The notes under the pieces are model-generated. The model had not been told where the DNA came from. It saw only the letters and a list, made by a program, of their open reading frames with translations, and did not search any database. Shown here piece by piece: positions 1 to 64,000 of a DNA stretch of 64,000 bases. The stretch is from Candidatus Saccharimonadota bacterium (lineage in GTDB: Bacteria; Patescibacteriota; Saccharimonadia; Saccharimonadales; Saccharimonadaceae). The stretch covers positions 62,001 to 126,000 of the forward strand of contig JAFWKF010000004.1 in the NCBI GenBank assembly GCA_017533605.1, given 5' to 3'. How positions within the stretch are numbered: the first letter of the stretch is position 1; every line of letters starts with the position of its first letter. The position numbers were made by a program, and so were the translations under genes.

Positions 1-244
1 TCTCATTTTGATAATTTTTGACCACCTCAGCTGTGTTATCAATATGTAGCGCAAGAGCATAAGACAGATTCTTTTCTCCGCCTTTATTTCCGCTCAAAAT
101 CGCACCTAGTATAATGATTATGATCAAACATATTAGGCCAATCATGCCTACCATAAAAAATTTTGATGAAAAAATGCCATTTCTTTTCGCTTTTATCGGT
201 TTAACCGAAGCAGAAATTTGGTCTAAATACTCTTGTCCATCCAT
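1..244 (-). CDS. Membrane protein, N-terminal part (cut by window edge)
   Basis: The first 81 codons of a minus-strand gene, which continues beyond the window start. It reads MDGQEYLDQI at the N-terminus, then a basic stretch (KPIKAKRNG) at about residues 17-24 and one hydrophobic segment (about 32-52, ending IIIIILGAIL), then a hydrophilic part. This fits a single-pass protein with a short cytoplasmic N-terminus. It is divergent from dnaG with about 50 bp between the starts. The sequence GTGGTATAATCAGGGC lies just upstream on the minus strand, so TATAAT ends 6 nt before the ATG, the leaderless layout seen throughout this window. No family recognised. Confidence 0.65.
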   Translation of the reverse strand, partial: MDGQEYLDQISASVKPIKAKRNGIFSSKFFMVGMIGLICLIIIIILGAILSGNKGGEKNLSYALALHIDNTAEVVKNYQNE

Positions 245-295
245 GCCCTGATTATACCACACATTAGCCCCTTACTTCCATGATATAATATACAC

Positions 296-1930
296 ATGAA
301 CGATGCGAAGGAGGAAATTAAATCCCGCCTCGCAGTGGAAGACGTGGTGGGGCAATATATTGAGCTAAAACGTGCGGGCAGGAATCTTAAAGGACACTCA
401 CCTTGGGGTGTAGACAAAACCCCCAGCTTCATGGTTTCACCAGAAAAGGGTATTTGGCATGATTTTTCCGCTGGCAAAGGCGGCGATATTTTTACCTTCG
501 TGATGGAAGTAGAGGGGATTAGCTTTAGAGAAGCTATAGAAAAACTCGCTGGCCAAGCAGGAGTAGATTTAAGTAAATACGCTGGCACAGACAAAGATCT
601 AACTCGCAAAAAATCTCGTGCTCGCGAAGCCCTCGCTCTCGCTGCTAAATACTACCAAGCCTGCCTTACTCATAGCAAACCAGTTTGTGAATATGTTTTT
701 TACAAAAGAAACCTCAATCGCAAGACTGTTGCCGACTTTAAAATTGGCTACGCTCCCGCAAGTGGCCAGGCTCTCATTAATGTATTAAAAAAACACGGTT
801 TTACCGCCGAAGAATTAGACACCGCCGGCCTTCTTAACCGTTTTAAAACCGACCTTTTCCGCGACCGTATGATGATTCCCTTTATTGACACCACCGGCAA
901 TGTGATTGGTTTTACCGCCCGCATTCTCAAAAAAGGCGAACCCAAATATCTCAACACTCCAGAAACTATTTTGTTTAATAAATCCAAATTTATCTTCGGC
1001 CTTCACCAGGCCAAAGAATCCATCCGCCGCGATAAATATGTAGTAATCGTAGAGGGCAACATGGATGTGATTTCCTCGCATCAAGCCGGCGTTAAAACCG
1101 CCGTAGCTACTTCCGGTACCGCCATGACCGAGCAACACTTAAAGGCCCTCTCCAATCTAACCACTGATATCCGTTTAGCCTTTGACGGCGACGAAGCCGG
1201 CATCAAAGCTACCGAACGCGCCATCATGATGGCAGGCGATTTAGGTATCGACCTGTCCGTCGTTTCAGACTATCATGGCGCCAAAGACCCTGATGAACTC
1301 ATTCAAAAAGACCCTAAGCTTTGGCAAATGGCCGTAGAAAAACATATCCCCGCCGTGGATTGGCTCTTGTCAAAATACGAAGAAAATTTAAACTTAAACT
1401 CCGCACCAGACAAACGCAAATATTCAGACATCGCCTTAAAGCTTTTAAGTTACATCAAAGATGAAGTAGAAAGATCTAGTTACGAAGAAAAAGTCGCCAA
1501 AAAACTTGGCGTAGAGTTAGAAGTACTTCGCGAAAAAGGCGAAAGATTAAACAAAAAACTCGCCACGAATAAAAAGTATTTTAAGCCAGTTAAAACTGAA
1601 GCCAAAAACAACAAGATAAAAAAACTAGAAGACAGTCTCCTTGCCCTAAAAGTTTTTGGCGGCATCAGTAAAACCAAAATTCCTCTTGAAATTCCAGAAG
1701 ATGATACCAGAATTGCTGAACTTGAATTAATTTTTAATAACGAACATAGCAACCTAAAAGGCCTAGACCTAGAATCCGAAGCTAAAGAGCTAATCGCTCG
1801 TTATAATCAAGAAATCAAGCAACAAAGAATTTCCGAGCTTAAGGCTGAATTAGATAATTATGATGAAGAAGACGAAAACTACGAGAAAGTTTTAAAACAA
1901 ATTGTAGAATTACAAAACGCCGCCAGGTAG
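296..1930 (+). CDS. dnaG: DNA primase DnaG lacking zinc ligands
   Basis: Synthesises RNA primers for replication. The order is an N-terminal zinc-ribbon-like domain (about 1-95, KTPSF and SPEK motifs kept), a Toprim catalytic core (about 120-345, with VVIVEGNMDVI near 255, LAFDGDEAG near 297) and a shortened helicase-binding C-terminus. Length 544 aa against about 580-600 normally. All four zinc ligands expected by comparison with other DnaG proteins are replaced: Ser35, Gly38, Asp56 and Ala59 stand at the C-x2-H and C-x2-C positions. TATAAT at 284-289 leaves 6 nt before the ATG, so the mRNA is probably leaderless. rpoD follows, as in the classical macromolecular synthesis operon. Confidence 0.95.
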   Translation: MNDAKEEIKSRLAVEDVVGQYIELKRAGRNLKGHSPWGVDKTPSFMVSPEKGIWHDFSAGKGGDIFTFVMEVEGISFREAIEKLAGQAGVDLSKYAGTDKDLTRKKSRAREALALAAKYYQACLTHSKPVCEYVFYKRNLNRKTVADFKIGYAPASGQALINVLKKHGFTAEELDTAGLLNRFKTDLFRDRMMIPFIDTTGNVIGFTARILKKGEPKYLNTPETILFNKSKFIFGLHQAKESIRRDKYVVIVEGNMDVISSHQAGVKTAVATSGTAMTEQHLKALSNLTTDIRLAFDGDEAGIKATERAIMMAGDLGIDLSVVSDYHGAKDPDELIQKDPKLWQMAVEKHIPAVDWLLSKYEENLNLNSAPDKRKYSDIALKLLSYIKDEVERSSYEEKVAKKLGVELEVLREKGERLNKKLATNKKYFKPVKTEAKNNKIKKLEDSLLALKVFGGISKTKIPLEIPEDDTRIAELELIFNNEHSNLKGLDLESEAKELIARYNQEIKQQRISELKAELDNYDEEDENYEKVLKQIVELQNAAR

Positions 1931-1944
1931 TAGCTTAAGAAGTC

Positions 1945-1973
1945 TTGTCAAAACCCGTTATTTGCATTATAAT
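1945..1973 (+). promoter_or_regulatory. Sigma70-type promoter of rpoD
   Basis: TTGTCA at 1945-1950, a 17-bp spacer and TATAAT at 1968-1973. The expected transcription start (about 1980-1981) coincides with the ATG at 1981, so rpoD mRNA should have no leader and the possible upstream start at 1945 would not be transcribed. Confidence 0.8.
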
Positions 1974-1980
1974 TATCGCA

Positions 1981-2955
1981 ATGAACACTAAAAAAGACGA
2001 TATTTTGAATGCAAAAGATTTAGCTCTTGAAATTGATGAACCCGAAACCAGTGATTTAGAGAATGAAGAAGAGTTGTCCGACGAAGAGCTCGCCATCACG
2101 GACGAAAATGTTGATGCATTTGCAGATGACTCCGTAAGACTATATCTCCGTGAAATTGGTAAAATCCCCCTCCTTACTCCAGAAGAAGAAGCCGAACTAG
2201 CTAAGCGCATTGTCAAAGGCGACAAAAAAGCCAAAGACAAAATGGTTGAGTCCAACATGCGCCTTGTGGTTTCAATTGCTAAACGCTACGGCGGCCGTGG
2301 TCTTGATTTTCTTGATTTAATCCAAGAGGGAAACACTGGCCTCCTTCGCGCTGTAGAAAAATTTGACCCAGACAAAGGTTTTAAGTTCTCTACTTATGCC
2401 ACTTGGTGGGTGCGCCAAGCCATCACTCGCGCTATCGCCGATCAGGCTCGCACTATTCGTATTCCAGTCCATATGGTTGAGACCATTAATAAAGTTCTCC
2501 GCACTTCCCGCAAACTTACTTCCGAACTCAACCGCGAACCAACTAACGAAGAAATCGCAAAAGAACTTGGCCTAGAACCAGAAAAAATTGACTACGTCAT
2601 GCGCATTAAGCAAGACATCGCTTCGCTTGATGCCTCCATCGGCCGCGAAGGCGACGACGAAGACTCAGTTTTAGGCGATTTCGTAGAAGACGAAGAACGT
2701 GACAGCCCCGAAGAATCCGCTGCTAACCAAATTTTAAAAGAACAATTATCAGAAATCATCTCCACCCTCACTGACCGCGAACAAAAAATTATTCGTTTAC
2801 GTTTTGGCATCGGTGGCGGGCGCCTTCATACTCTAGAAGAAGTCGGCGCCGAATTTGATGTCACGCGTGAGCGTATTCGCCAAATTGAAGCTAAAGCTTT
2901 GAGTAAACTTCGCAAGAACAAAGACACTAAAAAACTACACGAATATTTAAGGTAG
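1981..2955 (+). CDS. rpoD: Primary sigma factor RpoD (sigma70)
   Basis: Directs RNA polymerase to housekeeping promoters. 324 aa, a short sigma70 with an acidic N-terminal tail in place of a long region 1.1. Region 1.2 is seen as [20 protein letters not shown], region 2.4 as [16 protein letters not shown], region 4.2 as the helix-turn-helix [21 protein letters not shown] chose the ATG at 1981, not the in-frame codon at 1945, because the -35/-10 pair at 1945-1973 would put the transcript start on this ATG. It follows dnaG by 50 bp with its own promoter. The strongly TATAAT-like promoters throughout the window suit a group 1 sigma. Confidence 0.95.
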
Positions 2956-2962
2956 GAGGAAC

Positions 2963-3331
2963 ATGAAGAAAAGAATATTAATTATAATCACGGCAATCAT
3001 CTTCAGTGTAGCCGGTCTTTCAGCTCCAGTTATGGCAGCAGCAGAAGAAGAAGATAATACTTACCATCCGATAATATTAACAGATTGTAACACTGGCGAT
3101 GAAGCCGCTATTAGATGCATTTTAAATACTGTCATTGATATCTTCACAGTTGGCGTAGGTATTTTGGGCGTAATTGGTATTTCCGTAGCTGGCATTCAAT
3201 ACCTCACTGCCGGTGGCAATGAAGAAAAAACCAGAAAAGCTAAAACGCGAATATATGAAATTGTCATTGGCCTCGCTTTGTATGCCGTCATATTTGGCAT
3301 CTTAAAGTGGCTAGGCATTAATGGACAATAA
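2963..3331 (+). CDS. VirB2/TrbC pilin-like small membrane protein
   Basis: 122 aa. A signal peptide (ILIIITAIIFSVAGLSAPVMA, residues about 4-25), a short exported stretch with two cysteines (DCNTGDEAAIRC), a transmembrane segment (about 55-80, VGVGILGVIGISVAGIQYLTA), a basic loop NEEKTRKAKTR and a second TM to the C-terminus. This layout matches VirB2/TrbC-type pilins, which are common in CPR genomes, although no other type IV secretion gene lies nearby. A good Shine-Dalgarno (AGGAGG at 2955-2960) and its position 8 bp after rpoD suggest co-transcription. The pilin call is from architecture only. Confidence 0.6.
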   Translation: MKKRILIIITAIIFSVAGLSAPVMAAAEEEDNTYHPIILTDCNTGDEAAIRCILNTVIDIFTVGVGILGVIGISVAGIQYLTAGGNEEKTRKAKTRIYEIVIGLALYAVIFGILKWLGINGQ

Positions 3332-3337
3332 TAAAAC

Positions 3338-4327
3338 ATGCAACGCCTCCTCATTATTTACAATCCCCATTCATCTCGTTATGCCGATGTCAGAGCCGAA
3401 GTCCTTGACAAGGTTACAAATTTAAAAGGCTTTATTATTGGTAAATACGAAGTTGAAAAAACTGACGTAGACCAAAACGCCAAAAAACTCTCTAAAATCT
3501 TAAAAGACGGTGATTTAGTTTTGTCTGTCGGCGGCGACGCCACTGGTGTAATTGCCACAAACGCTATTCTAGACTCAGGAAAAGATGCTACTTTAGCAGT
3601 TCTGCCCTACGGCAATTTCAACGACCTCTCCCGCACCCTCGGCACTAGTAGTCTAGAGGATATTGTTACATGGGCGGGTGACGGCTCTGGAAGGGGCCCC
3701 CAAAATGCTTTGCAAAGCAAAGATTTTGGGGAAGGAGAAGAGCCGGCAGGACCCGCCCAGAATTATTATCCTCTAGAGATTCTTATTGACGATATCCACT
3801 TCCGCTACGCCACCTGCTACACCACCATCGGCATGACGGCCGAAGCCGTCCATTTATACGATCAGCCTAAAATGCGCCAAAAACTCAAAAAATCCATTGG
3901 CCGCAAATTCAGCTCATATACTCAACTTGCTAGTTGGTATTTTAAAAACCGTCACAAGAACCAGTTTTTGCCAGATTTTAAATTAAATGGTAAACTTCAA
4001 CCCAAAAATACTTCCGATTATGCCGCAGTAAATGGTCGCTACATGGCCCGCGTGATGAAGGGCGGGGAATACTTCAAGAGTCCCACTACTTTCCGTAGTG
4101 AAACCGACCGCCTCACGAATTTTTGGCGTCTATTTAAACTCATGATGAAAAGTATTTTTAAAACCATTCCGGGTTCTAGCACTAAGGGCGACACACTAGA
4201 ATTTTTAAGCCCTGCCACAGTTGAATTGCAGGCCGAAGGCGAATATAAAACCTTCAGCAATATTAATAAAATTGTAATAAGGAAGAGCAAAAAATGCCTG
4301 AAAGTGATAACGAAATTAGAAAAATAA
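3338..4327 (+). CDS. Diacylglycerol/lipid kinase-like protein with palindrome-derived insert
   Basis: Resembles the DAGK catalytic/NAD-kinase-like fold: RLLIIYNPHSSRY at the N-terminus and SVGGDATG at the nucleotide-binding loop, where the family usually has GGDGT, then LPYGNFNDLSRTLG in place of the usual GTGNDFAR region. The altered glycines make its activity uncertain. Residues about 111-140 (nucleotides 3671-3759) are an in-frame copy of a palindromic repeat found twice more in intergenic DNA in this window. It sits in the linker between the two subdomains. Length 329 aa, slightly long for the family because of the insert. It overlaps the next gene by 34 bp. Confidence 0.7.
   Translation: MQRLLIIYNPHSSRYADVRAEVLDKVTNLKGFIIGKYEVEKTDVDQNAKKLSKILKDGDLVLSVGGDATGVIATNAILDSGKDATLAVLPYGNFNDLSRTLGTSSLEDIVTWAGDGSGRGPQNALQSKDFGEGEEPAGPAQNYYPLEILIDDIHFRYATCYTTIGMTAEAVHLYDQPKMRQKLKKSIGRKFSSYTQLASWYFKNRHKNQFLPDFKLNGKLQPKNTSDYAAVNGRYMARVMKGGEYFKSPTTFRSETDRLTNFWRLFKLMMKSIFKTIPGSSTKGDTLEFLSPATVELQAEGEYKTFSNINKIVIRKSKKCLKVITKLEK
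3671..3759. repeat. Palindromic repeat family A, copy 1 (inside a coding region)
   Basis: Outer arms TGGGCGGGT and ACCCGCCCA, then a perfectly paired 7-nt stem CGGCTCT/AGAGCCG, then the inner stem CCCCAAAAT/ATTTTGGGG enclosing a small hairpin (GCTTTGCAAAGC). The 5' side has GA and the 3' side GCAGG between outer and middle stems. The same architecture recurs at 14718-14803 and 16170-16247. This copy is translated in frame as part of the lipid-kinase-like protein. Confidence 0.85.
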
Positions 4328-5100
4328 CCGAATACATGAGAGCTCACTGGCCTTCTCATGTTAAACCCGAATGGCAAGTAAAACAATCATCCTATCCAAA
4401 GATTTTAGAAAAAGTATTGGAAGATATTACACCAGCCGCCACTAAGAATCATCATTTGATTCGTATCGCCGGCATTTCAGGTTCCGGCAAAACCACTCAA
4501 ATCTTACCCGCCGTTGAAGCCTATTCTCGTAAAAATAACTTTGAACCAATTTTAATGGCTGCCCGCCGTTTTGTAGAATACCATCCCCACTATCAAGAAA
4601 TCAAAGAGTTTTACGGCGAAGAAAATCTCCGCAAAAACACTGATGAATTTTGTACAATTATGTTGTTTTTGTGTTTATCAGAACTATTAAGAGGTGGATA
4701 CGATGTAGTACTTGATGTCACTTTGCTTGATCCCGAAATGGAAGGCATTTTATTAAAAATGCTTAAAGCCGGCGAATACGAAACCCTATTTCTGATGATT
4801 GCTTGCTCGCCTACCGTGACTGAAAAATATTTAAGCGGCCGCGCATGGCGCCACAGCAAAGAAACCGAGTTAGAATTTATTCGTGCTACTTCCAAGGCCT
4901 TAGATTTCTACGCCGAGAATGCTCCTAACATCCGCATTGTGATTTGGAGCGTTTATGACAAACCGCCAGTTTATGATGGTCCTATCAAAGATTGTTTAGC
5001 CATTTTTGATGATTATTCAAATCGCGACCAACTGCCAAAAGCTGACGACGATGCCCGCCGTGATGCTAAAATAGAATATCTTACAACTGATTTAGATTAA
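4294..5100 (+). CDS. P-loop kinase, zeta-toxin-like
   Basis: 268 aa with a Walker A motif GISGSGKTT near residue 60, followed by AARRFVEYHPHY, which resembles the zeta-toxin/UDP-GlcNAc kinase segment after the P-loop, and a candidate Walker B region GYDVVLDVTLLD near 130. R-rich lid (SGRAWRHSK) near 190. Probable small-molecule or nucleotide kinase; no antitoxin-like partner is visible, so a toxin role is not supported. It begins 34 bp inside the preceding gene with a GGAAGAG ribosome site, so translation is probably coupled. Its 3' end overlaps the convergent APH-family gene by 20 bp. Confidence 0.6.
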   Translation: MPESDNEIRKITEYMRAHWPSHVKPEWQVKQSSYPKILEKVLEDITPAATKNHHLIRIAGISGSGKTTQILPAVEAYSRKNNFEPILMAARRFVEYHPHYQEIKEFYGEENLRKNTDEFCTIMLFLCLSELLRGGYDVVLDVTLLDPEMEGILLKMLKAGEYETLFLMIACSPTVTEKYLSGRAWRHSKETELEFIRATSKALDFYAENAPNIRIVIWSVYDKPPVYDGPIKDCLAIFDDYSNRDQLPKADDDARRDAKIEYLTTDLD

Positions 5101-5893
5101 TTTCTGGAAAATTTGTCCGAATATGTTCGGCATAACCTTGGTCTATGTCATGCCAGATTTCTTTCATGTGGTTAATTTCTTCCGTATCTTCAAATTGACT
5201 GAGCAAAGTTTCTTCAAATTCTTTTGGCGCCGGGCGAGAAATCATCCGCGCCACATCCATATTTGGATTACCGGTTCCAGCAAAACAAAAATCAATCACG
5301 CCAATTACTTTGTCGTTCTCATCAAGCAAAATATTCCCGAGGTTCAAATCCCCATGCACTAGATTTTTTAATTCAGTTTCTTTAATAAATTCATGGTCTT
5401 TATCAATATGCTTGTCATAATGTTCGTAATCTAGTTCATGCAAAAACTTTGACAGAGGATATTTTACTTTCGCCGGCGCTTCTTTTAAATCAATCTTAGA
5501 AAGCTCTTTAATAAACTTAGCTACGTCATAAGCCACACCGGTCAGCGCCGTATGTGATAAATGATAAATTCTGTCACCCAGAGTATAGCCCTCAATTTTT
5601 TTGTGTACCGAAAATGGCCGCTTTTTAGAATCATAGCAAAGTTTCATCTGTGGTGTATAAAAACTTGTTTTACCATCCACAAAATTGCACACTGCTGCAT
5701 CTTTAACAATCATTTTAGACCAGAATGGATTGCGCGGGAATCTAAAAAACCACGCCCCATCGTCGGTCGTGACTTCTATTACGATATTTGTCCAACCTGT
5801 CAAAATATGCTCAGTTTTTTCAATTTTTTTGTCAGGGAAAGTCTCTTTAATAATTTCATTCAACGAATCATTGGGAGTAAAAAATCTACTCAT
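5081..5893 (-). CDS. Aminoglycoside phosphotransferase (APH)-family kinase
   Basis: 270 aa. The catalytic loop LVHGDLNLGNILLDEN (Brenner motif HGD..N) and the metal-binding loop VIGVIDFCFAGTGNPNMD are the hallmark motifs of the APH/choline kinase family. The N-terminal lobe is short (GWTNIVIEVTTDDGAWFFRF). The substrate cannot be told; such genes are often small-molecule kinases and not true resistance genes. TATAAT lies directly before an ATG-TAT-ATG sequence; the second ATG (5891-5893) is 6 nt after the box and fits the leaderless rule, so I start there and not at 5899. Confidence 0.8.
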   Translation of the reverse strand: MSRFFTPNDSLNEIIKETFPDKKIEKTEHILTGWTNIVIEVTTDDGAWFFRFPRNPFWSKMIVKDAAVCNFVDGKTSFYTPQMKLCYDSKKRPFSVHKKIEGYTLGDRIYHLSHTALTGVAYDVAKFIKELSKIDLKEAPAKVKYPLSKFLHELDYEHYDKHIDKDHEFIKETELKNLVHGDLNLGNILLDENDKVIGVIDFCFAGTGNPNMDVARMISRPAPKEFEETLLSQFEDTEEINHMKEIWHDIDQGYAEHIRTNFPEINLNQL

Positions 5894-5907
5894 ATACATA
5901 TTATACC

Positions 5908-6010
5908 ATAGGGAGGCAAGATTTTTAATCTGTCCTGCGGGACATGAAGACTTGGCCAGAGCGGCCTGGAGCGTGCCCGAAGGGCACGTTTAAAAATCTT
6001 GCCTCCCTAT
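5908..6010. repeat. 103-bp inverted repeat with three internal hairpins between divergent genes
   Basis: Perfect 21-bp arms at 5908-5928 and 5990-6010 (outer end ATAGGGAGGC / GCCTCCCTAT). The enclosed 61 nt holds three small hairpins: GTCC-TGCG-GGAC, GGCC-AGAGC-GGCC and GTGCCC-GAA-GGGCAC. The whole would fold as a long stem capped by a three-branched head. It fills the space between two divergent leaderless promoters (APH-family gene leftward, P-loop kinase rightward). It contains no gene. Confidence 0.85.
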
Positions 6011-6026
6011 GTGCTATAATACTATT

Positions 6027-6593
6027 ATGGATAATGTGAAAATTTTAGCCATCGTTGGTATGAGCGGCAGCGGCAAATCCGTAGTAGTAGATCATTTAAC
6101 TGACAAAGGCTACCCCAAAGTCTATTTTGGCGGCATGATTTATAAAGAAATGGAAAAACGCGGTATAGCCCGCACCGAAGACGGCGAAAGCGAAAAGAAG
6201 TTCCGTGAAATGATTCGTGAAACCGAAGGTAAAGATTGGGTGGTAAACCAAGTCATTGCCGAAACTAAGGATCTTATTTCCGCTGGTCAAAAACGTATTA
6301 TTTTAGATGGTGTTTATTCTTGGACTGAATATGTAACATTAAAGAAAGAATTTCCCAGAGCTCTTACTTTTGTTGCTATCGTTGTTGATAAACACTTACG
6401 TTACGACCGCGTGGCTAAACGTCCAGGTCGTTCTTTCGACGCTCAGGCTATCCGCGAACGCGACCGCAGCGAAATCGAAAACTTAGAAAAAGGTGGTCCC
6501 ATTGCCGCTGCCGATTATTATATTTTAAATAACGGTACTATAGAAGAGACCCAATCTCGAGCTGACGAAATATTAAAGGAGATCGAGTTTTGA
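6027..6593 (+). CDS. P-loop nucleotide kinase resembling UPF0200/dephospho-CoA kinase-like family
   Basis: 188 aa. The N-terminal strand and Walker A ILAIVGMSGSGKSVVVDHL, followed by YFGGMIYKEMEKRGI, resembles archaeal UPF0200 (dephospho-CoA kinase-related) proteins. IILDGVYSWTE is the Walker B region, RDRSEIENLEKGG a basic lid, and ADYYILNNGTIEE a typical C-terminal strand of this kinase class. The substrate is uncertain. The ATG at 6027 is 6 nt after TATAAT (6015-6020, extended TGC); an upstream in-frame codon at 6009 precedes the -10 box and is rejected. The next gene's start overlaps its stop. Confidence 0.75.
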   Translation: MDNVKILAIVGMSGSGKSVVVDHLTDKGYPKVYFGGMIYKEMEKRGIARTEDGESEKKFREMIRETEGKDWVVNQVIAETKDLISAGQKRIILDGVYSWTEYVTLKKEFPRALTFVAIVVDKHLRYDRVAKRPGRSFDAQAIRERDRSEIENLEKGGPIAAADYYILNNGTIEETQSRADEILKEIEF

Positions 6594-7030
6594 CAGATAT
6601 AGCAAAGCTTTCCAACGTTGCATACAAAAAGGGCAATTGGATGCGCTACACTCTCTGGTTTTTGGCTGCAATTTGCATCGGTATTTTAATTCAAACTTTT
6701 ATTACAACCATTAATGGGGAAGTATCCGCCTCGGTGCCAGATGATTATCGTTTCGCCATTGTCAATAATTATGGCGAAGGTAGCAAAGTTCGCACTTCCT
6801 ACTATGTTTATAAGGATAAAATTCTTGTTGTTGATGAGAGTTTTGAAAACTCTACTGCTAATCGCTCCGTCATGATTTATGACAATATCAATACCGATAC
6901 TCTCTATTTAGATACCGATGATACTACCGAAATTTGTGAACTTGGTAGTTGTGGTGTTTATCCCAAAGTTCTTGCTACAATTAAAAGTTTACTCTCGCGT
7001 AAAATTGGGCGCGAGTATATAGGATGGTAA
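6590..7030 (+). CDS. Single-pass membrane protein of unknown function
   Basis: 146 aa, one TM segment (about residues 20-39, TLWFLAAICIGILIQTFIT) followed by a predicted extracytoplasmic domain of about 100 aa with two cysteines close together (EICELGSCG), possibly a disulfide. It starts with TTG overlapping the TGA stop of the preceding gene, with AAAGGAG about 8 nt upstream, so translation is coupled. An internal ATG at 6641 is a weaker alternative because it leaves almost no cytoplasmic part. polA begins 2 nt after its stop. No family recognised. Confidence 0.65.
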   Translation: MTDIAKLSNVAYKKGNWMRYTLWFLAAICIGILIQTFITTINGEVSASVPDDYRFAIVNNYGEGSKVRTSYYVYKDKILVVDESFENSTANRSVMIYDNINTDTLYLDTDDTTEICELGSCGVYPKVLATIKSLLSRKIGREYIGW

Positions 7031-7031
7031 T

Positions 7032-9437
7032 ATGAAAAGACTAGTTATTATTGACGGCAAATCCGTATTTTATCGTGGCTACTATGCCATGGGTGCCCTC
7101 AGTTTATCTGACGGCACTCCTACTGGCGGTGTGTATGGTTTTGCTGCCATCGCCATGGAAATTGTTAAAAAACTAGATCCAACCAAAGTTGTAGTAGCTT
7201 GGGATTCTAAAACTTCCACTTCAAAACGCCGTGCCATTTTTCCAGAATACAAAGCTGGTCGTGTTAAGCCGGGTGAAGATTTTTATTCACAAATTCCTTT
7301 ATTAAAAGAATTGGTCCAAGATTTAGGTTGGGATTTTGTAGAAATTGATGATTACGAAGCCGATGACATTATTGGCACTCTGAGTCTTCAGGCAGATGAA
7401 GCCGGCGATTGGGAAACTTACATTATTTCTTCCGATCTAGACATGCTTCAAATTGTAGATGAAAACACTTTCATGTGGCGCATTCTAAAAGGCTTTTCTA
7501 ATATTGAAAAAATAGATGTTGCCGAGTTTGAAGAAAAATATGGTATCAAAAAATCCCAGTTCCTAGATTTAAAATCCTTAAAAGGTGATTCGTCAGACAA
7601 TATTCCAGGTGTTCCCGGTATCGGTGAAAAAACCGCCGTTAAATTATTAAATGAATATGGCGATTTAGACAATATATATAATAATATAGACAAAATCTCA
7701 GGTGCGATTAAAACTAAACTCATTGCCGGCAAAGACTCTGCTTATATGTCGCGCGATCTCGCTAAAATCATGACCGATGCTCCGGTAAAACTAAGCGACC
7801 TCCCCGACTTCCACTTTAACCGTGACTCTTGTCTCGCCGGCCTCAAAAAACTCGAATTCAACTCTTTGATCCGCAAAGTATCTGTTAGCGAATTCAAAAA
7901 TAGTGCTGCTCGAGGGCTTCCGGAGGTTACGACCGAGGATGAGGGCGCGAGCCCCGTAACGACGGGCGCGAGCGACCCGTCCCGAGAGAGCACTATTTTG
8001 AATTCGCCCCCAGACATAATTATCGATTGGGACATCAAATCCTACATGCACCACGACCCCAAAATCGCTGAGGAGATTTTATCCGGCAAACCTTTTTGGG
8101 ACCTTGGCCAAGCCGAATTTTTAATTAATCCTTTAGAACGCAAACAATCCGATCTTTACGATCCTATGGATTTTCGTTACGCTTATAAAACCCAACGCAG
8201 CCAACTCGCTGAGCTCCCCAAGCTCCTTAATGTCCTCGAATCTTTTGACCTGCCACTCATTCCAGTTTTATACAAAATGGAAGAAAAGGGCATGTTAATT
8301 GACCGCGAATACTTCAAAAAACTACACCAAGAATATTCCGCCGAAATTAAAAAACTCGAAAAAGAAATCTGGGATCTAGCGGGTAGGGAATTTAACATTA
8401 ATTCGCCTATTCAACTTTCTGAAATTTTATTTACTGATTTAAATCTTCCTACTAAAGGCATTAAAAAGACTACTCGCGGCTATTCTACCGGCGCTAAAGA
8501 ACTAGAAAAACTTCAAGATCTTCATCCAATTATCCCCAAACTCACCGAATACCGCGAAGTAGCAAAGTTACTCAGTACCTATATTATTCCTATGCCAGAT
8601 CTTGCTGACGAAAACGACCGCATCCATACTACATTTACGCAAAACGTTACCGCCACCGGTCGCCTTAGTTCTAAAGATCCCAATCTTCAAAACATTCCAG
8701 TTCGGACCGACGAAGGCAAACGCATTCGCACGGGCTTCATCGCGCCAGAAGGCAAAGATTTAGTTTCAGCAGACTATTCTCAATTTGAGCTTCGCCTCGC
8801 CGCCATTCTCGCCGGCGATCAAAATCTCATTGACGATTTTAACAAAGGCATCGATATTCATACCAAAACCGCTTCCGAAGCTTTCAAGGTCCCATTTGAT
8901 AAGGTCACTAAAGCCCAGCGCCGCGCCGCTAAGGTTATTAACTTTGGCATTCTTTATGGCATGAGCGTGAGGGGATTATCTGAAGCCGCCAAAATGCCAT
9001 TTTACGAAGCCAAAGATTTTATTGACAATTATTTCAAACTTCGCGCGCCTATCAAAAAATACCTAGACAAAATTCTGGAGCAAGCCAGGGAAAAAGGCGC
9101 TGTAGAAACCTACTATGGTCGCCGTCGCCCTACTCCGGATGTAAAATCCACTAATTTTGTCATTCGCCAAGCTGCTGAACGCGCTGCAGAGAATATGCCA
9201 ATTCAAGGCACCGAAGCCGACCTCATGAAACGCGCCATGATAAAAGTAGATCAAAAACTTCCTGACGGTGCCACACTAATTATGCAAGTTCACGATTCGC
9301 TAATTGTTGAATGTGATAAATCCCTTGCCGACCAAGTCGCGTCAATCCTAAAATCTGAAATGGAGTCAGTTGCTCCAGAACTCAAAATAAAATTGGCCGT
9401 TGAAATCTCAATCGGCCAAAATTGGGGCGAATTATAA
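7032..9437 (+). CDS. polA: DNA polymerase I (5'-3' exonuclease + polymerase, no proofreading motif)
   Basis: 801 aa. The 5'-3' exonuclease (about 1-285) shows VVAWDSKTSTSKRRAIFPEYK, DYEADDIIGTL and GDSSDNIPGVPGIGEKTA. The middle proofreading domain is reduced and lacks visible exonuclease acidic motifs. The polymerase shows motif A DYSQFELRLAAI, motif B RRAAKVINFGILYG and motif C MQVHDSLIVEC. It is shorter than the 870-930 aa typical of full-length versions because of the reduced middle. Residues about 286-324 are encoded by a palindrome (7890-8005) and look unlike the rest: rich in Gly/Ser/Thr/Glu and low in hydrophobics. It acts in Okazaki fragment processing and repair. Confidence 0.97.
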   Translation: MKRLVIIDGKSVFYRGYYAMGALSLSDGTPTGGVYGFAAIAMEIVKKLDPTKVVVAWDSKTSTSKRRAIFPEYKAGRVKPGEDFYSQIPLLKELVQDLGWDFVEIDDYEADDIIGTLSLQADEAGDWETYIISSDLDMLQIVDENTFMWRILKGFSNIEKIDVAEFEEKYGIKKSQFLDLKSLKGDSSDNIPGVPGIGEKTAVKLLNEYGDLDNIYNNIDKISGAIKTKLIAGKDSAYMSRDLAKIMTDAPVKLSDLPDFHFNRDSCLAGLKKLEFNSLIRKVSVSEFKNSAARGLPEVTTEDEGASPVTTGASDPSRESTILNSPPDIIIDWDIKSYMHHDPKIAEEILSGKPFWDLGQAEFLINPLERKQSDLYDPMDFRYAYKTQRSQLAELPKLLNVLESFDLPLIPVLYKMEEKGMLIDREYFKKLHQEYSAEIKKLEKEIWDLAGREFNINSPIQLSEILFTDLNLPTKGIKKTTRGYSTGAKELEKLQDLHPIIPKLTEYREVAKLLSTYIIPMPDLADENDRIHTTFTQNVTATGRLSSKDPNLQNIPVRTDEGKRIRTGFIAPEGKDLVSADYSQFELRLAAILAGDQNLIDDFNKGIDIHTKTASEAFKVPFDKVTKAQRRAAKVINFGILYGMSVRGLSEAAKMPFYEAKDFIDNYFKLRAPIKKYLDKILEQAREKGAVETYYGRRRPTPDVKSTNFVIRQAAERAAENMPIQGTEADLMKRAMIKVDQKLPDGATLIMQVHDSLIVECDKSLADQVASILKSEMESVAPELKIKLAVEISIGQNWGEL
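7890..8005. repeat. In-frame palindromic insert in polA
   Basis: Arms GAATTCAAAAATAGTGCT (from 7890) and AGCACTATTTTGAATTC (to 8005) pair almost perfectly (one-base bulge). An inner pair GTTACG/CGTAAC and a very GC-rich core (GGGCGCGAG repeated) follow. The insert keeps the reading frame and encodes the junction between the exonuclease and the polymerase regions. Confidence 0.8.
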
Positions 9438-9438
9438 A

Positions 9439-9876
9439 TTATCTCGCGTAAGCAATATTTTGTTCCATCGCCTGGGTTTCTAATGCTGCCATTCTTTCAG
9501 CATCATTAATAGCAGAATTCACACTGTGTTTTACGCGTGCTGATTCTTCAGCTTTTTTAGCATCATTCCAGCGGTCCAAAGTCCCAACTAAATATCCAGT
9601 AATTCGGCGCAGTCTTTCAAATTTACCTTCATCAAACCATTCAGCATGGTCATTAAAGTATTCTTTCATCGCTTCGTCGCCAGCCTTGGCGCCGATTAAT
9701 TTCATACCCGCTTCAACTAAACATGACACATGCATGTCTTCGTATTGGTCGTAATCTGCCAAAACTTCTTTAGCATCTTTTTCAGAAACTTTGGCATAAC
9801 GCGACAAAGATGACAAGAATCTTTTCATATCAAATCTTTCTGCATCGTTCGGGCTTCGATAAATTATTTTCTTCAT
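9439..9876 (-). CDS. Small protein with NrdD-like glycyl-radical C-terminal motif
   Basis: 145 aa. Residues about 87-117 read ERLRRITGYLVGTL, then DRWNDAKKAE and RVKH. The order R-x-x-G-Y, then W/F-N-D/E-x-K-x-x-E, then R closely resembles the C-terminal glycyl-radical segment of anaerobic ribonucleotide reductase (NrdD). Gly94 would be the radical glycine. The rest of NrdD (about 600 aa) is absent and the N-terminal 85 aa are helical with no family I recognise. It may be a stand-alone spare radical domain, comparable in principle to GrcA for pyruvate formate-lyase, or a protein that kept only the motif. It is convergent with polA and has its own promoter at 9952-9981. Confidence 0.55.
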   Translation of the reverse strand: MKKIIYRSPNDAERFDMKRFLSSLSRYAKVSEKDAKEVLADYDQYEDMHVSCLVEAGMKLIGAKAGDEAMKEYFNDHAEWFDEGKFERLRRITGYLVGTLDRWNDAKKAEESARVKHSVNSAINDAERMAALETQAMEQNIAYAR

Positions 9877-9951
9877 GGTTTCCTTTCTTTGAAGCGCTCA
9901 AAATTAACTACAAAACCGCTTCTTTTGTTTATTTAAGCATTACCTAAACTC

Positions 9952-9981
9952 ATTATAAACCCTATATATAGTGGCTGTCAA
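9952..9981 (-). promoter_or_regulatory. Promoter of the NrdD-motif protein
   Basis: On the minus strand, TTGACA (9976-9981) and TATAAT (9952-9957) are separated by 18 bp. The transcript would have a leader of about 70 nt ending in AAAGGAAA before the ATG at 9876, so this is one of the few clearly leadered first genes. The rest of 9877-10052 holds only this and the next gene's weak -10 (TGATAAAAT, 10030-10038). Confidence 0.7.
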
Positions 9982-10052
9982 TACTTTTTTAACACTAAAT
10001 GTAGCGTTTTCCACAATTTTATTAAATTATGATAAAATATAGATAGTATATT

Positions 10053-10682
10053 ATGCCAAGTTGGAATATTCATTTAGAAGCTGGAGAACGGCTACTCAAA
10101 AAACTCAAATTTTCTAAAGCCGAGCAAAAAGAGTTTTTGTTTGGTTGCATTTTACCAGACATTAACAATGGCTATATTAATAAAGTCAAAATCCAAAAAG
10201 ACCATAATGAAACTCACTATGCCTTTAATCAAAAAAGTTCCCTCAATTTTTATGCCGAAAACAAAACCGAGATTCAAAAAAAAGACCCCATTTTTCTAGG
10301 CTACTTATTTCATCTTTATACGGATGGGTTTTTTAATTATGATTTTTATCGCACCATCAAACATCACAAACTTGGCGAAGGTTTAACTCATCCCGAAAAA
10401 CGTAAAATCAAACATCACGATTTTTGGATTTACGACACGAACTTCCATCATCATTTTGACTTTAGCCAAAATGACATTAAACATCTCACGACTCGTGCCA
10501 ACTTAGTCCCTACTACCGATATTACTCCAGAAGATATTAAAAATGTCCAGCAGGTTTTAAATAGCGAAACTTTGAACGAATCTATAAAAAACGAAAAATA
10601 CTTATTATACGACAAGACTCGTCTTGATAATTTAATGGATGACATGATCGAAAGTTTCATTAACGATTATATTAAGGATTGA
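10053..10682 (+). CDS. Zinc-dependent phospholipase C-like (HD-type helical) protein
   Basis: 209 aa, all helical, with His/Asp residues spaced as in the zinc-dependent phospholipase C/S1-P1-like domain: WNIHLEAGERLL at the N-terminus, GCILPDINNG near 48, a histidine in THYAF near 70, then FLGYLFHLYTDGFF near 95 and a His-rich KHHDFWIY-FHHHFDF region near 130. Probably a metal-dependent hydrolase; substrate unknown. An extended -10 TGATAAAAT ends 14 nt before the ATG. mutM begins 1 nt after its stop, so the two are likely co-transcribed. Confidence 0.6.
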   Translation: MPSWNIHLEAGERLLKKLKFSKAEQKEFLFGCILPDINNGYINKVKIQKDHNETHYAFNQKSSLNFYAENKTEIQKKDPIFLGYLFHLYTDGFFNYDFYRTIKHHKLGEGLTHPEKRKIKHHDFWIYDTNFHHHFDFSQNDIKHLTTRANLVPTTDITPEDIKNVQQVLNSETLNESIKNEKYLLYDKTRLDNLMDDMIESFINDYIKD

Positions 10683-10683
10683 T

Positions 10684-11532
10684 ATGCCAGAACTTCCTGA
10701 AGTAGAAACCATAAAAAGAGGTCTCGCCAAATTCATTATGAAGCAGAGAATTACCGGCACCGAAATTCTTTGCGAAAAATCTTTCATCGGCACGCCGGTC
10801 ACTGGCAAAGTTACTAATATCCGCCGTTTTGGCAAGGCTCTAATTCTAGATCTTGATGGCGGTAGTTCCCTCATGATCCATCTTCGCATGACCGGGCAAT
10901 TAATTTATGATGGTACCGAGCGTTATGCTGCCGGCCATCCCAGCGATAATTTCACTGCTAATTTACCGAACAAACAAACCAGAGTAATTATTAAATTAGA
11001 AAATGGTACGCTTTATTATAATGATCAACGTAAATTTGGTTTTATTAAAGTTATTAACACCAACGAAGTCCCTACCGACCCGTTTATTAAAAAACTCGCC
11101 AAAGAGCCTTGGGCCATGACGCCCGCGGAACTTTATGAAAAATTAAAGCGCCACAAAAACTCACCTATAAAAGCCGTTATATTAGACCAAACTATCATTT
11201 GTGGTTTAGGCAATATTTACGCCGACGAAGCACTATTTTCCGCCAAAATCCACCCCACCAGAAAAGCCGGCAGTCTATCTCAAAAGGAAACCGAAAAACT
11301 TCTCCTCTCCGCCCGCGAAGTTATGCAAAAATCAATTGATTCCGGCGGTTCCACTATGGCAACCTACGTTAAAGCCGATGGTACCAAAGGTGATTATTTA
11401 GAAAAGTTCGCTCAAGTTTTCCGCCGTGACGGTCAGCCTTGTCCAGTTTGTGGTGAAAAAATTATTAAAATAAAAGTCGCCGGTCGCGGCACTCACATTT
11501 GCCCGCACTGCCAAAGGAAATCAAATGATTAA
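10684..11532 (+). CDS. mutM: Formamidopyrimidine-DNA glycosylase MutM/Fpg
   Basis: 282 aa, normal length. It removes 8-oxoguanine and cleaves the abasic site. N-terminal catalytic PELPEVETIKRGL (Pro2, Glu3), a central lysine region FGKALILDLDGG, helix-two-turn-helix GLGNIYADEALF, and a complete C-terminal zinc finger CPVCGEKIIKI...CPHCQRK with all four cysteines. This matters because other zinc proteins in the window have lost their ligands, so the organism clearly still uses zinc. It overlaps holA by 8 bp. Confidence 0.97.
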   Translation: MPELPEVETIKRGLAKFIMKQRITGTEILCEKSFIGTPVTGKVTNIRRFGKALILDLDGGSSLMIHLRMTGQLIYDGTERYAAGHPSDNFTANLPNKQTRVIIKLENGTLYYNDQRKFGFIKVINTNEVPTDPFIKKLAKEPWAMTPAELYEKLKRHKNSPIKAVILDQTIICGLGNIYADEALFSAKIHPTRKAGSLSQKETEKLLLSAREVMQKSIDSGGSTMATYVKADGTKGDYLEKFAQVFRRDGQPCPVCGEKIIKIKVAGRGTHICPHCQRKSND

Positions 11533-12130
11533 GATTTTTTACGGCGACAACCGCGTCAAAGCCAAACAGGAAATTACTAACATTCTTGGTACGAACTACG
11601 AAATCATTGAAGGCACCGATATTGAACCTAACTTAATGCCCAGCATTTTTCTTGGCCAATCACTTTTTAACAGTAAACGTAAAATCCTGATTCGTGATCT
11701 CAGCGCCAACAAAGCCGCTTACGAGAAATTACCAGAATTCTTAAATACGCCACACGACGTCATCATTTTAGAATCCAAACCCGATAAACGTTCCGCCACC
11801 TACAAAACTTTAAAAAATCAGATTGAGATCAAAGAATTTGTTTTGCCGCCAGACCGCAATTTAAATTTGGTTTACGACATTTACAAGGTTGCAAAACACG
11901 ATGGCAAAAAAGCCATTAAAATGTTAGAAAAGATTAAAAATCAAGAAGAACCTATGATGTTTTTTGGGCTTTTAGTATCACAGGCATTTAAGGACTATGC
12001 TAATAAACAAGGCCCCAAAGAAAAGAAAGCTCTAAAAGAGCTTTCTCGTCTAGATGTCAAACTAAAATCTTCTAAGCTGCCTTCTTGGCTTTTGATTGAG
12101 TCTTTTTTGCTGGAGCTTTCTTCGCTGTAG
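11525..12130 (+). CDS. holA: DNA polymerase III delta subunit-like protein (HolA), shortened
   Basis: 201 aa against about 340 for typical HolA. The N-terminus MIKIFYGDNRVKAKQEI, followed by the SIFLGQSLFNSKRKILIRDL segment and VIILESKPDKRS, matches the first domain of clamp-loader delta; a helical region with MMFFGLLVSQAFKDY follows, then the protein ends where the collar domain would be reduced. It loads the sliding clamp as part of the clamp-loader complex. It starts inside mutM and its last 59 bp overlap the convergent rpsT gene, unusual for two essential genes. Confidence 0.75.
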   Translation: MIKIFYGDNRVKAKQEITNILGTNYEIIEGTDIEPNLMPSIFLGQSLFNSKRKILIRDLSANKAAYEKLPEFLNTPHDVIILESKPDKRSATYKTLKNQIEIKEFVLPPDRNLNLVYDIYKVAKHDGKKAIKMLEKIKNQEEPMMFFGLLVSQAFKDYANKQGPKEKKALKELSRLDVKLKSSKLPSWLLIESFLLELSSL

Positions 12131-12473
12131 TTTTAGCAACCGGTTTCTTAGCGGTAGCAGGTTTAGCGGCTTTAGCGGCTGGCTTAGCAGCAGGCTTCTT
12201 CGCAGCTGGCTTAGCAGACTTTTCTAACTTTACGCCATGAGCTTTTGCAAACTCGTATAGTTTAGCTTTGCGACGTGAAGCAGTATTTTTCTTAAGTAAA
12301 TCTTTTTTCGCAGCTTTGTCATATTCTGATTGAGCCTTGGCTAAAGTCTTAGCATTTGGCTTGGCTTTAAAAGCCTTGACAGCAGCTTTAATATCTTTTT
12401 TAATTCCTTTATTTAGCTCGGTGCGTTTTTCCGCTTGGCGAGCAGCCTTCTTGGCAGATTTGATAATCGGCAT
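12072..12473 (-). CDS. rpsT: Ribosomal protein bS20 with lysine/alanine-rich tail
   Basis: 133 aa. The first about 85 residues match bS20 (MPIIKSAKKAARQAEKRTEL, then TASRRKAKLYEFAKAHG); the remaining about 48 are a KPAAK/ATAKK low-complexity basic tail not present in standard bS20. Such histone-H1-like tails may add nucleic acid binding. Its last 59 bp overlap holA tail-to-tail. Promoter at 12511-12539 and an AGGA ribosome site about 5 nt before the ATG. Confidence 0.93.
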   Translation of the reverse strand: MPIIKSAKKAARQAEKRTELNKGIKKDIKAAVKAFKAKPNAKTLAKAQSEYDKAAKKDLLKKNTASRRKAKLYEFAKAHGVKLEKSAKPAAKKPAAKPAAKAAKPATAKKPVAKTTAKKAPAKKTQSKAKKAA

Positions 12474-12510
12474 TTTCTTCCTATTTAATTAATGATTAAT
12501 TACTGCGACA

Positions 12511-12539
12511 ATTATAACTCTTTTCTCTAAAAATGTAAA
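12511..12539 (-). promoter_or_regulatory. Promoter of rpsT
   Basis: Minus-strand TTTACA (12534-12539), 17-bp spacer and TATAAT (12511-12516). The leader of about 30 nt contains the inverted repeat TTAATCATTAA just before the ribosome site, which might serve feedback control. Confidence 0.7.
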
Positions 12540-12596
12540 GTGTAAACTCTTGTAATTTTTTAAAGCTTATGGTAACATAAAAAAAAGGATTCAAAA

Positions 12597-14267
12597 ATGC
12601 CAGATGATAACACAAACCCAGTAGATCCAATGGTTACGCCTGTAGCTCCACTTAGTGAGCCGTCGGTTAGTGAGCCCGCTGTTTCTGAACCGCCAATCCC
12701 AGAACCTCCAGTCCCAGAGCCTACTGTGCCTAGCAATCCGTCCGCCTCAGATTCAGTGGTAGTTAATCCTGTTTTGCCAGATGACCAAGAATCCAAAGAT
12801 CCAGCCATGCCTGGTTCCGTTGGCGAAGTCGTTAATAAAATCAACGATGCACAAAATATCCTCATTGCTTTGTCAAGTGATCCATCCGTAGATGAATTAG
12901 CTGCCGCTATCGGTCTTTCGCTATATCTTAGCAAATTAGACAAGCGCGCCACCGCTATTTATTCTGGCGCCACTCCAAACGCTCTTGAATTCTTAAAGCC
13001 CGAAGAAACCTTTGAACCCACCGTTGATACCCTGCAAGATTTTGTTATTGCCTTAAACAAAGAAAAAGCCGACCATTTGCGTTATAAACTAGACGGCGAT
13101 TATGTTAAAATTTACATCACTCCGTATCACGCTCGTATCACAGAAGAAGATCTAGAATTTACTTATGGCGATTTTAACGTTGATTTGGTCTTAGCCTTAG
13201 ACGTAGCTAACGGTATAGATTTAGACGCCGCTCTTCGCGAGCACGGCAGAATCATGCACGATGCTTCTATCGTCAATATCACTACAGGCAATCCTGGTAA
13301 ACTTGGCGAAATTGAATGGTGCGACAAATCCGCCAGTTCAGTTTCAGAAATGATTGCTCGTTTGCTTTATAGCATCAATAGCAAAACCAAGATTGAAAAA
13401 GAGGAAGCTACTGCCTTCTTAACTGGTATTGTCGCTGCAACCGACAGGTTTTCTAGTGCCAACACCACTCCAGAAACCATGAAAATTGCTTCTCGCTTAA
13501 TGGAATCTGGCGCCAATCAACAATTAGTTTCTAAAAACATCACTCCAGAACTAGAAAACGAAATGTTTACTTTGACCGATACTTCCAAAGCTCAAATTGC
13601 TAGGGATAAAGATCCTACCAAACTAGACGTGGAACACGAAGAAAACCAAGAATCCAAATCAGAAGCAGAAAAGGAATCAGAAGTTCCAACCGAGGCAGAA
13701 ACTAAAGACTCCCCAGCAGAACCAAAAGAAGTATCCGCTACCGTTACTGAAAAAGAACACACTTTGTTAGATGATCTTAAAGCCGCCGAAGCAAGCTTAT
13801 CGCAAGCTGGTGCCGAAATTACTCCTGAGGCTACTGAGGCCCCACTTAAGATTGATACGACTCCTGAAACTACCGAACCCACTCCTGCCAACACCACTCC
13901 TCAAACCGATATGACTTCCATCATTAACGAACCCGCGCCAGCAGATACTAACCCGGCCGCTTCTAGCGCGCCATCAGTCCCAGAAAACCCAGAAATCAAT
14001 GGTGTACCAGAGATTAATTACAATATGCCTTTGCCGGGCGAAGAGGTTCTTCCTCCACCACCTACTCCACCATTAAATTTGGATAGTTCTGATCCTCTTC
14101 CACCAGTTCAGCCGGTTGATTTGTCTCAACCACTTGACCCAATTCAGCCAGCCACTCCACCTGTAGAGCCTACCCCAGAACCACTTGGCAGCCAACCATC
14201 CATGCAAGACCAGGTTTATGCTCCGCAAGCTTCCGATCCAGCTGCCTTCAAAATTCCAGGTATGTAG
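12597..14267 (+). CDS. DHH-phosphoesterase-fold protein without the DHH motif, with Pro/Glu-rich tails
   Basis: 556 aa. The core (about 80-330) resembles NrnA/DHH phosphoesterases: ILIALSSDPSVDELAAAIGL occupies the place of the DADGD motif, VDLVLALDVAN the second motif, and ASSVSEMIARLLYSI the conserved helix. But the position of the DHH signature reads NITTGNPGK, so the metal ligands are gone and the protein is probably not a nuclease. An N-terminal 70-aa tail (SEPPIPEPPVPEP) and a C-terminal 230-aa Pro/Thr/Glu tail are disordered. Promoter TTGTAA (12550)-17 bp-TAACAT (12573-12578) and an AAGGAT ribosome site. It may bind nucleotides or act as a scaffold. Confidence 0.65.
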   Translation: MPDDNTNPVDPMVTPVAPLSEPSVSEPAVSEPPIPEPPVPEPTVPSNPSASDSVVVNPVLPDDQESKDPAMPGSVGEVVNKINDAQNILIALSSDPSVDELAAAIGLSLYLSKLDKRATAIYSGATPNALEFLKPEETFEPTVDTLQDFVIALNKEKADHLRYKLDGDYVKIYITPYHARITEEDLEFTYGDFNVDLVLALDVANGIDLDAALREHGRIMHDASIVNITTGNPGKLGEIEWCDKSASSVSEMIARLLYSINSKTKIEKEEATAFLTGIVAATDRFSSANTTPETMKIASRLMESGANQQLVSKNITPELENEMFTLTDTSKAQIARDKDPTKLDVEHEENQESKSEAEKESEVPTEAETKDSPAEPKEVSATVTEKEHTLLDDLKAAEASLSQAGAEITPEATEAPLKIDTTPETTEPTPANTTPQTDMTSIINEPAPADTNPAASSAPSVPENPEINGVPEINYNMPLPGEEVLPPPPTPPLNLDSSDPLPPVQPVDLSQPLDPIQPATPPVEPTPEPLGSQPSMQDQVYAPQASDPAAFKIPGM

Positions 14268-14307
14268 TCTTGATTTTATCTAGAAATGCGATATAATAAC
14301 TAGGAGT

Positions 14308-14384
14308 GGAATCGTAGCTCAGTTGGTTAGAGCGCTGCCCTGTCACGGCAGAGGTCGCGAGTTCGAGTCTCGTCGGTTCCGCCA
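14308..14384 (+). tRNA. tRNA-Asp (anticodon GTC)
   Basis: Acceptor GGAATCG pairs with CGGTTCC; D-stem GCTC/GAGC; anticodon stem CTGCC/GGCAG with loop CTGTCAC, giving GTC; T-loop TTCGAGT; CCA is encoded. TATAAT (14292-14297) lies 10 nt before the gene. A second copy of its 3' end follows 31 nt downstream. Confidence 0.97.
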
Positions 14385-14420
14385 TTTTTTTGTGCGGTCG
14401 CCAGCGACTCGTACTTCGTA

Positions 14421-14447
14421 TCGAGTCTCGTCGGTTCCGCCATTTTT
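14421..14447 (+). repeat. 27-bp duplicate of the tRNA-Asp 3' end
   Basis: An exact copy of 14363-14389 (T-arm, acceptor 3' strand, CCA and the T run after it) repeated 58 bp downstream. The sequence between (about 31 nt) contains a short hairpin-like GGTCGCCAGCGACTCG. This could be the footprint of integration or excision at the tRNA, or a terminator copy. Confidence 0.85.
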
Positions 14448-14487
14448 GTTGCTATTTTTTTCTCTCTGTGGTATAATACTTCCCAAT

Positions 14488-14706
14488 ATGGCAATAAAAG
14501 TTACAAGAAAAGACCAGGGCGAGGCAAACGAGAATATTATTCGTCGTTTCAATCGCAAAGTTTTACAGAGTGGCATGATGCCCTTAAAGAAATCGCAAAT
14601 GCGTTTTACTAAACCTATTTCTAAACGCGAGCGCCGCTTAAAGGCTATCATCCGCGAAGCCCGCAAGGCCGAAAAAACCGAGCGCATCAAACTTGGCCTC
14701 AAATAA
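14488..14706 (+). CDS. rpsU: Ribosomal protein bS21
   Basis: 72 aa, highly basic: VTRKDQGEANENIIRRFNRK at the N-terminus and SKRERRLKAIIREARKAEK later match bS21, which helps mRNA recruitment to the 30S subunit. The ATG at 14488 is 10 nt after TATAAT (14472-14477), giving only about 3-4 nt of leader. An upstream in-frame reading through the tRNA is an artefact. A family A palindromic repeat begins 12 bp after the stop. Confidence 0.93.
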   Translation: MAIKVTRKDQGEANENIIRRFNRKVLQSGMMPLKKSQMRFTKPISKRERRLKAIIREARKAEKTERIKLGLK

Positions 14707-14717
14707 TATACTATATA

Positions 14718-14803
14718 TGGGCGGGTGACGCGAATAGGGGGACCCCCAAAATGTTTTGCGTTAGCAAAAATTTTGGGGGATAATTCGCGGCAGGACCCGC
14801 CCA
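14718..14803. repeat. Palindromic repeat family A, copy 2 (rpsU-adk intergenic)
   Basis: Outer arms TGGGCGGGT/ACCCGCCCA, middle stem CGCGAAT/ATTCGCG, inner stem CCCCCAAAAT/ATTTTGGGGG around a short loop (GTTTTGCGTTAGCAAAA). GA on the 5' side and GCAGG on the 3' side, as in copy 1. It ends about 9 bp before the extended -10 of adk. Confidence 0.9.
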
Positions 14804-14835
14804 AAGCATGGTATAATTTTTTTAGGAGGAGTTTT

Positions 14836-15429
14836 ATGATTATATTATTTGGTTTAGCCGGTTCCGGCAAAGGCACTCAAGGCAAAATTCTGTCTGAAAT
14901 TTTTGGTTGGCGCTGGCTTTCCGTAGGTGAGGCCATTCGTCAAACCGGCGGCTATGAAGACATCATTAACCAAGGCGGCCTTATCCCGGACGAAGATGTT
15001 ATCAGAATCATGGACAAGCAAATCTTAAAAGCCGAAGAAGAAGGTTTTGATGTGATCTTAGATGGTTACCCGCGCGATGTAGATCAAGCCAAATACATTG
15101 CCGAACACATGGCCGACAAAATTGACGGCGCTATTATCTTAGAAGTCCCTAAAGAAGAATTATACGATCGCCTCGCTTTGCGCGGCCGCGATGACGACAA
15201 AGAAAAAAGTAGCATAGATCGTCGCTTTGAAGTTTTTGAAAGCAACATTAATCTAATCTTACCAATCTTAGAATCTAAAAACATTCCTGTAGAACGCGTT
15301 GACGGCGTTGGTAAAATAGAAGAAGTTACCGCTAGAGCCGTAGAAGTTGTTAAAAAACTAAATCCAGATGCAACCGAACAAACTACGGACGTAAATGGTG
15401 GAGAAATAGAAAAAAGTTATGGTGAATAA
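14836..15429 (+). CDS. adk: Adenylate kinase
   Basis: 197 aa. P-loop FGLAGSGKGTQGKIL, NMP-binding LDGYPRDVDQA and RLALRGRDDDKEKSSIDRR as a short lid, without the zinc-type LID insertion. It interconverts ATP, AMP and ADP. Start at 14836 with AGGAGGAG about 6 nt upstream; TGGTATAAT at about 14809-14817 supplies the -10. Its stop overlaps the map start by 11 bp, so the two form an operon. A second adenylate-kinase-like gene lies at 54336-54959. Confidence 0.9.
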   Translation: MIILFGLAGSGKGTQGKILSEIFGWRWLSVGEAIRQTGGYEDIINQGGLIPDEDVIRIMDKQILKAEEEGFDVILDGYPRDVDQAKYIAEHMADKIDGAIILEVPKEELYDRLALRGRDDDKEKSSIDRRFEVFESNINLILPILESKNIPVERVDGVGKIEEVTARAVEVVKKLNPDATEQTTDVNGGEIEKSYGE

Positions 15430-16171
15430 CGAAAAAATCGCCGCCATGCGTGAAGGCGGCAAGATTTTAGGCAATTTACTCCGAGATTTAAAAGACTATG
15501 TTAAACCGGGTATGACCGGCAAAGAAATAGACGCTTGGGTGCGCAAAGAAATCGTAGCCCGCGGCGCCGGCGTAGCCTACGACATGCTAGAAGAAAGATT
15601 TCCAGGCGCAATTTGTATTTCTATCAACGATCAATTAGTTCATGGTGCTCCTTCAGATGAAGTCCTAGTAGCAGGCGACAAAGTATCCTTTGATCTTGTC
15701 ATTTATTACAAAAAATACTTCACCGACTCTGCCTTTACTATGCTAGTAGGTGGCACCGGTTCGCCCGCCGTTAAAAAAATGATTTCCGTCACCGAATCTG
15801 CCTTGTGGGAGGGGATTGAGCAGGTGAAACCCGGCGCTCATATTGGTGACATCGGCCACGCTGTAGAAAAGGTTCTACGCCGCGGTCATCTTGGCGTAAT
15901 AGAAAATTATATCGGTCACGGCATCGGCGAAAAAATGCACCAAGCCCCCGAGGTTCCCAACTATGGCAAAAAAGGCCACGGCTACGAACTAAAAGAAGGC
16001 GACACTATCTGTATAGAGCCTATGTCCTCACTTGGCAAACCCGCTAACTACGTAGACAAAGAAGACAACTGGAGCGTCAAAATGAAAGACGGTTCCATCG
16101 GCTGCCACTGCGAACATACCATCCTCGTTACTAAAGACGGTTATGAAGTCCTAACTTTGCCAGACGATTAA
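15419..16171 (+). CDS. map: Type I methionine aminopeptidase
   Basis: 250 aa. It removes the initiator Met from new proteins. The five metal ligands are visible in order: Asp in VSFDLVIYY, Asp in YFTDSAFT, His in YIGHGIGEKMHQAPEVPNYG, Glu in ICIEPMSS and Glu in HCEHTILV. It starts 11 bp inside adk. The stop codon abuts the third family A palindrome. Confidence 0.96.
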   Translation: MVNNEKIAAMREGGKILGNLLRDLKDYVKPGMTGKEIDAWVRKEIVARGAGVAYDMLEERFPGAICISINDQLVHGAPSDEVLVAGDKVSFDLVIYYKKYFTDSAFTMLVGGTGSPAVKKMISVTESALWEGIEQVKPGAHIGDIGHAVEKVLRRGHLGVIENYIGHGIGEKMHQAPEVPNYGKKGHGYELKEGDTICIEPMSSLGKPANYVDKEDNWSVKMKDGSIGCHCEHTILVTKDGYEVLTLPDD

Positions 16172-16247
16172 GCGGATGGCAGCTTTGGAGGATGTCCCCA
16201 AAATTGTCGTCAATTTTGGGGGAGGAAAAGCTGGCGGGACCCGCTCA
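16170..16247. repeat. Palindromic repeat family A, copy 3 (map-ftsA intergenic)
   Basis: A more diverged copy: outer arms AAGCGGAT/ACCCGCTC, middle stem CAGCTTT/AAAGCTG (perfect), inner stem CCCCAAAATT/AATTTTGGGG with loop GTCGTC. It fills almost all of the map-ftsA gap, ending 6 bp before the TGTGGTATAAT of ftsA. Confidence 0.85.
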
Positions 16248-16267
16248 ATTTGTGGTATAATAAGCTT

Positions 16268-17497
16268 ATGGATAATGATAAGCGTTTTGTCACAGGTCTT
16301 GATGTCGGCACCGAAAACGTTCGTGCCGTTATCGCTACAGTTTCAAAAACTGGTGAAGTAGCCATCGTCGGCTACAATGAAGGCAAATCTTCGGGTATGC
16401 GTAAAGGTATTCCCGCTAACTTAACTGGTCCCGCCGAAGCGATTGACCGTATGCTTGGTGATGCCGAACGCATGGGCGGTTACGACGTCCGCAGCGCTTA
16501 TGTTTCTATCAATGGCTCTACCGTAATTTCTACCCATACCGAAGGCATGATTGCCGTTGGTTCCGTTGAACACGAAATAGATAGTGAAGACATTAATCGC
16601 GTAGAAGATGTTGCTGTGTCTGGTCGCATCCCCGCTAACCGCGATGTTTTAGATGTGATTCCATTAGAATACGCTTTGGATGGTCAGGGTGGTATTAAGG
16701 ATCCCCTAGGTATGGCCGGTGCTCGCCTAGAAATCCGCGCTAATGTCATTTCTGCCCTTACTCCTAACTGCGAAAACTTAAAACGTGCTACTATAACTGC
16801 TGATGTCAAAGCCGAAAGATTAGTTCCTAGCGTAGTTGCCGCTGCTAGAGCGGTACTTACCGAACGTCAAAAAGAGAACGGCGTTGCCGTGATAGACATG
16901 GGTGGTGCTACTACTTCTGTAGCAGTCTACGAAGAAGGCGATTTACAATATGTGGGTGTAGTTCCCGCCGGTTCAAATAATATTACCAACGACCTCGCTA
17001 TAGTACTAGCTATCGAGCCGGAGCTTGCCGAAGAAATCAAAACTCGTTTTGTAACCGGTGATTTTAATTCAGATAAAAGCATCGCTATAAAAGTAGGCAA
17101 AAACGGCGAACGCGCCTTTGAGCGCAAAGAAGTAGAAGAAGTCGTTAAGGCTAGGCTAGAAGAAATCTTCAGTGAAGTCCGCAAAAAACTCAAAGCCGCC
17201 AAATATGATCAGCGTTTGCCAGAGGGAATTATCCTCACTGGTGGTGGCGCTAAAATGCGTGATATTGAAATCTTTGCCAAAAAAGTCTTAGAAGCCTCGG
17301 TTAAAATTGGCATTCCCGAAGGCGCCGGTGGTGTAGCTGAATCCGTTAAAAAACCAGAATTTGCCACTGCTGTTGGCTTAGCCCTCATGGCCGCCGAAGA
17401 AAGCCAATATTCTGAGCCAGATTCTAAAAAATCTTTCAAGAAATCTAAGTCCACCAAAAAACCAAATTTCCTCAAAAAACTATTTTCTAAATTTTAA
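16268..17497 (+). CDS. ftsA: Cell division protein FtsA
   Basis: 409 aa, actin-like ATPase that tethers FtsZ to the membrane. Phosphate-1 motif GLDVGTENVRAVIA, phosphate-2 VAVIDMGGATTSVAV, adenosine motif GIILTGGGAKM. The C-terminal tail is basic (KKSFKKSKSTKKPNFLKKLFSKF region), fitting the amphipathic membrane-targeting helix. The ATG at 16268 lies 6 nt after TATAAT (16256-16261); the upstream in-frame codon at 16250 precedes the -10 and is rejected. ftsZ follows after a surface-protein fragment and not directly. Confidence 0.95.
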   Translation: MDNDKRFVTGLDVGTENVRAVIATVSKTGEVAIVGYNEGKSSGMRKGIPANLTGPAEAIDRMLGDAERMGGYDVRSAYVSINGSTVISTHTEGMIAVGSVEHEIDSEDINRVEDVAVSGRIPANRDVLDVIPLEYALDGQGGIKDPLGMAGARLEIRANVISALTPNCENLKRATITADVKAERLVPSVVAAARAVLTERQKENGVAVIDMGGATTSVAVYEEGDLQYVGVVPAGSNNITNDLAIVLAIEPELAEEIKTRFVTGDFNSDKSIAIKVGKNGERAFERKEVEEVVKARLEEIFSEVRKKLKAAKYDQRLPEGIILTGGGAKMRDIEIFAKKVLEASVKIGIPEGAGGVAESVKKPEFATAVGLALMAAEESQYSEPDSKKSFKKSKSTKKPNFLKKLFSKF

Positions 17498-17507
17498 TCA
17501 AAAACTT

Positions 17508-17711
17508 CTTGACATCTCTAATGTGACAGATATGTCTAGTATGTTCTTCTATGCCGGCTACAACGCCACTACCTGGTCTATTGCTATCCCAAAGACTAAT
17601 AATGGCACAACTACTGGTTCAATTGAAAACACTACTTCTCGTCTCTACGGCAAGACAACTTCTTATTACGTCTCTCCGTCTTCTGGTAGATCCTTTACTC
17701 TTGCAAACTAG
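17508..17711 (+). pseudogene. C-terminal fragment of a DUF285/BspA-like surface protein
   Basis: Reads LLDISNVTDMSSMFFYAG, the classic DUF285 (BspA-like leucine-rich) repeat unit, followed by about 50 aa rich in Ser/Thr and ending SGRSFTLAN. There is no start codon with a ribosome site, no promoter and only one repeat, so this is the tail of a once longer secreted protein. It is wedged between ftsA and ftsZ, 11 bp after the ftsA stop. The remaining gap to 17829 holds only the ftsZ promoter. Confidence 0.7.
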
Positions 17712-17774
17712 CAACTATCCGCGGCACTATACCGTAATACAAACTCACGTTATACAACATATACAATAACCCCC

Positions 17775-17803
17775 TTGCTTTTAAGGGAAAATAGGTATAT
17801 ACT
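17775..17803 (+). promoter_or_regulatory. Promoter of ftsZ
   Basis: TTGCTT (17775-17780), 17-bp spacer, TATACT (17798-17803), then a leader of about 20 nt with the ribosome site GAGGTG. This gives ftsZ its own transcript, separate from ftsA. Confidence 0.7.
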
Positions 17804-17829
17804 AATAACAAATTAAAGCGAGGTGAATT

Positions 17830-18981
17830 ATGCCAGAAGTAAAACCAACAGAGGTGGAAAGTAAAGCAAGTATTAAAGTAGTCGGTGTCGGCGGTGCCGG
17901 TGGTTCCGCAGTAGAGCGCATGAAAGAAGTGGGGCTTTCTGGCGTAGAGTTTGTAGCTATCAATACAGATGCTCAGGCCCTGCATCACTCCCCAGCCGAT
18001 ATCAAAGTCCATATTGGCAAAGGCCTCGGTGCCGGTGGCGATCCAGAAAAAGGTCGCGAAGCCGCCGAAGAAGGTCGCGAAGCCATTGACAAAGCCTTAG
18101 ATGGTGCCGACATGGTCTTCATCACCCTTGGTGCCGGTGGTGGTACCGGTTCTGGTGCTGGTCCTATCGTTGCCGAAGAAGCTCGCAAAAAAGACATTTT
18201 AACCGTAGGCGTCGCTACCAAACCTTTCACTTTTGAAGGTGCTCGCCGCAAGGCCAACGCCGATGTTGCCATAGAAAAGCTCGCTCGTCAGGTAGATGCC
18301 CTCATTACCATTCCAAACGATCGGCTTCTCCAAACCATTGATCCTCGCACCCCACTCTTAGAAACTTTCAAAATCGCAGATGACGTTTTGCGTCAAGGCG
18401 TCCAAGGTATTTCTGAGCTCATTACTGAGCATTCGCTCATCAACCTAGACTTTGCCGATGTCAAAACCATCATGAAAAACGCCGGTTCCGCTCTTATGGG
18501 CATCGGCCGCGCCAGCGGGGAAAACCGCGCTGTCATCGCCGCCCAGCAGGCTGTAGAATCACCACTCATTGAAGTCAAAATTGAAGGCGCTCGTGGCGTG
18601 CTCTTCTCTGTAGCTGGTGGCTACGATATGAGTATGAGTGAAGTCCAAGAAGCCGCCGAAGTCATTACTGGCGCCGTTTCACCAGACGCCAACATCATCT
18701 TTGGTGCCTCAATTCGCCCAGAACTAGAAGACGAAATCATTGTTACCGTAGTTGCTACTGGTTTTGATTCAGATTATTACTCCGAGCCAGAAAACTTAAA
18801 ACCAGAGTTAGATTTTAAAGACGAAAAACCTGAGGCCGAAGCCAAAGATTTCGCTACTGAGAGCAAATCCAACATGTGGGATTCCATCAAAAACGAACCC
18901 GAACCCGAACCAGCTCCAGATGATGACGAAATGGATGTTCCACCATCCTTAAGAGAGAGATTTAAGAAAAAGAAAAAATAA
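17830..18981 (+). CDS. ftsZ: Cell division protein FtsZ
   Basis: 383 aa tubulin homologue that forms the division ring. GTP-binding signature [19 protein letters not shown]-terminal [16 protein letters not shown]7 loop [19 protein letters not shown]. An acidic linker ([13 protein letters not shown]) leads to the conserved C-terminal peptide [10 protein letters not shown], which contacts FtsA. Preceded by GAGGTG. nrdR follows 15 bp downstream with AGGAGG, so both are likely on one transcript. Confidence 0.98.
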
Positions 18982-18996
18982 AAGGAGGGCACGCGG

Positions 18997-19449
18997 ATGG
19001 AAAGACAGTTTAGAATTGGCGACAGCAAAGTTCTAGAAAGCCGCGAAACCGTTGATGGCACTATGATTCGCCGCCGCCGCGAATCATCTGATGGCCATCG
19101 TTTTACTACTTATGAGCGCATAGAAATGCCACCACTCACCGTGCTAAAACGTAGTGGCAACAAAGAAATCTTTGATCGCGACAAACTCTTGCTCGCCGTT
19201 CGCCGTAGTGTTGGTAAGTTTTTCAATTCTGAATTAGAAGTAGAAGAGGTCGTCAATAAAGCCTCAGATATTCTCTATGCCTACGGCACCGATGAAATCA
19301 CTTCTAAGCAAATCGGCGAAGCCGTTCTAGATGTTCTCGCTGAGGTTAATGAAGTAGCCTATGTCCGCTTCGCTTCCGTTTTCCGCGAATTTAAAACCCT
19401 AGAAGATTTTGAAAACATCTTGAAGGAGCAGAAGAAAAAAAGAGCATGA
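18997..19449 (+). CDS. nrdR: NrdR-like repressor without zinc-finger cysteines
   Basis: 150 aa. NrdR senses (d)ATP through its ATP-cone and represses ribonucleotide reductase genes. The ATP-cone is intact (TVLKRSGNKEIFDRDKLLLA, then YVRFASVFREF). The N-terminal zinc ribbon keeps SKVLESR, RRRR and RFTTYER, but all four cysteines are missing (Arg3, Arg6, Ser30 and Gly33 at about the expected positions) and the second knuckle is one residue shorter. DNA binding in normal NrdR needs zinc, so here the fold must be stabilised differently. It lies downstream of ftsZ; the next gene overlaps by 4 bp (ATGA). Confidence 0.88.
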   Translation: MERQFRIGDSKVLESRETVDGTMIRRRRESSDGHRFTTYERIEMPPLTVLKRSGNKEIFDRDKLLLAVRRSVGKFFNSELEVEEVVNKASDILYAYGTDEITSKQIGEAVLDVLAEVNEVAYVRFASVFREFKTLEDFENILKEQKKKRA

Positions 19450-19700
19450 GGGTGGTCTGTATTTATCGGGAAGGGCAAGACTATTCGCGCAGTGTCAGCG
19501 AATGGCTTGAGAATTTCCGCCGCCAAACCGGCAGGGAAATAGAAACCATGAACCCAGACGAAAACACTGGTTTTTGCGAAGCCTATGACGTCGTTGAATA
19601 CCCCACTATCTTGGCCCTTGGCACCAACGGCGAAGTCCGTGCTAGCTGGCGCGGCCGTAATCTTCCATTGATAAACGAAGTTTTATATTATACAATTTAA
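19446..19700 (+). CDS. Thioredoxin/glutaredoxin-fold protein lacking CxxC
   Basis: 84 aa. The pattern VVCIYREGQDYSRSV at the active-site position, then the cis-Pro segment VVEYPTILALGTNGEV and a C-terminal helix, fits a minimal thioredoxin fold. The usual C-x-x-C is replaced by YSRS, so it cannot act as a dithiol reductase; a structural or binding role is more likely. It is translationally coupled to nrdR (ATGA) and followed 2 bp later by the mscS-like gene. Confidence 0.6.
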   Translation: MRVVCIYREGQDYSRSVSEWLENFRRQTGREIETMNPDENTGFCEAYDVVEYPTILALGTNGEVRASWRGRNLPLINEVLYYTI

Positions 19701-19702
19701 GC

Positions 19703-20506
19703 ATGAAAGTTTTTGAAAACATCATTAGTAATATTTGGGTGCAGCGGGCTTTTTGGTCTGTTGTTTTAATCCTTTTTAGTTTATTAATCTATCACATCAT
19801 TGCTAGATTTTTAAACTCCAAAGAAAAGAATAATTCCAAAATCCTCTCTAGCAAAAAGAATAAAACTTTCATCCGCATGCTAAAAAGTATCACCGGTTAC
19901 ACCCTTTCTATTTTTACTGTCCTTGTGATTTTGCAGATTTACGGCGTCAATGTTACCTCTATGTTGGCCGGCGTAGGCATCGCTTCCATTGTGATTGGCT
20001 TCGCTCTTCAAGATGCCATGAAAGATATCTTCCGCGGTTTTGAAATAATTTCCGATGGCTATTATGAAATCGGCGATGTTATTAAATACGGTGATAATGT
20101 CGGGCAGGTTCAGTCTATCGGTCTGCGCACCACTAAGATTCAAGATATCAACACTATGAATATTGTTTCTATCGCCAACCGCAACATTGACCAAGTAGAA
20201 ATCGTTTCTGGCTATATTTATATTCCTATCCCTCTGCCTTACGAAGTTAAAACCGATAAGGCCGACTCTGTTATTAATGAAATCATAAAAAAACTAGAAA
20301 AACACGAAAATATCACTTCCGCAGTTTATCAGGGGATTACAGATCTCACCAGTTCCTCGCGCAATCACCAAATATACATCACTTGCGATCCTATGAACCA
20401 GCTCCAAGCTCGCCGTGATGCCCTCCGTATTATCATTGAAACCTTAGAGCAAAACAAAATCACCATTCCTCACGACCAGCTAGATATCCACTCTAAAAAG
20501 TCTTAA
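19703..20506 (+). CDS. mscS: Small-conductance mechanosensitive channel, MscS family
   Basis: 267 aa. Two N-terminal TM segments (about 15-33, 60-82), then the pore-lining TM3 MLAGVGIASIVIGFALQDAM, the beta domain GDVIKYGDNVGQVQSIGLRTTKI and a C-terminal alpha-beta domain ending QLDIHSKK. It opens under membrane tension to release solutes. Last gene of the ftsZ-nrdR-Trx-mscS run; it converges on a membrane protein gene 2 bp away. Confidence 0.9.
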   Translation: MKVFENIISNIWVQRAFWSVVLILFSLLIYHIIARFLNSKEKNNSKILSSKKNKTFIRMLKSITGYTLSIFTVLVILQIYGVNVTSMLAGVGIASIVIGFALQDAMKDIFRGFEIISDGYYEIGDVIKYGDNVGQVQSIGLRTTKIQDINTMNIVSIANRNIDQVEIVSGYIYIPIPLPYEVKTDKADSVINEIIKKLEKHENITSAVYQGITDLTSSSRNHQIYITCDPMNQLQARRDALRIIIETLEQNKITIPHDQLDIHSKKS

Positions 20507-20508
20507 AA

Positions 20509-21051
20509 CTATTTCTTTTTCTTCCTATACCGATAAATGGCCACAAGGCCATTTATCATTAGTATCACATCCGCTAGTACCCCTACCACAGAATAAACGG
20601 ATATATTATATATAATCCAAAGCACATTAGATACGACCGAAGCATAGCGTATTTTTCTAACATCGCATAAGTAAATTGCGATTGTAAAAATCGTGGCCGC
20701 CGCCATCGGTAGTAGGGAAACGGGCGATTCGTAAGTGATTATCCCCAGCACCACATATAAAGCCACAAAAAACAGCGGCAAGTATTTCGGTACCTTTATT
20801 TTCGCCGAAGCCTCGTAAGCCGCTGTAGCATTTCTTACAGAGGTAACCGCCTTGTTAAAAATCCCAGGCCACGCCCCCAAAAACACATAATGCCCCAGCG
20901 AACAAAACGCTGCTATGGTATCAATATTTAAAAGCCGCGTCTTTTTGCGCTGCTGTATAGCAATTAGATTAAAAATAATCGTCAGAAGCGCAAAAACCTG
21001 CGAAATAATATAAAAAATCCCAAATTCTTGCCCAAATAATTCAAATGTCAC
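20509..21051 (-). CDS. YgjV-like multi-pass membrane protein
   Basis: 180 aa with about five to six hydrophobic segments. The repeat-like features (N-terminal VFALLTIIFNLIAIQQRKK, central SLLPMAAATIFTIAIY, C-terminal VLWIIYNISVYSVVGV) resemble the YgjV (Imp-YgjV) family of inner membrane proteins with unknown function. The start is GTG, 6 nt after an extended -10 TGGTAAAAT on the minus strand: a leaderless transcript with a GTG start. Divergent from ileS. Confidence 0.65.
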   Translation of the reverse strand: MTFELFGQEFGIFYIISQVFALLTIIFNLIAIQQRKKTRLLNIDTIAAFCSLGHYVFLGAWPGIFNKAVTSVRNATAAYEASAKIKVPKYLPLFFVALYVVLGIITYESPVSLLPMAAATIFTIAIYLCDVRKIRYASVVSNVLWIIYNISVYSVVGVLADVILMINGLVAIYRYRKKKK

Positions 21052-21124
21052 AATAGTATTTTACCATAACAATTTTTAATATCTAGGCGGCCATTTTATA
21101 GATGAAATATGATATAATTGTTTC

Positions 21125-24100
21125 ATGAAATATAGAGCGGGAGAACGGCGAAAAGCCAACGAATATGAAAAGGCCATCAATGATTGGTGGAAAAATAATC
21201 AAACATTTGAAAAATCGGTAGAGAATCGTCCGGCCGATAAGTCCTATGTTTTTTATGATGGTCCTCCGTTTATTACCGGCAATCCTCATCACGGTACTCT
21301 CCTCTCCTCTATTGTCAAAGATGCTGTCCCACGCTACTGGACCATGAATGGTTACCGGGTAGAACGTCGTTGGGGCTGGGACTGCCACGGCCTTCCCGCC
21401 GAAAACTTTGTAGAAAAACAGCTTGGCATCACGGACCGCCGCGAAATCGGCACCAAATGGTCTTTAGAAGATTACATTATTAAAGCCCGCGAATCCATGG
21501 TTGCCAATTCTGAAACCTGGCGCTCTACTATAGACCGCGTCGGTCGTTGGGTAGATTTTGATAACGCCTACCGCACCATGAATAAAGATTTCATGGAATC
21601 TGTCTGGTGGGCTTTCAAGCAACTCTATGACGCCGGCAAAATCTACGAAGGCCGCAAAGTTTTAATGTACGACACTAAATTTGCTACTCCTGTTTCTAAG
21701 GCCGAAGTCACCATGGACAATGACGCCTACCAAGTCGTCACCGACCCATCGGCGTATGTCAAGTTTAAGCTTCAGGCGGGATCTGTCGGACCTTCTTCTG
21801 AAGGGCCTAAGACTCGGGCGAGCGCCCCGGAGCGGCCCGAAGAAGAACGGTCCGAAGCTCCTGTATATCTTTTAGCTTGGACCACTACACCTTGGACTCT
21901 ACCTGCCAACATGGCTCTTGCTATCAACCCAGACTTAGATTACGGTATTTATAATATAGATGGTGAAAAGCTTATCCTCGCAGTTGCTCGCGCCAAAGTC
22001 TTATTTGAAGGCGTGAAACCTATAGAAGCTTTTAAGGGCAAAGCCTTAGTTGGCAAAAAATACGAACCCATCATTGAAGTTGCCGACAGCCTCTATGATT
22101 TAGGCCTTCGTGGCGACCAAGGCACTGTGGCTCGCAAAGACACCTATACTGTCCTCCCAGGCGATTTCGTTTCCGCCGAAGACGGTACCGGCATCGTTCA
22201 TATCGCTCCCGCCTACGGCGAAGACGACTACGCCCTAAGCCAAAACTATGAAATTGACTTCGTGGATTGTCTTGACGAAAACGGTTATTATCTACCAGAA
22301 ATGGCCGAGAAGCTCCACGCTCTTGGCGTCCGCGACACCGACGAAAACGGTATTCAAGTTTGGGCCGGCAACAAATTTATTGCCAAATGTCTAGAAGAAA
22401 AGGGCATTATCTATAAAATTGATTACATTCAGCACGAATATCCCTTTAACCCTCGTTCCAAAGAGCGCATCATTTACCGTGCCTTCCCATCTTGGTTCTT
22501 TGATATAGACGGCCAAAAACAGCTGATGCTGGCAGAGAACGAAAATATCAACTGGTTCCCCGCCTATCTAAAACACGGCCGCTTCGCTAAAAACATTGAA
22601 GCCGCCCCAGATTGGAACCTCTCTCGCGATCGTTTCTGGGCCACCGCCATGCCAGTTTGGAAGGGCGACAAAGGCTCCGTCAAAGTCGTCGGCTCCTACG
22701 CCGAACTCAAAGAACTCTCCGGCAAGGAATTAGATGATTACCACCGCCCTTGGGTTGATGAAATAGAATTTGATATTGATGGTGAACATTTCACTCGCAT
22801 TGAGAAAGTCCTAGACTGCTGGTTTGAATCCGGCTCTATGCCTTTTGCCCAGCTCCACTATCCTTTTGAAAACAAGGAAAAATTTGAAACCAACTACCCC
22901 GCCGATTTCATCGTAGAATATGTCGGTCAGGTCCGCGCTTGGTTTTATTATGTTCACGCCGTAAATACCGCCTTAGCTTCTATCGGCGCCTTTGGCGAAA
23001 AGGCCAAAAACGGCCCTAAAAACGCCTATAAAAACGTCATCACTACCGGCACTCTCGCCGGCAATGATGGCCGCAAGATGAGCAAATCCCTCGGCAACTT
23101 CACCGATCCTAACGAACTCATGGATCAATTTTCTGCCGACGCTCTCCGTTTCCTACTTCTTAGTTCCCCTGTTCTATCTGGCGAAGATTTCGCTCTTCTA
23201 GATAAAGATGTTTCTGACATTAACCGCAAACTCGCTATGATTTGGAACGTTTATGATTTCTTCACCACTTATGCCGAGGTAGAAGGCATTGACTCTGCAG
23301 ATTTTGATGAACTTATTCGTATCACAAATCCTCTAGACCGATGGATTACCTTGCGGGTTTACCAGCTTCGTGACGAAATTACTACCGGCATGGAAGAATA
23401 TAACATTCCAAAAGCCCTCCAAGGTGTCTTGCCATTTATTGATGACCTCTCTAACTGGTATGTCCGCCGTTCCCGCCGCCGTTTCAGCAAAAACGACAAC
23501 GCCACCGATAAAAAAGCCGCTTTTGATACACTTTATTCTGTCCTTATAATGACCGCTACCCTTCTAGCGCCATTTACGCCATTTCTTTCCGAGGAACTCT
23601 ACCAAAAACTCACCGGTAAAAACGAATCTGTTCATTTGTTAGATTGGCCCGGCCAACTCAAACCGTCATCCACCGAAACCGTCCTTGATGATATGGCCCG
23701 CACTCGCCAGATTATCACCGATGCTCTGGCTCTCCGTATGCAAAAATCCGAAACCGAGGATCAAATCAAAATTCGCCAGCCTTTGTCTAGCCTCACCTAC
23801 CCAGGTGAAAAATTAGACGATTATTACGAACAAATTATTGCCGACGAAGTCAATGTTAAAACCGTTCAAAACGGCGATGTGCTTAGCCTAGATAAAACTC
23901 TCACCTCAGAGCTAATAAGAGAGGGAACCGCTCGCGAAATCATCCGCGCCGTCCAATCCGCCCGCAAACATGCCGGCTTGCGTCAAGATGACGAGATCAA
24001 ACTCTCTCTCACTTGCGATTTGCCAGAAGGGTACGAAGATCTCATCAAATCCGAGGTCGGTGCTACTGAGATTACTAAAAACGGTAACTTCGCTCACGAC

Positions 24101-24154
24101 GAAATCGCCAAACTCGCCGGTGAAAACATCACCATCTCATTAGAAAAGTTGTAA
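21125..24154 (+). CDS. ileS: Isoleucyl-tRNA synthetase, eukaryote/archaea-like type (IleRS2), with palindromic insert
   Basis: 1009 aa class I synthetase. PHHGTLLSS is the HIGH motif, GRKMSKSLGN the KMSKS motif, YLLAWTTTPWTLPAN the start of the editing domain. The N-terminus (WWKNNQTFEKSVE), the RVERRWGWDCHGLPAE segment and the C-terminal part without a cysteine zinc finger fit the type 2 IleRS, which is often mupirocin-tolerant. Residues about 218-244 (KLQAGSVGPSSEGPKTRAS and following) derive from a palindrome at 21788-21853. TATAAT (21113-21118) is 6 nt before the ATG: leaderless. Confidence 0.95.
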   Translation: MKYRAGERRKANEYEKAINDWWKNNQTFEKSVENRPADKSYVFYDGPPFITGNPHHGTLLSSIVKDAVPRYWTMNGYRVERRWGWDCHGLPAENFVEKQLGITDRREIGTKWSLEDYIIKARESMVANSETWRSTIDRVGRWVDFDNAYRTMNKDFMESVWWAFKQLYDAGKIYEGRKVLMYDTKFATPVSKAEVTMDNDAYQVVTDPSAYVKFKLQAGSVGPSSEGPKTRASAPERPEEERSEAPVYLLAWTTTPWTLPANMALAINPDLDYGIYNIDGEKLILAVARAKVLFEGVKPIEAFKGKALVGKKYEPIIEVADSLYDLGLRGDQGTVARKDTYTVLPGDFVSAEDGTGIVHIAPAYGEDDYALSQNYEIDFVDCLDENGYYLPEMAEKLHALGVRDTDENGIQVWAGNKFIAKCLEEKGIIYKIDYIQHEYPFNPRSKERIIYRAFPSWFFDIDGQKQLMLAENENINWFPAYLKHGRFAKNIEAAPDWNLSRDRFWATAMPVWKGDKGSVKVVGSYAELKELSGKELDDYHRPWVDEIEFDIDGEHFTRIEKVLDCWFESGSMPFAQLHYPFENKEKFETNYPADFIVEYVGQVRAWFYYVHAVNTALASIGAFGEKAKNGPKNAYKNVITTGTLAGNDGRKMSKSLGNFTDPNELMDQFSADALRFLLLSSPVLSGEDFALLDKDVSDINRKLAMIWNVYDFFTTYAEVEGIDSADFDELIRITNPLDRWITLRVYQLRDEITTGMEEYNIPKALQGVLPFIDDLSNWYVRRSRRRFSKNDNATDKKAAFDTLYSVLIMTATLLAPFTPFLSEELYQKLTGKNESVHLLDWPGQLKPSSTETVLDDMARTRQIITDALALRMQKSETEDQIKIRQPLSSLTYPGEKLDDYYEQIIADEVNVKTVQNGDVLSLDKTLTSELIREGTAREIIRAVQSARKHAGLRQDDEIKLSLTCDLPEGYEDLIKSEVGATEITKNGNFAHDEIAKLAGENITISLEKL
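21788..21853. repeat. In-frame palindromic insert in ileS
   Basis: GGACCTTCTTCTGAAGGGCC pairs with GGCCCGAAGAAGAACGGTCC (one bulge and a short mismatch) around a GC-rich loop. It encodes a hydrophilic stretch just before the editing domain, where other IleRS proteins have a short link. Confidence 0.75.
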
Positions 24155-24214
24155 AAACTACAATATTTTATCCCTGTTAATTTGACAAATCTTCATTTTT
24201 TAGCATAAACACTA

Positions 24215-24243
24215 TTGACAAAATCACGAAAGTGTGCTACACT
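24215..24243 (+). promoter_or_regulatory. Promoter of the 36-aa gene
   Basis: TTGACA (24215-24220), 17 bp, TACACT (24238-24243). The segment AAAGTGTGCTA just upstream of and into the -10 recurs at two other accessory promoters (61100-61128, 61750-61778). The leader carries a hairpin TGTTAGAA/TTCTAACA (about 24249-24280) before an AAAGGAAA ribosome site. Confidence 0.75.
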
Positions 24244-24312
24244 TAAGACATGTTAGAAAATAAAATAAAAATTCTAACAAATAACAAAAATAAACAAAGG
24301 AAAACAAAAGAA

Positions 24313-24423
24313 ATGGGTTATGAAACATATAAAGGCGAAGATAAATATGATTCGTCCAAAGCCAAAAAAATTACTAGAAAAATAGGTCACATGGCATTGT
24401 TTGATAGATATGACAAAATCTAA
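24313..24423 (+). CDS. 36-aa basic small protein with own promoter and terminator
   Basis: MGYETYKGEDKYDSSKAKKI at the N-terminus, ending IGHMALFDRYDKI. No family known to me. Support for it being real: a full promoter at 24215-24243, an AAAGGAAA ribosome site about 15 nt upstream, and a strong terminator 27 bp after the stop. It forms a monocistronic unit of about 220 nt. Confidence 0.6.
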   Translation: MGYETYKGEDKYDSSKAKKITRKIGHMALFDRYDKI

Positions 24424-24450
24424 AAGAAACTAGCCATAAATTACTTAAAA

Positions 24451-24475
24451 AACCGAACAACAAGTTCGGTTTTTT
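24451..24475 (+). terminator. Rho-independent terminator
   Basis: AACCGAAC-AACAA-GTTCGGTT followed by a T run. It ends the 36-aa gene transcript. Confidence 0.9.
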
Positions 24476-24498
24476 AATTCCCTACGAATCTAATAATC

Positions 24499-24526
24499 TT
24501 GACTTAAAAAAGGGTTATGCTAAACT
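24499..24526 (+). promoter_or_regulatory. Promoter of the surface-protein operon
   Basis: TTGACT (24499-24504), 16 bp, TAAACT (24521-24526), about 40 nt upstream of the first gene of the 24567-28098 operon. Confidence 0.6.
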
Positions 24527-24566
24527 TATAACAGAAAGGTCTTAACTATACTAATAAAAAATTATT

Positions 24567-24893
24567 ATGGATAATGAATATCTCATAGATCGGCAAACTC
24601 TCGGCAAGTTTATCGATGAACTTATCAAGAAAAAGCCCCTAGCGGTTGAAGATACCGAAGAGCTAAATAAACTACGAGAGGAAAGCATCAAGGCGCTTGA
24701 TGACAAAATTACGAAAGCTATTTTCGGCAGTCTAACTAAAGAGCAAGACGAAAAGCTAAATCAACTACTAGACCACGACGAAGATGCCGACTATCAAGAA
24801 TTCTTTTCTGAAAACAACATTAATATTCAAGAAATAGTCAAAAATTCAATGCAAGAATTTGCTGACGAATTCTTAGGAGGCCAAGATGTCTAA
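24567..24893 (+). CDS. Small acidic helical protein, resembles DUF5663
   Basis: 108 aa, soluble, helical and acidic (many Glu/Asp). The order of an N-terminal helix DRQTLGKFIDELIKKK, LTKEQDEKLNQLLD and an F-rich C-terminal helix resembles the DUF5663-type small proteins of CPR genomes; I recall this only by pattern. It overlaps the next gene by 8 bp with AGGAGG before that start, so both are co-translated. It could be a cytoplasmic partner of the surface protein that follows. Confidence 0.55.
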   Translation: MDNEYLIDRQTLGKFIDELIKKKPLAVEDTEELNKLREESIKALDDKITKAIFGSLTKEQDEKLNQLLDHDEDADYQEFFSENNINIQEIVKNSMQEFADEFLGGQDV

Positions 24894-26592
24894 TAAAACT
24901 GGTGAAGGATTCCCGAATACATCTTTTTCTGAATTTGATAATTACAGAGCAGATGACAATAACCCTGAAGAAAGTGGTAAATCATCCTCCGAATCGGAAA
25001 AAGGAAAATACGCAAAACTTTTTGAAGAAATCAAAGTGTTATCTGAAAAATTAAACTCAGCTGAAAGAGAAAAAGAATTAGCGAAGAGTTTAGAAAAAGA
25101 AGAAGCACTTCAAGAAGAATATATCTACTTAAGTGAGACCTCGCCAGAAGGGGCCCAAGCCGAAGAGCCCTCGCCAGAAGACAATCCCTCAGGAGAAGAA
25201 CCAACTCCGGACAATCAAGAAGCAGACCCAAACGACGCTGAAGGAACCGCCGGCAAGGCTAAGAAGTGCAGCAGGATTAAAAGATTTTTTGCAGGAGTTG
25301 CTCTTGCTGCGGTGTTTGCTTTGGGCATCTTTGGCGCAAGAAAGATTGTTCAAGAAGGAAACGCCGCTCAAGTAGAAGCCGAGGATGACGACGATGGAGG
25401 TGAGGATGACGACGATGGAGGTGAGAACGAAGACAACCCCGAAACAGCAAGAGGTATCTATGACGGCTACGGCGAAAGAGCCATGTATTTAGACTCAAAC
25501 AAAGGTGGCGATTACGATTTTGCCAACGCCGTGGAAGCTGCAGAAGTTTGCAACAATGACGAAGTAGAGATGGTAAAATACACCGCTGGCAATCAAGTTG
25601 AAAGCCTCGCAGACTACATTGCGAACTTACCAGAACAATTGCAACCAGAAGGTTTTAGAGGTTTAAGTATTTTAGAAACTGATCAGAAATTAGAGAGTCT
25701 CAGCCCAGAAGAATACGATAGCGTTTTCAACTATTTTTGTGGAGTCATGGATGGCGCATTCACTCAAGAAATAGAATTGGAAGGTGATTATCATAATGCT
25801 TATATGCGCCAAATTGATGAAAACGCCGGTTACACACATGATAATATGGAATTAGTTTCATGTATCACTCACGAAAACGGTACCAGAGCCACTGAGTTTT
25901 ATTGGACCGATGACGGTACTGCAAATGGTAACATAATAGGTTCCATGATAGTAAAAATCTCCCATGATGAAAATGGCAACATTGATGGGGGTTGTTTGCA
26001 AGTAGTAATTCCTAACAGTGATGGATCGAGAACATATATATACTTTGACTTACCAGATATTGCCCCAGATAATCCATCCACTCCAGACACCCCAGACAAT
26101 CCAAATATTACGCCTAGACCAAAGAACCAAACAGAGGCTGACGAAAACTCTGGTGCAAGTGCTGGTATTGTGACTCCTGAAGGACAAGAGCGACAAGTTA
26201 CTGCAGAACCCGTGGCTGATGGAACTCATCCATATAATCCAGATACGAATACCTATAATTATATACCAGAAGAACAAGCTGGTCAGATTGGTTATGAAGT
26301 CACAAATGATATAAGAGAAATAGGACAAGAGTCTGCTCCTATTACAACGCCAGGAGAGATTGTGACGGCCGAAGAAATGGTTACGACTCAAACCGCCCCA
26401 GAAATGGTTATCGGCACCAGAGAAGGAGTCGACGAAGCGAACAATTTTGATGCTGGTGCGACTGTTGGTACTGGTGAAGTTACGGGAGATACCCCAAGCG
26501 CAGATGGAAGTAGAAATACAATTCGAGAAAACTTAGAACAGGCAACGGGTAACCCAGCAGCGAATCCATCAAACGATAGTCAAGGTTTCTAA
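24886..26592 (+). CDS. Large single-TM surface protein with acidic repeat
   Basis: 568 aa. A cytoplasmic Glu/Pro-rich N-terminus (about 1-130), a basic patch CSRIKR, one TM (FFAGVALAAVFALGIFGA, about 137-154), then an exported region beginning with a tandem acidic unit EDDDDGG x2 (a 21-bp DNA duplication at 25381-25422), a globular part (about 190-385) and a Thr/Pro-rich C-terminal half. The orientation is type II (N-in), without LPxTG. Unrecognised family. It lies between a small acidic protein and an LPxTG protein, so it is probably part of a surface assembly. Confidence 0.65.
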   Translation: MSNKTGEGFPNTSFSEFDNYRADDNNPEESGKSSSESEKGKYAKLFEEIKVLSEKLNSAEREKELAKSLEKEEALQEEYIYLSETSPEGAQAEEPSPEDNPSGEEPTPDNQEADPNDAEGTAGKAKKCSRIKRFFAGVALAAVFALGIFGARKIVQEGNAAQVEAEDDDDGGEDDDDGGENEDNPETARGIYDGYGERAMYLDSNKGGDYDFANAVEAAEVCNNDEVEMVKYTAGNQVESLADYIANLPEQLQPEGFRGLSILETDQKLESLSPEEYDSVFNYFCGVMDGAFTQEIELEGDYHNAYMRQIDENAGYTHDNMELVSCITHENGTRATEFYWTDDGTANGNIIGSMIVKISHDENGNIDGGCLQVVIPNSDGSRTYIYFDLPDIAPDNPSTPDTPDNPNITPRPKNQTEADENSGASAGIVTPEGQERQVTAEPVADGTHPYNPDTNTYNYIPEEQAGQIGYEVTNDIREIGQESAPITTPGEIVTAEEMVTTQTAPEMVIGTREGVDEANNFDAGATVGTGEVTGDTPSADGSRNTIRENLEQATGNPAANPSNDSQGF

Positions 26593-26619
26593 TATTAATA
26601 ATATAAAATAAGGAGAATT

Positions 26620-28098
26620 ATGAAACGATTTTTCAGAAACGCGGGTGGAGCAATCATTACGGCAATTCTAGCACTCGTTGGAGTGAGTGCTGTAAATGCT
26701 TGGGGGCCAGAGCGTGCTACATTCACAATGGAAAAACCAGCATCGTATGTCACCTTTGATTCGATTACAGATAATCAAAGCAGTGAATCTGTCGGTATTG
26801 GTGATGAACGAAACTTTGTGCGCGTCCGTAAAGCCGGAGAAGCTACTTTTAAAGACAAAGTTGAAATTTCAGACGAGGATGCCAGGAGCGGTCAAGAGTT
26901 TGAAGTATATGTGTTTTATCACAACAATGCCGCTTCAAATTATAATTTGACCGCCGAAGACACTAAAGTTTTTGCCTATTTCCCAGGTATTATTTCTGGT
27001 AATTCAACTGCCGAGACTGGGGCAAAAATTTCGGCTTCCAATGCCAAACCAACGAGTGTTTGGGATGAAGCTGATTTTATTAATAATTCAAGCGTAGGTG
27101 TACGTTTGAGATACGTAGAAGATTCCGCCACAATTTATTGGAATGGTGGTAGAACCACCGCTAAAATCAGCGAAAATATGTTTACTACGGGCGCACTCAT
27201 TGGTTACTGTGCTGAAGGTGAAACGAATTGTGTCCTAGACGGTAAAGTCCCTGGCTGTGCGGAATATTCTGGCTACATCATTTATAAAGTCAAAGTTGAG
27301 CAAGCCTCAATCTATCTCTCAAAAATGGCATCAACTGACGGCGTTAATTACTACGATAATGTCACCGCTAGAGTTGGAGACACAATCCATTATAAAGTTG
27401 TTGCTAAAAACTTAGGAAGCATTGCTACAACCAAAATCGCCATTAAAGATCAACTAGCTTCTGGCCTAGAAGCAACTACGGACGCTATATTTAAAGACAC
27501 TGCAACTAGCGGAGCCACAAAGACCGAGGCTTTATCGAGCGATTTCTTTACATCAACTGGTGCCCAAACTTATCAATTAAGTGTAGGCGGGGAAGGTTGG
27601 TATATTGAGTACGATGCTAAAATTACCAATGAAGCTTTTGGTGGAGAATCTTGTGGCGCTGCAAAACTAATCAATACAGTATATATGGACTATGCACTAG
27701 CAGATGGCGGCTATGGCACGCTTGGTAATCAAGCGGCGGTTCTCGTCTCTGCTCCTTGCGAAGATGAACCTGAGCCTACACCTGAAGATTGCACAACAAA
27801 TCCTAATCTTCCAGGCTGTCAAGAAAAGAATTGTAAAACCAACCCCGAAATGGAAGGTTGCCAAGAGCTTCCTAATACTGGCCCATTAGAAATTATCATG
27901 GCTATCATTGTGATTGCTGGTATTGGCGGCGGCGGTTATTACCTCTATCGCACCCGCAAGACTTTAAACAAGGTTGAAAGCAAAGCCAAAGGCGAAGCTC
28001 CTGAAGATAAAGCTGAGAAAGGCGAAGAGTCTAAAGAGGAAAAACCAGAGCAGATTGCTAAAGACTCTTCCCAAAAACCAGATAATATGGTAAAATAG
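26620..28098 (+). CDS. LPxTG surface protein with DUF11-like domain and long basic tail
   Basis: 492 aa. Signal peptide (about 1-28, ending SAVNAWG), an exported region with a DUF11-like repeat (VTARVGDTIHYKVVAKNLGS, about 250-265), a Cys-containing linker (CTTNPNLPGCQ-like repeats), then LPNTGPLEIIMAIIVIAGIG at about 423-442, i.e. an LPxTG sorting signal plus TM. Unlike typical sorting signals a long charged tail of about 45 aa (KAEKGEESKEEKPEQ) follows the TM. An AAGGAGA ribosome site precedes it. No sortase gene is in the window. Confidence 0.75.
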   Translation: MKRFFRNAGGAIITAILALVGVSAVNAWGPERATFTMEKPASYVTFDSITDNQSSESVGIGDERNFVRVRKAGEATFKDKVEISDEDARSGQEFEVYVFYHNNAASNYNLTAEDTKVFAYFPGIISGNSTAETGAKISASNAKPTSVWDEADFINNSSVGVRLRYVEDSATIYWNGGRTTAKISENMFTTGALIGYCAEGETNCVLDGKVPGCAEYSGYIIYKVKVEQASIYLSKMASTDGVNYYDNVTARVGDTIHYKVVAKNLGSIATTKIAIKDQLASGLEATTDAIFKDTATSGATKTEALSSDFFTSTGAQTYQLSVGGEGWYIEYDAKITNEAFGGESCGAAKLINTVYMDYALADGGYGTLGNQAAVLVSAPCEDEPEPTPEDCTTNPNLPGCQEKNCKTNPEMEGCQELPNTGPLEIIMAIIVIAGIGGGGYYLYRTRKTLNKVESKAKGEAPEDKAEKGEESKEEKPEQIAKDSSQKPDNMVK

Positions 28099-28119
28099 TT
28101 CCAGTAAAAAAGGAATTTT

Positions 28120-28428
28120 ATGAAAAAAGCAGTCATTCTCGTTGGCGGGAAGCAATATCTCGCTGAGGAAAAAGAGACCCTACGGGTGGACCTCCTCCCG
28201 GCAGGCACCAAAGAGCTCGAACTTGACGCTTTACTTGTGATTGATGGTGATAAAACTACCGTCGGTACACCTACAGTAAAAGGCGTAAAAGTTTCAGCCA
28301 AAGTCAAAACGCCTTTAGTTAAAGGTGACAAACTCCGCGTGATTCGCTACAAAGCCAAAAAACGCGTTCACAAAGAAACTGGCCACCGCCAGAAATACTC
28401 CGAAATCGAAATCGTTAAAATCGGATAA
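28120..28428 (+). CDS. rplU: Ribosomal protein bL21
   Basis: 102 aa; KKAVILVGGKQYLAEEKETL at the N-terminus and KRVHKETGHRQKYSEIEI near the end match bL21. An AAAGGAAT ribosome site lies upstream. Normally rplU is followed by rpmA (bL27); here a 205-bp palindrome and parA follow instead. The last codons and the stop form part of the left arm of that palindrome. Confidence 0.95.
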   Translation: MKKAVILVGGKQYLAEEKETLRVDLLPAGTKELELDALLVIDGDKTTVGTPTVKGVKVSAKVKTPLVKGDKLRVIRYKAKKRVHKETGHRQKYSEIEIVKIG

Positions 28429-28620
28429 AGTGAGAAGTATTTTTAGTGGCATAATGAGATTTAGACCAGATTTGTTTGCGTAATTATTACAACTCAGCAA
28501 TGAAAAAATGTCCCACAGCCCGAAGGGCGAATAAGGACATTTTTTCTTGACCTATGTTGTGATAATTACGAGCAAACAAGTCCAAGCCACTAAAAATACT
28601 TTTCACTTTATATCCGTTTT
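28416..28620. repeat. 205-bp imperfect palindrome between rplU and parA
   Basis: Outer arms AGTGAGAAGTATTTTTAGTG (left, from about 28430) and its near-complement CACTAAAAATACTTTTCACT (right, to about 28608), extending outward to pair AAAATCGGAT with ATCCGTTTT. Next, TTTGTTTGCGTAATTATTAC pairs imperfectly with GTGATAATTACGAGCAAACA. The core AAAAAATGTCC/GGACATTTTTT encloses GCCC-GAA-GGGC. The region has no gene. The right arm ends 3 bp before the TATAAT of parA, and the left arm includes the end of rplU. Confidence 0.85.
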
Positions 28621-28640
28621 ATGATATAATCGTAAGTATT

Positions 28641-29423
28641 ATGAGTGCGAAGGTAATTTGTATCACGAACCAAAAAGGCGGTGTAGGTAAAACCACTACA
28701 GCCGTCAATCTCTCCTATTACCTCGCTAAAGACAAGTTTAAAACTTTACTTATTGATTTTGATCCTCAGGGCAACGCCACTTCTGGTCTCGGCATTGACA
28801 AAAACGACACTAGGAGCCTCGGCGCCACCATGGTAAATGTTATTCTTGGCTCTGTTCAATTAGAAAATGCCATTCGTCCCACCAAGTACAAACATTTTGA
28901 TCTTGCTCCTACCACTCCGGAGCTCGCTAATGCCGAAGTAGAAATGGCCAACATGCAGCGCAAATTTGTTCGCTTGCGTGATGCCGTTCGCTCTGTCGCA
29001 GATAAATACGACTATATTATTATAGATTCCCCGCCATCCCTTTCACTTCTCACTGTTAACGGCATGATTGCCGCTAATTACCTACTCCTTCCAGTCCAAA
29101 CCGAATTTTATGCATTAGAAGGCGTGGCGCAGTTACTAGAAAGCATGAAACTAGTCATGAAACAAGCTAACCCCAATTTACATTTGCTCGGCGTGCTTGC
29201 CACGATGTACGATAAACGTACCAGTCTGTCCGCCCAAGTTTACCAAGAAATCAAAAAATACTTCAAGCAACTCACCTTTGATACCAAAATCCCCCGCAAC
29301 GTGCGTGTCGCCGAAGCCCCCAGCCACGGTGTACCAGTAGGTGCCTACGACAAATTCAGCAAAGGCGCCAAAGCTTACAAAGAACTCGCTAAAGAAGTAG
29401 AGGAGAGAACCCATGAAAAATAG
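28641..29423 (+). CDS. parA: Chromosome partitioning ATPase ParA/Soj
   Basis: 260 aa, deviant Walker A ITNQKGGVGKTTTAVNLSYYL, Walker A' LLIDFDPQGNATSG, Walker B YIIIDSPPSLSLLT. It positions origins together with ParB. TATAAT (28624-28629, TGATATAAT) leaves 11 nt to the ATG, so the leader would be about 5 nt. parB overlaps by 11 bp. Confidence 0.96.
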   Translation: MSAKVICITNQKGGVGKTTTAVNLSYYLAKDKFKTLLIDFDPQGNATSGLGIDKNDTRSLGATMVNVILGSVQLENAIRPTKYKHFDLAPTTPELANAEVEMANMQRKFVRLRDAVRSVADKYDYIIIDSPPSLSLLTVNGMIAANYLLLPVQTEFYALEGVAQLLESMKLVMKQANPNLHLLGVLATMYDKRTSLSAQVYQEIKKYFKQLTFDTKIPRNVRVAEAPSHGVPVGAYDKFSKGAKAYKELAKEVEERTHEK

Positions 29424-30252
29424 TTTAGGTCGCGGTTTTGAAAGTTTAATTCCTACAGAATTGATTGACGACGAATTTGATCCTACCGCCGCGGAAGACA
29501 AAAAAGAAAGCCAGCTAAAACAGCTTAAACTAACGGATATTATCCGTGACGAAGAGCAGCCTCGCCGTGATTTTAACCAAGAAGCCTTGGAAGCTTTAGC
29601 TGCTTCCATTAAAGAACATGGCGTATTACAGCCAATCGTGGTTACTAAAGAAGACGGCAAATACAAAATCGTTGCCGGCGAACGCCGTTGGCGCGCCGCC
29701 AAACTTGCTGGTCTAGACAAAATCCCCGCCATCATCCGCACCCTAGATTCTCAAAACCGCTTAGAGTTATCCATCATTGAAAACGCTCAGCGCGAAGACT
29801 TAAATGCCATTGAGCTCGCTACGGCCTATGTAAAACTCCAGAATCAGTTTAATTTAAGCACCGAAGACATCGCTGCCAAAGTCGGCAAAAGCGAAGCCAC
29901 CATCCAAAACACCATTAGACTCTTAAATCTTCCAGACGAAGCCAAAAAAATCATGGTCAAAGAAAAGCTTACCGAAGGTGTGATGCGCCCGTTAGTCTCA
30001 CGCGATGAAGCTATCATTAAAAAAGTATTGCCTAGAATCGTTAAAGAAGGTTGGACCGCCCGCAAAGTTGAACGCTACTTTGCCGAAACCAAACAAAAAT
30101 CCAGCGCCACCGCCATCAAACGCGATGCCTATCGCAAGTCCGAAAACGCCCTCACAGCTAAATACAATGTAGTCACCAAAATCACCGGCCGCAGCCTCAC
30201 TTTTAAATGCAAAAACGAAACCGAACTTAAAGAATTAATTAAAAAGCTCTAA
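29413..30252 (+). CDS. parB: Chromosome partitioning protein ParB/Spo0J
   Basis: 279 aa. LGRGFESLIP at the N-terminus is the ParA-interacting peptide, EEQPRRDFNQEALEALAASI and IVAGERRWRAAKLAGL the CTPase/ParB box, STEDIAAKVGKSEATIQNTI the helix-turn-helix that reads parS. The C-terminal dimer domain is present. I did not see a perfect parS palindrome in this window. It starts 11 bp inside parA and its last 14 bp overlap lepB tail-to-tail. Confidence 0.95.
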   Translation: MKNSLGRGFESLIPTELIDDEFDPTAAEDKKESQLKQLKLTDIIRDEEQPRRDFNQEALEALAASIKEHGVLQPIVVTKEDGKYKIVAGERRWRAAKLAGLDKIPAIIRTLDSQNRLELSIIENAQREDLNAIELATAYVKLQNQFNLSTEDIAAKVGKSEATIQNTIRLLNLPDEAKKIMVKEKLTEGVMRPLVSRDEAIIKKVLPRIVKEGWTARKVERYFAETKQKSSATAIKRDAYRKSENALTAKYNVVTKITGRSLTFKCKNETELKELIKKL

Positions 30253-30910
30253 TTTTATCAATCGGGAATAATCTCAGCACCACTGGACCAATTACCCTAC
30301 AAAGGGGAATTGTGCCTAGTCCATTTCTTGAATCCCACGAATTTGAACCTTCACGGTTATCTCCAGACACAAACAGTTCGCCTTCCGGCACTACGATATC
30401 CACTTCGCCAGAAGTGTGTTCTTTTGGCCCATCATCCTCTGAAACTCGCCATTCGGCGTCATAAACAATTCCTTCTGTAGATTCAGCATCCGCATAAACT
30501 TTCATCACCCCATCCTTCACCGTCACCCGCTCACCAGGGAAAGCAATCACCCGTTTAATAATATATTGATCACTCACATTATCAGGCACGCCACAGGTCA
30601 TTGGATTATTTACCCCAGCATCCTTGTATTCTTTTACTCTTTCTTCATCTTCATTTAAAAACACAATAATCTGCCCGCGTTCCGGCACATATTCTTCGCC
30701 CATAAAATGTGACCAGCTTACTGCTGCACGATTTACAATCACACGGTCATCACCATGTAAGGTATTTTCCATGCTACTGCCCACCACATTATAAGAACGG
30801 TAAATAAAAGTATTCAAAAACACCGTGCCAAGCACAATCGCCACGATAAAAATCCCTAAACTGAGCAGATCTTTAAACAATGGATGTTTTTGAAAAAACT
30901 TCGGTTCCAT
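30239..30910 (-). CDS. lepB: Signal peptidase I
   Basis: 223 aa, one N-terminal TM (SLGIFIVAIVLGTVFLNTFI). Catalytic Ser in VGSSMENTLHGDDRVIVN (box B), catalytic Lys in YIIKRVIAFPGERV (box D), and box E SGDNREGSNSWDSRNGLG. It cleaves signal peptides of exported proteins such as those encoded nearby. The ATG at 30910 is 7 nt after TATAAT; an ATG at 30919 overlaps the -10 itself (TATAATG) and so cannot be in the transcript. Divergent from the next gene. Confidence 0.95.
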   Translation of the reverse strand: MEPKFFQKHPLFKDLLSLGIFIVAIVLGTVFLNTFIYRSYNVVGSSMENTLHGDDRVIVNRAAVSWSHFMGEEYVPERGQIIVFLNEDEERVKEYKDAGVNNPMTCGVPDNVSDQYIIKRVIAFPGERVTVKDGVMKVYADAESTEGIVYDAEWRVSEDDGPKEHTSGEVDIVVPEGELFVSGDNREGSNSWDSRNGLGTIPLCRVIGPVVLRLFPIDKIRAF

Positions 30911-30969
30911 AAAAGCCATTATACCATTTATTTAAGATTATTTTAAATAATTTGGTATAATATAAGCAT

Positions 30970-31752
30970 ATGGCAGATTATGTTTTAGCACGAAAATCTC
31001 GCAATATCGCAAGCAATATGGTTCATGTTTTTCTTAATTTATTGCTCGGTATTGGCGCAGTTTTGCTCACGGTTTTAACTAGCAGTCCAGCTCTAGGCAT
31101 CGTCTTAGTGCTAGCTTCTAAATGGCGCATTTTTGCCGTCCGCGCTCGTTATTTTACGCTTAATCTCAAAGCTAACCTAGTAGATTTAATTGTTGGTATC
31201 AGCGTGGTATTGCTTGCTTACTTCGCTGGCAATTCTCTTCTATTAGTCCATGTCCTTCTTATGATCTTTTATTCCGCCTGGTTATTATTCATTAAACCTT
31301 TGTCATCAGAAAATGCAACTTTAGCTCAGTCTCTCGTAGCGGTTTTTCTTGGTATGTCTGCTGCTACCATTATGTCTTCTAGCCTCAACCCCATCGTTAT
31401 TATTCTTTTGGCATTCTTAATTGGTTATGCCGCCAGCCGCCACATTTTAGTCCAAAGTGATGACAAAGATTTTACGCTCACTACTTTAGTTTGTGGTCTA
31501 GTTTTTGCTGAAGTCGCTTGGCTTTGTCACAGCTGGGCTATTATATATACTTTTGGTGCTACCGGTATCCGCATCCCGCAATCCGCCATCATTCTTACTA
31601 TTTTTGCCTTTGTCTATAATTATGCTCGCCAAGCCATGATTAAATACCAAGACGATTTCAGATTTAAACATATCATTAGGCCAGTTGTTTTTGGCACAAT
31701 TTTAATTGCAATTATTGTTTTCGCGTTTAGTAATCCGATATTTAATATTTAA
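30970..31752 (+). CDS. Multi-pass membrane protein of unknown function
   Basis: 260 aa with about eight TM segments and very few charged residues outside loops (KPLSSENATL, RHILVQSDDKDF). The final segment runs to the C-terminus (IIVFAFSNPIFNI). TATAAT (30956-30961) lies 8 nt before the ATG. It is followed 10 bp later by the htrA-like protease gene with AAGGAGG, so both are on one transcript; it might help envelope protein quality control or be an unrelated transporter-like protein. No family recognised. Confidence 0.65.
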   Translation: MADYVLARKSRNIASNMVHVFLNLLLGIGAVLLTVLTSSPALGIVLVLASKWRIFAVRARYFTLNLKANLVDLIVGISVVLLAYFAGNSLLLVHVLLMIFYSAWLLFIKPLSSENATLAQSLVAVFLGMSAATIMSSSLNPIVIILLAFLIGYAASRHILVQSDDKDFTLTTLVCGLVFAEVAWLCHSWAIIYTFGATGIRIPQSAIILTIFAFVYNYARQAMIKYQDDFRFKHIIRPVVFGTILIAIIVFAFSNPIFNI

Positions 31753-31761
31753 GGAGGTAAA

Positions 31762-32925
31762 ATGGAAAATCAAACGGGCGAAGTTGTTGATGTAAAACAA
31801 AAACCAACTAACAATAAAAATACACTAGTTATTGTCTTATCAGTACTAGCGTTGCTATTTAGCTGTGGCGGTTTAATACTGGGTTGGCTTGGCTACGAAA
31901 AATCATCCACACCAATCACCTTTTTAAGTAGCGGCACCGACGGCAATTCGGCTAATTTTACTGAAGGTTCCATCGCCGACATCGCTAAAAAGGTTTCAAA
32001 AAGTGTAGTTTCAATTGTTACATCTACCAAAGTCACCAACTATTTTGGTCAAAGCTATGATTCTTCCGCCGCCGGCACCGGCATTATTGTAAGTAGTGAT
32101 GGCTATATTTTAACTAACAAACATGTTATTAATGGCGCCACTAAAGTGACAGTTGTTTTAGATGATGGCACCACCTATGAAAATGTAGAAGTTGTCGCTA
32201 CTGACCCAATTAATGATGTTGCCTTCTTAAAAATTAAAGACGTTTCAGATTTAACCGCTGCTACTCTTGGCGATTCTAAAACCATTAGTGTCGGTCAGCA
32301 AGTAATTGCTATTGGTAATGCCCTAGGTCAATATCAAAACACCGTTACTGCTGGTATTGTTTCCGGCACCGGCCGCTCCGTCACCGCTGCTGATAGCAAC
32401 GGCACCAACGCTGAAAAACTAACTGATATGATCCAGACCGACGCCGCGATTAACTCCGGCAACTCAGGTGGCCCACTTGTTAATGCCGCTGGTGAAGTAA
32501 TCGGTATCAACACCGCCACCAGCTCCACTGCCGAAAACGTAGGTTTTGCTATTCCAATTTCTAGCGTCAAAGGTATGCTAGCTCAACTGACCGAGTCTGG
32601 CCAAGCCAAACGCACTTATTTAGGTGTTTATAGTGTAGAAATAACTCCAGAAGTCGCCAAGGCCTACGAGCTACCAGTTAGTACCGGTGCTTATTTATAT
32701 AGCTCTTCTACTTATTCCGCCATTGTCAAAAACAGTCCTGCCAGTAAAGCCGGCCTTAAAGAAAAAGACATTGTTATCGCAGTAAACGGTACCAAAGTTG
32801 GCGAAGCAGGTTCTCTCGCCGACCTAATCGGCGAATACAAACCAGGCGACACGGTCCAGCTCACCGTAGTTCGCGACGGCAAAGAAAATGCAATTAATGT
32901 AACCCTGGAAGGTTACCCAGAATAA
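31762..32925 (+). CDS. htrA: Membrane-anchored HtrA/DegP-type serine protease
   Basis: 387 aa. A cytoplasmic N-terminus, one TM (about 22-45, LVIVLSVLALLFSCGGLILG), a trypsin-like domain with catalytic His in ILTNKHVING, Asp in DPINDVAFLKI and Ser in INSGNSGGPLVNAAG, then a PDZ domain (about 285-387, KNSPASKAGLKEKDIVIAVN). It degrades or refolds damaged exported proteins. An AAGGAGG ribosome site precedes it. The stop codon lies in a bidirectional terminator. Confidence 0.96.
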   Translation: MENQTGEVVDVKQKPTNNKNTLVIVLSVLALLFSCGGLILGWLGYEKSSTPITFLSSGTDGNSANFTEGSIADIAKKVSKSVVSIVTSTKVTNYFGQSYDSSAAGTGIIVSSDGYILTNKHVINGATKVTVVLDDGTTYENVEVVATDPINDVAFLKIKDVSDLTAATLGDSKTISVGQQVIAIGNALGQYQNTVTAGIVSGTGRSVTAADSNGTNAEKLTDMIQTDAAINSGNSGGPLVNAAGEVIGINTATSSTAENVGFAIPISSVKGMLAQLTESGQAKRTYLGVYSVEITPEVAKAYELPVSTGAYLYSSSTYSAIVKNSPASKAGLKEKDIVIAVNGTKVGEAGSLADLIGEYKPGDTVQLTVVRDGKENAINVTLEGYPE

Positions 32926-32951
32926 AATAAGCCCCGTAAGGGGCTTATTTT
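32924..32951. terminator. Bidirectional terminator between htrA and the 34-aa gene
   Basis: AAAATAAGCCCC-GTAA-GGGGCTTATTTT; a T run follows the hairpin on both strands. It serves htrA on the plus strand and the 34-aa gene on the minus strand. Confidence 0.93.
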
Positions 32952-33054
32952 AACGACCATTCTTTAATCTTGGATGTTTGCGCTTGTCGCTGTGCTTGTG
33001 GTTATTATTGCGATTTTGTTTTGAAACTCGCTTTACTTTAACTTGTCTTGCCAT
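32950..33054 (-). CDS. 34-aa Arg/Lys/His-rich peptide
   Basis: MARQVKVKRVSKQNRNNNHK is the N-terminus, then HSDKRKHPRLKNGR. Extremely basic and without hydrophobic core, suited to binding RNA, e.g. a small ribosomal or rRNA-associated protein. Evidence for a real gene: TGCTATAAT ends 9 nt before the ATG, the stop lies exactly in the terminator hairpin, and the gap to the divergent tRNA-Ser is only 40 bp. No known homologue comes to mind. Confidence 0.65.
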   Translation of the reverse strand: MARQVKVKRVSKQNRNNNHKHSDKRKHPRLKNGR

Positions 33055-33094
33055 AATGCAAAAATTATAGCATATCTGTGGTATAATTAAAAGC

Positions 33095-33180
33095 GGAAAG
33101 GTGGCCGAGTGGTTGAAGGCACTGGTCTTGAAAACCAGAGAGGGAAACCTCCGCAGGTTCGAATCCTGTCCTTTCCGCCA
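33095..33180 (+). tRNA. tRNA-Ser (anticodon TGA)
   Basis: Acceptor GGAAAGG/CCTTTCC, anticodon stem CTGGT/ACCAG with loop CTTGAAA (TGA), a long variable arm (GAGGGAAACCTC) typical of class II serine tRNA, T-loop TTCGAAT, encoded CCA. -10 TATAAT at 33082-33087. Confidence 0.97.
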
Positions 33181-33190
33181 AGATAGAAGA

Positions 33191-33303
33191 GAGCGGCAGA
33201 AACGCATAGCGTTTCTAGCAGCTTGAAGGAAATAAAAATTGAGAGCTTGCTCTCATATTTTTATTGACTGAAAGATGCGCAGAAGCGTAGCTTCTGTCGC
33301 TCG
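33191..33303. repeat. 113-bp palindrome with side hairpins, downstream of tRNA-Ser
   Basis: The centre GAGAGCTTGCTCTC (33241-33254) is flanked by AATAAAAATT / ATATTTTTATT, then by two hairpins in mirror positions (CAGAAACGC-ATA-GCGTTTCT on the left, GCAGAAGC-GTA-GCTTCTGT on the right), and closed by GAGCGGCAG/CTGTCGCTC. The whole folds as a cruciform. The region 33181-33348 has no gene otherwise. Confidence 0.75.
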
Positions 33304-33348
33304 CAGATAATTTGGCGGCTCCAAAGGCCTAGGATTATCCTTCCTTTC

Positions 33349-33681
33349 CTAAATCAAATAACCAGCTTTATTAATTCCGGCCACAATAATGTTATAATCT
33401 GGGCAATTTTCCGCTTGTAAGTCACTAAATAATACAAGTTTCCAGTCCTGTGATAATGTTTTTATAGTTTCTTCTGGTAGATTAGCGAATATTCCTTGGA
33501 CATCGTCTTCTTCATAAAAAACATTTCCAAATTCTAAATTTTGCCAAAGATTTTTTTTCGCTTCCTCAACCGAATTTGCTGTCGGTAATTCATTTTTAGC
33601 ATTAAGCAAAACTAGGACTTCCTGATTCTTGCCAAGTTCTGGCTTATAATCCGTTCTCAGTATAAAGCATTTAATTATCAT
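33349..33681 (-). CDS. Small soluble protein of unknown function
   Basis: 110 aa. The N-terminus MIIKCFILRTDYKPEL and LNAKNELPTANSVEEAKKNL suggest a small alpha/beta fold; no known motif. On the minus strand, TGTTAATAT (extended -10) ends 6 nt before the ATG, the leaderless layout. A terminator for the upstream minus-strand gene lies just 15 bp upstream. The stop is followed by the palindrome near tRNA-Ser. Confidence 0.55.
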   Translation of the reverse strand: MIIKCFILRTDYKPELGKNQEVLVLLNAKNELPTANSVEEAKKNLWQNLEFGNVFYEEDDVQGIFANLPEETIKTLSQDWKLVLFSDLQAENCPDYNIIVAGINKAGYLI

Positions 33682-33695
33682 ACTGATATATTAAC

Positions 33696-33726
33696 AAAAA
33701 AAAGGCTCCTCGGTCAAGAGGAGCCT
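33696..33726 (-). terminator. Rho-independent terminator (minus strand)
   Basis: AGGCTCCTC / GAGGAGCCT hairpin followed on the minus strand by seven or more T. It ends the transcript of the 62-aa gene at 33750-33938. Confidence 0.9.
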
Positions 33727-33749
33727 GGGGGGTGAATAAAAAGCTAGTT

Positions 33750-33938
33750 TTACCAGCTATTTCTACTGTGGTTGTTTTTGCCTTTTGTGTCGTGGACTTT
33801 GCGAGAGTCCTGATGTCTAGAATTCGAACTTCCATAACCAGAACGGTGCTGTGCATTATTGCGACGACGCTGACAGTCCCAACAATAGCAGTCTTTCTTT
33901 CTCAGACCCGTATTTCTACAAATACCGCCGCTAGCCAT
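33750..33938 (-). CDS. 62-aa basic, Cys/His-containing small protein
   Basis: MASGGICRNTGLRKKDCYCW is the N-terminus, DCQRRRNN follows. Four cysteines in the first 22 residues (C7, C17, C19, C22) could bind a metal; the rest is rich in Arg, Ser, His and Asn with almost no hydrophobics, so it is likely disordered and nucleic-acid binding. It has AAGGTGGTGA as ribosome site, an extended -10 TGTTATAAT at 33996-34001 about 60 nt upstream and a terminator 24 bp after the stop, which argues for a real gene. Confidence 0.6.
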   Translation of the reverse strand: MASGGICRNTGLRKKDCYCWDCQRRRNNAQHRSGYGSSNSRHQDSRKVHDTKGKNNHSRNSW

Positions 33939-34086
33939 TAATCTTCACCACCTTTCTAAAAAAAAGTACAAGCCAAAACAGGCTCACCTGCCTAGATTAT
34001 AACATATTTTTATTGTTTTTATTATTGTTGTGGTAAAATAAAACTATTAGTTTAACATAAGGTGGGCGGAGGAGGTGCCACGTTTT

Positions 34087-35703
34087 ATGAAAAATAAAAA
34101 ATGCAAATATATCTTCGTAACTGGTGGGGTTTTGTCCGGCGTTGGTAAGGGTATTACAGCTGCCAGCATGGGTGCAATTTTAAAAGCTAAAGGCTACAAG
34201 GTCACCATGCAAAAATGCGATCCATATCTCAACGTAGATGCAGGTCTTTTAAATCCGGTTGAACACGGCGAGTGCTATGTCACGCACGATGGCGTAGAGA
34301 CAGACTTAGATCTCGGCCATTACGAAAGATTCTTAGGTTTTGAAACTAGTAAATATTCCATCACGCTCAGCGGCTCAATCTATAAAGAACTGATTGAACG
34401 CGAACGCTCCGGCGGTTTCCATGGCAAAACCGTGCAGCTGGTTCCGCACTTCACTAATTTAGTTTGTGAAAAAATTGAAAAAGCTTCTGCCGACAGCGAC
34501 ATTCACATTGTAGAAATCGGCGGTACGGTCGGCGATTATGAAGGCCTCCCATTCATTGAAGCCATTCGTTTATTTGCCAACAAAGTTGGTCGCCGCAATT
34601 GTCTATATATTTCAGTGGTTTATGTGCCGTTTATTCACACCTCCAACGAGCTCAAAACCAAACCATCTCAAAATGCTCTTAAAGACCTACGTGGCTTTGG
34701 TATCATTCCAGACATCGTCTGTGTCCGCACCGAAGAGCCTTGCCCCAGAGCCATTTGCGAAAAAATCGCCTCCTTCTCCGGCATTTCTTCCGACGCGGTA
34801 TTAAACCTCCCAGACGTAAAATCAGTTTATGACGTGCCGTTTAACGTCTTAAAATCCGGCGTTCTAGAAATCTTAAACGATTTTATGGGTGACAAAACAG
34901 AACCAGATATGTCGCGCTGGAAAGAGTTCTCTCGCCGCCGCGCTCGCAAATATGCTAAAACCGTCAAAGTCGGCTTGGTCGCCAAATACGTTGGTAATGA
35001 CGACACCTACATGTGTGTCACCGAAGCTTTGAAAGCTTCCGCTGCTTGGAATAATGTCAATATAGAAATCAAATGGGTTAATGCTGAAGAAGTCAAAGAC
35101 AGTGATCTTGCCAAGCTAGACGGCATCGTAGTGCCAGGTGGTTTTGGCGCTCGTGGTACCGACGGCAAAATCAAAGCCGCAAAATACGCTCTAGAAAAAA
35201 ACATCCCATACCTTGGTTTATGTTTGGGTATGCAAGTAGCTTGTATCGCTGCCGCTAGAAAAGGCGGAGTTAAAAACGCCAACTCAGAAGAATTCGGTGC
35301 CAGCGAAGCAGACAACAACAATGTCATCTACATCATGGAAGGCCAAAAAGGGAAAGAATCCACCGGCGGCACCATGCGTCTTGGCGATTACAAAGCCGTG
35401 CTCAGCGACAAATCTAAAACCAAGAAAATTTACGAGAAATACGGTTGGGGCGAAAAAACCGCCAACGGCTACGAAATTGTTGAACGCCATCGCCACCGCT
35501 ATGAAGTCAATCAAAAATTCCTCACCCAAATGGAAAAAGGCGGCATCAAAGTTTCTGGCACCTCGCTAGACGGCAAATTAGTTGAATTTATTGAGGCTCC
35601 CAAGTGCAAATTCTTTGTCGCCACTCAAGCTCATCCAGAATTCAAATCTCGCCCGCTCAAAACCCACCCACTATTTATGGAATTTATTAAAAGCCTTAAA
35701 TAA
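34087..35703 (+). CDS. pyrG: CTP synthase
   Basis: 538 aa. The N-terminal synthetase (KYIFVTGGVLSGVGKGITAA, with Mg/ATP site) and C-terminal glutaminase with the nucleophile in LGLCLGMQVACIAA and His/Glu in ATQAHPEFKSRP. It makes CTP from UTP and glutamine. I prefer ATG 34087 over GTG 34075, since GGAGGAGG abuts the GTG but stands 11 nt from the ATG. An extended -10 TGGTAAAAT lies near 34030. Convergent with the clp gene, with no gap. Confidence 0.96.
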   Translation: MKNKKCKYIFVTGGVLSGVGKGITAASMGAILKAKGYKVTMQKCDPYLNVDAGLLNPVEHGECYVTHDGVETDLDLGHYERFLGFETSKYSITLSGSIYKELIERERSGGFHGKTVQLVPHFTNLVCEKIEKASADSDIHIVEIGGTVGDYEGLPFIEAIRLFANKVGRRNCLYISVVYVPFIHTSNELKTKPSQNALKDLRGFGIIPDIVCVRTEEPCPRAICEKIASFSGISSDAVLNLPDVKSVYDVPFNVLKSGVLEILNDFMGDKTEPDMSRWKEFSRRRARKYAKTVKVGLVAKYVGNDDTYMCVTEALKASAAWNNVNIEIKWVNAEEVKDSDLAKLDGIVVPGGFGARGTDGKIKAAKYALEKNIPYLGLCLGMQVACIAAARKGGVKNANSEEFGASEADNNNVIYIMEGQKGKESTGGTMRLGDYKAVLSDKSKTKKIYEKYGWGEKTANGYEIVERHRHRYEVNQKFLTQMEKGGIKVSGTSLDGKLVEFIEAPKCKFFVATQAHPEFKSRPLKTHPLFMEFIKSLK

Positions 35704-38088
35704 TTAGTCAATACTTATTTCGTTAGGCGTGATAGTAAGAGTAGAACCTGGTGTCGCAGCACCTGATAAGATTGCTGCCGCTACAATGTTTTCTACCGTT
35801 TTTTGTACAATTCGGCGCATTGGTCTCGCACCCATCTTTGGATCGTAACCTTTTTCTATAAGAATTTGTTTAGCTTCAGGTGCTACGTTAACTGCAATTC
35901 TTTGCGGCTCCAAGGTTCTGTTAGTTGATGCAATGATTAGGTCAAGAATCTTCGTTAAATCCTCTTTACTTAATGGCTTAAACAAACAAATCTCATCAAA
36001 ACGATTCAAAAATTCTGGTTTAAATTCACCACTACTAATTATTTTATCCAACAGTTCTTCTTTAAACCCGCCGATTTCTTCACCAGCCATTATTTTTTCC
36101 CGTATTTCATTCGCGCCGGCGTTTGAAGTTGCGATAATAATTGTATCGCGAAAACTTACTTCGCGGTTTTTCTCGTCTCTTAATATTCCTTCATCCAAAA
36201 CTTGCAAAAGCGTCGTCAAGACCGAAGGATGTGCTTTTTCTATTTCATCAAGCAACACTACCGAAAATGGTTTCTTCATTACTTGTGCAGTCAGGCTTAA
36301 TGCGTCTTTTGCCCCATCCTTAATCAATCGCGCCACATCCTCTGCGGTTACAAATTCATTCATGTCTAATCGAATGATTTTTTCTTCACCATTAAAGTAA
36401 ACTGCCGACAGCGTTTTTGCGAGTTCGGTTTTACCTACGCCAGTTGGACCTAGGAATAGGAAAGTACCAATTGGTTTTTTCCGGTTTTTTACTCCAGCCC
36501 CCGCTCGCCTTAGTGCATTTGCTACCGCCGCTACAGCTTCTTCTTGATCGACCATTCTCTCGTGAATCAGAGTCTCTAAATTCAGCAACTTTTCGCGTTC
36601 ACTATCATCATCCGTGACTTTAATTTTTACACCATAAGCTTTTTCTATGGCAGTTTTTACTGAATCTTCAGTTACTACGCCACCATTAGCATAACTCGCC
36701 GCAGACTCTAGAAGTAGTTTAGCTTTGCCGGGCATTTCTACGTCATGGATGTATTGTTCACTTAAATCGTAAGCTTCGAGTAAAGACTTGTAAGTATAAA
36801 CTACATTTTTCTGATATTCAAAATAGGGCACCTGATCCATCAATATTTTAATAGTCTCTTCTTTATCCCCAGGGCTTACCACAATTTTATTTAAAAGATT
36901 TGCAAGCGATGGGTTCTTTTCTGAAATCTCTAGGAATTTTTGATCATCCATAATTAAAATCAAACGAATTTTCCCAGCCTCCAACACCGGCACAAGTAAA
37001 TTCGCAATATCTACCGATCCGGGTCCTTCTTCAAAGAATAAATGTGCATTATCAAGACACAATATTATATTCTTCGCCGAATATATTTCATTCAAAATCT
37101 TAATCATCAAATACTCTAACTCGCCAGGCTCGCTCGCAGCTGATATTAAGCTAGGTGCATCCAAAGAATAAATTTGACGATATTTTAATGAATTTGGGAT
37201 TTTTGAGTCGGCATTAATTAAAGTATCTGCCAGCGAACTCACTAGCGTAGAGCGTCCTGAGCCATAAGCCCCCACTAGCGCCACATTTTGTCTGCCACTA
37301 TGCGTGAATATATTTATAATCTTTTCAAAAATTTCGGCATTCTCGGCCTGTTGTATTTTTTCATTCGCGCCCGTATATCTAGAAGAAAGATTAATTGCAA
37401 AGCGTTCCAAAGTCGGCGTAAAACCAAACGCAAAGTCTCGTGCAATCCCGCCAGTATGAATCGTCTTTTTTCCATTTTTTACTAAACCATTTAAATAGTT
37501 ATACCAATTAATACCTTGGTATAAATCATTTATATTTAGTTTCAATTGATTTAAAACTTGTTCATAGTTGGGTAAGTTTTCGATTAATGCTACGGCTAGC
37601 ACCGCTCCGGTAATTTTTTCAGAATTAGTTTTTTCTCGCACAGTTTTTGCCGTATTATAAATTGGTTCCGTGGTCACTGGTAAAACTGCTGCAACTTGCT
37701 CAAAAAACCGTTCTCCAAGTTGGAATCTAACCATCATGAACATCCCGCTCCTGGTTCTTGGTAGAATCCGCGCCAGTTCAACCGGAGTGGTATTTTTATC
37801 TAAATACAGCAGCAAACTTTCGGATATTAAATCTGTGAAATTATCGGTATCGTTAATCGGCACTCTAGAAAGAGCATTTTTAATCCAAAATAGTAGCATG
37901 CAAAACGGCGCTGCAAAACCAATTAAGGTCCAACCAATTGGTTCTTTAAAATATAAAAGTACGCCACCACCTACTATTAGTGCGAGCATTACTATAAAAC
38001 AAAATACTTTCACAGCTGGCACATTCAGTGCTCGTTTTTGAAATGCCAATCTTACGCGTGGGTTTTTGGGATCGTATTCGTTTTTCAT
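35704..38088 (-). CDS. Membrane-anchored ClpB/ClpC-type AAA+ ATPase with degenerate first domain
   Basis: 794 aa. Two TM segments near the N-terminus (VFCFIVMLALIVGGGVLLYF and GWTLIGFAAPFCMLLFWI) replace the ClpN domain. Domain D1 has GAYGSGRST as Walker A and IILCLDNAHLFF as Walker B (Asn in place of the catalytic Glu), so it is probably weak or inactive in hydrolysis. D2 is canonical: GPTGVGKTELAKTL, VVLLDEIEKAHPSV, arginine finger FLNRFDEICLF. No ClpP gene nearby. The start (38088, ATGA) overlaps the upstream stop and has GGGAG before it. It likely unfolds proteins at the membrane. Confidence 0.85.
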   Translation of the reverse strand: MKNEYDPKNPRVRLAFQKRALNVPAVKVFCFIVMLALIVGGGVLLYFKEPIGWTLIGFAAPFCMLLFWIKNALSRVPINDTDNFTDLISESLLLYLDKNTTPVELARILPRTRSGMFMMVRFQLGERFFEQVAAVLPVTTEPIYNTAKTVREKTNSEKITGAVLAVALIENLPNYEQVLNQLKLNINDLYQGINWYNYLNGLVKNGKKTIHTGGIARDFAFGFTPTLERFAINLSSRYTGANEKIQQAENAEIFEKIINIFTHSGRQNVALVGAYGSGRSTLVSSLADTLINADSKIPNSLKYRQIYSLDAPSLISAASEPGELEYLMIKILNEIYSAKNIILCLDNAHLFFEEGPGSVDIANLLVPVLEAGKIRLILIMDDQKFLEISEKNPSLANLLNKIVVSPGDKEETIKILMDQVPYFEYQKNVVYTYKSLLEAYDLSEQYIHDVEMPGKAKLLLESAASYANGGVVTEDSVKTAIEKAYGVKIKVTDDDSEREKLLNLETLIHERMVDQEEAVAAVANALRRAGAGVKNRKKPIGTFLFLGPTGVGKTELAKTLSAVYFNGEEKIIRLDMNEFVTAEDVARLIKDGAKDALSLTAQVMKKPFSVVLLDEIEKAHPSVLTTLLQVLDEGILRDEKNREVSFRDTIIIATSNAGANEIREKIMAGEEIGGFKEELLDKIISSGEFKPEFLNRFDEICLFKPLSKEDLTKILDLIIASTNRTLEPQRIAVNVAPEAKQILIEKGYDPKMGARPMRRIVQKTVENIVAAAILSGAATPGSTLTITPNEISID

Positions 38089-38465
38089 ATTACTACTCCC
38101 ATCACGGTTAAAACAATTCCCACAATCGGTAGGAAGGGAATAACAGGCCAAATAATAATCAATACTAATCCGCAAATTCCTCCACATATCATCAAAATAA
38201 CACCTACTAGAAGCAAAATTAATCTAGAAAAGAATCCAACAATTCTAGATATTAGCCGGTCCAAAAACATATGAAACTTTAAATCAAGTGAAGAATTTAC
38301 GTTTGCGGTTTCGGCAGATATTTGTCGGTACGGCTTAAACAAAGTCCTAACTAAAGAATCCATTGAAAAGAAATCGGCAATACTAATAAAAAAATCTTTA
38401 ATTTTTCCTACAAAAACACCCCAGCCCTGCGAATACCACCACAAAAACATTTCAGCAATTGCCAT
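38085..38465 (-). CDS. Small membrane protein coupled to the Clp ATPase
   Basis: 126 aa. An amphipathic N-terminal half (EMFLWWYSQGWGVFVGKIKD, KPYRQISAETANVNSSLDLK) and two or three TM segments from about residue 73 (FFSRLILLLVGVILMICGGI, LVLIIIWPVIPFLPIVGIVL). Translation is coupled to the Clp gene by an ATGA overlap, so it is a likely membrane partner or adaptor. TATAAT on the minus strand is 6 nt before the ATG: leaderless. No family recognised. Confidence 0.65.
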   Translation of the reverse strand: MAIAEMFLWWYSQGWGVFVGKIKDFFISIADFFSMDSLVRTLFKPYRQISAETANVNSSLDLKFHMFLDRLISRIVGFFSRLILLLVGVILMICGGICGLVLIIIWPVIPFLPIVGIVLTVMGVVI

Positions 38466-38508
38466 AAATATATTATACCACTTAAAACACTTATGCTATA
38501 ATAAAAAC

Positions 38509-40131
38509 ATGGACGAAAAAGATATCCAGCTCAAACGCCGCGAAGAAGAAGAGCAGGCTACTAGAGAACGTGCTCGTATTTTGAACCTGCCGTATTTGGA
38601 CACCCGTGATTTTGAAGAAGACATTCCTCTTACGCCAGACCTACTTACCAAAGAACAGATGCACAGAGACTATATTATCCCGCTCCAAAAAGGTGGCGGC
38701 GAAGATCATTTTCAGTTTATGGTTACCAGCCAGACGCCTCGTTCGGTTATTTTAAAAATGCATCAAGATTACACTGACGATGGCGAAAAAGCCGATTTCT
38801 TCCTTATTTCAAATTCCGCCTATAAGGCTTTCATGTTGCGCTACGACCCCCCACGTGAGGTCCATTATGATGATATTAAAATCGCCGGCGAAGGCGACTC
38901 TGAAACTATTACTTCAGTCTCTCAAACTTTGGCCATGGTTTCCACGGAAAAAGTATTTGATTTTCTAATTGACCAAGCCGATAAACTTGGCGCCTCAGAT
39001 ATTCATATTGAAAACATGCGTAGTGAAATTCGTATTCGCATGCGCGTGGACGGCATTTTACATCCAGTAGCCAATATTGATAAAGACCGCTACCGGATTT
39101 TTATGGGTGAACTTTCATCTCGCGCGAATATTTCTACTGCCACCAACAAGCCTCAATCCGGTCACATGCAAACTGAAATTCACCGTGATGGCAGCACACA
39201 TATATTAAATATTCGCGTAGAAACCATTCCTACTATGTATGGCCAAGATGCAGTTTTGCGTTTGTTTAATTTTGACGAAACTCTTCTCAATCTAGATTTA
39301 CTTGGTTTATCCAAAGAAGAGCGCGCCACAATTGATGAAATCATTTCACATCCTCGCGGGTTGGTTTTGATGGTTGGCCCTACCGGTTCTGGTAAATCTA
39401 CTACGCTCTATTCTATGCTAAATGCTCTTAATACTTCTGACCGCAAAATTATTACTTTGGAAGATCCAATTGAATATGGCATCACCGGTATTTCGCAAAT
39501 TCCAGTCAATACCAATTCTGGCGGTTCATTTGCTGAAGGTCTCCGCTCCGTGCTTCGTCTTGACCCAGATGTAGTAATGGTGGGAGAGATTCGTGATGCC
39601 GATACCGCCAAAACCGCCATCCAAGCTTCCATTACTGGCCACTTAGTCTTAAGTACCTTCCACGCTAATTCCACTTCTGCCGCCTTTTCTAGAATGATTG
39701 ATTTAATTGGCGTCAATCCTATCTTTGCTAGTTCTATTCGCCTAATTGTAGCCCAGCGCTTGATTCGTAAACTGTCTGATTCTAAAGCCCCTCGTCCTGC
39801 CACTGAAGCAGAGGCTAGTTATATCCGTGAAGTCTTCAAAGACACTTCACGCGAATTACTAACAGGGATAGATTTAGATAATATTACTCTCTACGACCCA
39901 GTTCCAAACGAACAAAACCCATTTGGGTTTAGTGGCCGCACGGTCATTATGGAGCAATTAGTAGTTTCCGATGACATCCAGGCCTTCATCCGTGGTGATA
40001 TTGATGATGTTAATGCCAAACAGATTGAACAAACCGCTAAAAAACACGGCATGCTTACCTTGGAGCAAAAAGGGGTGCTTGCAGTACTAAAAGGTGAAAC
40101 TACTTTAGAAGAAGTCTCACGTGTGATATAA
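38509..40131 (+). CDS. pilB: Type IV pilus assembly ATPase PilB/GspE family, without tetracysteine motif
   Basis: 540 aa. An N-terminal N1-like domain, then ASDIHIENMRSEIRIRMRVD, Walker A VGPTGSGKSTTLYSML, Asp box ITLEDPIEYGITGI, Walker B PDVVMVGEIRDADTAKTA and His box ASITGHLVLSTFHANS. It powers pilus extension. The GspE zinc tetracysteine is missing: RKLSDSKAPRPATE replaces the first C-x-x-C. TATAAT (38497-38502) leaves 6 nt to the ATG. The pilin-like genes lie 9 kb away. Confidence 0.93.
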   Translation: MDEKDIQLKRREEEEQATRERARILNLPYLDTRDFEEDIPLTPDLLTKEQMHRDYIIPLQKGGGEDHFQFMVTSQTPRSVILKMHQDYTDDGEKADFFLISNSAYKAFMLRYDPPREVHYDDIKIAGEGDSETITSVSQTLAMVSTEKVFDFLIDQADKLGASDIHIENMRSEIRIRMRVDGILHPVANIDKDRYRIFMGELSSRANISTATNKPQSGHMQTEIHRDGSTHILNIRVETIPTMYGQDAVLRLFNFDETLLNLDLLGLSKEERATIDEIISHPRGLVLMVGPTGSGKSTTLYSMLNALNTSDRKIITLEDPIEYGITGISQIPVNTNSGGSFAEGLRSVLRLDPDVVMVGEIRDADTAKTAIQASITGHLVLSTFHANSTSAAFSRMIDLIGVNPIFASSIRLIVAQRLIRKLSDSKAPRPATEAEASYIREVFKDTSRELLTGIDLDNITLYDPVPNEQNPFGFSGRTVIMEQLVVSDDIQAFIRGDIDDVNAKQIEQTAKKHGMLTLEQKGVLAVLKGETTLEEVSRVI

Positions 40132-40139
40132 TATACGCC

Positions 40140-40889
40140 ATGAGTGAAAAAGTTATTTCTGACTATAATGGTTATGATTACAAAAAAGATTTCTGGGAGA
40201 ACACTGGTCGTGAATACGAAGACCAAGCTGACCGCATGGCTATTCGTAAATTACTCCCTAAGCGCATGGAAAAATTCGCCGATATCGGCGGCGGCTATGG
40301 CCGGCTCGCAACAGAGTATTTAAAACGCGCCCACAAAGTTTATATTTTTGACTATTCCAAGTCCGAGCTCAAGCAAGCCAAAGACATTTATGGTGACAAA
40401 GTAGAAACCCGCGCTGGTGATATTTACAAGTTGCCATTTAAAGACGATGAATTAGACGGTCTCATGATGGTTCGTGTTACTCATCATTTAAAGCATTTAG
40501 ATCAAGCCATCACCGAGCTTTACCGCGTATTAAAACCAGGCGGCGTTGCCGTGATAGAAGTTGCCAACAAGCGCACTTTGCCTAAAATGGCTCGCTTTAT
40601 TACTGGCCGCTCCAAAGTTAACCCATTTGATAAAAAAGTCGCCAACTACAAAGACATTTCAAAAGACGGCTTTTACAATTATCATCCTAAATATGTTGAA
40701 GAAATTTTTGACAAAACCGGCTTCACCACCGAAAAGGTCCTTTCGGTTTCAAATTTCCGAAACAAAGGCTTAAAGAAAATATTCGGCACCGAAAACCTCG
40801 TCAAAATGGAAGAATCCGCTCAGCAAGTTTTAGCACCCGTGCGCTTCGCCCCATCGATTTACTACAAATTGCGCAAACCCGAAGAATAA
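40140..40889 (+). CDS. SAM-dependent class I methyltransferase
   Basis: 249 aa. Motif I FADIGGGYGRLATEYL, motif II KVYIFDYSKSEL, AGDIYKLPFKDDELDG and LYRVLKPGGVAVIEV fit the UbiE/MenG-like methyltransferase group; the substrate is unknown. Its -10 (TATAAT, 40127-40132) lies inside the last codons of pilB, 7 nt before the ATG. It is followed by tRNA-Arg. Confidence 0.85.
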   Translation: MSEKVISDYNGYDYKKDFWENTGREYEDQADRMAIRKLLPKRMEKFADIGGGYGRLATEYLKRAHKVYIFDYSKSELKQAKDIYGDKVETRAGDIYKLPFKDDELDGLMMVRVTHHLKHLDQAITELYRVLKPGGVAVIEVANKRTLPKMARFITGRSKVNPFDKKVANYKDISKDGFYNYHPKYVEEIFDKTGFTTEKVLSVSNFRNKGLKKIFGTENLVKMEESAQQVLAPVRFAPSIYYKLRKPEE

Positions 40890-40906
40890 GGTATAATAAC
40901 TAGCAC

Positions 40907-40981
40907 GGAGCCGTCGTTCAACGGATAGGACCCAGACCCTCTAAGTCTGCGATGCTGGTTCGATTCCAGCCGGCTCTACCA
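40907..40981 (+). tRNA. tRNA-Arg (anticodon TCT)
   Basis: Acceptor GGAGCCG/CGGCTCT (G1-U72 wobble), anticodon stem CAGAC/GTCTG with loop CCTCTAA (TCT), T-loop TTCGATT, encoded CCA. TATAAT at 40892-40897. It flanks the restriction-modification pair. Confidence 0.95.
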
Positions 40982-41016
40982 AAGAAGGTACTATTTTTGT
41001 TTTTAAGGAGGTTAAA

Positions 41017-41811
41017 TTGATCAAAATTAATGAAATCTACTGTACTGATTGTGTTGATTTCATGAAAAAAATGAAAAAAGATTTTGTTGATTTAACAGTC
41101 ACATCTCCTCCTTATGATGACTTGAGAAACTATAATGGTTATGTTTTTAAATGTGACGAGATAGCTAAAGAACTATTTAGAATTACAAAAAAAGGTGGCG
41201 TGGTTGTTTGGGTAGTTGGGGATAAAATTAAAAATGGTAATAAAACGCTTACTAGTTTTAAGCAGGCTCTAACCTTTCAATCCATGGGTTTCAACGTACA
41301 TGATGTCATGATATATAAAAAAAAGAATACCCCTTTTATGCGCTCTAACGCCTACACCAATTGTTATGAATATATGTTTGTTTTTTCTAAAGGCTCGCCA
41401 AAAACGTTTAATCCGCTAAAAGAACCAACAGTCAGAAATGGTTACGAAATGTTAGTCTCAAACAAAAAAGCCGATGGCATAAATAAAAAAGTCTTAGGTA
41501 AACTCAATAAAGAAAAGGTTAAAACAAATATCTGGGAATACGCCGTAGGGCTTGGTGGATCCACTAAGGATAAAATCGCTTTTAAACACCCGGCTATTTT
41601 TCCAGAAAATTTAGCAAAAGATCATATTCTCAGTTGGAGTAATCAAGGCGATTTGGTATTTGATCCTATGTGTGGAAGTGGTACTACATGTAAAATAGCA
41701 ATGCAACACCAAAGAAACTATCTAGGGTGTGATATCTCGCAAGAATATGTCGATGTCGCAAAGAAAAGAATAAAAAGTGCACCTATCCAGATTTCTTTAG
41801 ATAGTCTATAG
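41017..41811 (+). CDS. DNA methyltransferase (beta-class, N4-C or N6-A) of a type II R-M system
   Basis: 264 aa. The catalytic motif IV TSPPYDDLRNY is near the N-terminus (about 29-39) and motif I DPMCGSGTTCKIAM near the C-terminus, the order of beta-class amino-methyltransferases; SPPY occurs in N4-cytosine and some N6-adenine enzymes. The target recognition region lies between. It starts with TTG 5 nt after AAGGAGG, since the next ATG would cut the N-terminal catalytic strand. No strong promoter is visible, so it may rely on tRNA-Arg read-through. It overlaps the convergent HNH gene by 29 bp. Confidence 0.85.
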   Translation: MIKINEIYCTDCVDFMKKMKKDFVDLTVTSPPYDDLRNYNGYVFKCDEIAKELFRITKKGGVVVWVVGDKIKNGNKTLTSFKQALTFQSMGFNVHDVMIYKKKNTPFMRSNAYTNCYEYMFVFSKGSPKTFNPLKEPTVRNGYEMLVSNKKADGINKKVLGKLNKEKVKTNIWEYAVGLGGSTKDKIAFKHPAIFPENLAKDHILSWSNQGDLVFDPMCGSGTTCKIAMQHQRNYLGCDISQEYVDVAKKRIKSAPIQISLDSL

Positions 41812-42355
41812 CGTTTTGTAAGAGCTCTACTCTGTCTTTAAAACGACCGAGCCCGGTATTGCAGCTATCACAAATCCAGGCTCTTGGTTTACCAGTATTA
41901 TGATCATGATCCAAAACTACCTTACTGGTAACGCCTGGTATTGTTCTTTTTTTACAAATTGGACATTCCCAAATGATGCAATTAGGTTTTATTTTTCTCC
42001 ATTTTCTTTTTTCGTTTACCGGTACGTCTACGCCATCTATTTTTTCTCTACATTTATTACATGAAGGCCTTCTGACTGTTCTGTTATTTTTTCCATTTTG
42101 GTTTTTCGCAAATTGTTCCACTGGCAATAGTTTGCAGCATACATTACATATTTTCTTCTCGAAATTATCACCTGTTTTTAATGGATCAAACATTTCGACA
42201 TTGATCTTATTAATTCTTAATGGACCATTTACATCTGTAAAACTAACGATATAATAATCATTGTCTTCATTGTCTACGATTCCAACTTCATTTTTTTCTA
42301 AAAGATAGTTATCAGCTTTAATGTCATCCAATAAATAAACAAATTTTGACCCCAT
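41783..42355 (-). CDS. HNH (beta-beta-alpha-metal) restriction endonuclease with two zinc clusters
   Basis: 190 aa. The first half carries a Cys4 cluster (CNVCCKLLPVEQF, then CNKCREK); the second has CPICKKR, VVLDHDHNTGKPRAWICDSC and NTGLGRF, the endonuclease VII-like HNH signature. Size and order resemble Hpy99I-type enzymes, though the target cannot be read. I start at ATG 42355 and not at an upstream TTG (42385) inside aspS. Convergent overlap with the methyltransferase supports a functional R-M pair. It begins 13 bp after the aspS stop. Confidence 0.78.
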   Translation of the reverse strand: MGSKFVYLLDDIKADNYLLEKNEVGIVDNEDNDYYIVSFTDVNGPLRINKINVEMFDPLKTGDNFEKKICNVCCKLLPVEQFAKNQNGKNNRTVRRPSCNKCREKIDGVDVPVNEKRKWRKIKPNCIIWECPICKKRTIPGVTSKVVLDHDHNTGKPRAWICDSCNTGLGRFKDRVELLQNAIDYLKKSG

Positions 42356-42368
42356 AATATTCTTTCTG

Positions 42369-44168
42369 TTAATTGTCCTCTTCAATAATTGCCAAATGTG
42401 ATTCGTCTAGTTGCTCCGCATCTACCGCGGAAGGCGAACCCATCATTAGATCCACACCTGAACCATTCTTTGGAAATGCCACAATATCACGAATGTTTTC
42501 CGCATCTTCTAGCACCATAAATATTCGGTCCAGTCCAGGCGCACAGCCAGCATGTGGCGGCGCTCCAAACTTAAAGGCATTTAGCATCCCGCCAAACCGC
42601 GCTTCCACGTATTCATTATTAAATCCTAAAATATTAAATACCTTGTACATGATTTCTGGGTTGTAATTTCTTACCGCACCCGAGCAAACTTCATAGCCAT
42701 TCATCACCATGTCATATTGGTCGGCTACAATGGCTAATTTTTCTTCGTCAGTTTTTGCGTTTGTCAAAGCCTCAAGTCCGCCTTTTGGCATACTAAACGG
42801 ATTGTGTCCAAAATCTAATTTATGGTTTTTTTCATCCCATTCGTAAAATGGAAAATCTACAATCCAAGCATACGCCACTTCGTCATTATTCTTCATCTTA
42901 AAGTGGTCGGCAAAAGCAATTCTAAGTTCCCCAAGTACTTTATTAACTTTCATGCGTTCATCCGCACCAAAGAACACCGCATCACCATCTTTCGCGCCAG
43001 TTAGTTTTTTCACGCCGTCAATTTCGGCTTCGCTCATGAACTTTAGAATTGGTGATTTGGCTTCACCGTCACTATATAATATATAGGCAAGTCCTCCAGC
43101 ACCTAATTTGCGAGCTTTTTCTGTAAAATCATCAATCTCGCGACGAGTAAGCGCGGCGCCACCTTTAACACGCAGGGCCTTCACGCAAGGTTGTTTGAAC
43201 ACTTTAAAATCAGTATCCTTAAATACGTCCGTGAGTTCAATTAACTCCATGCCATAGCGGAGATCTGGCTTGTCAGTACCATAAGTTTCTATAGCGAAGC
43301 TATATGGTAAGCAGGGAACCATTCCGTCCTTTTCCATGTAAGCTTTTGCTGGCTCAGAATTTGTCACCAGTTTTTTCTTAGCAAACTTGGTCGCGAGTTC
43401 CACGAACAATGGCTCAATGGTTTGGCGCACTATTTCACCATTATTCACGAATGCCATTTCTAGATCTAGCTGATAAAAATCACCGTATAATCTATCTGCT
43501 CTTGGATCTTCATCTCTAAAACATGGTGCAATTTGGAAATACTTATCCACGCCACCTACCATCAAAAGTTGTTTAAACTGTTGTGGCGCCTGTGGCAGAG
43601 CATAAAACTTACCAGGATGTAGCCTAGATGGCACTAAGAAATCTCGCGCTCCTTCAGGTGAAGAGTTCGCTAGTATCGGCGTAGTAATCTCGGTAAAATC
43701 ATGATCATACATAAAGTTGCGGATAAAACGATAGTATTCTGAACGACGTTTCAAAATATTCTGCATGCTCGGACGACGAAGATCAAGGTAACGATATTTT
43801 AATCTCATTTCTTCTGAAGATTTTTCACCATCATCATGAGTATTCACCGGCAAAGGCTCCGAACGGTTTAGGAGCGTCAGCTCATCTACAACTAATTCAA
43901 TCTTACCAGTCGCGATATTTGGATTAATAAGCTCCGGTTCACGCTCGCGTATTTTGCCAGTCGCAGAAAGTACAAATTCGTCGCGTACACTCTCCGCCAG
44001 CGCAAAAGATTCTGTATTTTCTGGCGTTATCACTAGCTGGATAATCCCTGTGTGGTCACGCAGGTCAATAAAAATTAACCCGCCATGATCGCGTCGTGAG
44101 TTTACCCAACCCTCAACTAAAACAGATTTTCCTAAATAGTTTTCTAATTCGTTTGCTAAAATTCTCAT
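42369..44168 (-). CDS. aspS: Aspartyl-tRNA synthetase, bacterial type
   Basis: 599 aa class II synthetase. N-terminal OB fold (GKSVLVEGWVNSRRDHGGLI), motif 2 FRDEDPRADRLYGDFYQLDLE, APQQFKQ substrate loop, a bacterial GAD insertion (about 270-410), motif 3 GLDRIFMVLEDAENIRD. On the minus strand TATAAT lies 7 nt before the ATG (extended TGC). The HNH nuclease gene follows directly, so it may be co-transcribed. Confidence 0.97.
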   Translation of the reverse strand: MRILANELENYLGKSVLVEGWVNSRRDHGGLIFIDLRDHTGIIQLVITPENTESFALAESVRDEFVLSATGKIREREPELINPNIATGKIELVVDELTLLNRSEPLPVNTHDDGEKSSEEMRLKYRYLDLRRPSMQNILKRRSEYYRFIRNFMYDHDFTEITTPILANSSPEGARDFLVPSRLHPGKFYALPQAPQQFKQLLMVGGVDKYFQIAPCFRDEDPRADRLYGDFYQLDLEMAFVNNGEIVRQTIEPLFVELATKFAKKKLVTNSEPAKAYMEKDGMVPCLPYSFAIETYGTDKPDLRYGMELIELTDVFKDTDFKVFKQPCVKALRVKGGAALTRREIDDFTEKARKLGAGGLAYILYSDGEAKSPILKFMSEAEIDGVKKLTGAKDGDAVFFGADERMKVNKVLGELRIAFADHFKMKNNDEVAYAWIVDFPFYEWDEKNHKLDFGHNPFSMPKGGLEALTNAKTDEEKLAIVADQYDMVMNGYEVCSGAVRNYNPEIMYKVFNILGFNNEYVEARFGGMLNAFKFGAPPHAGCAPGLDRIFMVLEDAENIRDIVAFPKNGSGVDLMMGSPSAVDAEQLDESHLAIIEEDN

Positions 44169-44184
44169 ATCTGTTATTATAGCA

Positions 44185-44751
44185 CTAATTCAGCAAATAA
44201 TCTAGCAACATCTGAATCGTAAAAAACCCAGCTAGCGAATCTTTTTTATCTAAAACCAGAAAATAATAACTATTTGTGCGCTCAATTTCAGAAATTACAA
44301 AATCAAGAGAATCATCAACGTGTAGATAATTCACGTTTTTATCCATGTATTTCTCAGCCCGGTCGGTCTTTTTAATTTCTAGCGCATTTAAAGCTTCGGT
44401 ATGAATGATACCCTTCACCTTGTCGTAGTTATCTACCACCGGGAAATTTGTAAAACCAGATTTGTATAATTTATCTAGTACTAGCGGCCCGAGTACATCC
44501 TTATAATTTACAAAAACCATTTCTTTTTTACCTATCATTAAATCTTCTACTGTGCGATCTTCAAAACTCATTACTGCTGCAATACGTGCTCGGTCTTTAC
44601 TATCTAAAACTGATTTCGGCGTACGACGTAGCACCCCGATGAATTCTTCTAACGATTTTGGTGTGTATTTTTCGGCCGGCTTTCTTTCGCGGTATTTCTC
44701 TAGCCGCGGGTCAAGGAATTTTACAATTTTACATAAAAACTCGTGCCACAT
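44185..44751 (-). CDS. CBS-domain pair protein
   Basis: 188 aa. Two CBS domains (about 70-125 and 130-188) typified by TVEDLMIGKKEMVFVNY and KVKGIIHTEAL, as in the cytoplasmic part of HlyC/CorC-type proteins, but without their membrane domain. It could sense adenine nucleotides. It ends 16 bp before aspS on the same strand. The minus-strand -10 (44761-44766) overlaps the divergent promoter of the DsbA-like gene. Confidence 0.75.
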   Translation of the reverse strand: MWHEFLCKIVKFLDPRLEKYRERKPAEKYTPKSLEEFIGVLRRTPKSVLDSKDRARIAAVMSFEDRTVEDLMIGKKEMVFVNYKDVLGPLVLDKLYKSGFTNFPVVDNYDKVKGIIHTEALNALEIKKTDRAEKYMDKNVNYLHVDDSLDFVISEIERTNSYYFLVLDKKDSLAGFFTIQMLLDYLLN

Positions 44752-44753
44752 GG

Positions 44754-44766
44754 TATAATTATTATA
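44754..44766. promoter_or_regulatory. Overlapping divergent -10 boxes (13-bp palindrome)
   Basis: TATAATTATTATA reads TATAAT on the plus strand (44754-44759, for the DsbA-like gene) and TATAAT on the minus strand (44761-44766, for the CBS gene). Each start site would lie inside the other promoter, so only one can fire at a time. Confidence 0.65.
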
Positions 44767-44781
44767 ACATAAAGGAGTTAT

Positions 44782-45540
44782 ATGAAAAAGTTAAAAGGAT
44801 TTTCTGCCATTGCTTTAATTATCGGCATCGCTGTAGTTGTGCTAATTGCGATTGGTGCCTATGCAGTAATAGACGGCAATAACAAAGCCACCAATTTTAA
44901 TGATTATGATTTTTATTCCGTGATTGAACCCACCAAAGACAACGGCGAAATCGGCGACCACGTTAAAGGCAATGCCGATGCGCCAGTTTTAATCTTTGAA
45001 TATGCCGATTATCAATGCCCAGGCTGTGCTTCAATTAATACTCGTGTCAATCGTGTTGTAGAGCAACTAGACGGTAAGCTCGCCATTGTTTATCGTAGCT
45101 TCCTCCTTTCTTATCACCAAAACGGCACCGCTGCCGCTTCCGCTGCTGAAGCTGCCGGCCTCCAAGGTTATTGGAAAGAATACGCCGACAAACTATTTGC
45201 CGAACAATCCGAATGGGAGTATGCCGACACCGCCGAAAGAACCGAATATTTCAACAAATACTTTGAAGAAGTTACTGATGGCAAAGGCGACTTAGATAAA
45301 TTCAACGCCGACATCGCCTCAGATGCTGTTTCTAAAAAGATCAGTTTTGATATGGGAATTGGCAAGCGTATTGATGTGGGTGGCACTCCAGCCTTCTACG
45401 TAGACGGCCAGCTCATTAATTGGGGCGGGGAAGGCAGCGTTACTGTCAATGGTAAAACTATTTCTTGGGATTCCGCCCGTTCTGGCGACGATTTTATTAA
45501 ACTAATCAAAGATATTGTAGCCGCAAAAACAACCGAATAA
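44782..45540 (+). CDS. DsbA-like thiol-disulfide oxidoreductase, membrane-anchored
   Basis: 252 aa. N-terminal TM (about 8-30, AIALIIGIAVVVLIAIGAYAVI), then a thioredoxin fold with the active site FEYADYQCPGCASIN (CPGC), a helical insertion and cis-Pro GGTPAFYVDG. It introduces or isomerises disulfides in exported proteins, relevant to the cysteine-containing pilins and surface proteins here. AAAGGAG ribosome site. It ends at a bidirectional terminator. Confidence 0.93.
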   Translation: MKKLKGFSAIALIIGIAVVVLIAIGAYAVIDGNNKATNFNDYDFYSVIEPTKDNGEIGDHVKGNADAPVLIFEYADYQCPGCASINTRVNRVVEQLDGKLAIVYRSFLLSYHQNGTAAASAAEAAGLQGYWKEYADKLFAEQSEWEYADTAERTEYFNKYFEEVTDGKGDLDKFNADIASDAVSKKISFDMGIGKRIDVGGTPAFYVDGQLINWGGEGSVTVNGKTISWDSARSGDDFIKLIKDIVAAKTTE

Positions 45541-45566
45541 AAAATCCCCCTAAGGGGGATTTTTTA
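45537..45566. terminator. Bidirectional terminator
   Basis: AATAAAAAATCCCCC-TAA-GGGGGATTTTTTAT, with a T run on both strands. It serves the DsbA-like gene on the plus strand and the 28-aa gene on the minus strand. Confidence 0.92.
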
Positions 45567-45650
45567 TATTTCTATAAACTCTTGCCATGCGGCAGGAGCT
45601 ATTTTTGACTCTTTACGCTCTTGAGCGCGACGAAGTCGTTTGATACGCAT
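45564..45650 (-). CDS. Possible 28-aa basic peptide
   Basis: MRIKRLRRAQERKESKIAPA followed by AWQEFIEI. The sequence AAGGAGAAAA lies about 10 nt before the ATG. On the minus strand, TTGCAT, a 17-bp spacer and TAGAAT (ending near 45746, extended TGG) form a promoter, and the stop falls in the bidirectional terminator. The leader of about 90 nt has a CCAG/CTGG hairpin and a GC-rich block (CGAGGCGGGAGGTC). This stretch, 45567-45802, may instead express a small RNA. Confidence 0.4.
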   Translation of the reverse strand: MRIKRLRRAQERKESKIAPAAWQEFIEI

Positions 45651-45802
45651 GTATCTAATTTTCTCCTTAATGTTTTTCGCTCTTCCGACCTCCCGCCTCG
45701 CGAAAGACCTTAGCCACCAGTCTACTGGGAATAATGAGCGATAAAAAGTATTCTACCAAACGATTTTGAATAATGCAAGCTTAAAAATGATATAATAATG
45801 AT

Positions 45803-46477
45803 ATGAAAAAGCGTGGGCGTCTTAAATTCCACAAAATTAAGACCTGGCAGCTGTTAATTATTTTAGTGCCACTTTTATTTTTGGACGCCACATTTTTAAG
45901 ATTAGATCACATCAAGATGACTGAACTTCGCAGTGCTGTACTCGCCGCAGATGAGGCCGACGATGACGAAAAAATCTCCAGTACTCTAGAAGAACTCAAA
46001 AAATTCGTCTTTTCTAATATAGTTATTAATATAGTAGATGATAATGGCGATCAAAAAATTACTTTTGGCACCGGGCCATTTTATTTAGAGCATCAATACA
46101 TTAGGGCTGCCAACAAAGCTCTGGAAGAAGCCGAAGCGACCATCGCCTCAGATAATAACCCCAACGGCAACATTTATCAGCTAGCTTCTGAAACCTGTCG
46201 CGCCCAAGCTCTCGCCAACGGCTGGACTTGGGATAACCCTAACTATATTAATTGTATGGTTAGCGAAATCAATAAATACCCTGCTGCTGATGAAATCCAA
46301 GATCAAATCATCGCTAGCCTCCCATCTACCGAACTTTACCGCAAGAATTATGCCTCTCCGCTTTGGGCTCCAACCGTTAGTGGTTTCCTAATTTTGCTTA
46401 CTCTTATTATCATCGTTATAATTTTTATTAGAGCGATTATCTGGATTATATTGCGCTTATCCCTATTATTTATTTAA
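45803..46477 (+). CDS. Membrane protein with extracytoplasmic domain, unknown
   Basis: 224 aa. TM1 (about 16-34, QLLIILVPLLFLDATFL), an exported domain of about 135 aa with two cysteines (ETCRAQALANGW, NYINCMVSE) that may form a disulfide, and a C-terminal TM region (about 190-224) rich in Ile. TATAAT (45791-45796) leaves 6 nt to the ATG: leaderless. No family recognised. Possibly an envelope-assembly protein. Confidence 0.6.
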   Translation: MKKRGRLKFHKIKTWQLLIILVPLLFLDATFLRLDHIKMTELRSAVLAADEADDDEKISSTLEELKKFVFSNIVINIVDDNGDQKITFGTGPFYLEHQYIRAANKALEEAEATIASDNNPNGNIYQLASETCRAQALANGWTWDNPNYINCMVSEINKYPAADEIQDQIIASLPSTELYRKNYASPLWAPTVSGFLILLTLIIIVIIFIRAIIWIILRLSLLFI

Positions 46478-46503
46478 TTCTCTAAAAATCCCCCAAAAAC
46501 CCC

Positions 46504-46532
46504 TTGACATTTTTCTTATGCAAGCATAAGAT
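46504..46532 (+). promoter_or_regulatory. Promoter with embedded operator-like palindrome
   Basis: TTGACA (46504-46509), 17 bp, TAAGAT (46527-46532). The inverted repeat CTTATGC-AA-GCATAAG (46515-46530) fills the spacer and overlaps the -10, an ideal position for a repressor site. Confidence 0.65.
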
Positions 46533-46563
46533 AAGAATATATTAACTAAAGGAGGAAAGCTAA

Positions 46564-46767
46564 ATGGCTTACGAACATACCAATGGTAAAGGTGTGAAAT
46601 ACTATCTACACAAATCTGAAGTTACTCTTCGTGGTGGCAAACCTCAAACTATCTATTTCTTCACTAAAGACGAGAAAGGCGGCAAAGGCACTCCATGTGA
46701 CCTTCCTGCAGATCGCGTAGTTTGCGAAAACCCACGCAATGGCTTCTTGACCCTCAAGAAGAAATAA
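46564..46767 (+). CDS. 67-aa small protein of unknown function, strongly expressed unit
   Basis: MAYEHTNGKGVKYYLHKSEV is the start, then LRGGKPQTIYFFTKDEK and VVCENPRNGFLTLKKK. A compact all-beta fold is likely; similar small proteins seem common in Saccharibacteria, but I know no function. It has a perfect AAAGGAGGAAA ribosome site, a full promoter with a probable operator, and its own terminator, which all suggest high regulated expression. Confidence 0.75.
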   Translation: MAYEHTNGKGVKYYLHKSEVTLRGGKPQTIYFFTKDEKGGKGTPCDLPADRVVCENPRNGFLTLKKK

Positions 46768-46783
46768 TTACATTGGTTATTTA

Positions 46784-46816
46784 AGATGCCGCTCATTTAA
46801 CGTGCGGCATCTTTTT
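46784..46816 (+). terminator. Rho-independent terminator
   Basis: AGATGCCGC / GCGGCATCT stem with an 11-nt loop and a T run. It ends the 67-aa gene transcript just before tRNA-Ile. Confidence 0.93.
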
Positions 46817-46836
46817 GTGATATAATATCATTGAAT

Positions 46837-46913
46837 GGGGATGTAGCTCAGTTGGCTAGAGCATGCGTCTTATACACGCAGAGTCCCTGGTTCGAGTCCA
46901 GGCATCCCTACCA
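46837..46913 (+). tRNA. tRNA-Ile (anticodon TAT)
   Basis: Acceptor GGGGATG/CATCCCT (G1-U72 wobble), D-stem GCTC/GAGC, anticodon stem TGCGT/ACGCA with loop CTTATAC, giving TAT (reads AUA), T-stem CCTGG/CCAGG, encoded CCA. TATAAT at 46821-46826. In most bacteria AUA is read by a CAT tRNA modified by TilS; a gene-encoded TAT anticodon is unusual. Confidence 0.93.
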
Positions 46914-46925
46914 AAAAGGGTGATT

Positions 46926-47351
46926 ATGAATATCAAGACTAAACTTCGTCAATTTAAATATAAGTTAAGTCATGATTTTTTTTCGGTTGAAAATGTTGTC
47001 CTTATTTTAGCAATTATCCTCTGTCTTACTTGGACTTATCAGTCCATCCTTGCCATGTCTCGCAACTGGGAACTCTCAGAACGATTAACCGCAGAACGCA
47101 AGAACCTCGAACTCTTAAGTATAGAAGTCGAGACCGCCGAATTAGAAAACCAGTACTACGCCTCTAACGAATACCAAGAACTCCTTGCTCGTAAAACTAT
47201 AGACAAGAAACTCCCCGGCGAAAACATGGTGGTAATGCCAGAAAATTCCGATGCCGCTAAAAACAAGCATCAAACTGCCCCTGTAGAAGTAGCTGAAAAA
47301 ACCTACTCAAATTTCGAAAAATGGCTCCAATATTTATTTCCAAGTTTTTGA
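46926..47351 (+). CDS. FtsB/DivIC-like septum formation protein
   Basis: 141 aa. A short basic N-terminus, TM (about 22-44, VVLILAIILCLTWTYQSILA) and a coiled coil (about 48-90, ERLTAERKNLELLSIEVETA), then a hydrophilic tail. This is the layout of septum formation initiators (FtsB/DivIC), which link FtsZ-dependent division to wall synthesis. The AGGGTGATT ribosome site is weak. It follows tRNA-Ile by 12 bp and could be on the tRNA transcript. Confidence 0.7.
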   Translation: MNIKTKLRQFKYKLSHDFFSVENVVLILAIILCLTWTYQSILAMSRNWELSERLTAERKNLELLSIEVETAELENQYYASNEYQELLARKTIDKKLPGENMVVMPENSDAAKNKHQTAPVEVAEKTYSNFEKWLQYLFPSF

Positions 47352-47386
47352 CATTTTTTTGAAACGCTTATGGTATAATATAAGAT

Positions 47387-48202
47387 ATGAGTAGGAAAAA
47401 AGGTTTTACACTTATTGAAGTTGCAATTTTTCTAGTTATCACCGGTGCATTATTTGTTGCGGTGACCGTTGGGGTCCAAAACTCCATCTACCAACAACGC
47501 TACAACGATTCCGTACAAGGATTTGTGGATTTTCTTAAAAATGTTTATTCATCCGTTACCAATACCGAAAACTTACCAGGCGGTGGTCGCAGCGACAAAG
47601 CAATCTATGGCAAACTTGTCACCTTTGGTGAGTCTAAATCTCCATCCAACTCAGAAGAGAATTACGACGAAAACACCATTTATGTTTACAACGTTATCGG
47701 CGATGTCAATGAAGAAGATGCTATTGGTTCTGGCAATGCTCTCGACATACTAACTGCCTTAAACGCAGATGTGGCCGCAGCAGACGGTGATTCTTCTGCC
47801 AAAGCTTTCGGCATTATTGAAAGCTACACCCCGCGTTGGGCCGCTCAAATTCAAAACACCGACAATTACAATCTTTTCAAAGGCGCTCTTCTCATTGTTC
47901 GTCATCCATCATCTGGTACAGTTTACACATTTGCTATGAAGGGCGAAGATGAGACAATCGAAGTTAACCAAAGAATCAATGCTACTGGTATTGAAGGTTC
48001 ATACAATAATATCCTCATGGACTATCTTAATGAAAAATTCTTTAAACTCGAACAAGTTGATTTTTGTATTAATCCAGAAGGCGATGAAGCCAGTACTATC
48101 AGGCGTGATGTTAGAATTAACGCCAACGCCAGGAATTCTTCCAGTATCAGTATTGTCCCGAACGATAGCGATAATTATGCATGTGCTGTAAAGTCGGAGT
48201 AG
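47387..48202 (+). CDS. Type IV pilin-like protein 1 (prepilin)
   Basis: 271 aa. The prepilin leader ends KKG with cleavage before FTLIEVAIFLVITGALFVAV, including the Glu5-type residue of the mature N-terminus; a globular C-terminal domain with two cysteines (QVDFCINPEG, DNYACAVKSE) follows, which may form the D-loop disulfide. TATAAT (47374-47379) leaves 7 nt to the ATG. First gene of a three-gene pilus operon; it would be matured by a prepilin peptidase encoded elsewhere. Confidence 0.88.
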   Translation: MSRKKGFTLIEVAIFLVITGALFVAVTVGVQNSIYQQRYNDSVQGFVDFLKNVYSSVTNTENLPGGGRSDKAIYGKLVTFGESKSPSNSEENYDENTIYVYNVIGDVNEEDAIGSGNALDILTALNADVAAADGDSSAKAFGIIESYTPRWAAQIQNTDNYNLFKGALLIVRHPSSGTVYTFAMKGEDETIEVNQRINATGIEGSYNNILMDYLNEKFFKLEQVDFCINPEGDEASTIRRDVRINANARNSSSISIVPNDSDNYACAVKSE

Positions 48203-48205
48203 TCA

Positions 48206-49153
48206 GTGGCCACGTTTTATTTAAAGACAACAAAAAAATCAGTAAAAAGTGGTTTCACTTTAGTTGAACTCTCTCTTTCCATCGCTTTTATTGCCGTTTT
48301 GTCTATCGCCGTAGTTTTGATAATTACTAACACAGTTTCTTCTTACCACCGTGGTCTTACCCTAAGTCAACTAAATACCACTGGGATGGATCTAGTTAAC
48401 GATATGCGCTCTTCGATCCAAAATTCAGTTATTCATTCCGTGCTTTCATCATGCTCTAGTACCTATAACAATCCAGATACAGAAAAAGCCTGTACTGACG
48501 ACAAAGCTCGCAAATTTGTATCAGTTGACTATGAATCCAATGTTCAAATTGGTGACAGAATTGGGAGCTCTGTCAAAGTACCAGTTTTTGGCGCATTTTG
48601 TACAGGTAATTATACCTACATTTGGAACTCTGGATACTTCTTTTCAGATGACTACAAGGTTGATGGAACTCTTCCGGCTGAGTTAAAATATAATTTGTCT
48701 GGAACCACTAGCAATTCTGAGCCAACTACAAAGTCAATGACAGGATTTAAGCTACTTAAAGTTAAAGATGAATCCAGATCGATTTGTATTTCTGCGGTTT
48801 ACGGCGATCCTAACTCTGGAGGCAAATACAACAACAATCCAATTAATCAAAATTCAAACGTTTTTGATATTACCTCTTACGGAGCCATTGTTGAAGAACC
48901 AATGGAAATAATAGATAACGATAGCAATATGGCAGTTTATAACATTAGTTCTGCCTTGCCAGCCGAAAGCACTTCTGGTAATAATGCTTTTTATTCGGTA
49001 TCATTTATACTAGGTACAGTACACGGAGGTATTAACGTTAAAACTATTGGCAATTACTGTGCGACACCAGAAGGATACGACGCCTCAGTTGCAAACTTTG
49101 ATTACTGTGCGATCAATAAATTTAATTTCGCCACTCGGGCGGTTGGAGGATAA
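48206..49153 (+). CDS. Type IV pilin-like protein 2 (prepilin)
   Basis: 315 aa. It starts with GTG 3 bp after the preceding stop. Prepilin signature KSGFTLVELSLSIAFIAVLS, then a long variable globular domain with several cysteine pairs (SVLSSCSSTYNNPDTEKAC, FDYCAINKF). Longer than the major pilins of other bacteria and of minor pilin type (PilV/PilW-like). The next gene has GGAGGA at the end of this one, so they are coupled. Confidence 0.82.
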   Translation: MATFYLKTTKKSVKSGFTLVELSLSIAFIAVLSIAVVLIITNTVSSYHRGLTLSQLNTTGMDLVNDMRSSIQNSVIHSVLSSCSSTYNNPDTEKACTDDKARKFVSVDYESNVQIGDRIGSSVKVPVFGAFCTGNYTYIWNSGYFFSDDYKVDGTLPAELKYNLSGTTSNSEPTTKSMTGFKLLKVKDESRSICISAVYGDPNSGGKYNNNPINQNSNVFDITSYGAIVEEPMEIIDNDSNMAVYNISSALPAESTSGNNAFYSVSFILGTVHGGINVKTIGNYCATPEGYDASVANFDYCAINKFNFATRAVGG

Positions 49154-49154
49154 A

Positions 49155-50492
49155 ATGACCAAAAGTTTAAAGTTTAAGCAAGGCGCGGCATCATTCTATA
49201 TTGTGGCATTTTCCACTCTAATTTTGTTAATAATTGCTGCTAGTTTTGCTACTGTCATTATTTCTGAAATTACACGTACTTCAAACGCCGATTTATCCCA
49301 ATCAGCCTACGACTCAGCCATGGCTGGCATAGAAGATGCTAAACTAGCTATCTATAATTATGAAGCTTGTATTGCAAAAGGTGCCACCGCCGAAGAGCCA
49401 AAAGACGATCAATTAAGTTGCGAAAACATTGTTTGGTATATGGAAAATGGCGATTGTGATATGGTAGCTCATATTTTAGGCCGTATTGGTTTTGGTGAGA
49501 GCGAGGAAGTGATTATAGAGGAGTCTTCGTCTGGCTCTAACAATATGCAACAGGCTTATACTTGCAACAAAATTAATCTTACTCTTGCTGATTACCGCTC
49601 CACCTTGTCTTCAAGCAAGCCGATTGAAGTTTTCAAGGCAAAGTTTAACGATGGTACATCGGCGAATGAAGTAAAGTATATAAGAATAAACTGGTATGGC
49701 AATGAAAAAAGCACAGATTATGCTTTCACAAACTTTAGTGGTAATGAAGTTGTTTTTCCACTCACTAAAGACTTAAGACCTGCTACTCCGCCTACTATTT
49801 CCATTGCCATGATTCAAACAGCAGCCACTTTCAGTCTTGACAGCTTTAACACTACAATTGGCGAAGAGACCAATCGTGGCATGCTTTATTTAGTTCCTAC
49901 TGATGATGAAACCGCAGCTTCAAACCCCGTCGAAGACAACCATAAGGCTGGTTATAACGGTACCGAAAACCACATCGAAATAGAAGGGTTCTTATCTTCA
50001 AATGATAAATTGGGTGGTGCCAACAAAAACCTACCTTATGCTGTTTATTGCCCTGAAAATTCCGGCAATAACTTTGCCTGTTCAGCTTTAATTGATCTTC
50101 CGGCCCCTATTGGTGGTACCAGAAGCGACGATACCTTCGTCTTTATTGTGGCTTTACCTTACGGCAAACCCGATACAGATTTTTCCATAGATTTCTTCTG
50201 TGATGGCCCTTGTGGGGAAGTTGAACAACCAACTCAGGACCAAAGTGGGGATGATACATCCAAGGATACCATTGAGGAAAACCGAGCAATCTTAAAAGGT
50301 GTTCAAATCGGAGTAGATTCTACTGGTCGTGCTAATAATTTATATCGTCGAGTTCAAGCCAGATTAGAAAGTGGCGCCAACGACTACCCTTTGTCTATTA
50401 TGGGCCCGCTTGAACTCTTAGGCAAAGGCGACGTTCTTAAAAAAGATTACTCAGTTACTACAGAACATAACTTTACAGAATACAACTTCTAG
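49155..50492 (+). CDS. PilX-like pilus assembly protein
   Basis: 445 aa. The N-terminal TM KQGAASFYIVAFSTLILLII is followed by SQSAYDSAMAGIEDAKLAIY, the AxAGIE-type segment of PilX-N proteins, and a large exported region with Cys pairs (CENIVWYMENGDC; CDGPCGE). No GFTLxE cleavage motif, as for PilX-like minor components. GGAGGA precedes the ATG at 49155. A weak GAGCC/GGCTC hairpin lies after the stop. Confidence 0.75.
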   Translation: MTKSLKFKQGAASFYIVAFSTLILLIIAASFATVIISEITRTSNADLSQSAYDSAMAGIEDAKLAIYNYEACIAKGATAEEPKDDQLSCENIVWYMENGDCDMVAHILGRIGFGESEEVIIEESSSGSNNMQQAYTCNKINLTLADYRSTLSSSKPIEVFKAKFNDGTSANEVKYIRINWYGNEKSTDYAFTNFSGNEVVFPLTKDLRPATPPTISIAMIQTAATFSLDSFNTTIGEETNRGMLYLVPTDDETAASNPVEDNHKAGYNGTENHIEIEGFLSSNDKLGGANKNLPYAVYCPENSGNNFACSALIDLPAPIGGTRSDDTFVFIVALPYGKPDTDFSIDFFCDGPCGEVEQPTQDQSGDDTSKDTIEENRAILKGVQIGVDSTGRANNLYRRVQARLESGANDYPLSIMGPLELLGKGDVLKKDYSVTTEHNFTEYNF

Positions 50493-50529
50493 ACTACAAA
50501 AAAGAGCCCTCTCGGCTCGCACTAAAACT

Positions 50530-50606
50530 TGGTTGCGGGGGTTGGATTTGAACCAACGACCTTTTGGTTATGAGCCAAACGAGCTACCGGACTGCTCTAC
50601 CCCGCG
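50530..50606 (-). tRNA. Initiator tRNA-Met (anticodon CAT)
   Basis: Minus strand: CGCGGGG / CCCCGCA with the C1-A72 mismatch that marks the initiator, loop CTCATAA (CAT), T-loop TTCAAAT, encoded CCA. The anticodon stem is TTTGG/CCAAA, i.e. two and not the usual three consecutive G-C pairs next to the loop. Its own promoter is at 50618-50645. Confidence 0.95.
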
Positions 50607-50617
50607 GTATGCCGTAT

Positions 50618-50645
50618 ATTATACTAAATTTTCGTAAAAAGTCAA
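50618..50645 (-). promoter_or_regulatory. Promoter of the initiator tRNA
   Basis: Minus strand: TTGACT (50640-50645), 16 bp, TATAAT (50618-50623). The -35 overlaps the last codons of the upstream flavoprotein gene. Confidence 0.8.
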
Positions 50646-52012
50646 CGCTTTTTGTTTAGCAGCGCCTTAGCCGCCAATTTAATTGCGTAGCTATAGCTAT
50701 TTGTAATATGCGGTGTGCTAGCAATTTCTACCGCCGTGAGATTATGACGAATCGTTAGAGCCAGCTCTTCAATCATTAATTCCGCATCTGGTGCCACAAT
50801 TGTAGCCCCAATAATATGGTCATTTTTATCAGCTAGCAGTTTAATAAATCCATCTTCAAAATTATAAATTTTACTTGCAGTAGTTTCACTAAGACGAGTT
50901 ATCACTTTTTTATACTTGCGGTCTCGTTTTAGTAAATCATCTTCATTCAAACCTACAGTGGCAACCTCCGGGAAAGTTTTAGTGAGTCTAGCAAAACCAT
51001 TATAATTAACCACAGTTTTGGTTCCACCTACCAAATTACTCGCCACTGCGATGCCTTCTTGAGTAGCGCGGTCAGTAGAAGATTCGCCGCCAATGCAGTC
51101 ACCCACAGCATAAATATTCTTTGTCGAAGTAGCAAAATATTTATCAACCACAATACCAGAATTCTTATATTTTACGCCCGCATCTTCCAAGCAATAATCT
51201 ACTACTGGTTGACTGCCAGTAGCTAGTACAATTGCTTCAACTCTCACCATTTTTTCAATGTTATCTTGACGGAAAATCACTCGTTTGCTGTATTCATCTT
51301 GCTCGAGCGCTACAACTTTAGCATTTAAAAGCACATTAATTCCAAGATTCTGCGTGAAATAGTTGGTCATTATTTCGCCAACTTCGCTATCTTCACGCGG
51401 AAGTAATCTTTCAGCAGATTCAAGTAAAATGGTTTTTGCTCCGAGCTCACTATAGTATTCGGCAATTTCACAACCAGTCGAACCGCCACCCACTACCGCT
51501 ACAACTTTAGGTAGCCGGCGGACTTTGATCGCGGTTTCTGGCGAATAATACTTAATTGTGTTTGTACCGGCGATTTCAATTACTTTAAGTTGTGAGCCAG
51601 TAGCCAAAATAAAATAAGCAGCCGTGTATTTTTTGTCATCTACAGCCACTGTGTGGTTATCTAGAAAACTTGCGTAACCCTTGATACAAGTAATACCAGC
51701 GTCTTCAAAAACTTTTTTGTTATTACCGCCAACCTCGATTACGGTATTAAGTTCACGTGCGTTAATTGTGGGTAAATTATAGTTTAAATCCTGATTTTTA
51801 AGCTCTGGAAAAGTCTGAATTCTGGTATAAGTATGCGCAAAATCAAGTGCAGCCGCAAAGGGAACATCAAGCGTGTTTAAATTTGAGCCACCGAAGAATC
51901 GCCCTTCGATTAAAGCCACTCGCCTTCTGCCGCCCACTAAATTTAGTGCAGCCGCAGAACCAGCTGGTCCACTGCCAATCACTATATAATCAAAATCGTA
52001 TTTTTTCCCCAT
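50642..52012 (-). CDS. Lpd/MerA-type flavoprotein oxidoreductase lacking the redox disulfide
   Basis: 456 aa, class I pyridine nucleotide-disulfide reductase fold: FAD site DYIVIGSGPAGSAAALNL, NAD site VVAVVGGGSTGCEIAEYYSEL, FAD motif STKNIYAVGDCIGG and a C-terminal dimer domain. The active-site CxxxxC is absent: GGSNLNTLDVP stands where GGTCLNVGCIP is expected, and the C-terminal HxxxxE (STPHITNSY) is altered. It may be an NAD(P)H oxidase or quinone reductase-like enzyme. Minus-strand operon with the two genes upstream. Confidence 0.85.
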   Translation of the reverse strand: MGKKYDFDYIVIGSGPAGSAAALNLVGGRRRVALIEGRFFGGSNLNTLDVPFAAALDFAHTYTRIQTFPELKNQDLNYNLPTINARELNTVIEVGGNNKKVFEDAGITCIKGYASFLDNHTVAVDDKKYTAAYFILATGSQLKVIEIAGTNTIKYYSPETAIKVRRLPKVVAVVGGGSTGCEIAEYYSELGAKTILLESAERLLPREDSEVGEIMTNYFTQNLGINVLLNAKVVALEQDEYSKRVIFRQDNIEKMVRVEAIVLATGSQPVVDYCLEDAGVKYKNSGIVVDKYFATSTKNIYAVGDCIGGESSTDRATQEGIAVASNLVGGTKTVVNYNGFARLTKTFPEVATVGLNEDDLLKRDRKYKKVITRLSETTASKIYNFEDGFIKLLADKNDHIIGATIVAPDAELMIEELALTIRHNLTAVEIASTPHITNSYSYAIKLAAKALLNKKR

Positions 52013-52014
52013 CT

Positions 52015-52257
52015 CTATATTATTTTATCACGATTTTTGAAAACATAAGCCAAATCGGCGTTATATTTTTTTAGCTCTCGCGAAACAGTCCTTTCTAAAT
52101 CATTTTCGGTAATGATTTTTTTAGTTTTTAAAGCTTTTTTCGCATCTTTAATAGATTTATCAATAAAGATCTCCGCTGCGCCTACAGGAATTCCCACCGC
52201 CTTTGCATCAATTAGTAATGTTTTTTTAAACTTTTTCTCATCCAAGACATCATCCAT
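52015..52257 (-). CDS. Small helical protein of unknown function
   Basis: 80 aa, basic, helical: KKFKKTLLIDAKAVGIPVGA, then FIDKSIKDAKKAL and DLERTVSRELKKYNADLAYV. The pattern loosely resembles an ATP-cone-like helical domain but no nucleotide motif is visible. Its ATG overlaps the stop of the upstream membrane protein (TAATG) and it ends 2 bp before the flavoprotein start, so all three form one operon. Confidence 0.6.
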   Translation of the reverse strand: MDDVLDEKKFKKTLLIDAKAVGIPVGAAEIFIDKSIKDAKKALKTKKIITENDLERTVSRELKKYNADLAYVFKNRDKII

Positions 52258-52955
52258 TACGCCGTCTCCATTATTATTAAAATGGCAAGTATTATATATA
52301 ATATGCCTACCACAAACTTTAAGAACGTTTTATTCTTAACGCGGTATTTCTGAACATCTGCCAAGTTGCGTCCAGAATCTAACACTACCCGAATAACCGC
52401 CAGCGGTAAAAGAACTATTAGTACTGCCAGTATTATTAATCCAGCTCGTGCAAATGGGTTTTCACCTACCAACATGATTTTAAGTATTAAAACCACATAA
52501 ACTGGTAGAGTGAAAACTGTTTCTGGTATCACTGATACTAAACCCAAGACAAATGCGTCTGAACGTTTCTTTACCGTGGTAATTTTGTGTTGAAAATTTT
52601 TAGCGCATTTTCGTGAAATAAAAAGTCTCGTTCCATCGCTTTTCCCAAAATAAAAAACAAAATACAAGATTGCTAGTGCTATCAAAATTCCGCTCCAAAC
52701 CCATGCCCAAATATTATTATTTATACTAAGGTGTGAAAACAAGGCATTTAACACAAAATAAATAACAGCTATCATTAATACCGTCATCGATTCGACTCCG
52801 AGTGTAAAGAATAGCACTAAATCCGAAGCTTTGTTTTTAGAATATTTACCAGAAGTGTAATGCGAAAATAACAAAAAAATGCTTGGTATTAATTGCATCA
52901 ACGCCACGATAAGCACAGCACAAACAACGATTCCCAAAGAGGTCAAAATGCTCAT
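52257..52955 (-). CDS. Multi-pass membrane protein
   Basis: 232 aa with about six TM segments (e.g. LGIVVCAVLIVALMQLIPSI, VESMTVLMIAVIYFVLNAL, VVGILYIILAILIIMETA) and a basic loop ISRKCAKNFQHKITTVKKRS. No recognised family. First gene of the operon leading to the flavoprotein; TATAAT on the minus strand ends 6 nt before the ATG (TGATATAAT). Perhaps a membrane partner of the oxidoreductase. Confidence 0.65.
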   Translation of the reverse strand: MSILTSLGIVVCAVLIVALMQLIPSIFLLFSHYTSGKYSKNKASDLVLFFTLGVESMTVLMIAVIYFVLNALFSHLSINNNIWAWVWSGILIALAILYFVFYFGKSDGTRLFISRKCAKNFQHKITTVKKRSDAFVLGLVSVIPETVFTLPVYVVLILKIMLVGENPFARAGLIILAVLIVLLPLAVIRVVLDSGRNLADVQKYRVKNKTFLKFVVGILYIILAILIIMETA

Positions 52956-53014
52956 GCTAAAATTATATCATAAAAAAGGTTGCATTCCTAGATTATTCGT
53001 GGTAGCTTCGCGCC

Positions 53015-54388
53015 ATGAAAAGTTTAATAAAACTAATTGGCATGTTTTTACTAGCCGCAATCGCAACTTTTTTGGCACTCCAAAGTGCCTTTGCGACTAC
53101 TATTCATGAAAATCTACCAGATTTATATATTAAAGCTGTTAATCCAGGTTACACCGTGGATGGCAAAAGTAATGTCGGAGAAATGATTGAAATCGCCCGC
53201 AAAGATTCCGACAGTTCAAATATTTCGCTCGCTGGGGCCACTGTCGGCTATACTAATTCAAGCGGGAACTACACCGTGCTTTACGAGTTTCCCGAGAACA
53301 GTTGGATGTCTGGCGAGACTCTCCTCCTTCGCCTGGCTAGCTCACCAGACAGTGAGCTAGCCAACGTGCTTTATACTAAAACTATTGCTTTTAAGGCCGC
53401 ACTCGATTTAAAACGCGGCGAAGAAGTTTTAGACTCTGTTTGCTGGACGAGTAAGGACGGTTGCTATAAAGAATTTAAATCCGCGAGCCCCACCACTTTA
53501 GTACGTAATCCTGAAACTAACGAATTTGAACATTTAACAGAATATGAACCAGTTTTTAATGAAAAAAACTATTTTATCGAAACCACCGATGAAGGCTACG
53601 GTGCAGTCAGTCAATGCAAAGGTTTAGTTTTTTCAGAAATCCTAAGTTATTATGATACTCTAAAATCCGAACAATTTATTGAATTTCACAACACAAATTC
53701 CGAACAAATATTAATGGATGGCTGCATGATAAAGTATAAAAATAAATCTTATTCATTAACCGGCATTATTAAACCAGACGCATATTATGTTTATTATCCT
53801 ACCGATTTTAGTTTAACCAAAAATCCTACCAACTCTAACACATTAGAATTAATCGACGCCGATGGTTCTATCATTGATAAATTAGTTTATCCAAACGGTC
53901 AAAGAAAAGCCACGTCTTATTGTTTTATTGGTTATGATGCTAGTGGCGAAGAAATCTGGAAAACTACCTACGCCCCCACTCCAGGCGAACCTAACAATTA
54001 TCAAGAATTCAAAACTTGTGAAGCTGGCAAAGTCATTAATAAAGAAACAGGGAATTGTGTAAAAGTGACAAGTGTCTCAGAAAAAATTTGTGGCGCTGGC
54101 CAGTATTTAAACATTTTGACCGGCAGATGCAAAAAATACGACACCGCCACTACCAAAACCTGCAAAGAGGGATATTACCTAAACCCCGACACCAATCGTT
54201 GTCGCAAAATCAAACAGAACACTGGTGCCGATTACAGTCTTACGCCAGAAACCTACGAAGAAAAATCTTCATTTGTCGCGCTTTACGCTATACTCGGCGT
54301 GCTTGCAGTCGGTTTAATTTATATTATTTATGAATTCAGGCACCAGATTTTAAAGCTTTTTCGTAAAGTTTTTCGACGAGCTCATTAA
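53015..54388 (+). CDS. Secreted, C-terminally anchored protein with lamin-tail-like domains and Cys repeats
   Basis: 457 aa. Signal peptide (about 1-28, LIGMFLLAAIATFLALQSAFA), an LTD-like beta domain (NVGEMIEIARKDSD, about 40-120), a second one (GLVFSEILSYYDTLKSEQFI, about 205-310), three Cys-containing repeats (CEAGKVINKETGNCVK, CGAGQYLNILTGRCKK, CKEGYYLNPDTNRCRK) and a C-terminal TM with a basic tail. Probably displayed on the cell surface. No clear promoter found. Its 3' end overlaps the convergent kinase gene by 53 bp. Confidence 0.75.
   Translation: MKSLIKLIGMFLLAAIATFLALQSAFATTIHENLPDLYIKAVNPGYTVDGKSNVGEMIEIARKDSDSSNISLAGATVGYTNSSGNYTVLYEFPENSWMSGETLLLRLASSPDSELANVLYTKTIAFKAALDLKRGEEVLDSVCWTSKDGCYKEFKSASPTTLVRNPETNEFEHLTEYEPVFNEKNYFIETTDEGYGAVSQCKGLVFSEILSYYDTLKSEQFIEFHNTNSEQILMDGCMIKYKNKSYSLTGIIKPDAYYVYYPTDFSLTKNPTNSNTLELIDADGSIIDKLVYPNGQRKATSYCFIGYDASGEEIWKTTYAPTPGEPNNYQEFKTCEAGKVINKETGNCVKVTSVSEKICGAGQYLNILTGRCKKYDTATTKTCKEGYYLNPDTNRCRKIKQNTGADYSLTPETYEEKSSFVALYAILGVLAVGLIYIIYEFRHQILKLFRKVFRRAH
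53335..53362. repeat. Perfect 11-bp inverted repeat inside a coding region
   Basis: GGCTAGCTCAC-CAGACA-GTGAGCTAGCC inside the first LTD-like domain, coding for RLASSPDSELAN. A strong hairpin in the mRNA, and a further case of a palindrome within a reading frame. Confidence 0.8.
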
Positions 54389-54959
54389 ACACTTCTTCGC
54401 GCGACTGTTCACCATCAATTATAGTTAACAAACCTAACACTTTATAATACTGTAAAACTGGCAAAGTTTTTTCGCGGTATTCTCTTAGCCTAGTTTCAAA
54501 AGTTTCAATATCTTTATCGTCATCACGGTCGCCGCGATCATTTAAAACTTTGGCCTCATCAAAACGTCTTTTGGCTTCTTCTTCAGAAATATTAAGCGCT
54601 ATCACAGCCTTAATGTCATGCCCGGCACCCGCTGCTACGCTCATTACTTGTTTTTCTTCACCATGCCAACGTCCAATCGACGATAAGACTAGAGGATATT
54701 CAAACAAATCCGCTCGTTCAAAATACGGCAACACCCACTCATAAAACACATTTGTCGGAATTAGCTCGCCAGTTTCAGAGTAATTCTCACCTTTTTCTTT
54801 CTCCATCACTCGGATAATCATACCGGATGATAAAAACTTCCCGCCAATTGCTTCTGCTAGTTTTACCCCTTGCGTGTCCTTGCCAGACATTGGCAACCCA
54901 AAAATATTAACTGACCCCGTTCCGAGCCATTCCTTAATTTTATCAATCTTTTCTTCCAT
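54336..54959 (-). CDS. Adenylate kinase-like nucleotide kinase
   Basis: 207 aa. P-loop INIFGLPMSGKDTQGVKLAE-like region (GLPMSGKDTQ), LVLSSIGRWHGEEKQVM as NMP-binding region, and RFDEAKVLNDRGDRDDDKD as lid. It differs from adk at 14836, where P-loop and lid are canonical, and may phosphorylate another nucleoside monophosphate. TATAAT on the minus strand ends 6 nt before the ATG (TGTTATAAT). Its last 53 bp overlap the surface-protein gene. Confidence 0.72.
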   Translation of the reverse strand: MEEKIDKIKEWLGTGSVNIFGLPMSGKDTQGVKLAEAIGGKFLSSGMIIRVMEKEKGENYSETGELIPTNVFYEWVLPYFERADLFEYPLVLSSIGRWHGEEKQVMSVAAGAGHDIKAVIALNISEEEAKRRFDEAKVLNDRGDRDDDKDIETFETRLREYREKTLPVLQYYKVLGLLTIIDGEQSREEVFNELVEKLYEKALKSGA

Positions 54960-54977
54960 AACTAAATTATAACACAG

Positions 54978-55004
54978 TTGGCACTCTTTACATTTTAGTG
55001 CTAA
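54978..55004. promoter_or_regulatory. CIRCE operator upstream of hrcA-grpE
   Basis: TTGGCACTC, a 9-nt spacer and TAGTGCTAA, matching the CIRCE consensus TTAGCACTC-N9-GAGTGCTAA in 16 of 18 arm positions. It ends 6 bp before the -10 (TATAAT, 55010-55015) of hrcA, so bound HrcA would block transcription: autoregulated heat-shock operon. Confidence 0.93.
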
Positions 55005-55021
55005 TTTTGTATAATTTAAGT

Positions 55022-55723
55022 ATGGAAATCACGGAGAGACAAAAAGCCATTCTATGCCAAATAATAGAGGAATATGCCGAAACCGCTTCGCCGGTCGGCA
55101 GCGTTACTTTGGCTAAACTTTTTAATGTTTCACCGGCCACCATTCGTGCTGAGATGGCTAGGCTAGAAGCCTTGGGCCTAATTGCTCAGCCTCATACTTC
55201 TGCTGGCCGTGTTCCTACTGACGCGGGCTACCGTTTTTATGTTAATCACCTAGAAAATGCAGAGCCCGAGCCAACTGGTCGTGGTATTCATGCCTTAGAG
55301 GTTAGAGTCAGTTCTCAATCTCGCACCGATGCTGCTATCAAAGGCGCCGTAGACGCTCTTGTAGATTTAACTGGTAATCTTGGCCTTGCTACCATTGATG
55401 GCCAGTTGTATCTTTCGGGCATTTCCAAACTATTCACCCAACCAGAATTTGTTGATGCTCGCCGCGTGCAAGCCGTAGCCAAATTACTAGACAATTTGGA
55501 GCCATGGCTTAGAGAAACCGCTCCAGGCGAAGCTCTTAATATTTTCATCGGTCACGAGAATCCTATCGGCAAGAATTCCGAAGCCTCTCTCATTATTTCA
55601 AAATTCCGCTCACCGTTTTCTGATCGTAGCTACATCGGCGTGCTTGGCCCCACCCGTCAGAACTATTCAAGGGTAATGGCCCTAGTTCGCCACGCCGGCA
55701 ACATGTTAGAAGATATTTTATAA
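55022..55723 (+). CDS. hrcA: Heat-inducible repressor HrcA, shortened
   Basis: 233 aa against about 340. The winged-helix N-terminus ([55 protein letters not shown]) and the C-terminal region ([19 protein letters not shown]) are kept; the middle dimerisation/insertion domain is trimmed. It binds CIRCE. The ATG at 55022 is 6 nt after TATAAT; an in-frame codon at 54998 lies within the CIRCE arm and is rejected. grpE follows by 9 bp. Confidence 0.95.
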
Positions 55724-55732
55724 AGGAGGCAA

Positions 55733-56152
55733 ATGAAAAAATCAGATCCAAATTTAGCTAAAATTACTGAGCTCACCAATGATTTACAACGCACACGTGC
55801 CGATTTTGAAAATTTTCGTAAGCAAGTAGAGATCCAAAAAGAAAACGAAAAATCTTCCACTCGCCTTGCTACAGTTTATAAAGTTTTACCGCTTCTAGAC
55901 GACATAGATCGCGCTATTTCTTCTTATTCTGAATTAGAGCCTTTACAAAAATCTCTCGCCAAAACTCTCGAGAGTTTGAATCTAGCCAAAATTAATTCTA
56001 GTGAAGGTACCGAATTTAACCCAGATTTATTCGAAGCCGTTTTAGTAGAAGGCGATGGCGAAAAAGAGGTGATTGCCGAAACTCTTCGCCCCGGTTATTA
56101 CTACGAAAGCGAAGTCTTGCGTCCAGCTATGGTCAAAGTTAAAAAAATATGA
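55733..56152 (+). CDS. grpE: Nucleotide exchange factor GrpE (short)
   Basis: 139 aa. A coiled-coil helix (LTNDLQRTRADFENFRKQVE) and the C-terminal beta domain (NPDLFEAVLVEGDGEKEVIA, then RPGYYYESEVLRPAMVKV). It exchanges ADP for ATP on DnaK. It lacks the disordered acidic N-terminus of many GrpE proteins. AAAGGAGG ribosome site. dnaK and dnaJ are not in this operon or window. Confidence 0.94.
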   Translation: MKKSDPNLAKITELTNDLQRTRADFENFRKQVEIQKENEKSSTRLATVYKVLPLLDDIDRAISSYSELEPLQKSLAKTLESLNLAKINSSEGTEFNPDLFEAVLVEGDGEKEVIAETLRPGYYYESEVLRPAMVKVKKI

Positions 56153-56182
56153 TATAATTAAAAGAATTAGAAAGGATTATTT

Positions 56183-56872
56183 ATGGCTGAATATAAACTA
56201 GCGCTTAAAAAGCGTGAACTCGTAGGCAAAAAAACTAAACTGTTAAGACAAGAAGGGTTAATCCCATCCGTAGTTTATGGTGGTAAAGAACCTGTTTTAT
56301 TAAGCTCGGAATATGTTCCTACCGAAAAGGTACTCGAAAAAGCCGGTTACCACTCTCCAATCGATCTTGATATGGATGGCAAAAAACAACTTGCCATTGT
56401 CAAAGATGTTCATATCGACCCAGTTTCTCGCAAAATCGTCAATATTGAATTTCAAGCTATTTCTGCGAAAGAAGTTGTTGAAGCTACTACGCCAATTGTT
56501 ATCATTAACTTTGAAGAATCCGAAGCTTCCAAGATTTATCATTTTGCAATGACTCATTCAATTGAAGAAATCGATATTAAAGCCAAGCCTTCAGATTTAC
56601 CTAGCGAACTCACTATCGATGCCTCCGGTCTCAAAGAAGTTACTGATAAAATCACCATTGCTGATCTTAAACTTCCAGAAGGTGTCACTTTAGCAGACAA
56701 GGAACTCGGTCCAGAGCAGGTAATTGCTTCGCTCTACGACCCAGCTGCTGAGGCCGAAAAACGTGAAGCCGAAGAAAAAGCCGCTGCCGAAGCCGAACCG
56801 GTTGAAGCCGCTGATGTCCCAGCTGACCACGGTCAAAAACCAGAAGAAGCTGCAGCTGAATCAGCCGAATAA
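56183..56872 (+). CDS. rplY: Ribosomal protein bL25 (long CTC/TL5 form)
   Basis: 229 aa. The N-terminal 5S rRNA-binding domain (LALKKRELVGKKTKLLRQEG, VVYGGKEPVLLS) plus the C-terminal TL5 beta domain, ending in an Ala/Glu-rich tail (EKAAAEAEPVEAADVPADHG). TATAAT upstream of the ATG leaves about 28 nt with AAAGGAT as ribosome site. It is convergent with the PfkB-aldolase gene, with no gap. Confidence 0.92.
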   Translation: MAEYKLALKKRELVGKKTKLLRQEGLIPSVVYGGKEPVLLSSEYVPTEKVLEKAGYHSPIDLDMDGKKQLAIVKDVHIDPVSRKIVNIEFQAISAKEVVEATTPIVIINFEESEASKIYHFAMTHSIEEIDIKAKPSDLPSELTIDASGLKEVTDKITIADLKLPEGVTLADKELGPEQVIASLYDPAAEAEKREAEEKAAAEAEPVEAADVPADHGQKPEEAAAESAE

Positions 56873-58693
56873 TTATTTCAAAACATCTGTATTTGCAATT
56901 AATCTCGCCAAAAATGCCTCTTTGGCGAGATTTGCGTTTTCATTGTCACCCATCCAAGCGCTCAGCGCCGGCGATTGCAAGGCCCGCGAGAATGAAAACG
57001 TCACCGGCCAAGGGAACGGTCCATTTTTTAATACTTCGGCCATGTTTTCCGTTGCTTGTTCTACTCCTTGTCCACCAGATAAAAATGCCACGCCAGCTAA
57101 TTCCTCTGGCACATGTTCTTTTAGCACTTTTGCTGTAGCTTCGCCTACTTCTTGGGCTTCAGATTGCGTTTCGTATTTTTTACCAGCCAGTACCATATTT
57201 ACTTTCAGTACGCAGGCGCTTAGTTTTACATCAAAATCCGCGAGTTTTTCAAACAAACAATCCAGAATTTTGCTAGTTAATTCCGCTGATTGTTTTATAC
57301 TATAATCTCCGTCATAAACTAATTCAGGTTCTACTATTGGCACTAGCCCAGCTAGCTGACATTCCTTGGCATATTCAGCTAAAATCCGACAGTTTTCTTC
57401 AATTGCAAATGCAGACGGCGTCACTATTTCGCCAGTTTCATCTAGTCTCACCTCAAAAGCTGCTCGCCATTTAGCAAATCGTAGTCCCATGATGTAGTAC
57501 TCTTTAAGTCTCTCCGTTAAACCATCTAGTCCTTTAGTATAAGTTTCTTCAGAATCTTCAAATTTCTCTAACCCCTGGTCAACTTTAATCCCAGGGATAA
57601 TTCGCTTTGCGGTCAAGAATTCCACAAAATTTTGCCCGTTATCCGCTAACTGCCGTGCTGTTTCATCAAATAAAATAACTCCATTAACGTATTTTTCCAG
57701 ATCAGGCGTAGTAAACAAAATATTCCGATAGTCCCGCCGGTTTTCGTAAGTGTCCTCAATTCCAAGTTCTTCGAGTTTTTTATGCATCGACCCACCAGAT
57801 TCATCTGCCGCCAAAATCCCCTTTGGTTTTAGCACCATATTTGCTGCCACTAGGTCCAGATTCTCCGCCGAATCAGTGTTTTCAGCAATTTCTTGAAGTT
57901 CGTTCATATCTAACACTGCATTTAGTCGCGAGTTTTCAACATTGACTTTTGCCTTTTTTAAGCTGTCTTCCACTGATTCGCCTAAAACAAATCCACCTAA
58001 AATCGTAGCTGCCGCAACCGAGTATACCGAAAGATGTGTCATCATATCCACTCTTTCAAGCGAAATTTTTTCCTTCAAATTCTCATACGAAAACTGCTTA
58101 TCGGTCAAATAAACCAGTTTTTTATCATCTAAATTAGCAGTTTCTACCGCGCCTGATAGCTCCGAAAACACCAAATCTGCCCGCGGTAGCAAACTATTTA
58201 AATGCATATTATTAAAATCACGTGCATAAAGTACCAATTTTGTATTTGGCGAAACATCAAGATAAGCACTAATCTTTTTTGCAGCATTGTTGTCTAACTC
58301 GGCCGAACGATCTACGTATAAATAATCATAAGGCTCTGCTGGCGGGTCAAAACTAGTGATTCGGTACTCACTTGGCACGAGATAGCTAACCTGTCCATCA
58401 GCAATCATAATATAGCGGTAAGACCTAGGTGCCGAATGCGAAACTAGGCCGTCCTCATTTACGGTTAAATCCGAACCACTTATAGAGGTACTAATCCCCA
58501 TTTTAGAAAGTACTTCTAATGTTACCGCCGCCCCGCCATAACTACTTTCACGGTTAAAAAAGTGGTGTTCGCTAGCGTCAAAACTAAAATCTAGCCATTT
58601 TACATTGCGGTTGTCAGTTTCAAACCCTTCACTCCTAGTGTCAATATTAAGATAAACATCCTTTAAGACATTGCCCACTACCAATATATTCAT
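56873..58693 (-). CDS. Fusion: degenerate PfkB-like sugar kinase + class I fructose-bisphosphate aldolase
   Basis: 606 aa. Residues about 1-265 have a ribokinase/PfkB fold (NILVVGNVLKDVYLNIDTRS, SYGGAAVTLEVLSKMG), but the GAGD anion-hole/catalytic motif is replaced by HLSVYSVAAATILGGFVLG, so kinase activity is doubtful. Residues about 275-606 are a class I aldolase: KGILAADESGGSMHKKLEEL, GLVPIVEPELVYDGDYS, the Schiff-base Lys in LKVNMVLAGKK and FLSGGQGVEQAT. It cleaves fructose-1,6-bisphosphate in glycolysis. TATAAT ends 6 nt before the ATG. It lies next to tpiA, the next step in the pathway. Confidence 0.9.
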   Translation of the reverse strand: MNILVVGNVLKDVYLNIDTRSEGFETDNRNVKWLDFSFDASEHHFFNRESSYGGAAVTLEVLSKMGISTSISGSDLTVNEDGLVSHSAPRSYRYIMIADGQVSYLVPSEYRITSFDPPAEPYDYLYVDRSAELDNNAAKKISAYLDVSPNTKLVLYARDFNNMHLNSLLPRADLVFSELSGAVETANLDDKKLVYLTDKQFSYENLKEKISLERVDMMTHLSVYSVAAATILGGFVLGESVEDSLKKAKVNVENSRLNAVLDMNELQEIAENTDSAENLDLVAANMVLKPKGILAADESGGSMHKKLEELGIEDTYENRRDYRNILFTTPDLEKYVNGVILFDETARQLADNGQNFVEFLTAKRIIPGIKVDQGLEKFEDSEETYTKGLDGLTERLKEYYIMGLRFAKWRAAFEVRLDETGEIVTPSAFAIEENCRILAEYAKECQLAGLVPIVEPELVYDGDYSIKQSAELTSKILDCLFEKLADFDVKLSACVLKVNMVLAGKKYETQSEAQEVGEATAKVLKEHVPEELAGVAFLSGGQGVEQATENMAEVLKNGPFPWPVTFSFSRALQSPALSAWMGDNENANLAKEAFLARLIANTDVLK

Positions 58694-58700
58694 AAGCTTA

Positions 58701-59465
58701 TTATATCACACCCAAGATTCCACGTAGCGCATAACCGGTGTCTTCGTGGTTACGCACCGTGATAGTTTTTATCCCCATCTGTACCACTGGATAATCATTT
58801 CCACCAGGTTGAGTCATATCACCAAAATACAAAATATCAGATTTTTCTACCTTTAATTCTTCAAGCAAATGCGTCATCCCAAACACCTTGTTCATCCCAG
58901 GCGTGATTGCATTAATAGAGGTCGTACCGCCGATTTCGTAGTCAAATTCCGGCGCCAGCTCTTTGCATCTTGCCACGATTTTTTCGCGTTTTTTGCAATC
59001 CGGATCCCATGCATATTTTTCCTCAGTACCAGCCTTTTGGCCTAGGGCAGAGAAGGTCACCTGTGAGAGGCGGTTTTCAATAATTTCATCCCCTGGCTGC
59101 AGTTTGTCTTCTTCCCAATACCCCAGTTCGCGCGCTGCCGTCTCAATCGTCTCAGAAATTTTCTGCACTTGTTCATCAGTTAAGGGGTAATTGTAAACCT
59201 GCTCCCAATCGTTTTTGGCGGTGTCAAAACGATAATATTGTGTGCCTTGCGCCACAAACAGATGCAAATGCGACAACTGCTCCGGAGTAGGATTCGGCAA
59301 TTCATTCACAATTTGTACCAAAAATTGGTCAAATTTTTGCCCCGAAATCGGACAGACCTCAAAATGGTCTAAACACTTTAATAAAAGCTCGGCAATATCT
59401 GAAGTAATAGGGGTCTTTGCCACATTTAAAGTTTGGTCTATATCAAATGCTAATACTTTTTTCAT
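58701..59465 (-). CDS. HAD-IIB phosphatase, phosphomannomutase-like
   Basis: 254 aa. Motif I KVLAFDIDQTLN, PISGQKFDQFL, SQVTFSALGQKAG, DPDCKKREKI, GGTTSINAITPGMNK and ILYFGDMTQPGGNDYPV match the HAD-IIB group, notably eukaryotic-type phosphomannomutase and related phosphatases. Substrate likely a sugar phosphate. Divergent from tpiA with shared promoter region. It sits 8 bp upstream of the aldolase fusion on the same strand, and each has its own TATAAT. Confidence 0.8.
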   Translation of the reverse strand: MKKVLAFDIDQTLNVAKTPITSDIAELLLKCLDHFEVCPISGQKFDQFLVQIVNELPNPTPEQLSHLHLFVAQGTQYYRFDTAKNDWEQVYNYPLTDEQVQKISETIETAARELGYWEEDKLQPGDEIIENRLSQVTFSALGQKAGTEEKYAWDPDCKKREKIVARCKELAPEFDYEIGGTTSINAITPGMNKVFGMTHLLEELKVEKSDILYFGDMTQPGGNDYPVVQMGIKTITVRNHEDTGYALRGILGVI

Positions 59466-59474
59466 AATAATTCA

Positions 59475-59492
59475 ATTATAGCATGCTATAAT
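59475..59492. promoter_or_regulatory. Back-to-back divergent -10 boxes forming an 18-bp palindrome
   Basis: ATTATAGCATGCTATAAT: TATAAT on the minus strand (59475-59480) drives the HAD gene, TATAAT on the plus strand (59487-59492) drives tpiA, with both extended TGC elements in the shared GCATGC centre. One polymerase footprint would cover both. Confidence 0.75.
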
Positions 59493-59498
59493 AAAATC

Positions 59499-60269
59499 AT
59501 GAGAACATATATCGTGGGCAATTGGAAGCTGAATTTTACTGTCGGCGAAGCTTCCATCTATCTTCATAAAATCATAAAAAAGATGTCAAATTACCGAGAT
59601 ATAGAGGTCGTAGTAGCTCCTTCTACTATTGCCCTGCAGCCATTATCTCTTCAAGTAGACCGTCACAAGATTAAACTTGCCGCCCAAAACGCTTTTTACC
59701 GTGATTATGGTGCCTTTACTGGTGAAACCTCTTTTTCTCAGCTCCGCGGCATCGCTGATTATTGTATCATTGGTCACTCCGAACGCCGTTATATCTTTGG
59801 CGAAACCGACAAAACCATCCAAAAAAAGGTCGCCGCCGCCATTCGCAACAAAATCACCCCTATTCTTTGTATCGGCGAGACCGAATCCGAACGCGCCTTT
59901 GGTGAAACCAAGGACGTAATTAAAGATCAACTAGTCGGTGGTCTATCAGAGGTCGGGGACGATGATATCGACAAGGTAATCATTGCCTACGAACCAGTTT
60001 GGGCGATTTCTTCTACTAAGGCCTCTAAACTTGCCTCCCCAGATGAAATTGCCGATGCAGTTGCCCTAATTCGCGAAATTCTCACCGATATTTATGGCAA
60101 AAAAGTTGCCGAAGCCACCCCAGTTTTGTTTGGTGGTAGTGTTAGTCCCTCAAACGCCGGCGCCTATCTCACCGTCCCGGGCGTAAACGGCCTCTTAATT
60201 GGTGGCTCTAGTTTGATTCTTAGCGAATTTACTGATATAATTGACATAGCAAAAAGAGTACACTCATGA
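59499..60269 (+). CDS. tpiA: Triosephosphate isomerase
   Basis: 256 aa, normal length. Lys in VGNWKLNFT, His in IIGHSERRYIFGETD, catalytic Glu in IIAYEPVWAISS and phosphate loops FGGSVSPSNAG and GLLIGGSS. It interconverts DHAP and G3P downstream of aldolase. The ATG is 6 nt after TATAAT (59487-59492): leaderless. The next gene overlaps by 4 bp (ATGA). Confidence 0.97.
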   Translation: MRTYIVGNWKLNFTVGEASIYLHKIIKKMSNYRDIEVVVAPSTIALQPLSLQVDRHKIKLAAQNAFYRDYGAFTGETSFSQLRGIADYCIIGHSERRYIFGETDKTIQKKVAAAIRNKITPILCIGETESERAFGETKDVIKDQLVGGLSEVGDDDIDKVIIAYEPVWAISSTKASKLASPDEIADAVALIREILTDIYGKKVAEATPVLFGGSVSPSNAGAYLTVPGVNGLLIGGSSLILSEFTDIIDIAKRVHS

Positions 60270-60862
60270 GTAAATATATGGATTTTGCCCCAGCCAGGGC
60301 GACAAAAGCTGTTTCTAAACCTGCTAAGACTTCTCAACCTAGCAAGGTTGTTAAGCCTACCCCTAAATCTACCCCCAAACCAGCCGCAAAGCCCGCTGCT
60401 AAACCCGCCAAATCTGCTCCCGCCCTCGGCGTAGTAGAAGAAATCACCCCTAGAAATACCCCTAGTTCTATTCCTAAGCGCCCTCTTGGTACGCCGGCTC
60501 ATTTTAATACGCCTAAATCCGCTATTTCCTCAGCAAAGGCTCAAAAAGTAGGGAATCAAAAACCCACTTCCACCCCTGTTAAATCTGTGGAAAAACCTGC
60601 GAAAAACCCCAAAACCGACGATTCTACCTACAAACCCCCAAAAACTCCGTTTATTAATCTCGACAAGGTTAAAAAACGCCCTCTTTCAAAGAATGTCTAT
60701 CGAAAAGAAGTCAAAGTTCCGAAAGAAGAGCCTAAAGGCCCAGTCACAATTATCGCCAAACCCGAAAAAGACAGCCATATTAGCTTAATTGTCACAGTTA
60801 TTATCACTATTATACTAGGGGCAGTAGCTGGCACTATTGCCTTCCTTCTCCTTCCTAAATAA
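60266..60862 (+). CDS. Lys/Pro/Ala-rich protein with C-terminal TM anchor
   Basis: 198 aa. A long basic disordered region (KPAAKPAAKPAKSAPALG, TPKSTPKPA), then KKRPLSKNVYRKEVKVPKEE and one C-terminal TM (about 172-195, LIVTVIITIILGAVAGTIAF). This is a tail-anchored protein with a basic cytoplasmic tail, likely to bind DNA, RNA or acidic partners at the membrane. Translationally coupled to tpiA. Function unknown. Confidence 0.65.
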   Translation: MSKYMDFAPARATKAVSKPAKTSQPSKVVKPTPKSTPKPAAKPAAKPAKSAPALGVVEEITPRNTPSSIPKRPLGTPAHFNTPKSAISSAKAQKVGNQKPTSTPVKSVEKPAKNPKTDDSTYKPPKTPFINLDKVKKRPLSKNVYRKEVKVPKEEPKGPVTIIAKPEKDSHISLIVTVIITIILGAVAGTIAFLLLPK

Positions 60863-60888
60863 TCCTTTTTATGATATAATAAACATAT

Positions 60889-60966
60889 GGTGGGATTAGC
60901 TCAGATGGTTAGAGCGTCTGATTGTGGTCCAGAAGGTCGTCGGTTCGATCCCGATATCCCACCCCA
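60889..60966 (+). tRNA. tRNA-His (anticodon GTG)
   Basis: The 8-bp acceptor GGTGGGAT/ATCCCACC includes the encoded G-1 paired with C73, the identity mark of tRNA-His. Loop TTGTGGT (GTG). The anticodon stem TCTGA/CCAGA closes with an A-C mismatch next to the loop. Encoded CCA. TATAAT at 60875-60880 serves this and the next tRNA. Confidence 0.94.
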
Positions 60967-60971
60967 TATCC

Positions 60972-61046
60972 GCGGGTGTAGTACAGCGGTTAGTATGCAA
61001 GTTTTCCAAACTTGAGATAGGGTTTCGACTACCCTCACCCGCACCA
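60972..61046 (+). tRNA. tRNA-Gly (anticodon TCC)
   Basis: Acceptor GCGGGTG/CACCCGC, anticodon stem CAAGT/ACTTG with loop TTTCCAA (TCC), T-loop TTCGACT, encoded CCA. 5 bp after tRNA-His, so both come from one transcript. Confidence 0.97.
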
Positions 61047-61054
61047 GAGAAAGT

Positions 61055-61082
61055 AAAAATAAGCCTCCGTGCTTATTTTTTG
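61055..61082 (+). terminator. Rho-independent terminator of the tRNA pair
   Basis: AAAAATAAGC-CTCCGT-GCTTATTTTTT just after tRNA-Gly. Confidence 0.9.
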
Positions 61083-61099
61083 TTTTTATGTTTTAACTA

Positions 61100-61128
61100 T
61101 TGACTTTTTAAACAAAGTGTGCTATAAT
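61100..61128 (+). promoter_or_regulatory. Promoter of the 158-aa accessory gene
   Basis: TTGACT (61100-61105), 17 bp, TATAAT (61123-61128), with CAAAGTGTGCTA in front of the -10, matching the same motif at 24229-24239 and 61764-61774. Confidence 0.85.
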
Positions 61129-61177
61129 AAACAAAAGTTGCAATTTAACATCAGAAATTATTTAAAGGAGGAAATAC

Positions 61178-61654
61178 ATGGGTAAATGGCAGACTACCAC
61201 CGAGACCACGACCACTCAGGCGGTCAAACGAGAAACAATCGCAAGTCTCACCAAGAAACTTTCCAAACTGAGGCAGGAAACCACCGACGCCCTCTCTGCC
61301 GCCGCCGACCGCTGCGAAGCGATCGACGCGAGATTAGACGGGATTGAGCATCGGCTGGATAGACTGGAAACCTGTGAGCCTACTCCTGCTCCCGTAGAGC
61401 CCGAGCCCGAGGAAACGGCGCCCGCGGAGGAATCCGTGGAACAGATCGAAGCCCCGCAGCAGCGGGTGTCCAAAAAGGGGTATATCCCCAGTGCTCCTTG
61501 GCCGGAATACAATGGGCGGCCTTTTAAATGGCCTTCTGAGGCCATGCAGGCATCCAGGGACGGAGACTTCACAATTCGCCACTACTGGCTGAACGAGGAC
61601 GGAAGCTATGGAGAGGAGATCATCGGTAAGGAGATGAACTTCCTTACCAGGTAA
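61178..61654 (+). CDS. 158-aa coiled-coil protein with C-terminal domain, accessory
   Basis: A coiled coil (about 18-68, TIASLTKKLSKLRQETTDAL, IDARLDGIEHRLDRLETCE), a Pro/Glu linker (about 70-100) and a C-terminal domain of about 50 aa with aromatic residues (GYIPSAPWPEYNGRPFKWPS, IRHYWLNEDGSYGEE). Cytoplasmic, no TM. Codon use (GCG, CGG, GAG, CTG) differs clearly from core genes of the window. Strong AAAGGAGGAAA ribosome site, leader about 45 nt. No recognised family. Confidence 0.65.
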   Translation: MGKWQTTTETTTTQAVKRETIASLTKKLSKLRQETTDALSAAADRCEAIDARLDGIEHRLDRLETCEPTPAPVEPEPEETAPAEESVEQIEAPQQRVSKKGYIPSAPWPEYNGRPFKWPSEAMQASRDGDFTIRHYWLNEDGSYGEEIIGKEMNFLTR

Positions 61655-61680
61655 TCCTGGCCCAATGCAACTATCAACTA

Positions 61681-61706
61681 AGCCCGATCTTTTGACCGGG
61701 CTTTTT
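61681..61706 (+). terminator. Rho-independent terminator
   Basis: AGCCCG...CGGGCT hairpin with a T run, 26 bp after the stop of the 158-aa gene. Confidence 0.9.
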
Positions 61707-61749
61707 CATGCTATCAAATAGACATAAGCGCAAATATCTGTTATATATC

Positions 61750-61778
61750 TTGACAAAAAGCCAAAAGTGTGATACAAT
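61750..61778 (+). promoter_or_regulatory. Promoter of the 591-aa membrane protein
   Basis: TTGACA (61750-61755), 17 bp, TACAAT (61773-61778) with AAAAGTGTGATA at the -10. Confidence 0.85.
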
Positions 61779-61784
61779 GGAAAC

Positions 61785-61943
61785 AGTCTGAGTTTTAGTG
61801 TTTTTTTAAACAACGATGACCATTAACAACCAAATCATCCCAGATTTCAATCATTGAAATCTGTTTTGAATATATGCAACACTCCAACTCCCCGCTTCTG
61901 GGGGCGTTGGCCTCCAGACACTAATTGAAAGGAGGTCGACGCT
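61785..61943 (+). promoter_or_regulatory. Long structured 5' leader
   Basis: About 160 nt from the expected start site to the ATG at 61944. Two clear hairpins: AGATTTCAATCATTGAAATCT (about 61841-61861), and CCAAC-TCCCC...GGGGG-CGTTGG (about 61886-61912). AAAGGAGG ends the leader. It is unusual in a genome with mainly leaderless first genes, so it may control translation or mRNA stability; it matches no riboswitch I know. Confidence 0.5.
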
Positions 61944-63719
61944 ATGTTGACTTTAATCGGTTGTATCATTCTGGGAATCGTCATCTTCATCCTGATGATG
62001 ATGGCTTTCCCGCTGTTCAACGACAGCAAAATTGTCGTAACTTGCGACGAAAACGATGAAGACAGCAAGGTCGTTCGCCGCTATCACTACGATGGCCACG
62101 AGATTGGCACCGCTGCCGTAGTCGCTGCCGTAGTCGCTATATGTAATTTCATGGTTTTGAAATTACCAGTCGGCTTTTGGGGGATCGGTATCATCCCGCT
62201 GGTCGTGATGCTATTCTTTATGTGGCGTCTGGCCAAGTGGTGGTACGAGGAAGGGAAGACAATTAAGGGAATGATTCCTCTCATTATTTTGGAAATCATT
62301 TTCTTCTTTGTCTCTAAGGGAGCGGCCCATCTTTTCGCGGCCATTATCCCTAGCACCTTCTGGGGATCGGTAGTGACTACCATCCCTACCTTGGCTTTGA
62401 TAGCCAGCATCGGTTTTATGGTAATCGATTATTTTTATTACTGTTACAGAAAGACCGATGAGACTGATGGGGCGGCCCTGCTCCATCATGTCATTGGCGT
62501 CATCGCCATCGTGGTGACCACTATTCTGCTCATCTGTGCAATTGCAAGTGGCGTGAAGTGGGGGTATCTTCAATCTCCCCACGATACTCATGTAGCTAAT
62601 GCAGAAGATGTGGCAGAAACCGAGCCCGAAACCGAGCCCGAAACCGAAGAGGAGACCACCCCGGCCGTCTGGTACAGTTTCTACAACACGGAACTGTTAT
62701 CCGATGACGACCCGGATAATGATCTTTTCTTTGGTAGCAACCCCTATGAGGAGGGCAAAGACGCCGAGTTTTATGATGAAGTCTTTCGAGACCGTTTAAA
62801 GGTTGACCCTGCACTGGCAGCTGCCGACATGGCATGGCTGGACGCCAACGTAGGCACGAGATTCATGGGAGAATTCTATGAATCCTGTCACGAAGACTGG
62901 GCTCTCGCCATGAACTCGGCCAAGGAGCGTTTCATGGAAGATCAGGAAAATTATTACGCATCGCTGCATGCGTTTTTCCGCTTCCTTGATCGCGCCACGG
63001 TACGCGTCGAGTATCGTGAAAATGCCATGGACGACCAAATGTTCTTTAATCCGGATACAACCAACAATGTCCCTGACATTGTTGTTCTGGAAACCCATGA
63101 GCATAGCGGTTGGTTCATTGTGTATTCATTCACGATTAAGGGCGAGGTGTTTGACGTGGCTTACCGCATCGACTGCGGTTTTCAGCCCACCGATGTTGAG
63201 GATGTAATGAATATCACTCCTCAGCCTCAGCCCACGCCGGCTCCCACGCCTCAGCCTCAGCCTACGCCCACTCCGACTCCTACGCCGGAGCCTGAGACCG
63301 AGCCCGAGACCGGGCCGCATCGGCCGCCGAAAGATCCTACACAGGGCACACAGGGTAATGTCGTCGCACCTAACGACGACACTGGTCCTGGACCGGATAC
63401 TAATTCTGGTGTAGGAAGCACCACCTCCTCTGCGGATCGTCCCGATACGTCCACCAGCTATTCGTCCTACGACGAATATGCTTCGGCTATCGACGAGTTG
63501 GAGTCTATCAACTCCACGCAGAGGGTGGGTGGCAACTCTAATGCGCCGTCCACGCCTGCGACGTCCACGAACACCAACGTGGATAATAACGCAGTTTCCG
63601 GCAACGGCGGCGCGGGTGTAGACACCCCGACGGCTACGTCGCCACTCGCGACAAACGCTGCCACCGGAGAGACAATTTCGAATAGTCCCGCAGAGGCATG
63701 GGGAGGCCCCCTGGACTAA
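61944..63719 (+). CDS. Six-TM protein with large Pro/Thr-rich exported domain, accessory
   Basis: 591 aa. Six TM segments in the first about 200 residues (e.g. IGCIILGIVIFILMMMAF, GIGIIPLVVMLFFMW, VIAIVVTTILLICAIASG), then an exported domain (about 225-420) with a Trp- and Tyr-rich folded part, a PQPTPTPTPTPEPE spacer and a Gly/Ser/Thr-rich C-terminal region with PKDPTQGTQGN, which resembles tails of DUF6550-like Firmicutes proteins as far as I recall. GC-rich codon use suggests transfer. Its function is unknown; a surface or host-contact role is plausible. Confidence 0.65.
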   Translation: MLTLIGCIILGIVIFILMMMAFPLFNDSKIVVTCDENDEDSKVVRRYHYDGHEIGTAAVVAAVVAICNFMVLKLPVGFWGIGIIPLVVMLFFMWRLAKWWYEEGKTIKGMIPLIILEIIFFFVSKGAAHLFAAIIPSTFWGSVVTTIPTLALIASIGFMVIDYFYYCYRKTDETDGAALLHHVIGVIAIVVTTILLICAIASGVKWGYLQSPHDTHVANAEDVAETEPETEPETEEETTPAVWYSFYNTELLSDDDPDNDLFFGSNPYEEGKDAEFYDEVFRDRLKVDPALAAADMAWLDANVGTRFMGEFYESCHEDWALAMNSAKERFMEDQENYYASLHAFFRFLDRATVRVEYRENAMDDQMFFNPDTTNNVPDIVVLETHEHSGWFIVYSFTIKGEVFDVAYRIDCGFQPTDVEDVMNITPQPQPTPAPTPQPQPTPTPTPTPEPETEPETGPHRPPKDPTQGTQGNVVAPNDDTGPGPDTNSGVGSTTSSADRPDTSTSYSSYDEYASAIDELESINSTQRVGGNSNAPSTPATSTNTNVDNNAVSGNGGAGVDTPTATSPLATNAATGETISNSPAEAWGGPLD

Positions 63720-63744
63720 TTCGATTGTTGCATATAAATTGAAC

Positions 63745-63829
63745 GGTAGAGCCATGGCGAGGATGGCCTAGTACATTATTTCGTACATTATTTAAAGTGT
63801 CCGGCGACCAACTGGTCGCCGGCTCTACC
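63745..63829. repeat. Intergenic inverted repeat with competing hairpins
   Basis: The outer arms GGTAGAGCC (63745-63753) and GGCTCTACC (63821-63829) can pair, but the strong hairpin CCGGCGACCA-AC-TGGTCGCCGG (63801-63822) uses the same GG, so the two folds exclude each other at the base. Between them is a direct repeat TACATTATTT x2. Region 63720-63927 has no gene otherwise. There is no T run, so it is not a standard terminator. Confidence 0.65.
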
Positions 63830-63927
63830 CATGAACTTGAAATTTGAGATGATTTGGTTGCTACAGACGAATATTAACAATTCGGCGAGCAATGTGAAGA
63901 TATATTAATCATTAAGAAAGGATTATT

Positions 63928-64000
63928 ATGAATAAAATCTATAAGAGCGTCCTTAGCGCCAGCGCAGCTGTCGCTATCATTGGCGCTAGTTTGACTCCAG
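63928..64000 (+). CDS. Secreted protein, N-terminal part (cut by window edge)
   Basis: The first 24 codons read MNKIYKSVLSASAAVAIIGA then SLTP: a signal peptide with basic n-region and hydrophobic core. AAAGGATT lies about 7 nt before the ATG. The gene continues past the window; the product is unknown. Confidence 0.65.
   Translation, partial: MNKIYKSVLSASAAVAIIGASLTP

Follow-up and report, generated by a model that had tools for sequence, protein, structure and literature searches.

How does a short palindrome that elsewhere lies between genes come to lie, in frame, within the gene for an enzyme, and what has it become there? Mobile DNA inside of protein-coding genes has been known previously mainly from Rickettsia and Wolbachia. 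Here the question is raised by a Candidatus Saccharimonadota genome assembly of 593 kb, of which one stretch of 64,000 nucleotides, i.e., ‘the window’ as that term is used below, was analysed. A first-pass annotation of the window had proposed that a palindrome, intergenic elsewhere, adds about 30 residues rich in Gly, Pro, and Glu to a lipid-kinase-like protein, between its two subdomains. Open reading frame (ORF) spans as given here are mechanical rather than annotated genes, gene names lacking confirmation by search were assigned by eye, and the genomes compared are MAG-based.

The gene is the following:

3338–4327, forward strand: ORF for a DAGK_cat (YegS/DgkB-like) lipid kinase, 329 aa (PF00781, E 4.1e-12; top PDB folds)

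Those top folds include DgkB (2qvl, 2qv7), YegS, and SphK1, which together with the PF00781 match bears out identification of the gene as lipid-kinase-like. Relatives of this kinase are from rumen and gut Candidatus Saccharibacteria, including Nanosyncoccus alces. Immediately 3' of the gene, at 4294–5100 of the window, is one for a zeta-toxin-like kinase (PF06414).

Within the kinase gene is an imperfect palindrome of 89 nt. As RNA it folds at −51.2 kcal/mol (z −6.1), and as DNA, together with its flanks, it folds with a z of −8.3. Its parts, along with two arms belonging to the host gene, can be described as follows:

3671–3759, forward strand: in-frame palindromic element of family 1, spanning 30 codons (cmsearch 98.2 bits; BLASTN; RNA fold)
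3671–3679, forward strand: left outer arm, pairing with 3751–3759 (RNA fold; covarying outer pairs)
3751–3759, forward strand: right outer arm (RNA fold)
3680–3681, forward strand: left side of the conserved asymmetric internal loop, inside GGGTGAC (comparison of copies)
3746–3750, forward strand: right side of that internal loop, GCAGG inside GGCAGGACCC (RNA fold; comparison of copies)
3682–3688, forward strand: left side of the middle stem, pairing with 3739–3745 (RNA fold; compensated sequence variation between copies)
3698–3731, forward strand: apical stem-loop, CCCCCAAAAT...ATTTTGGGG (RNA fold)
3652–3662, forward strand: host-gene arm TCTAGAGGATA, codons LED, complementary to 3767–3777 (DNA fold with flanks)
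3767–3777, forward strand: host-gene partner arm TATCCTCTAGA, codons YPLE (DNA fold with flanks)

Across the internal loop, A/G exchanges with G/A between copies (GGCAGG/GACAGG). The two host-gene arms lengthen the hairpin past the ends of the element. They were considered as possible parts of the element and rejected as such, since these are host codons and similar pairing is seen in element-free orthologues (L087, L092). The peptide specified by the element is WAGDGSGRGPQNALQSKDFGEGEEPAGPAQ, 30 residues in all, which matches the length and composition first claimed, with Ala to be added to Gly, Pro, and Glu as abundant residues. An example of a peptide derived from this insert is DFGEGEEPAGPAQ, with translation inferred rather than observed, i.e., there is neither transcript nor protein evidence. 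The 98.2-bit score is partly circular as the model used includes this same copy.

The term family 1 is used here to describe the repeat of which this segment is a copy, that is, an imperfect palindrome of about 85 nt (mostly 74–101 nt) of which 13 are recovered from this genome by a covariance model based on 11 copies. Three of these are found in the window, i.e., that starting at 3671 along with two more:

14718–14803, forward strand: family-1 copy, intergenic (92.6 bits)
16169–16247, forward strand: family-1 copy, intergenic, beginning where the preceding gene has its stop codon (66 bits)

With these spacer copies set beside the kinase ORF, what is in frame in one gene is, as had been proposed, intergenic elsewhere. 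The three best non-self BLASTN matches to the kinase copy within the same genome are 88–94% identical to it. One of these is located within an ORF of 802 aa, one close to the start of an ORF that by eye is methyltransferase-like, and one in a spacer. Looking beyond this genome, the covariance model has matches in 18 of 60 relatives, for more than 100 copies, and within the order matches are seen in 39 of 295 genomes, mostly of the same genus. Presence nevertheless is patchy, with family 1 missing from many genomes of that genus. Copies share a common plan, in which the outer arms and a middle stem vary, the GGGTGAC/GGCAGGACCC motif at the internal loop is conserved, and a C5:G5 hairpin forms the apex, and 12 of 23 stem pairs display two-sided compensatory change. 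For 55 of 96 copies, versus 7.5 expected, the nearest element is one from the same genome, and therefore copies are inferred to multiply within genomes. Two side observations may be added. At one locus (G000:C2:56725-56860; L170) what follows a family-1 copy is part of that copy's own 5' end, inverted (CCGTCACCCGTCT). Elsewhere in the window, at 14363–14447, the 27 nt (TCGAGTCTCGTCGGTTCCGCCATTTTT) that make up the 3' end of a tRNA gene recur unchanged 58 nt downstream, as might resemble an attachment site or instead an insertion duplication.

Family-1 copies are found in frame well beyond the kinase. Of 99 copies that were extracted from across the genus, 57 lie wholly inside of an ORF of at least 140 aa and do so in frame, 43 forward and 14 reverse, with the remainder mostly found between ORFs, many in spacers just behind stop codons. 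The element sequence has 4.2 of its six frames open, and about 23% of random insertions into coding DNA therefore should be in frame. A single frame, frame 0 forward (WAGD...AGPA), accounts for 33 of the 57 in-frame copies. Only two copies are read in that frame in which GGGTGAC would supply a TGA, and both carry TGG instead.

Nor is family 1 alone, as at least three other palindromic families are present in these genomes. Three such inserts or elements are found in the window:

7875–8009, forward strand: in-frame insert in polA, residues 282–326, from a palindromic family other than family 1 (inverted arms; recurrence of the segment)
21779–21862, forward strand: ileS insert, residues 219–246, missing from several relatives (comparison of relatives)
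5907–6011, no strand assigned: element of another family, intergenic, with 22-nt perfect arms and a three-hairpin core (inverted arms; recurrence in relatives)

The polA and ileS inserts had been grouped with the kinase palindrome; they are real and in frame, but belong to other families rather than to family 1. That in polA possesses 19-nt inverted arms (7881–7899 and 7996–8014), and the peptide segment it encodes is found again, in four genomes (G006, G007, G003, G010), within ORFs that are unrelated. The core of the 5907–6011 element recurs in frame with different, locus-specific arms, in DAGK (G007, L113) and in RluB (L280, L282). One IleS (G006:C8:3447-6797, 1121 aa) has at least three in-frame palindromic inserts, one of them resembling the polA insert and two being family-1 copies which exactly occupy gaps between matched IleS segments. 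RluB repeats the pattern of the kinase, being occupied by family 1 in G000 and by other inserts in G018, G009, G041, and G003, while empty in other relatives. The kinase, RluB, IleS, and PolA segments all are absent from orthologues. In one RluB (L286, G044) all that is left is the 3' end of family 1, GGCAGGACCCG, in frame and encoding part of AGPVEK. This ‘scar’ is evidence of partial element loss.

What of the kinase linker itself? Most related genomes with the kinase gene align with it to residue ~111 and resume at ~141. In a wider set of 80 kinase orthologues an ordinary short linker was confirmed in 45, and large in-frame palindromic inserts are found in about 19, these representing at least four families, with some nested and one inverted. 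Eight of the 19 match family 1 forward (L116 only weakly, E 0.048) and one matches it in reverse (L163). Another three are other elements nested in family-1 arms, i.e., other-family elements found in the apex of those arms (L113, L151, L153), and seven are of other families, both of these groups being as read by eye. In L151 there seemingly is a third insert inside of the second. Most orthologues thus lack the 30-residue segment, and some instead possess unrelated inserts, as agrees with the insertion initially proposed. That proposal would have been undermined by distant orthologues possessing the same segment, conserved, at the same site, but the same-site family-1 copies of other species are only 43–54% identical to that of the kinase here. 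Copies from unrelated loci of the same genome, by contrast, are 87–89% identical to it. Furthermore, the sister of this gene in the kinase tree (L088; support 90/77) lacks the element, and the family-1 state changes eight times on that tree, at least five of those changes being forced by well-supported branches. For these reasons the kinase copy most likely arrived independently of same-site copies in other species, as inferred from these sequence comparisons, with the caveat that counts of changes on a tree cannot separate gain from loss.

AlphaFold2, as run on a 50-sequence alignment of the kinase, returned a mean pLDDT of 87.5, with residues 115–137 the only segment falling below 50. Those residues sit between a helix (106–113) and a strand (140–143). 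The insert is thereby predicted to be disordered and to form a loop where the nucleotide-binding subdomain meets the beta-rich one, i.e., in that position, between two subdomains, where it had been placed from sequence alone, and with the loop-like character that a structure prediction had been anticipated to reveal.

Must such a segment be mobile, however? Linker length does vary even among palindrome-free orthologues, and one might view the insert as no more than ordinary length variation of a low-constraint linker, due to slippage and random indels, immobile and only by chance self-complementary. That would not account for the near identity of copies found in spacers and at loci that are unrelated, for one covariance model recovering more than 100 copies from 18 genomes, or for a conserved GGGTGAC/GGCAGGACCC motif in combination with compensatory stems, and indeed dispersed copies already refute this reading, which retains next to no credence. 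The same covariation along with the conserved asymmetric internal loop, as well as the many spacer copies just behind stop codons, could suggest instead a functional structured RNA or a protein-binding DNA motif, selected for regulation, with in-frame copies arising as by-products. Such a motif nonetheless would not be expected to have entered so many ORFs of unrelated kind, in either orientation and in several frames, nor to be so patchily distributed across a genus, and Rfam provides no match at gathering or relaxed threshold, the sole relaxed hit, to a miRNA model, having been rejected as due to chance. A regulatory motif thus seems quite unlikely. A different possibility is that of adaptive domestication, that is, that the insert has been kept for a new kinase function. 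The strong preference for the WAGD...AGPA frame despite four to five frames mostly being open would be consistent with that, though this bias may exist because a soluble Gly/Ala/Pro peptide is preferred, with no function needed. As the linker accepts unrelated families in both orientations, is empty in sister species, and has no confident structure predicted for its insert, domestication is viewed as very improbable.

Preferred instead, and held with high confidence, is that 3671–3759 represents one copy of a mobile, non-autonomous palindromic element that is present as a tolerated in-frame loop, mobility being inferred from the existence of its copies and with this confidence not extending to the route by which it moved. 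Family 1 would, that is, spread within Saccharibacteria genomes, in either orientation and without target-site duplication, into both spacers and genes. Copies that break genes presumably are purged, while those that keep frame and are found in flexible loops would survive and be translated. The kinase copy may thus have landed in the inter-subdomain linker, there giving rise to a disordered loop of 30 residues which, by inference, most likely is neutral for the enzyme.

As to movement, family 1 resembles prokaryotic MITEs in being short and multi-copy, in possessing inverted arms, and in being both intergenic and genic (PMC10969869), and such elements classically are moved by the DDE or Y1 transposase of a full-length relative. 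There is no target-site duplication, however, with shared flank words of 2.63 versus 2.66 for controls, and the outer arm sequence differs by locus. Mobilisation by a RAYT/Y1 transposase was rejected, PF01797 being found in none of 24 genomes of the genus in a search that detected its controls, though DDE families were outside of that search. Nor did 23 genomes, as searched by exact pattern only, reveal any longer element sharing the left end TGGRCGGGTGACG. Apart from one in incomplete G008, which is unresolved, every such left end found in the genus is that of an ordinary, short copy. A classical MITE consequently is considered unlikely. Different evidence comes from flanking sequences. The 30 nt found outside of coding copies are complementary beyond chance (−12.0, as compared with −9.2 in far controls and −9.6 in shuffled ones, p ~1e-5), with controls being same-locus and shuffled as between-locus swaps overstate complementarity through differences in GC. 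Flank pairing also is stronger at filled than at empty kinase sites of similar GC (p 4e-5, uncorrected for phylogeny). Insertion specifically at the tips of existing hairpins, whether in host DNA or of other elements, is a target preference that would explain this, as it would explain nesting in the apex of older elements (L113, L151, L153) and the finding of the same host hairpin, without an element, in L087 and L092. Averaged over the 45 empty kinases, however, the insertion site is not unusually hairpin-prone (rank 111–131 of ~270), the RluB site ranks high for hairpins in only one of three settings, and stem growth following insertion, by template switching, likewise would yield complementary flanks. 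With no support from the empty kinases and mixed results from RluB, complementarity was dropped as a simple proof of hairpin-tip targeting and its cause therefore is left open, i.e., it may reflect either preferred targets or later stem growth, with tip targeting a possibility but not what is expected. Exact boundaries and target, moreover, are not fixed as no very close pair of filled and empty sites was available.

Within the preferred reading of a mobile element, a tentative route is that a folded single-stranded or cruciform hairpin is moved to hairpin-prone sites by a trans-acting host or replication function, one which recognises the conserved internal loop. A broader and similarly doubtful extrapolation is that several families in rumen and gut Saccharibacteria undergo hairpin-targeted movement without a transposase of known kind, inserting at tips, nesting, leaving short scars, and repeatedly rebuilding linkers of essential proteins, such that coding palindromes would be a main source of protein length variation in these minimal genomes. 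The material available for pursuing such ideas, i.e., dozens of Saccharibacteria genomes in which sites may be occupied or empty, together with nested copies, a scar, and hot spots that several families have entered, makes directly testable the long-open question of how coding palindromes move and are tolerated. It also is a warning that ‘insertions’ in CPR proteins often are mobile DNA rather than lineage-specific domains.

How, then, do these elements compare with those already known? No report of such elements in CPR bacteria or Saccharibacteria was found in a searched library that was short of most subscription journals, and to that extent the suggestion that these are undescribed in CPR stands. 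REP/BIME sequences with their RAYT (Y1) transposases, as well as ERIC and other bacterial MITEs, are, like family 1, dispersed short palindromes. Unlike those, family 1 is without a Y1 gene in its genus and without target-site duplication, and is found in frame in genes for more than half of its copies rather than being extragenic. In nematomorph mitochondria, long inverted repeats lie inside of protein genes (PMC6649704), but both arms there encode conserved protein, whereas family 1 is a dispersed repeat that is missing from orthologues. Yeast GC clusters (GC42), the double-hairpin elements of Allomyces, and sponge RHEs are short mitochondrial hairpins of unsettled mobility, mostly intergenic though sometimes found in genes without frameshift, with RHEs inserting in tandem to give double hairpins and GC42 occasionally leaving footprints (PMC4478555, PMC2800124). 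On this comparison they would be the next nearest system after that of Rickettsia, differing in that their hosts are organelles and in that insertion into protein genes is exceptional there, versus more than half of family-1 copies here.

Nearest are the Rickettsia palindromic elements (RPEs), of ~80–150 bp and several families, which occur in frame in unrelated as well as essential genes and also are intergenic, which can be of different families at orthologous sites, and which are inserted in tolerated regions of the proteins of reduced-genome, host-dependent bacteria (PMC10969869, PMC3767692). Of these properties, insertion into a tolerated, flexible region is borne out here, from pLDDT, on the basis of this one kinase. 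Like RPEs, family 1 is a dispersed palindrome, one of several families, in frame without breaking frame, with empty orthologues and with different families found at one site. Unlike RPEs, it is from a different phylum and has the core GGGTGAC...GGCAGGACCC, the motif of R. japonica RPE-4, -6, and -7 being ATGAC (PMC3767692), and it is found in genes both ways round, with nested apices, a documented scar, and complementary host flanks. The parallel with Rickettsia that was originally drawn thus holds, as a matter of comparison, for behaviour only, including the occupation of one orthologous site by different families, no RPE sequences having been compared. That tiny episymbionts from a distant phylum possess a counterpart implies that elements of this kind are found repeatedly in genomes that are reduced and host-dependent.
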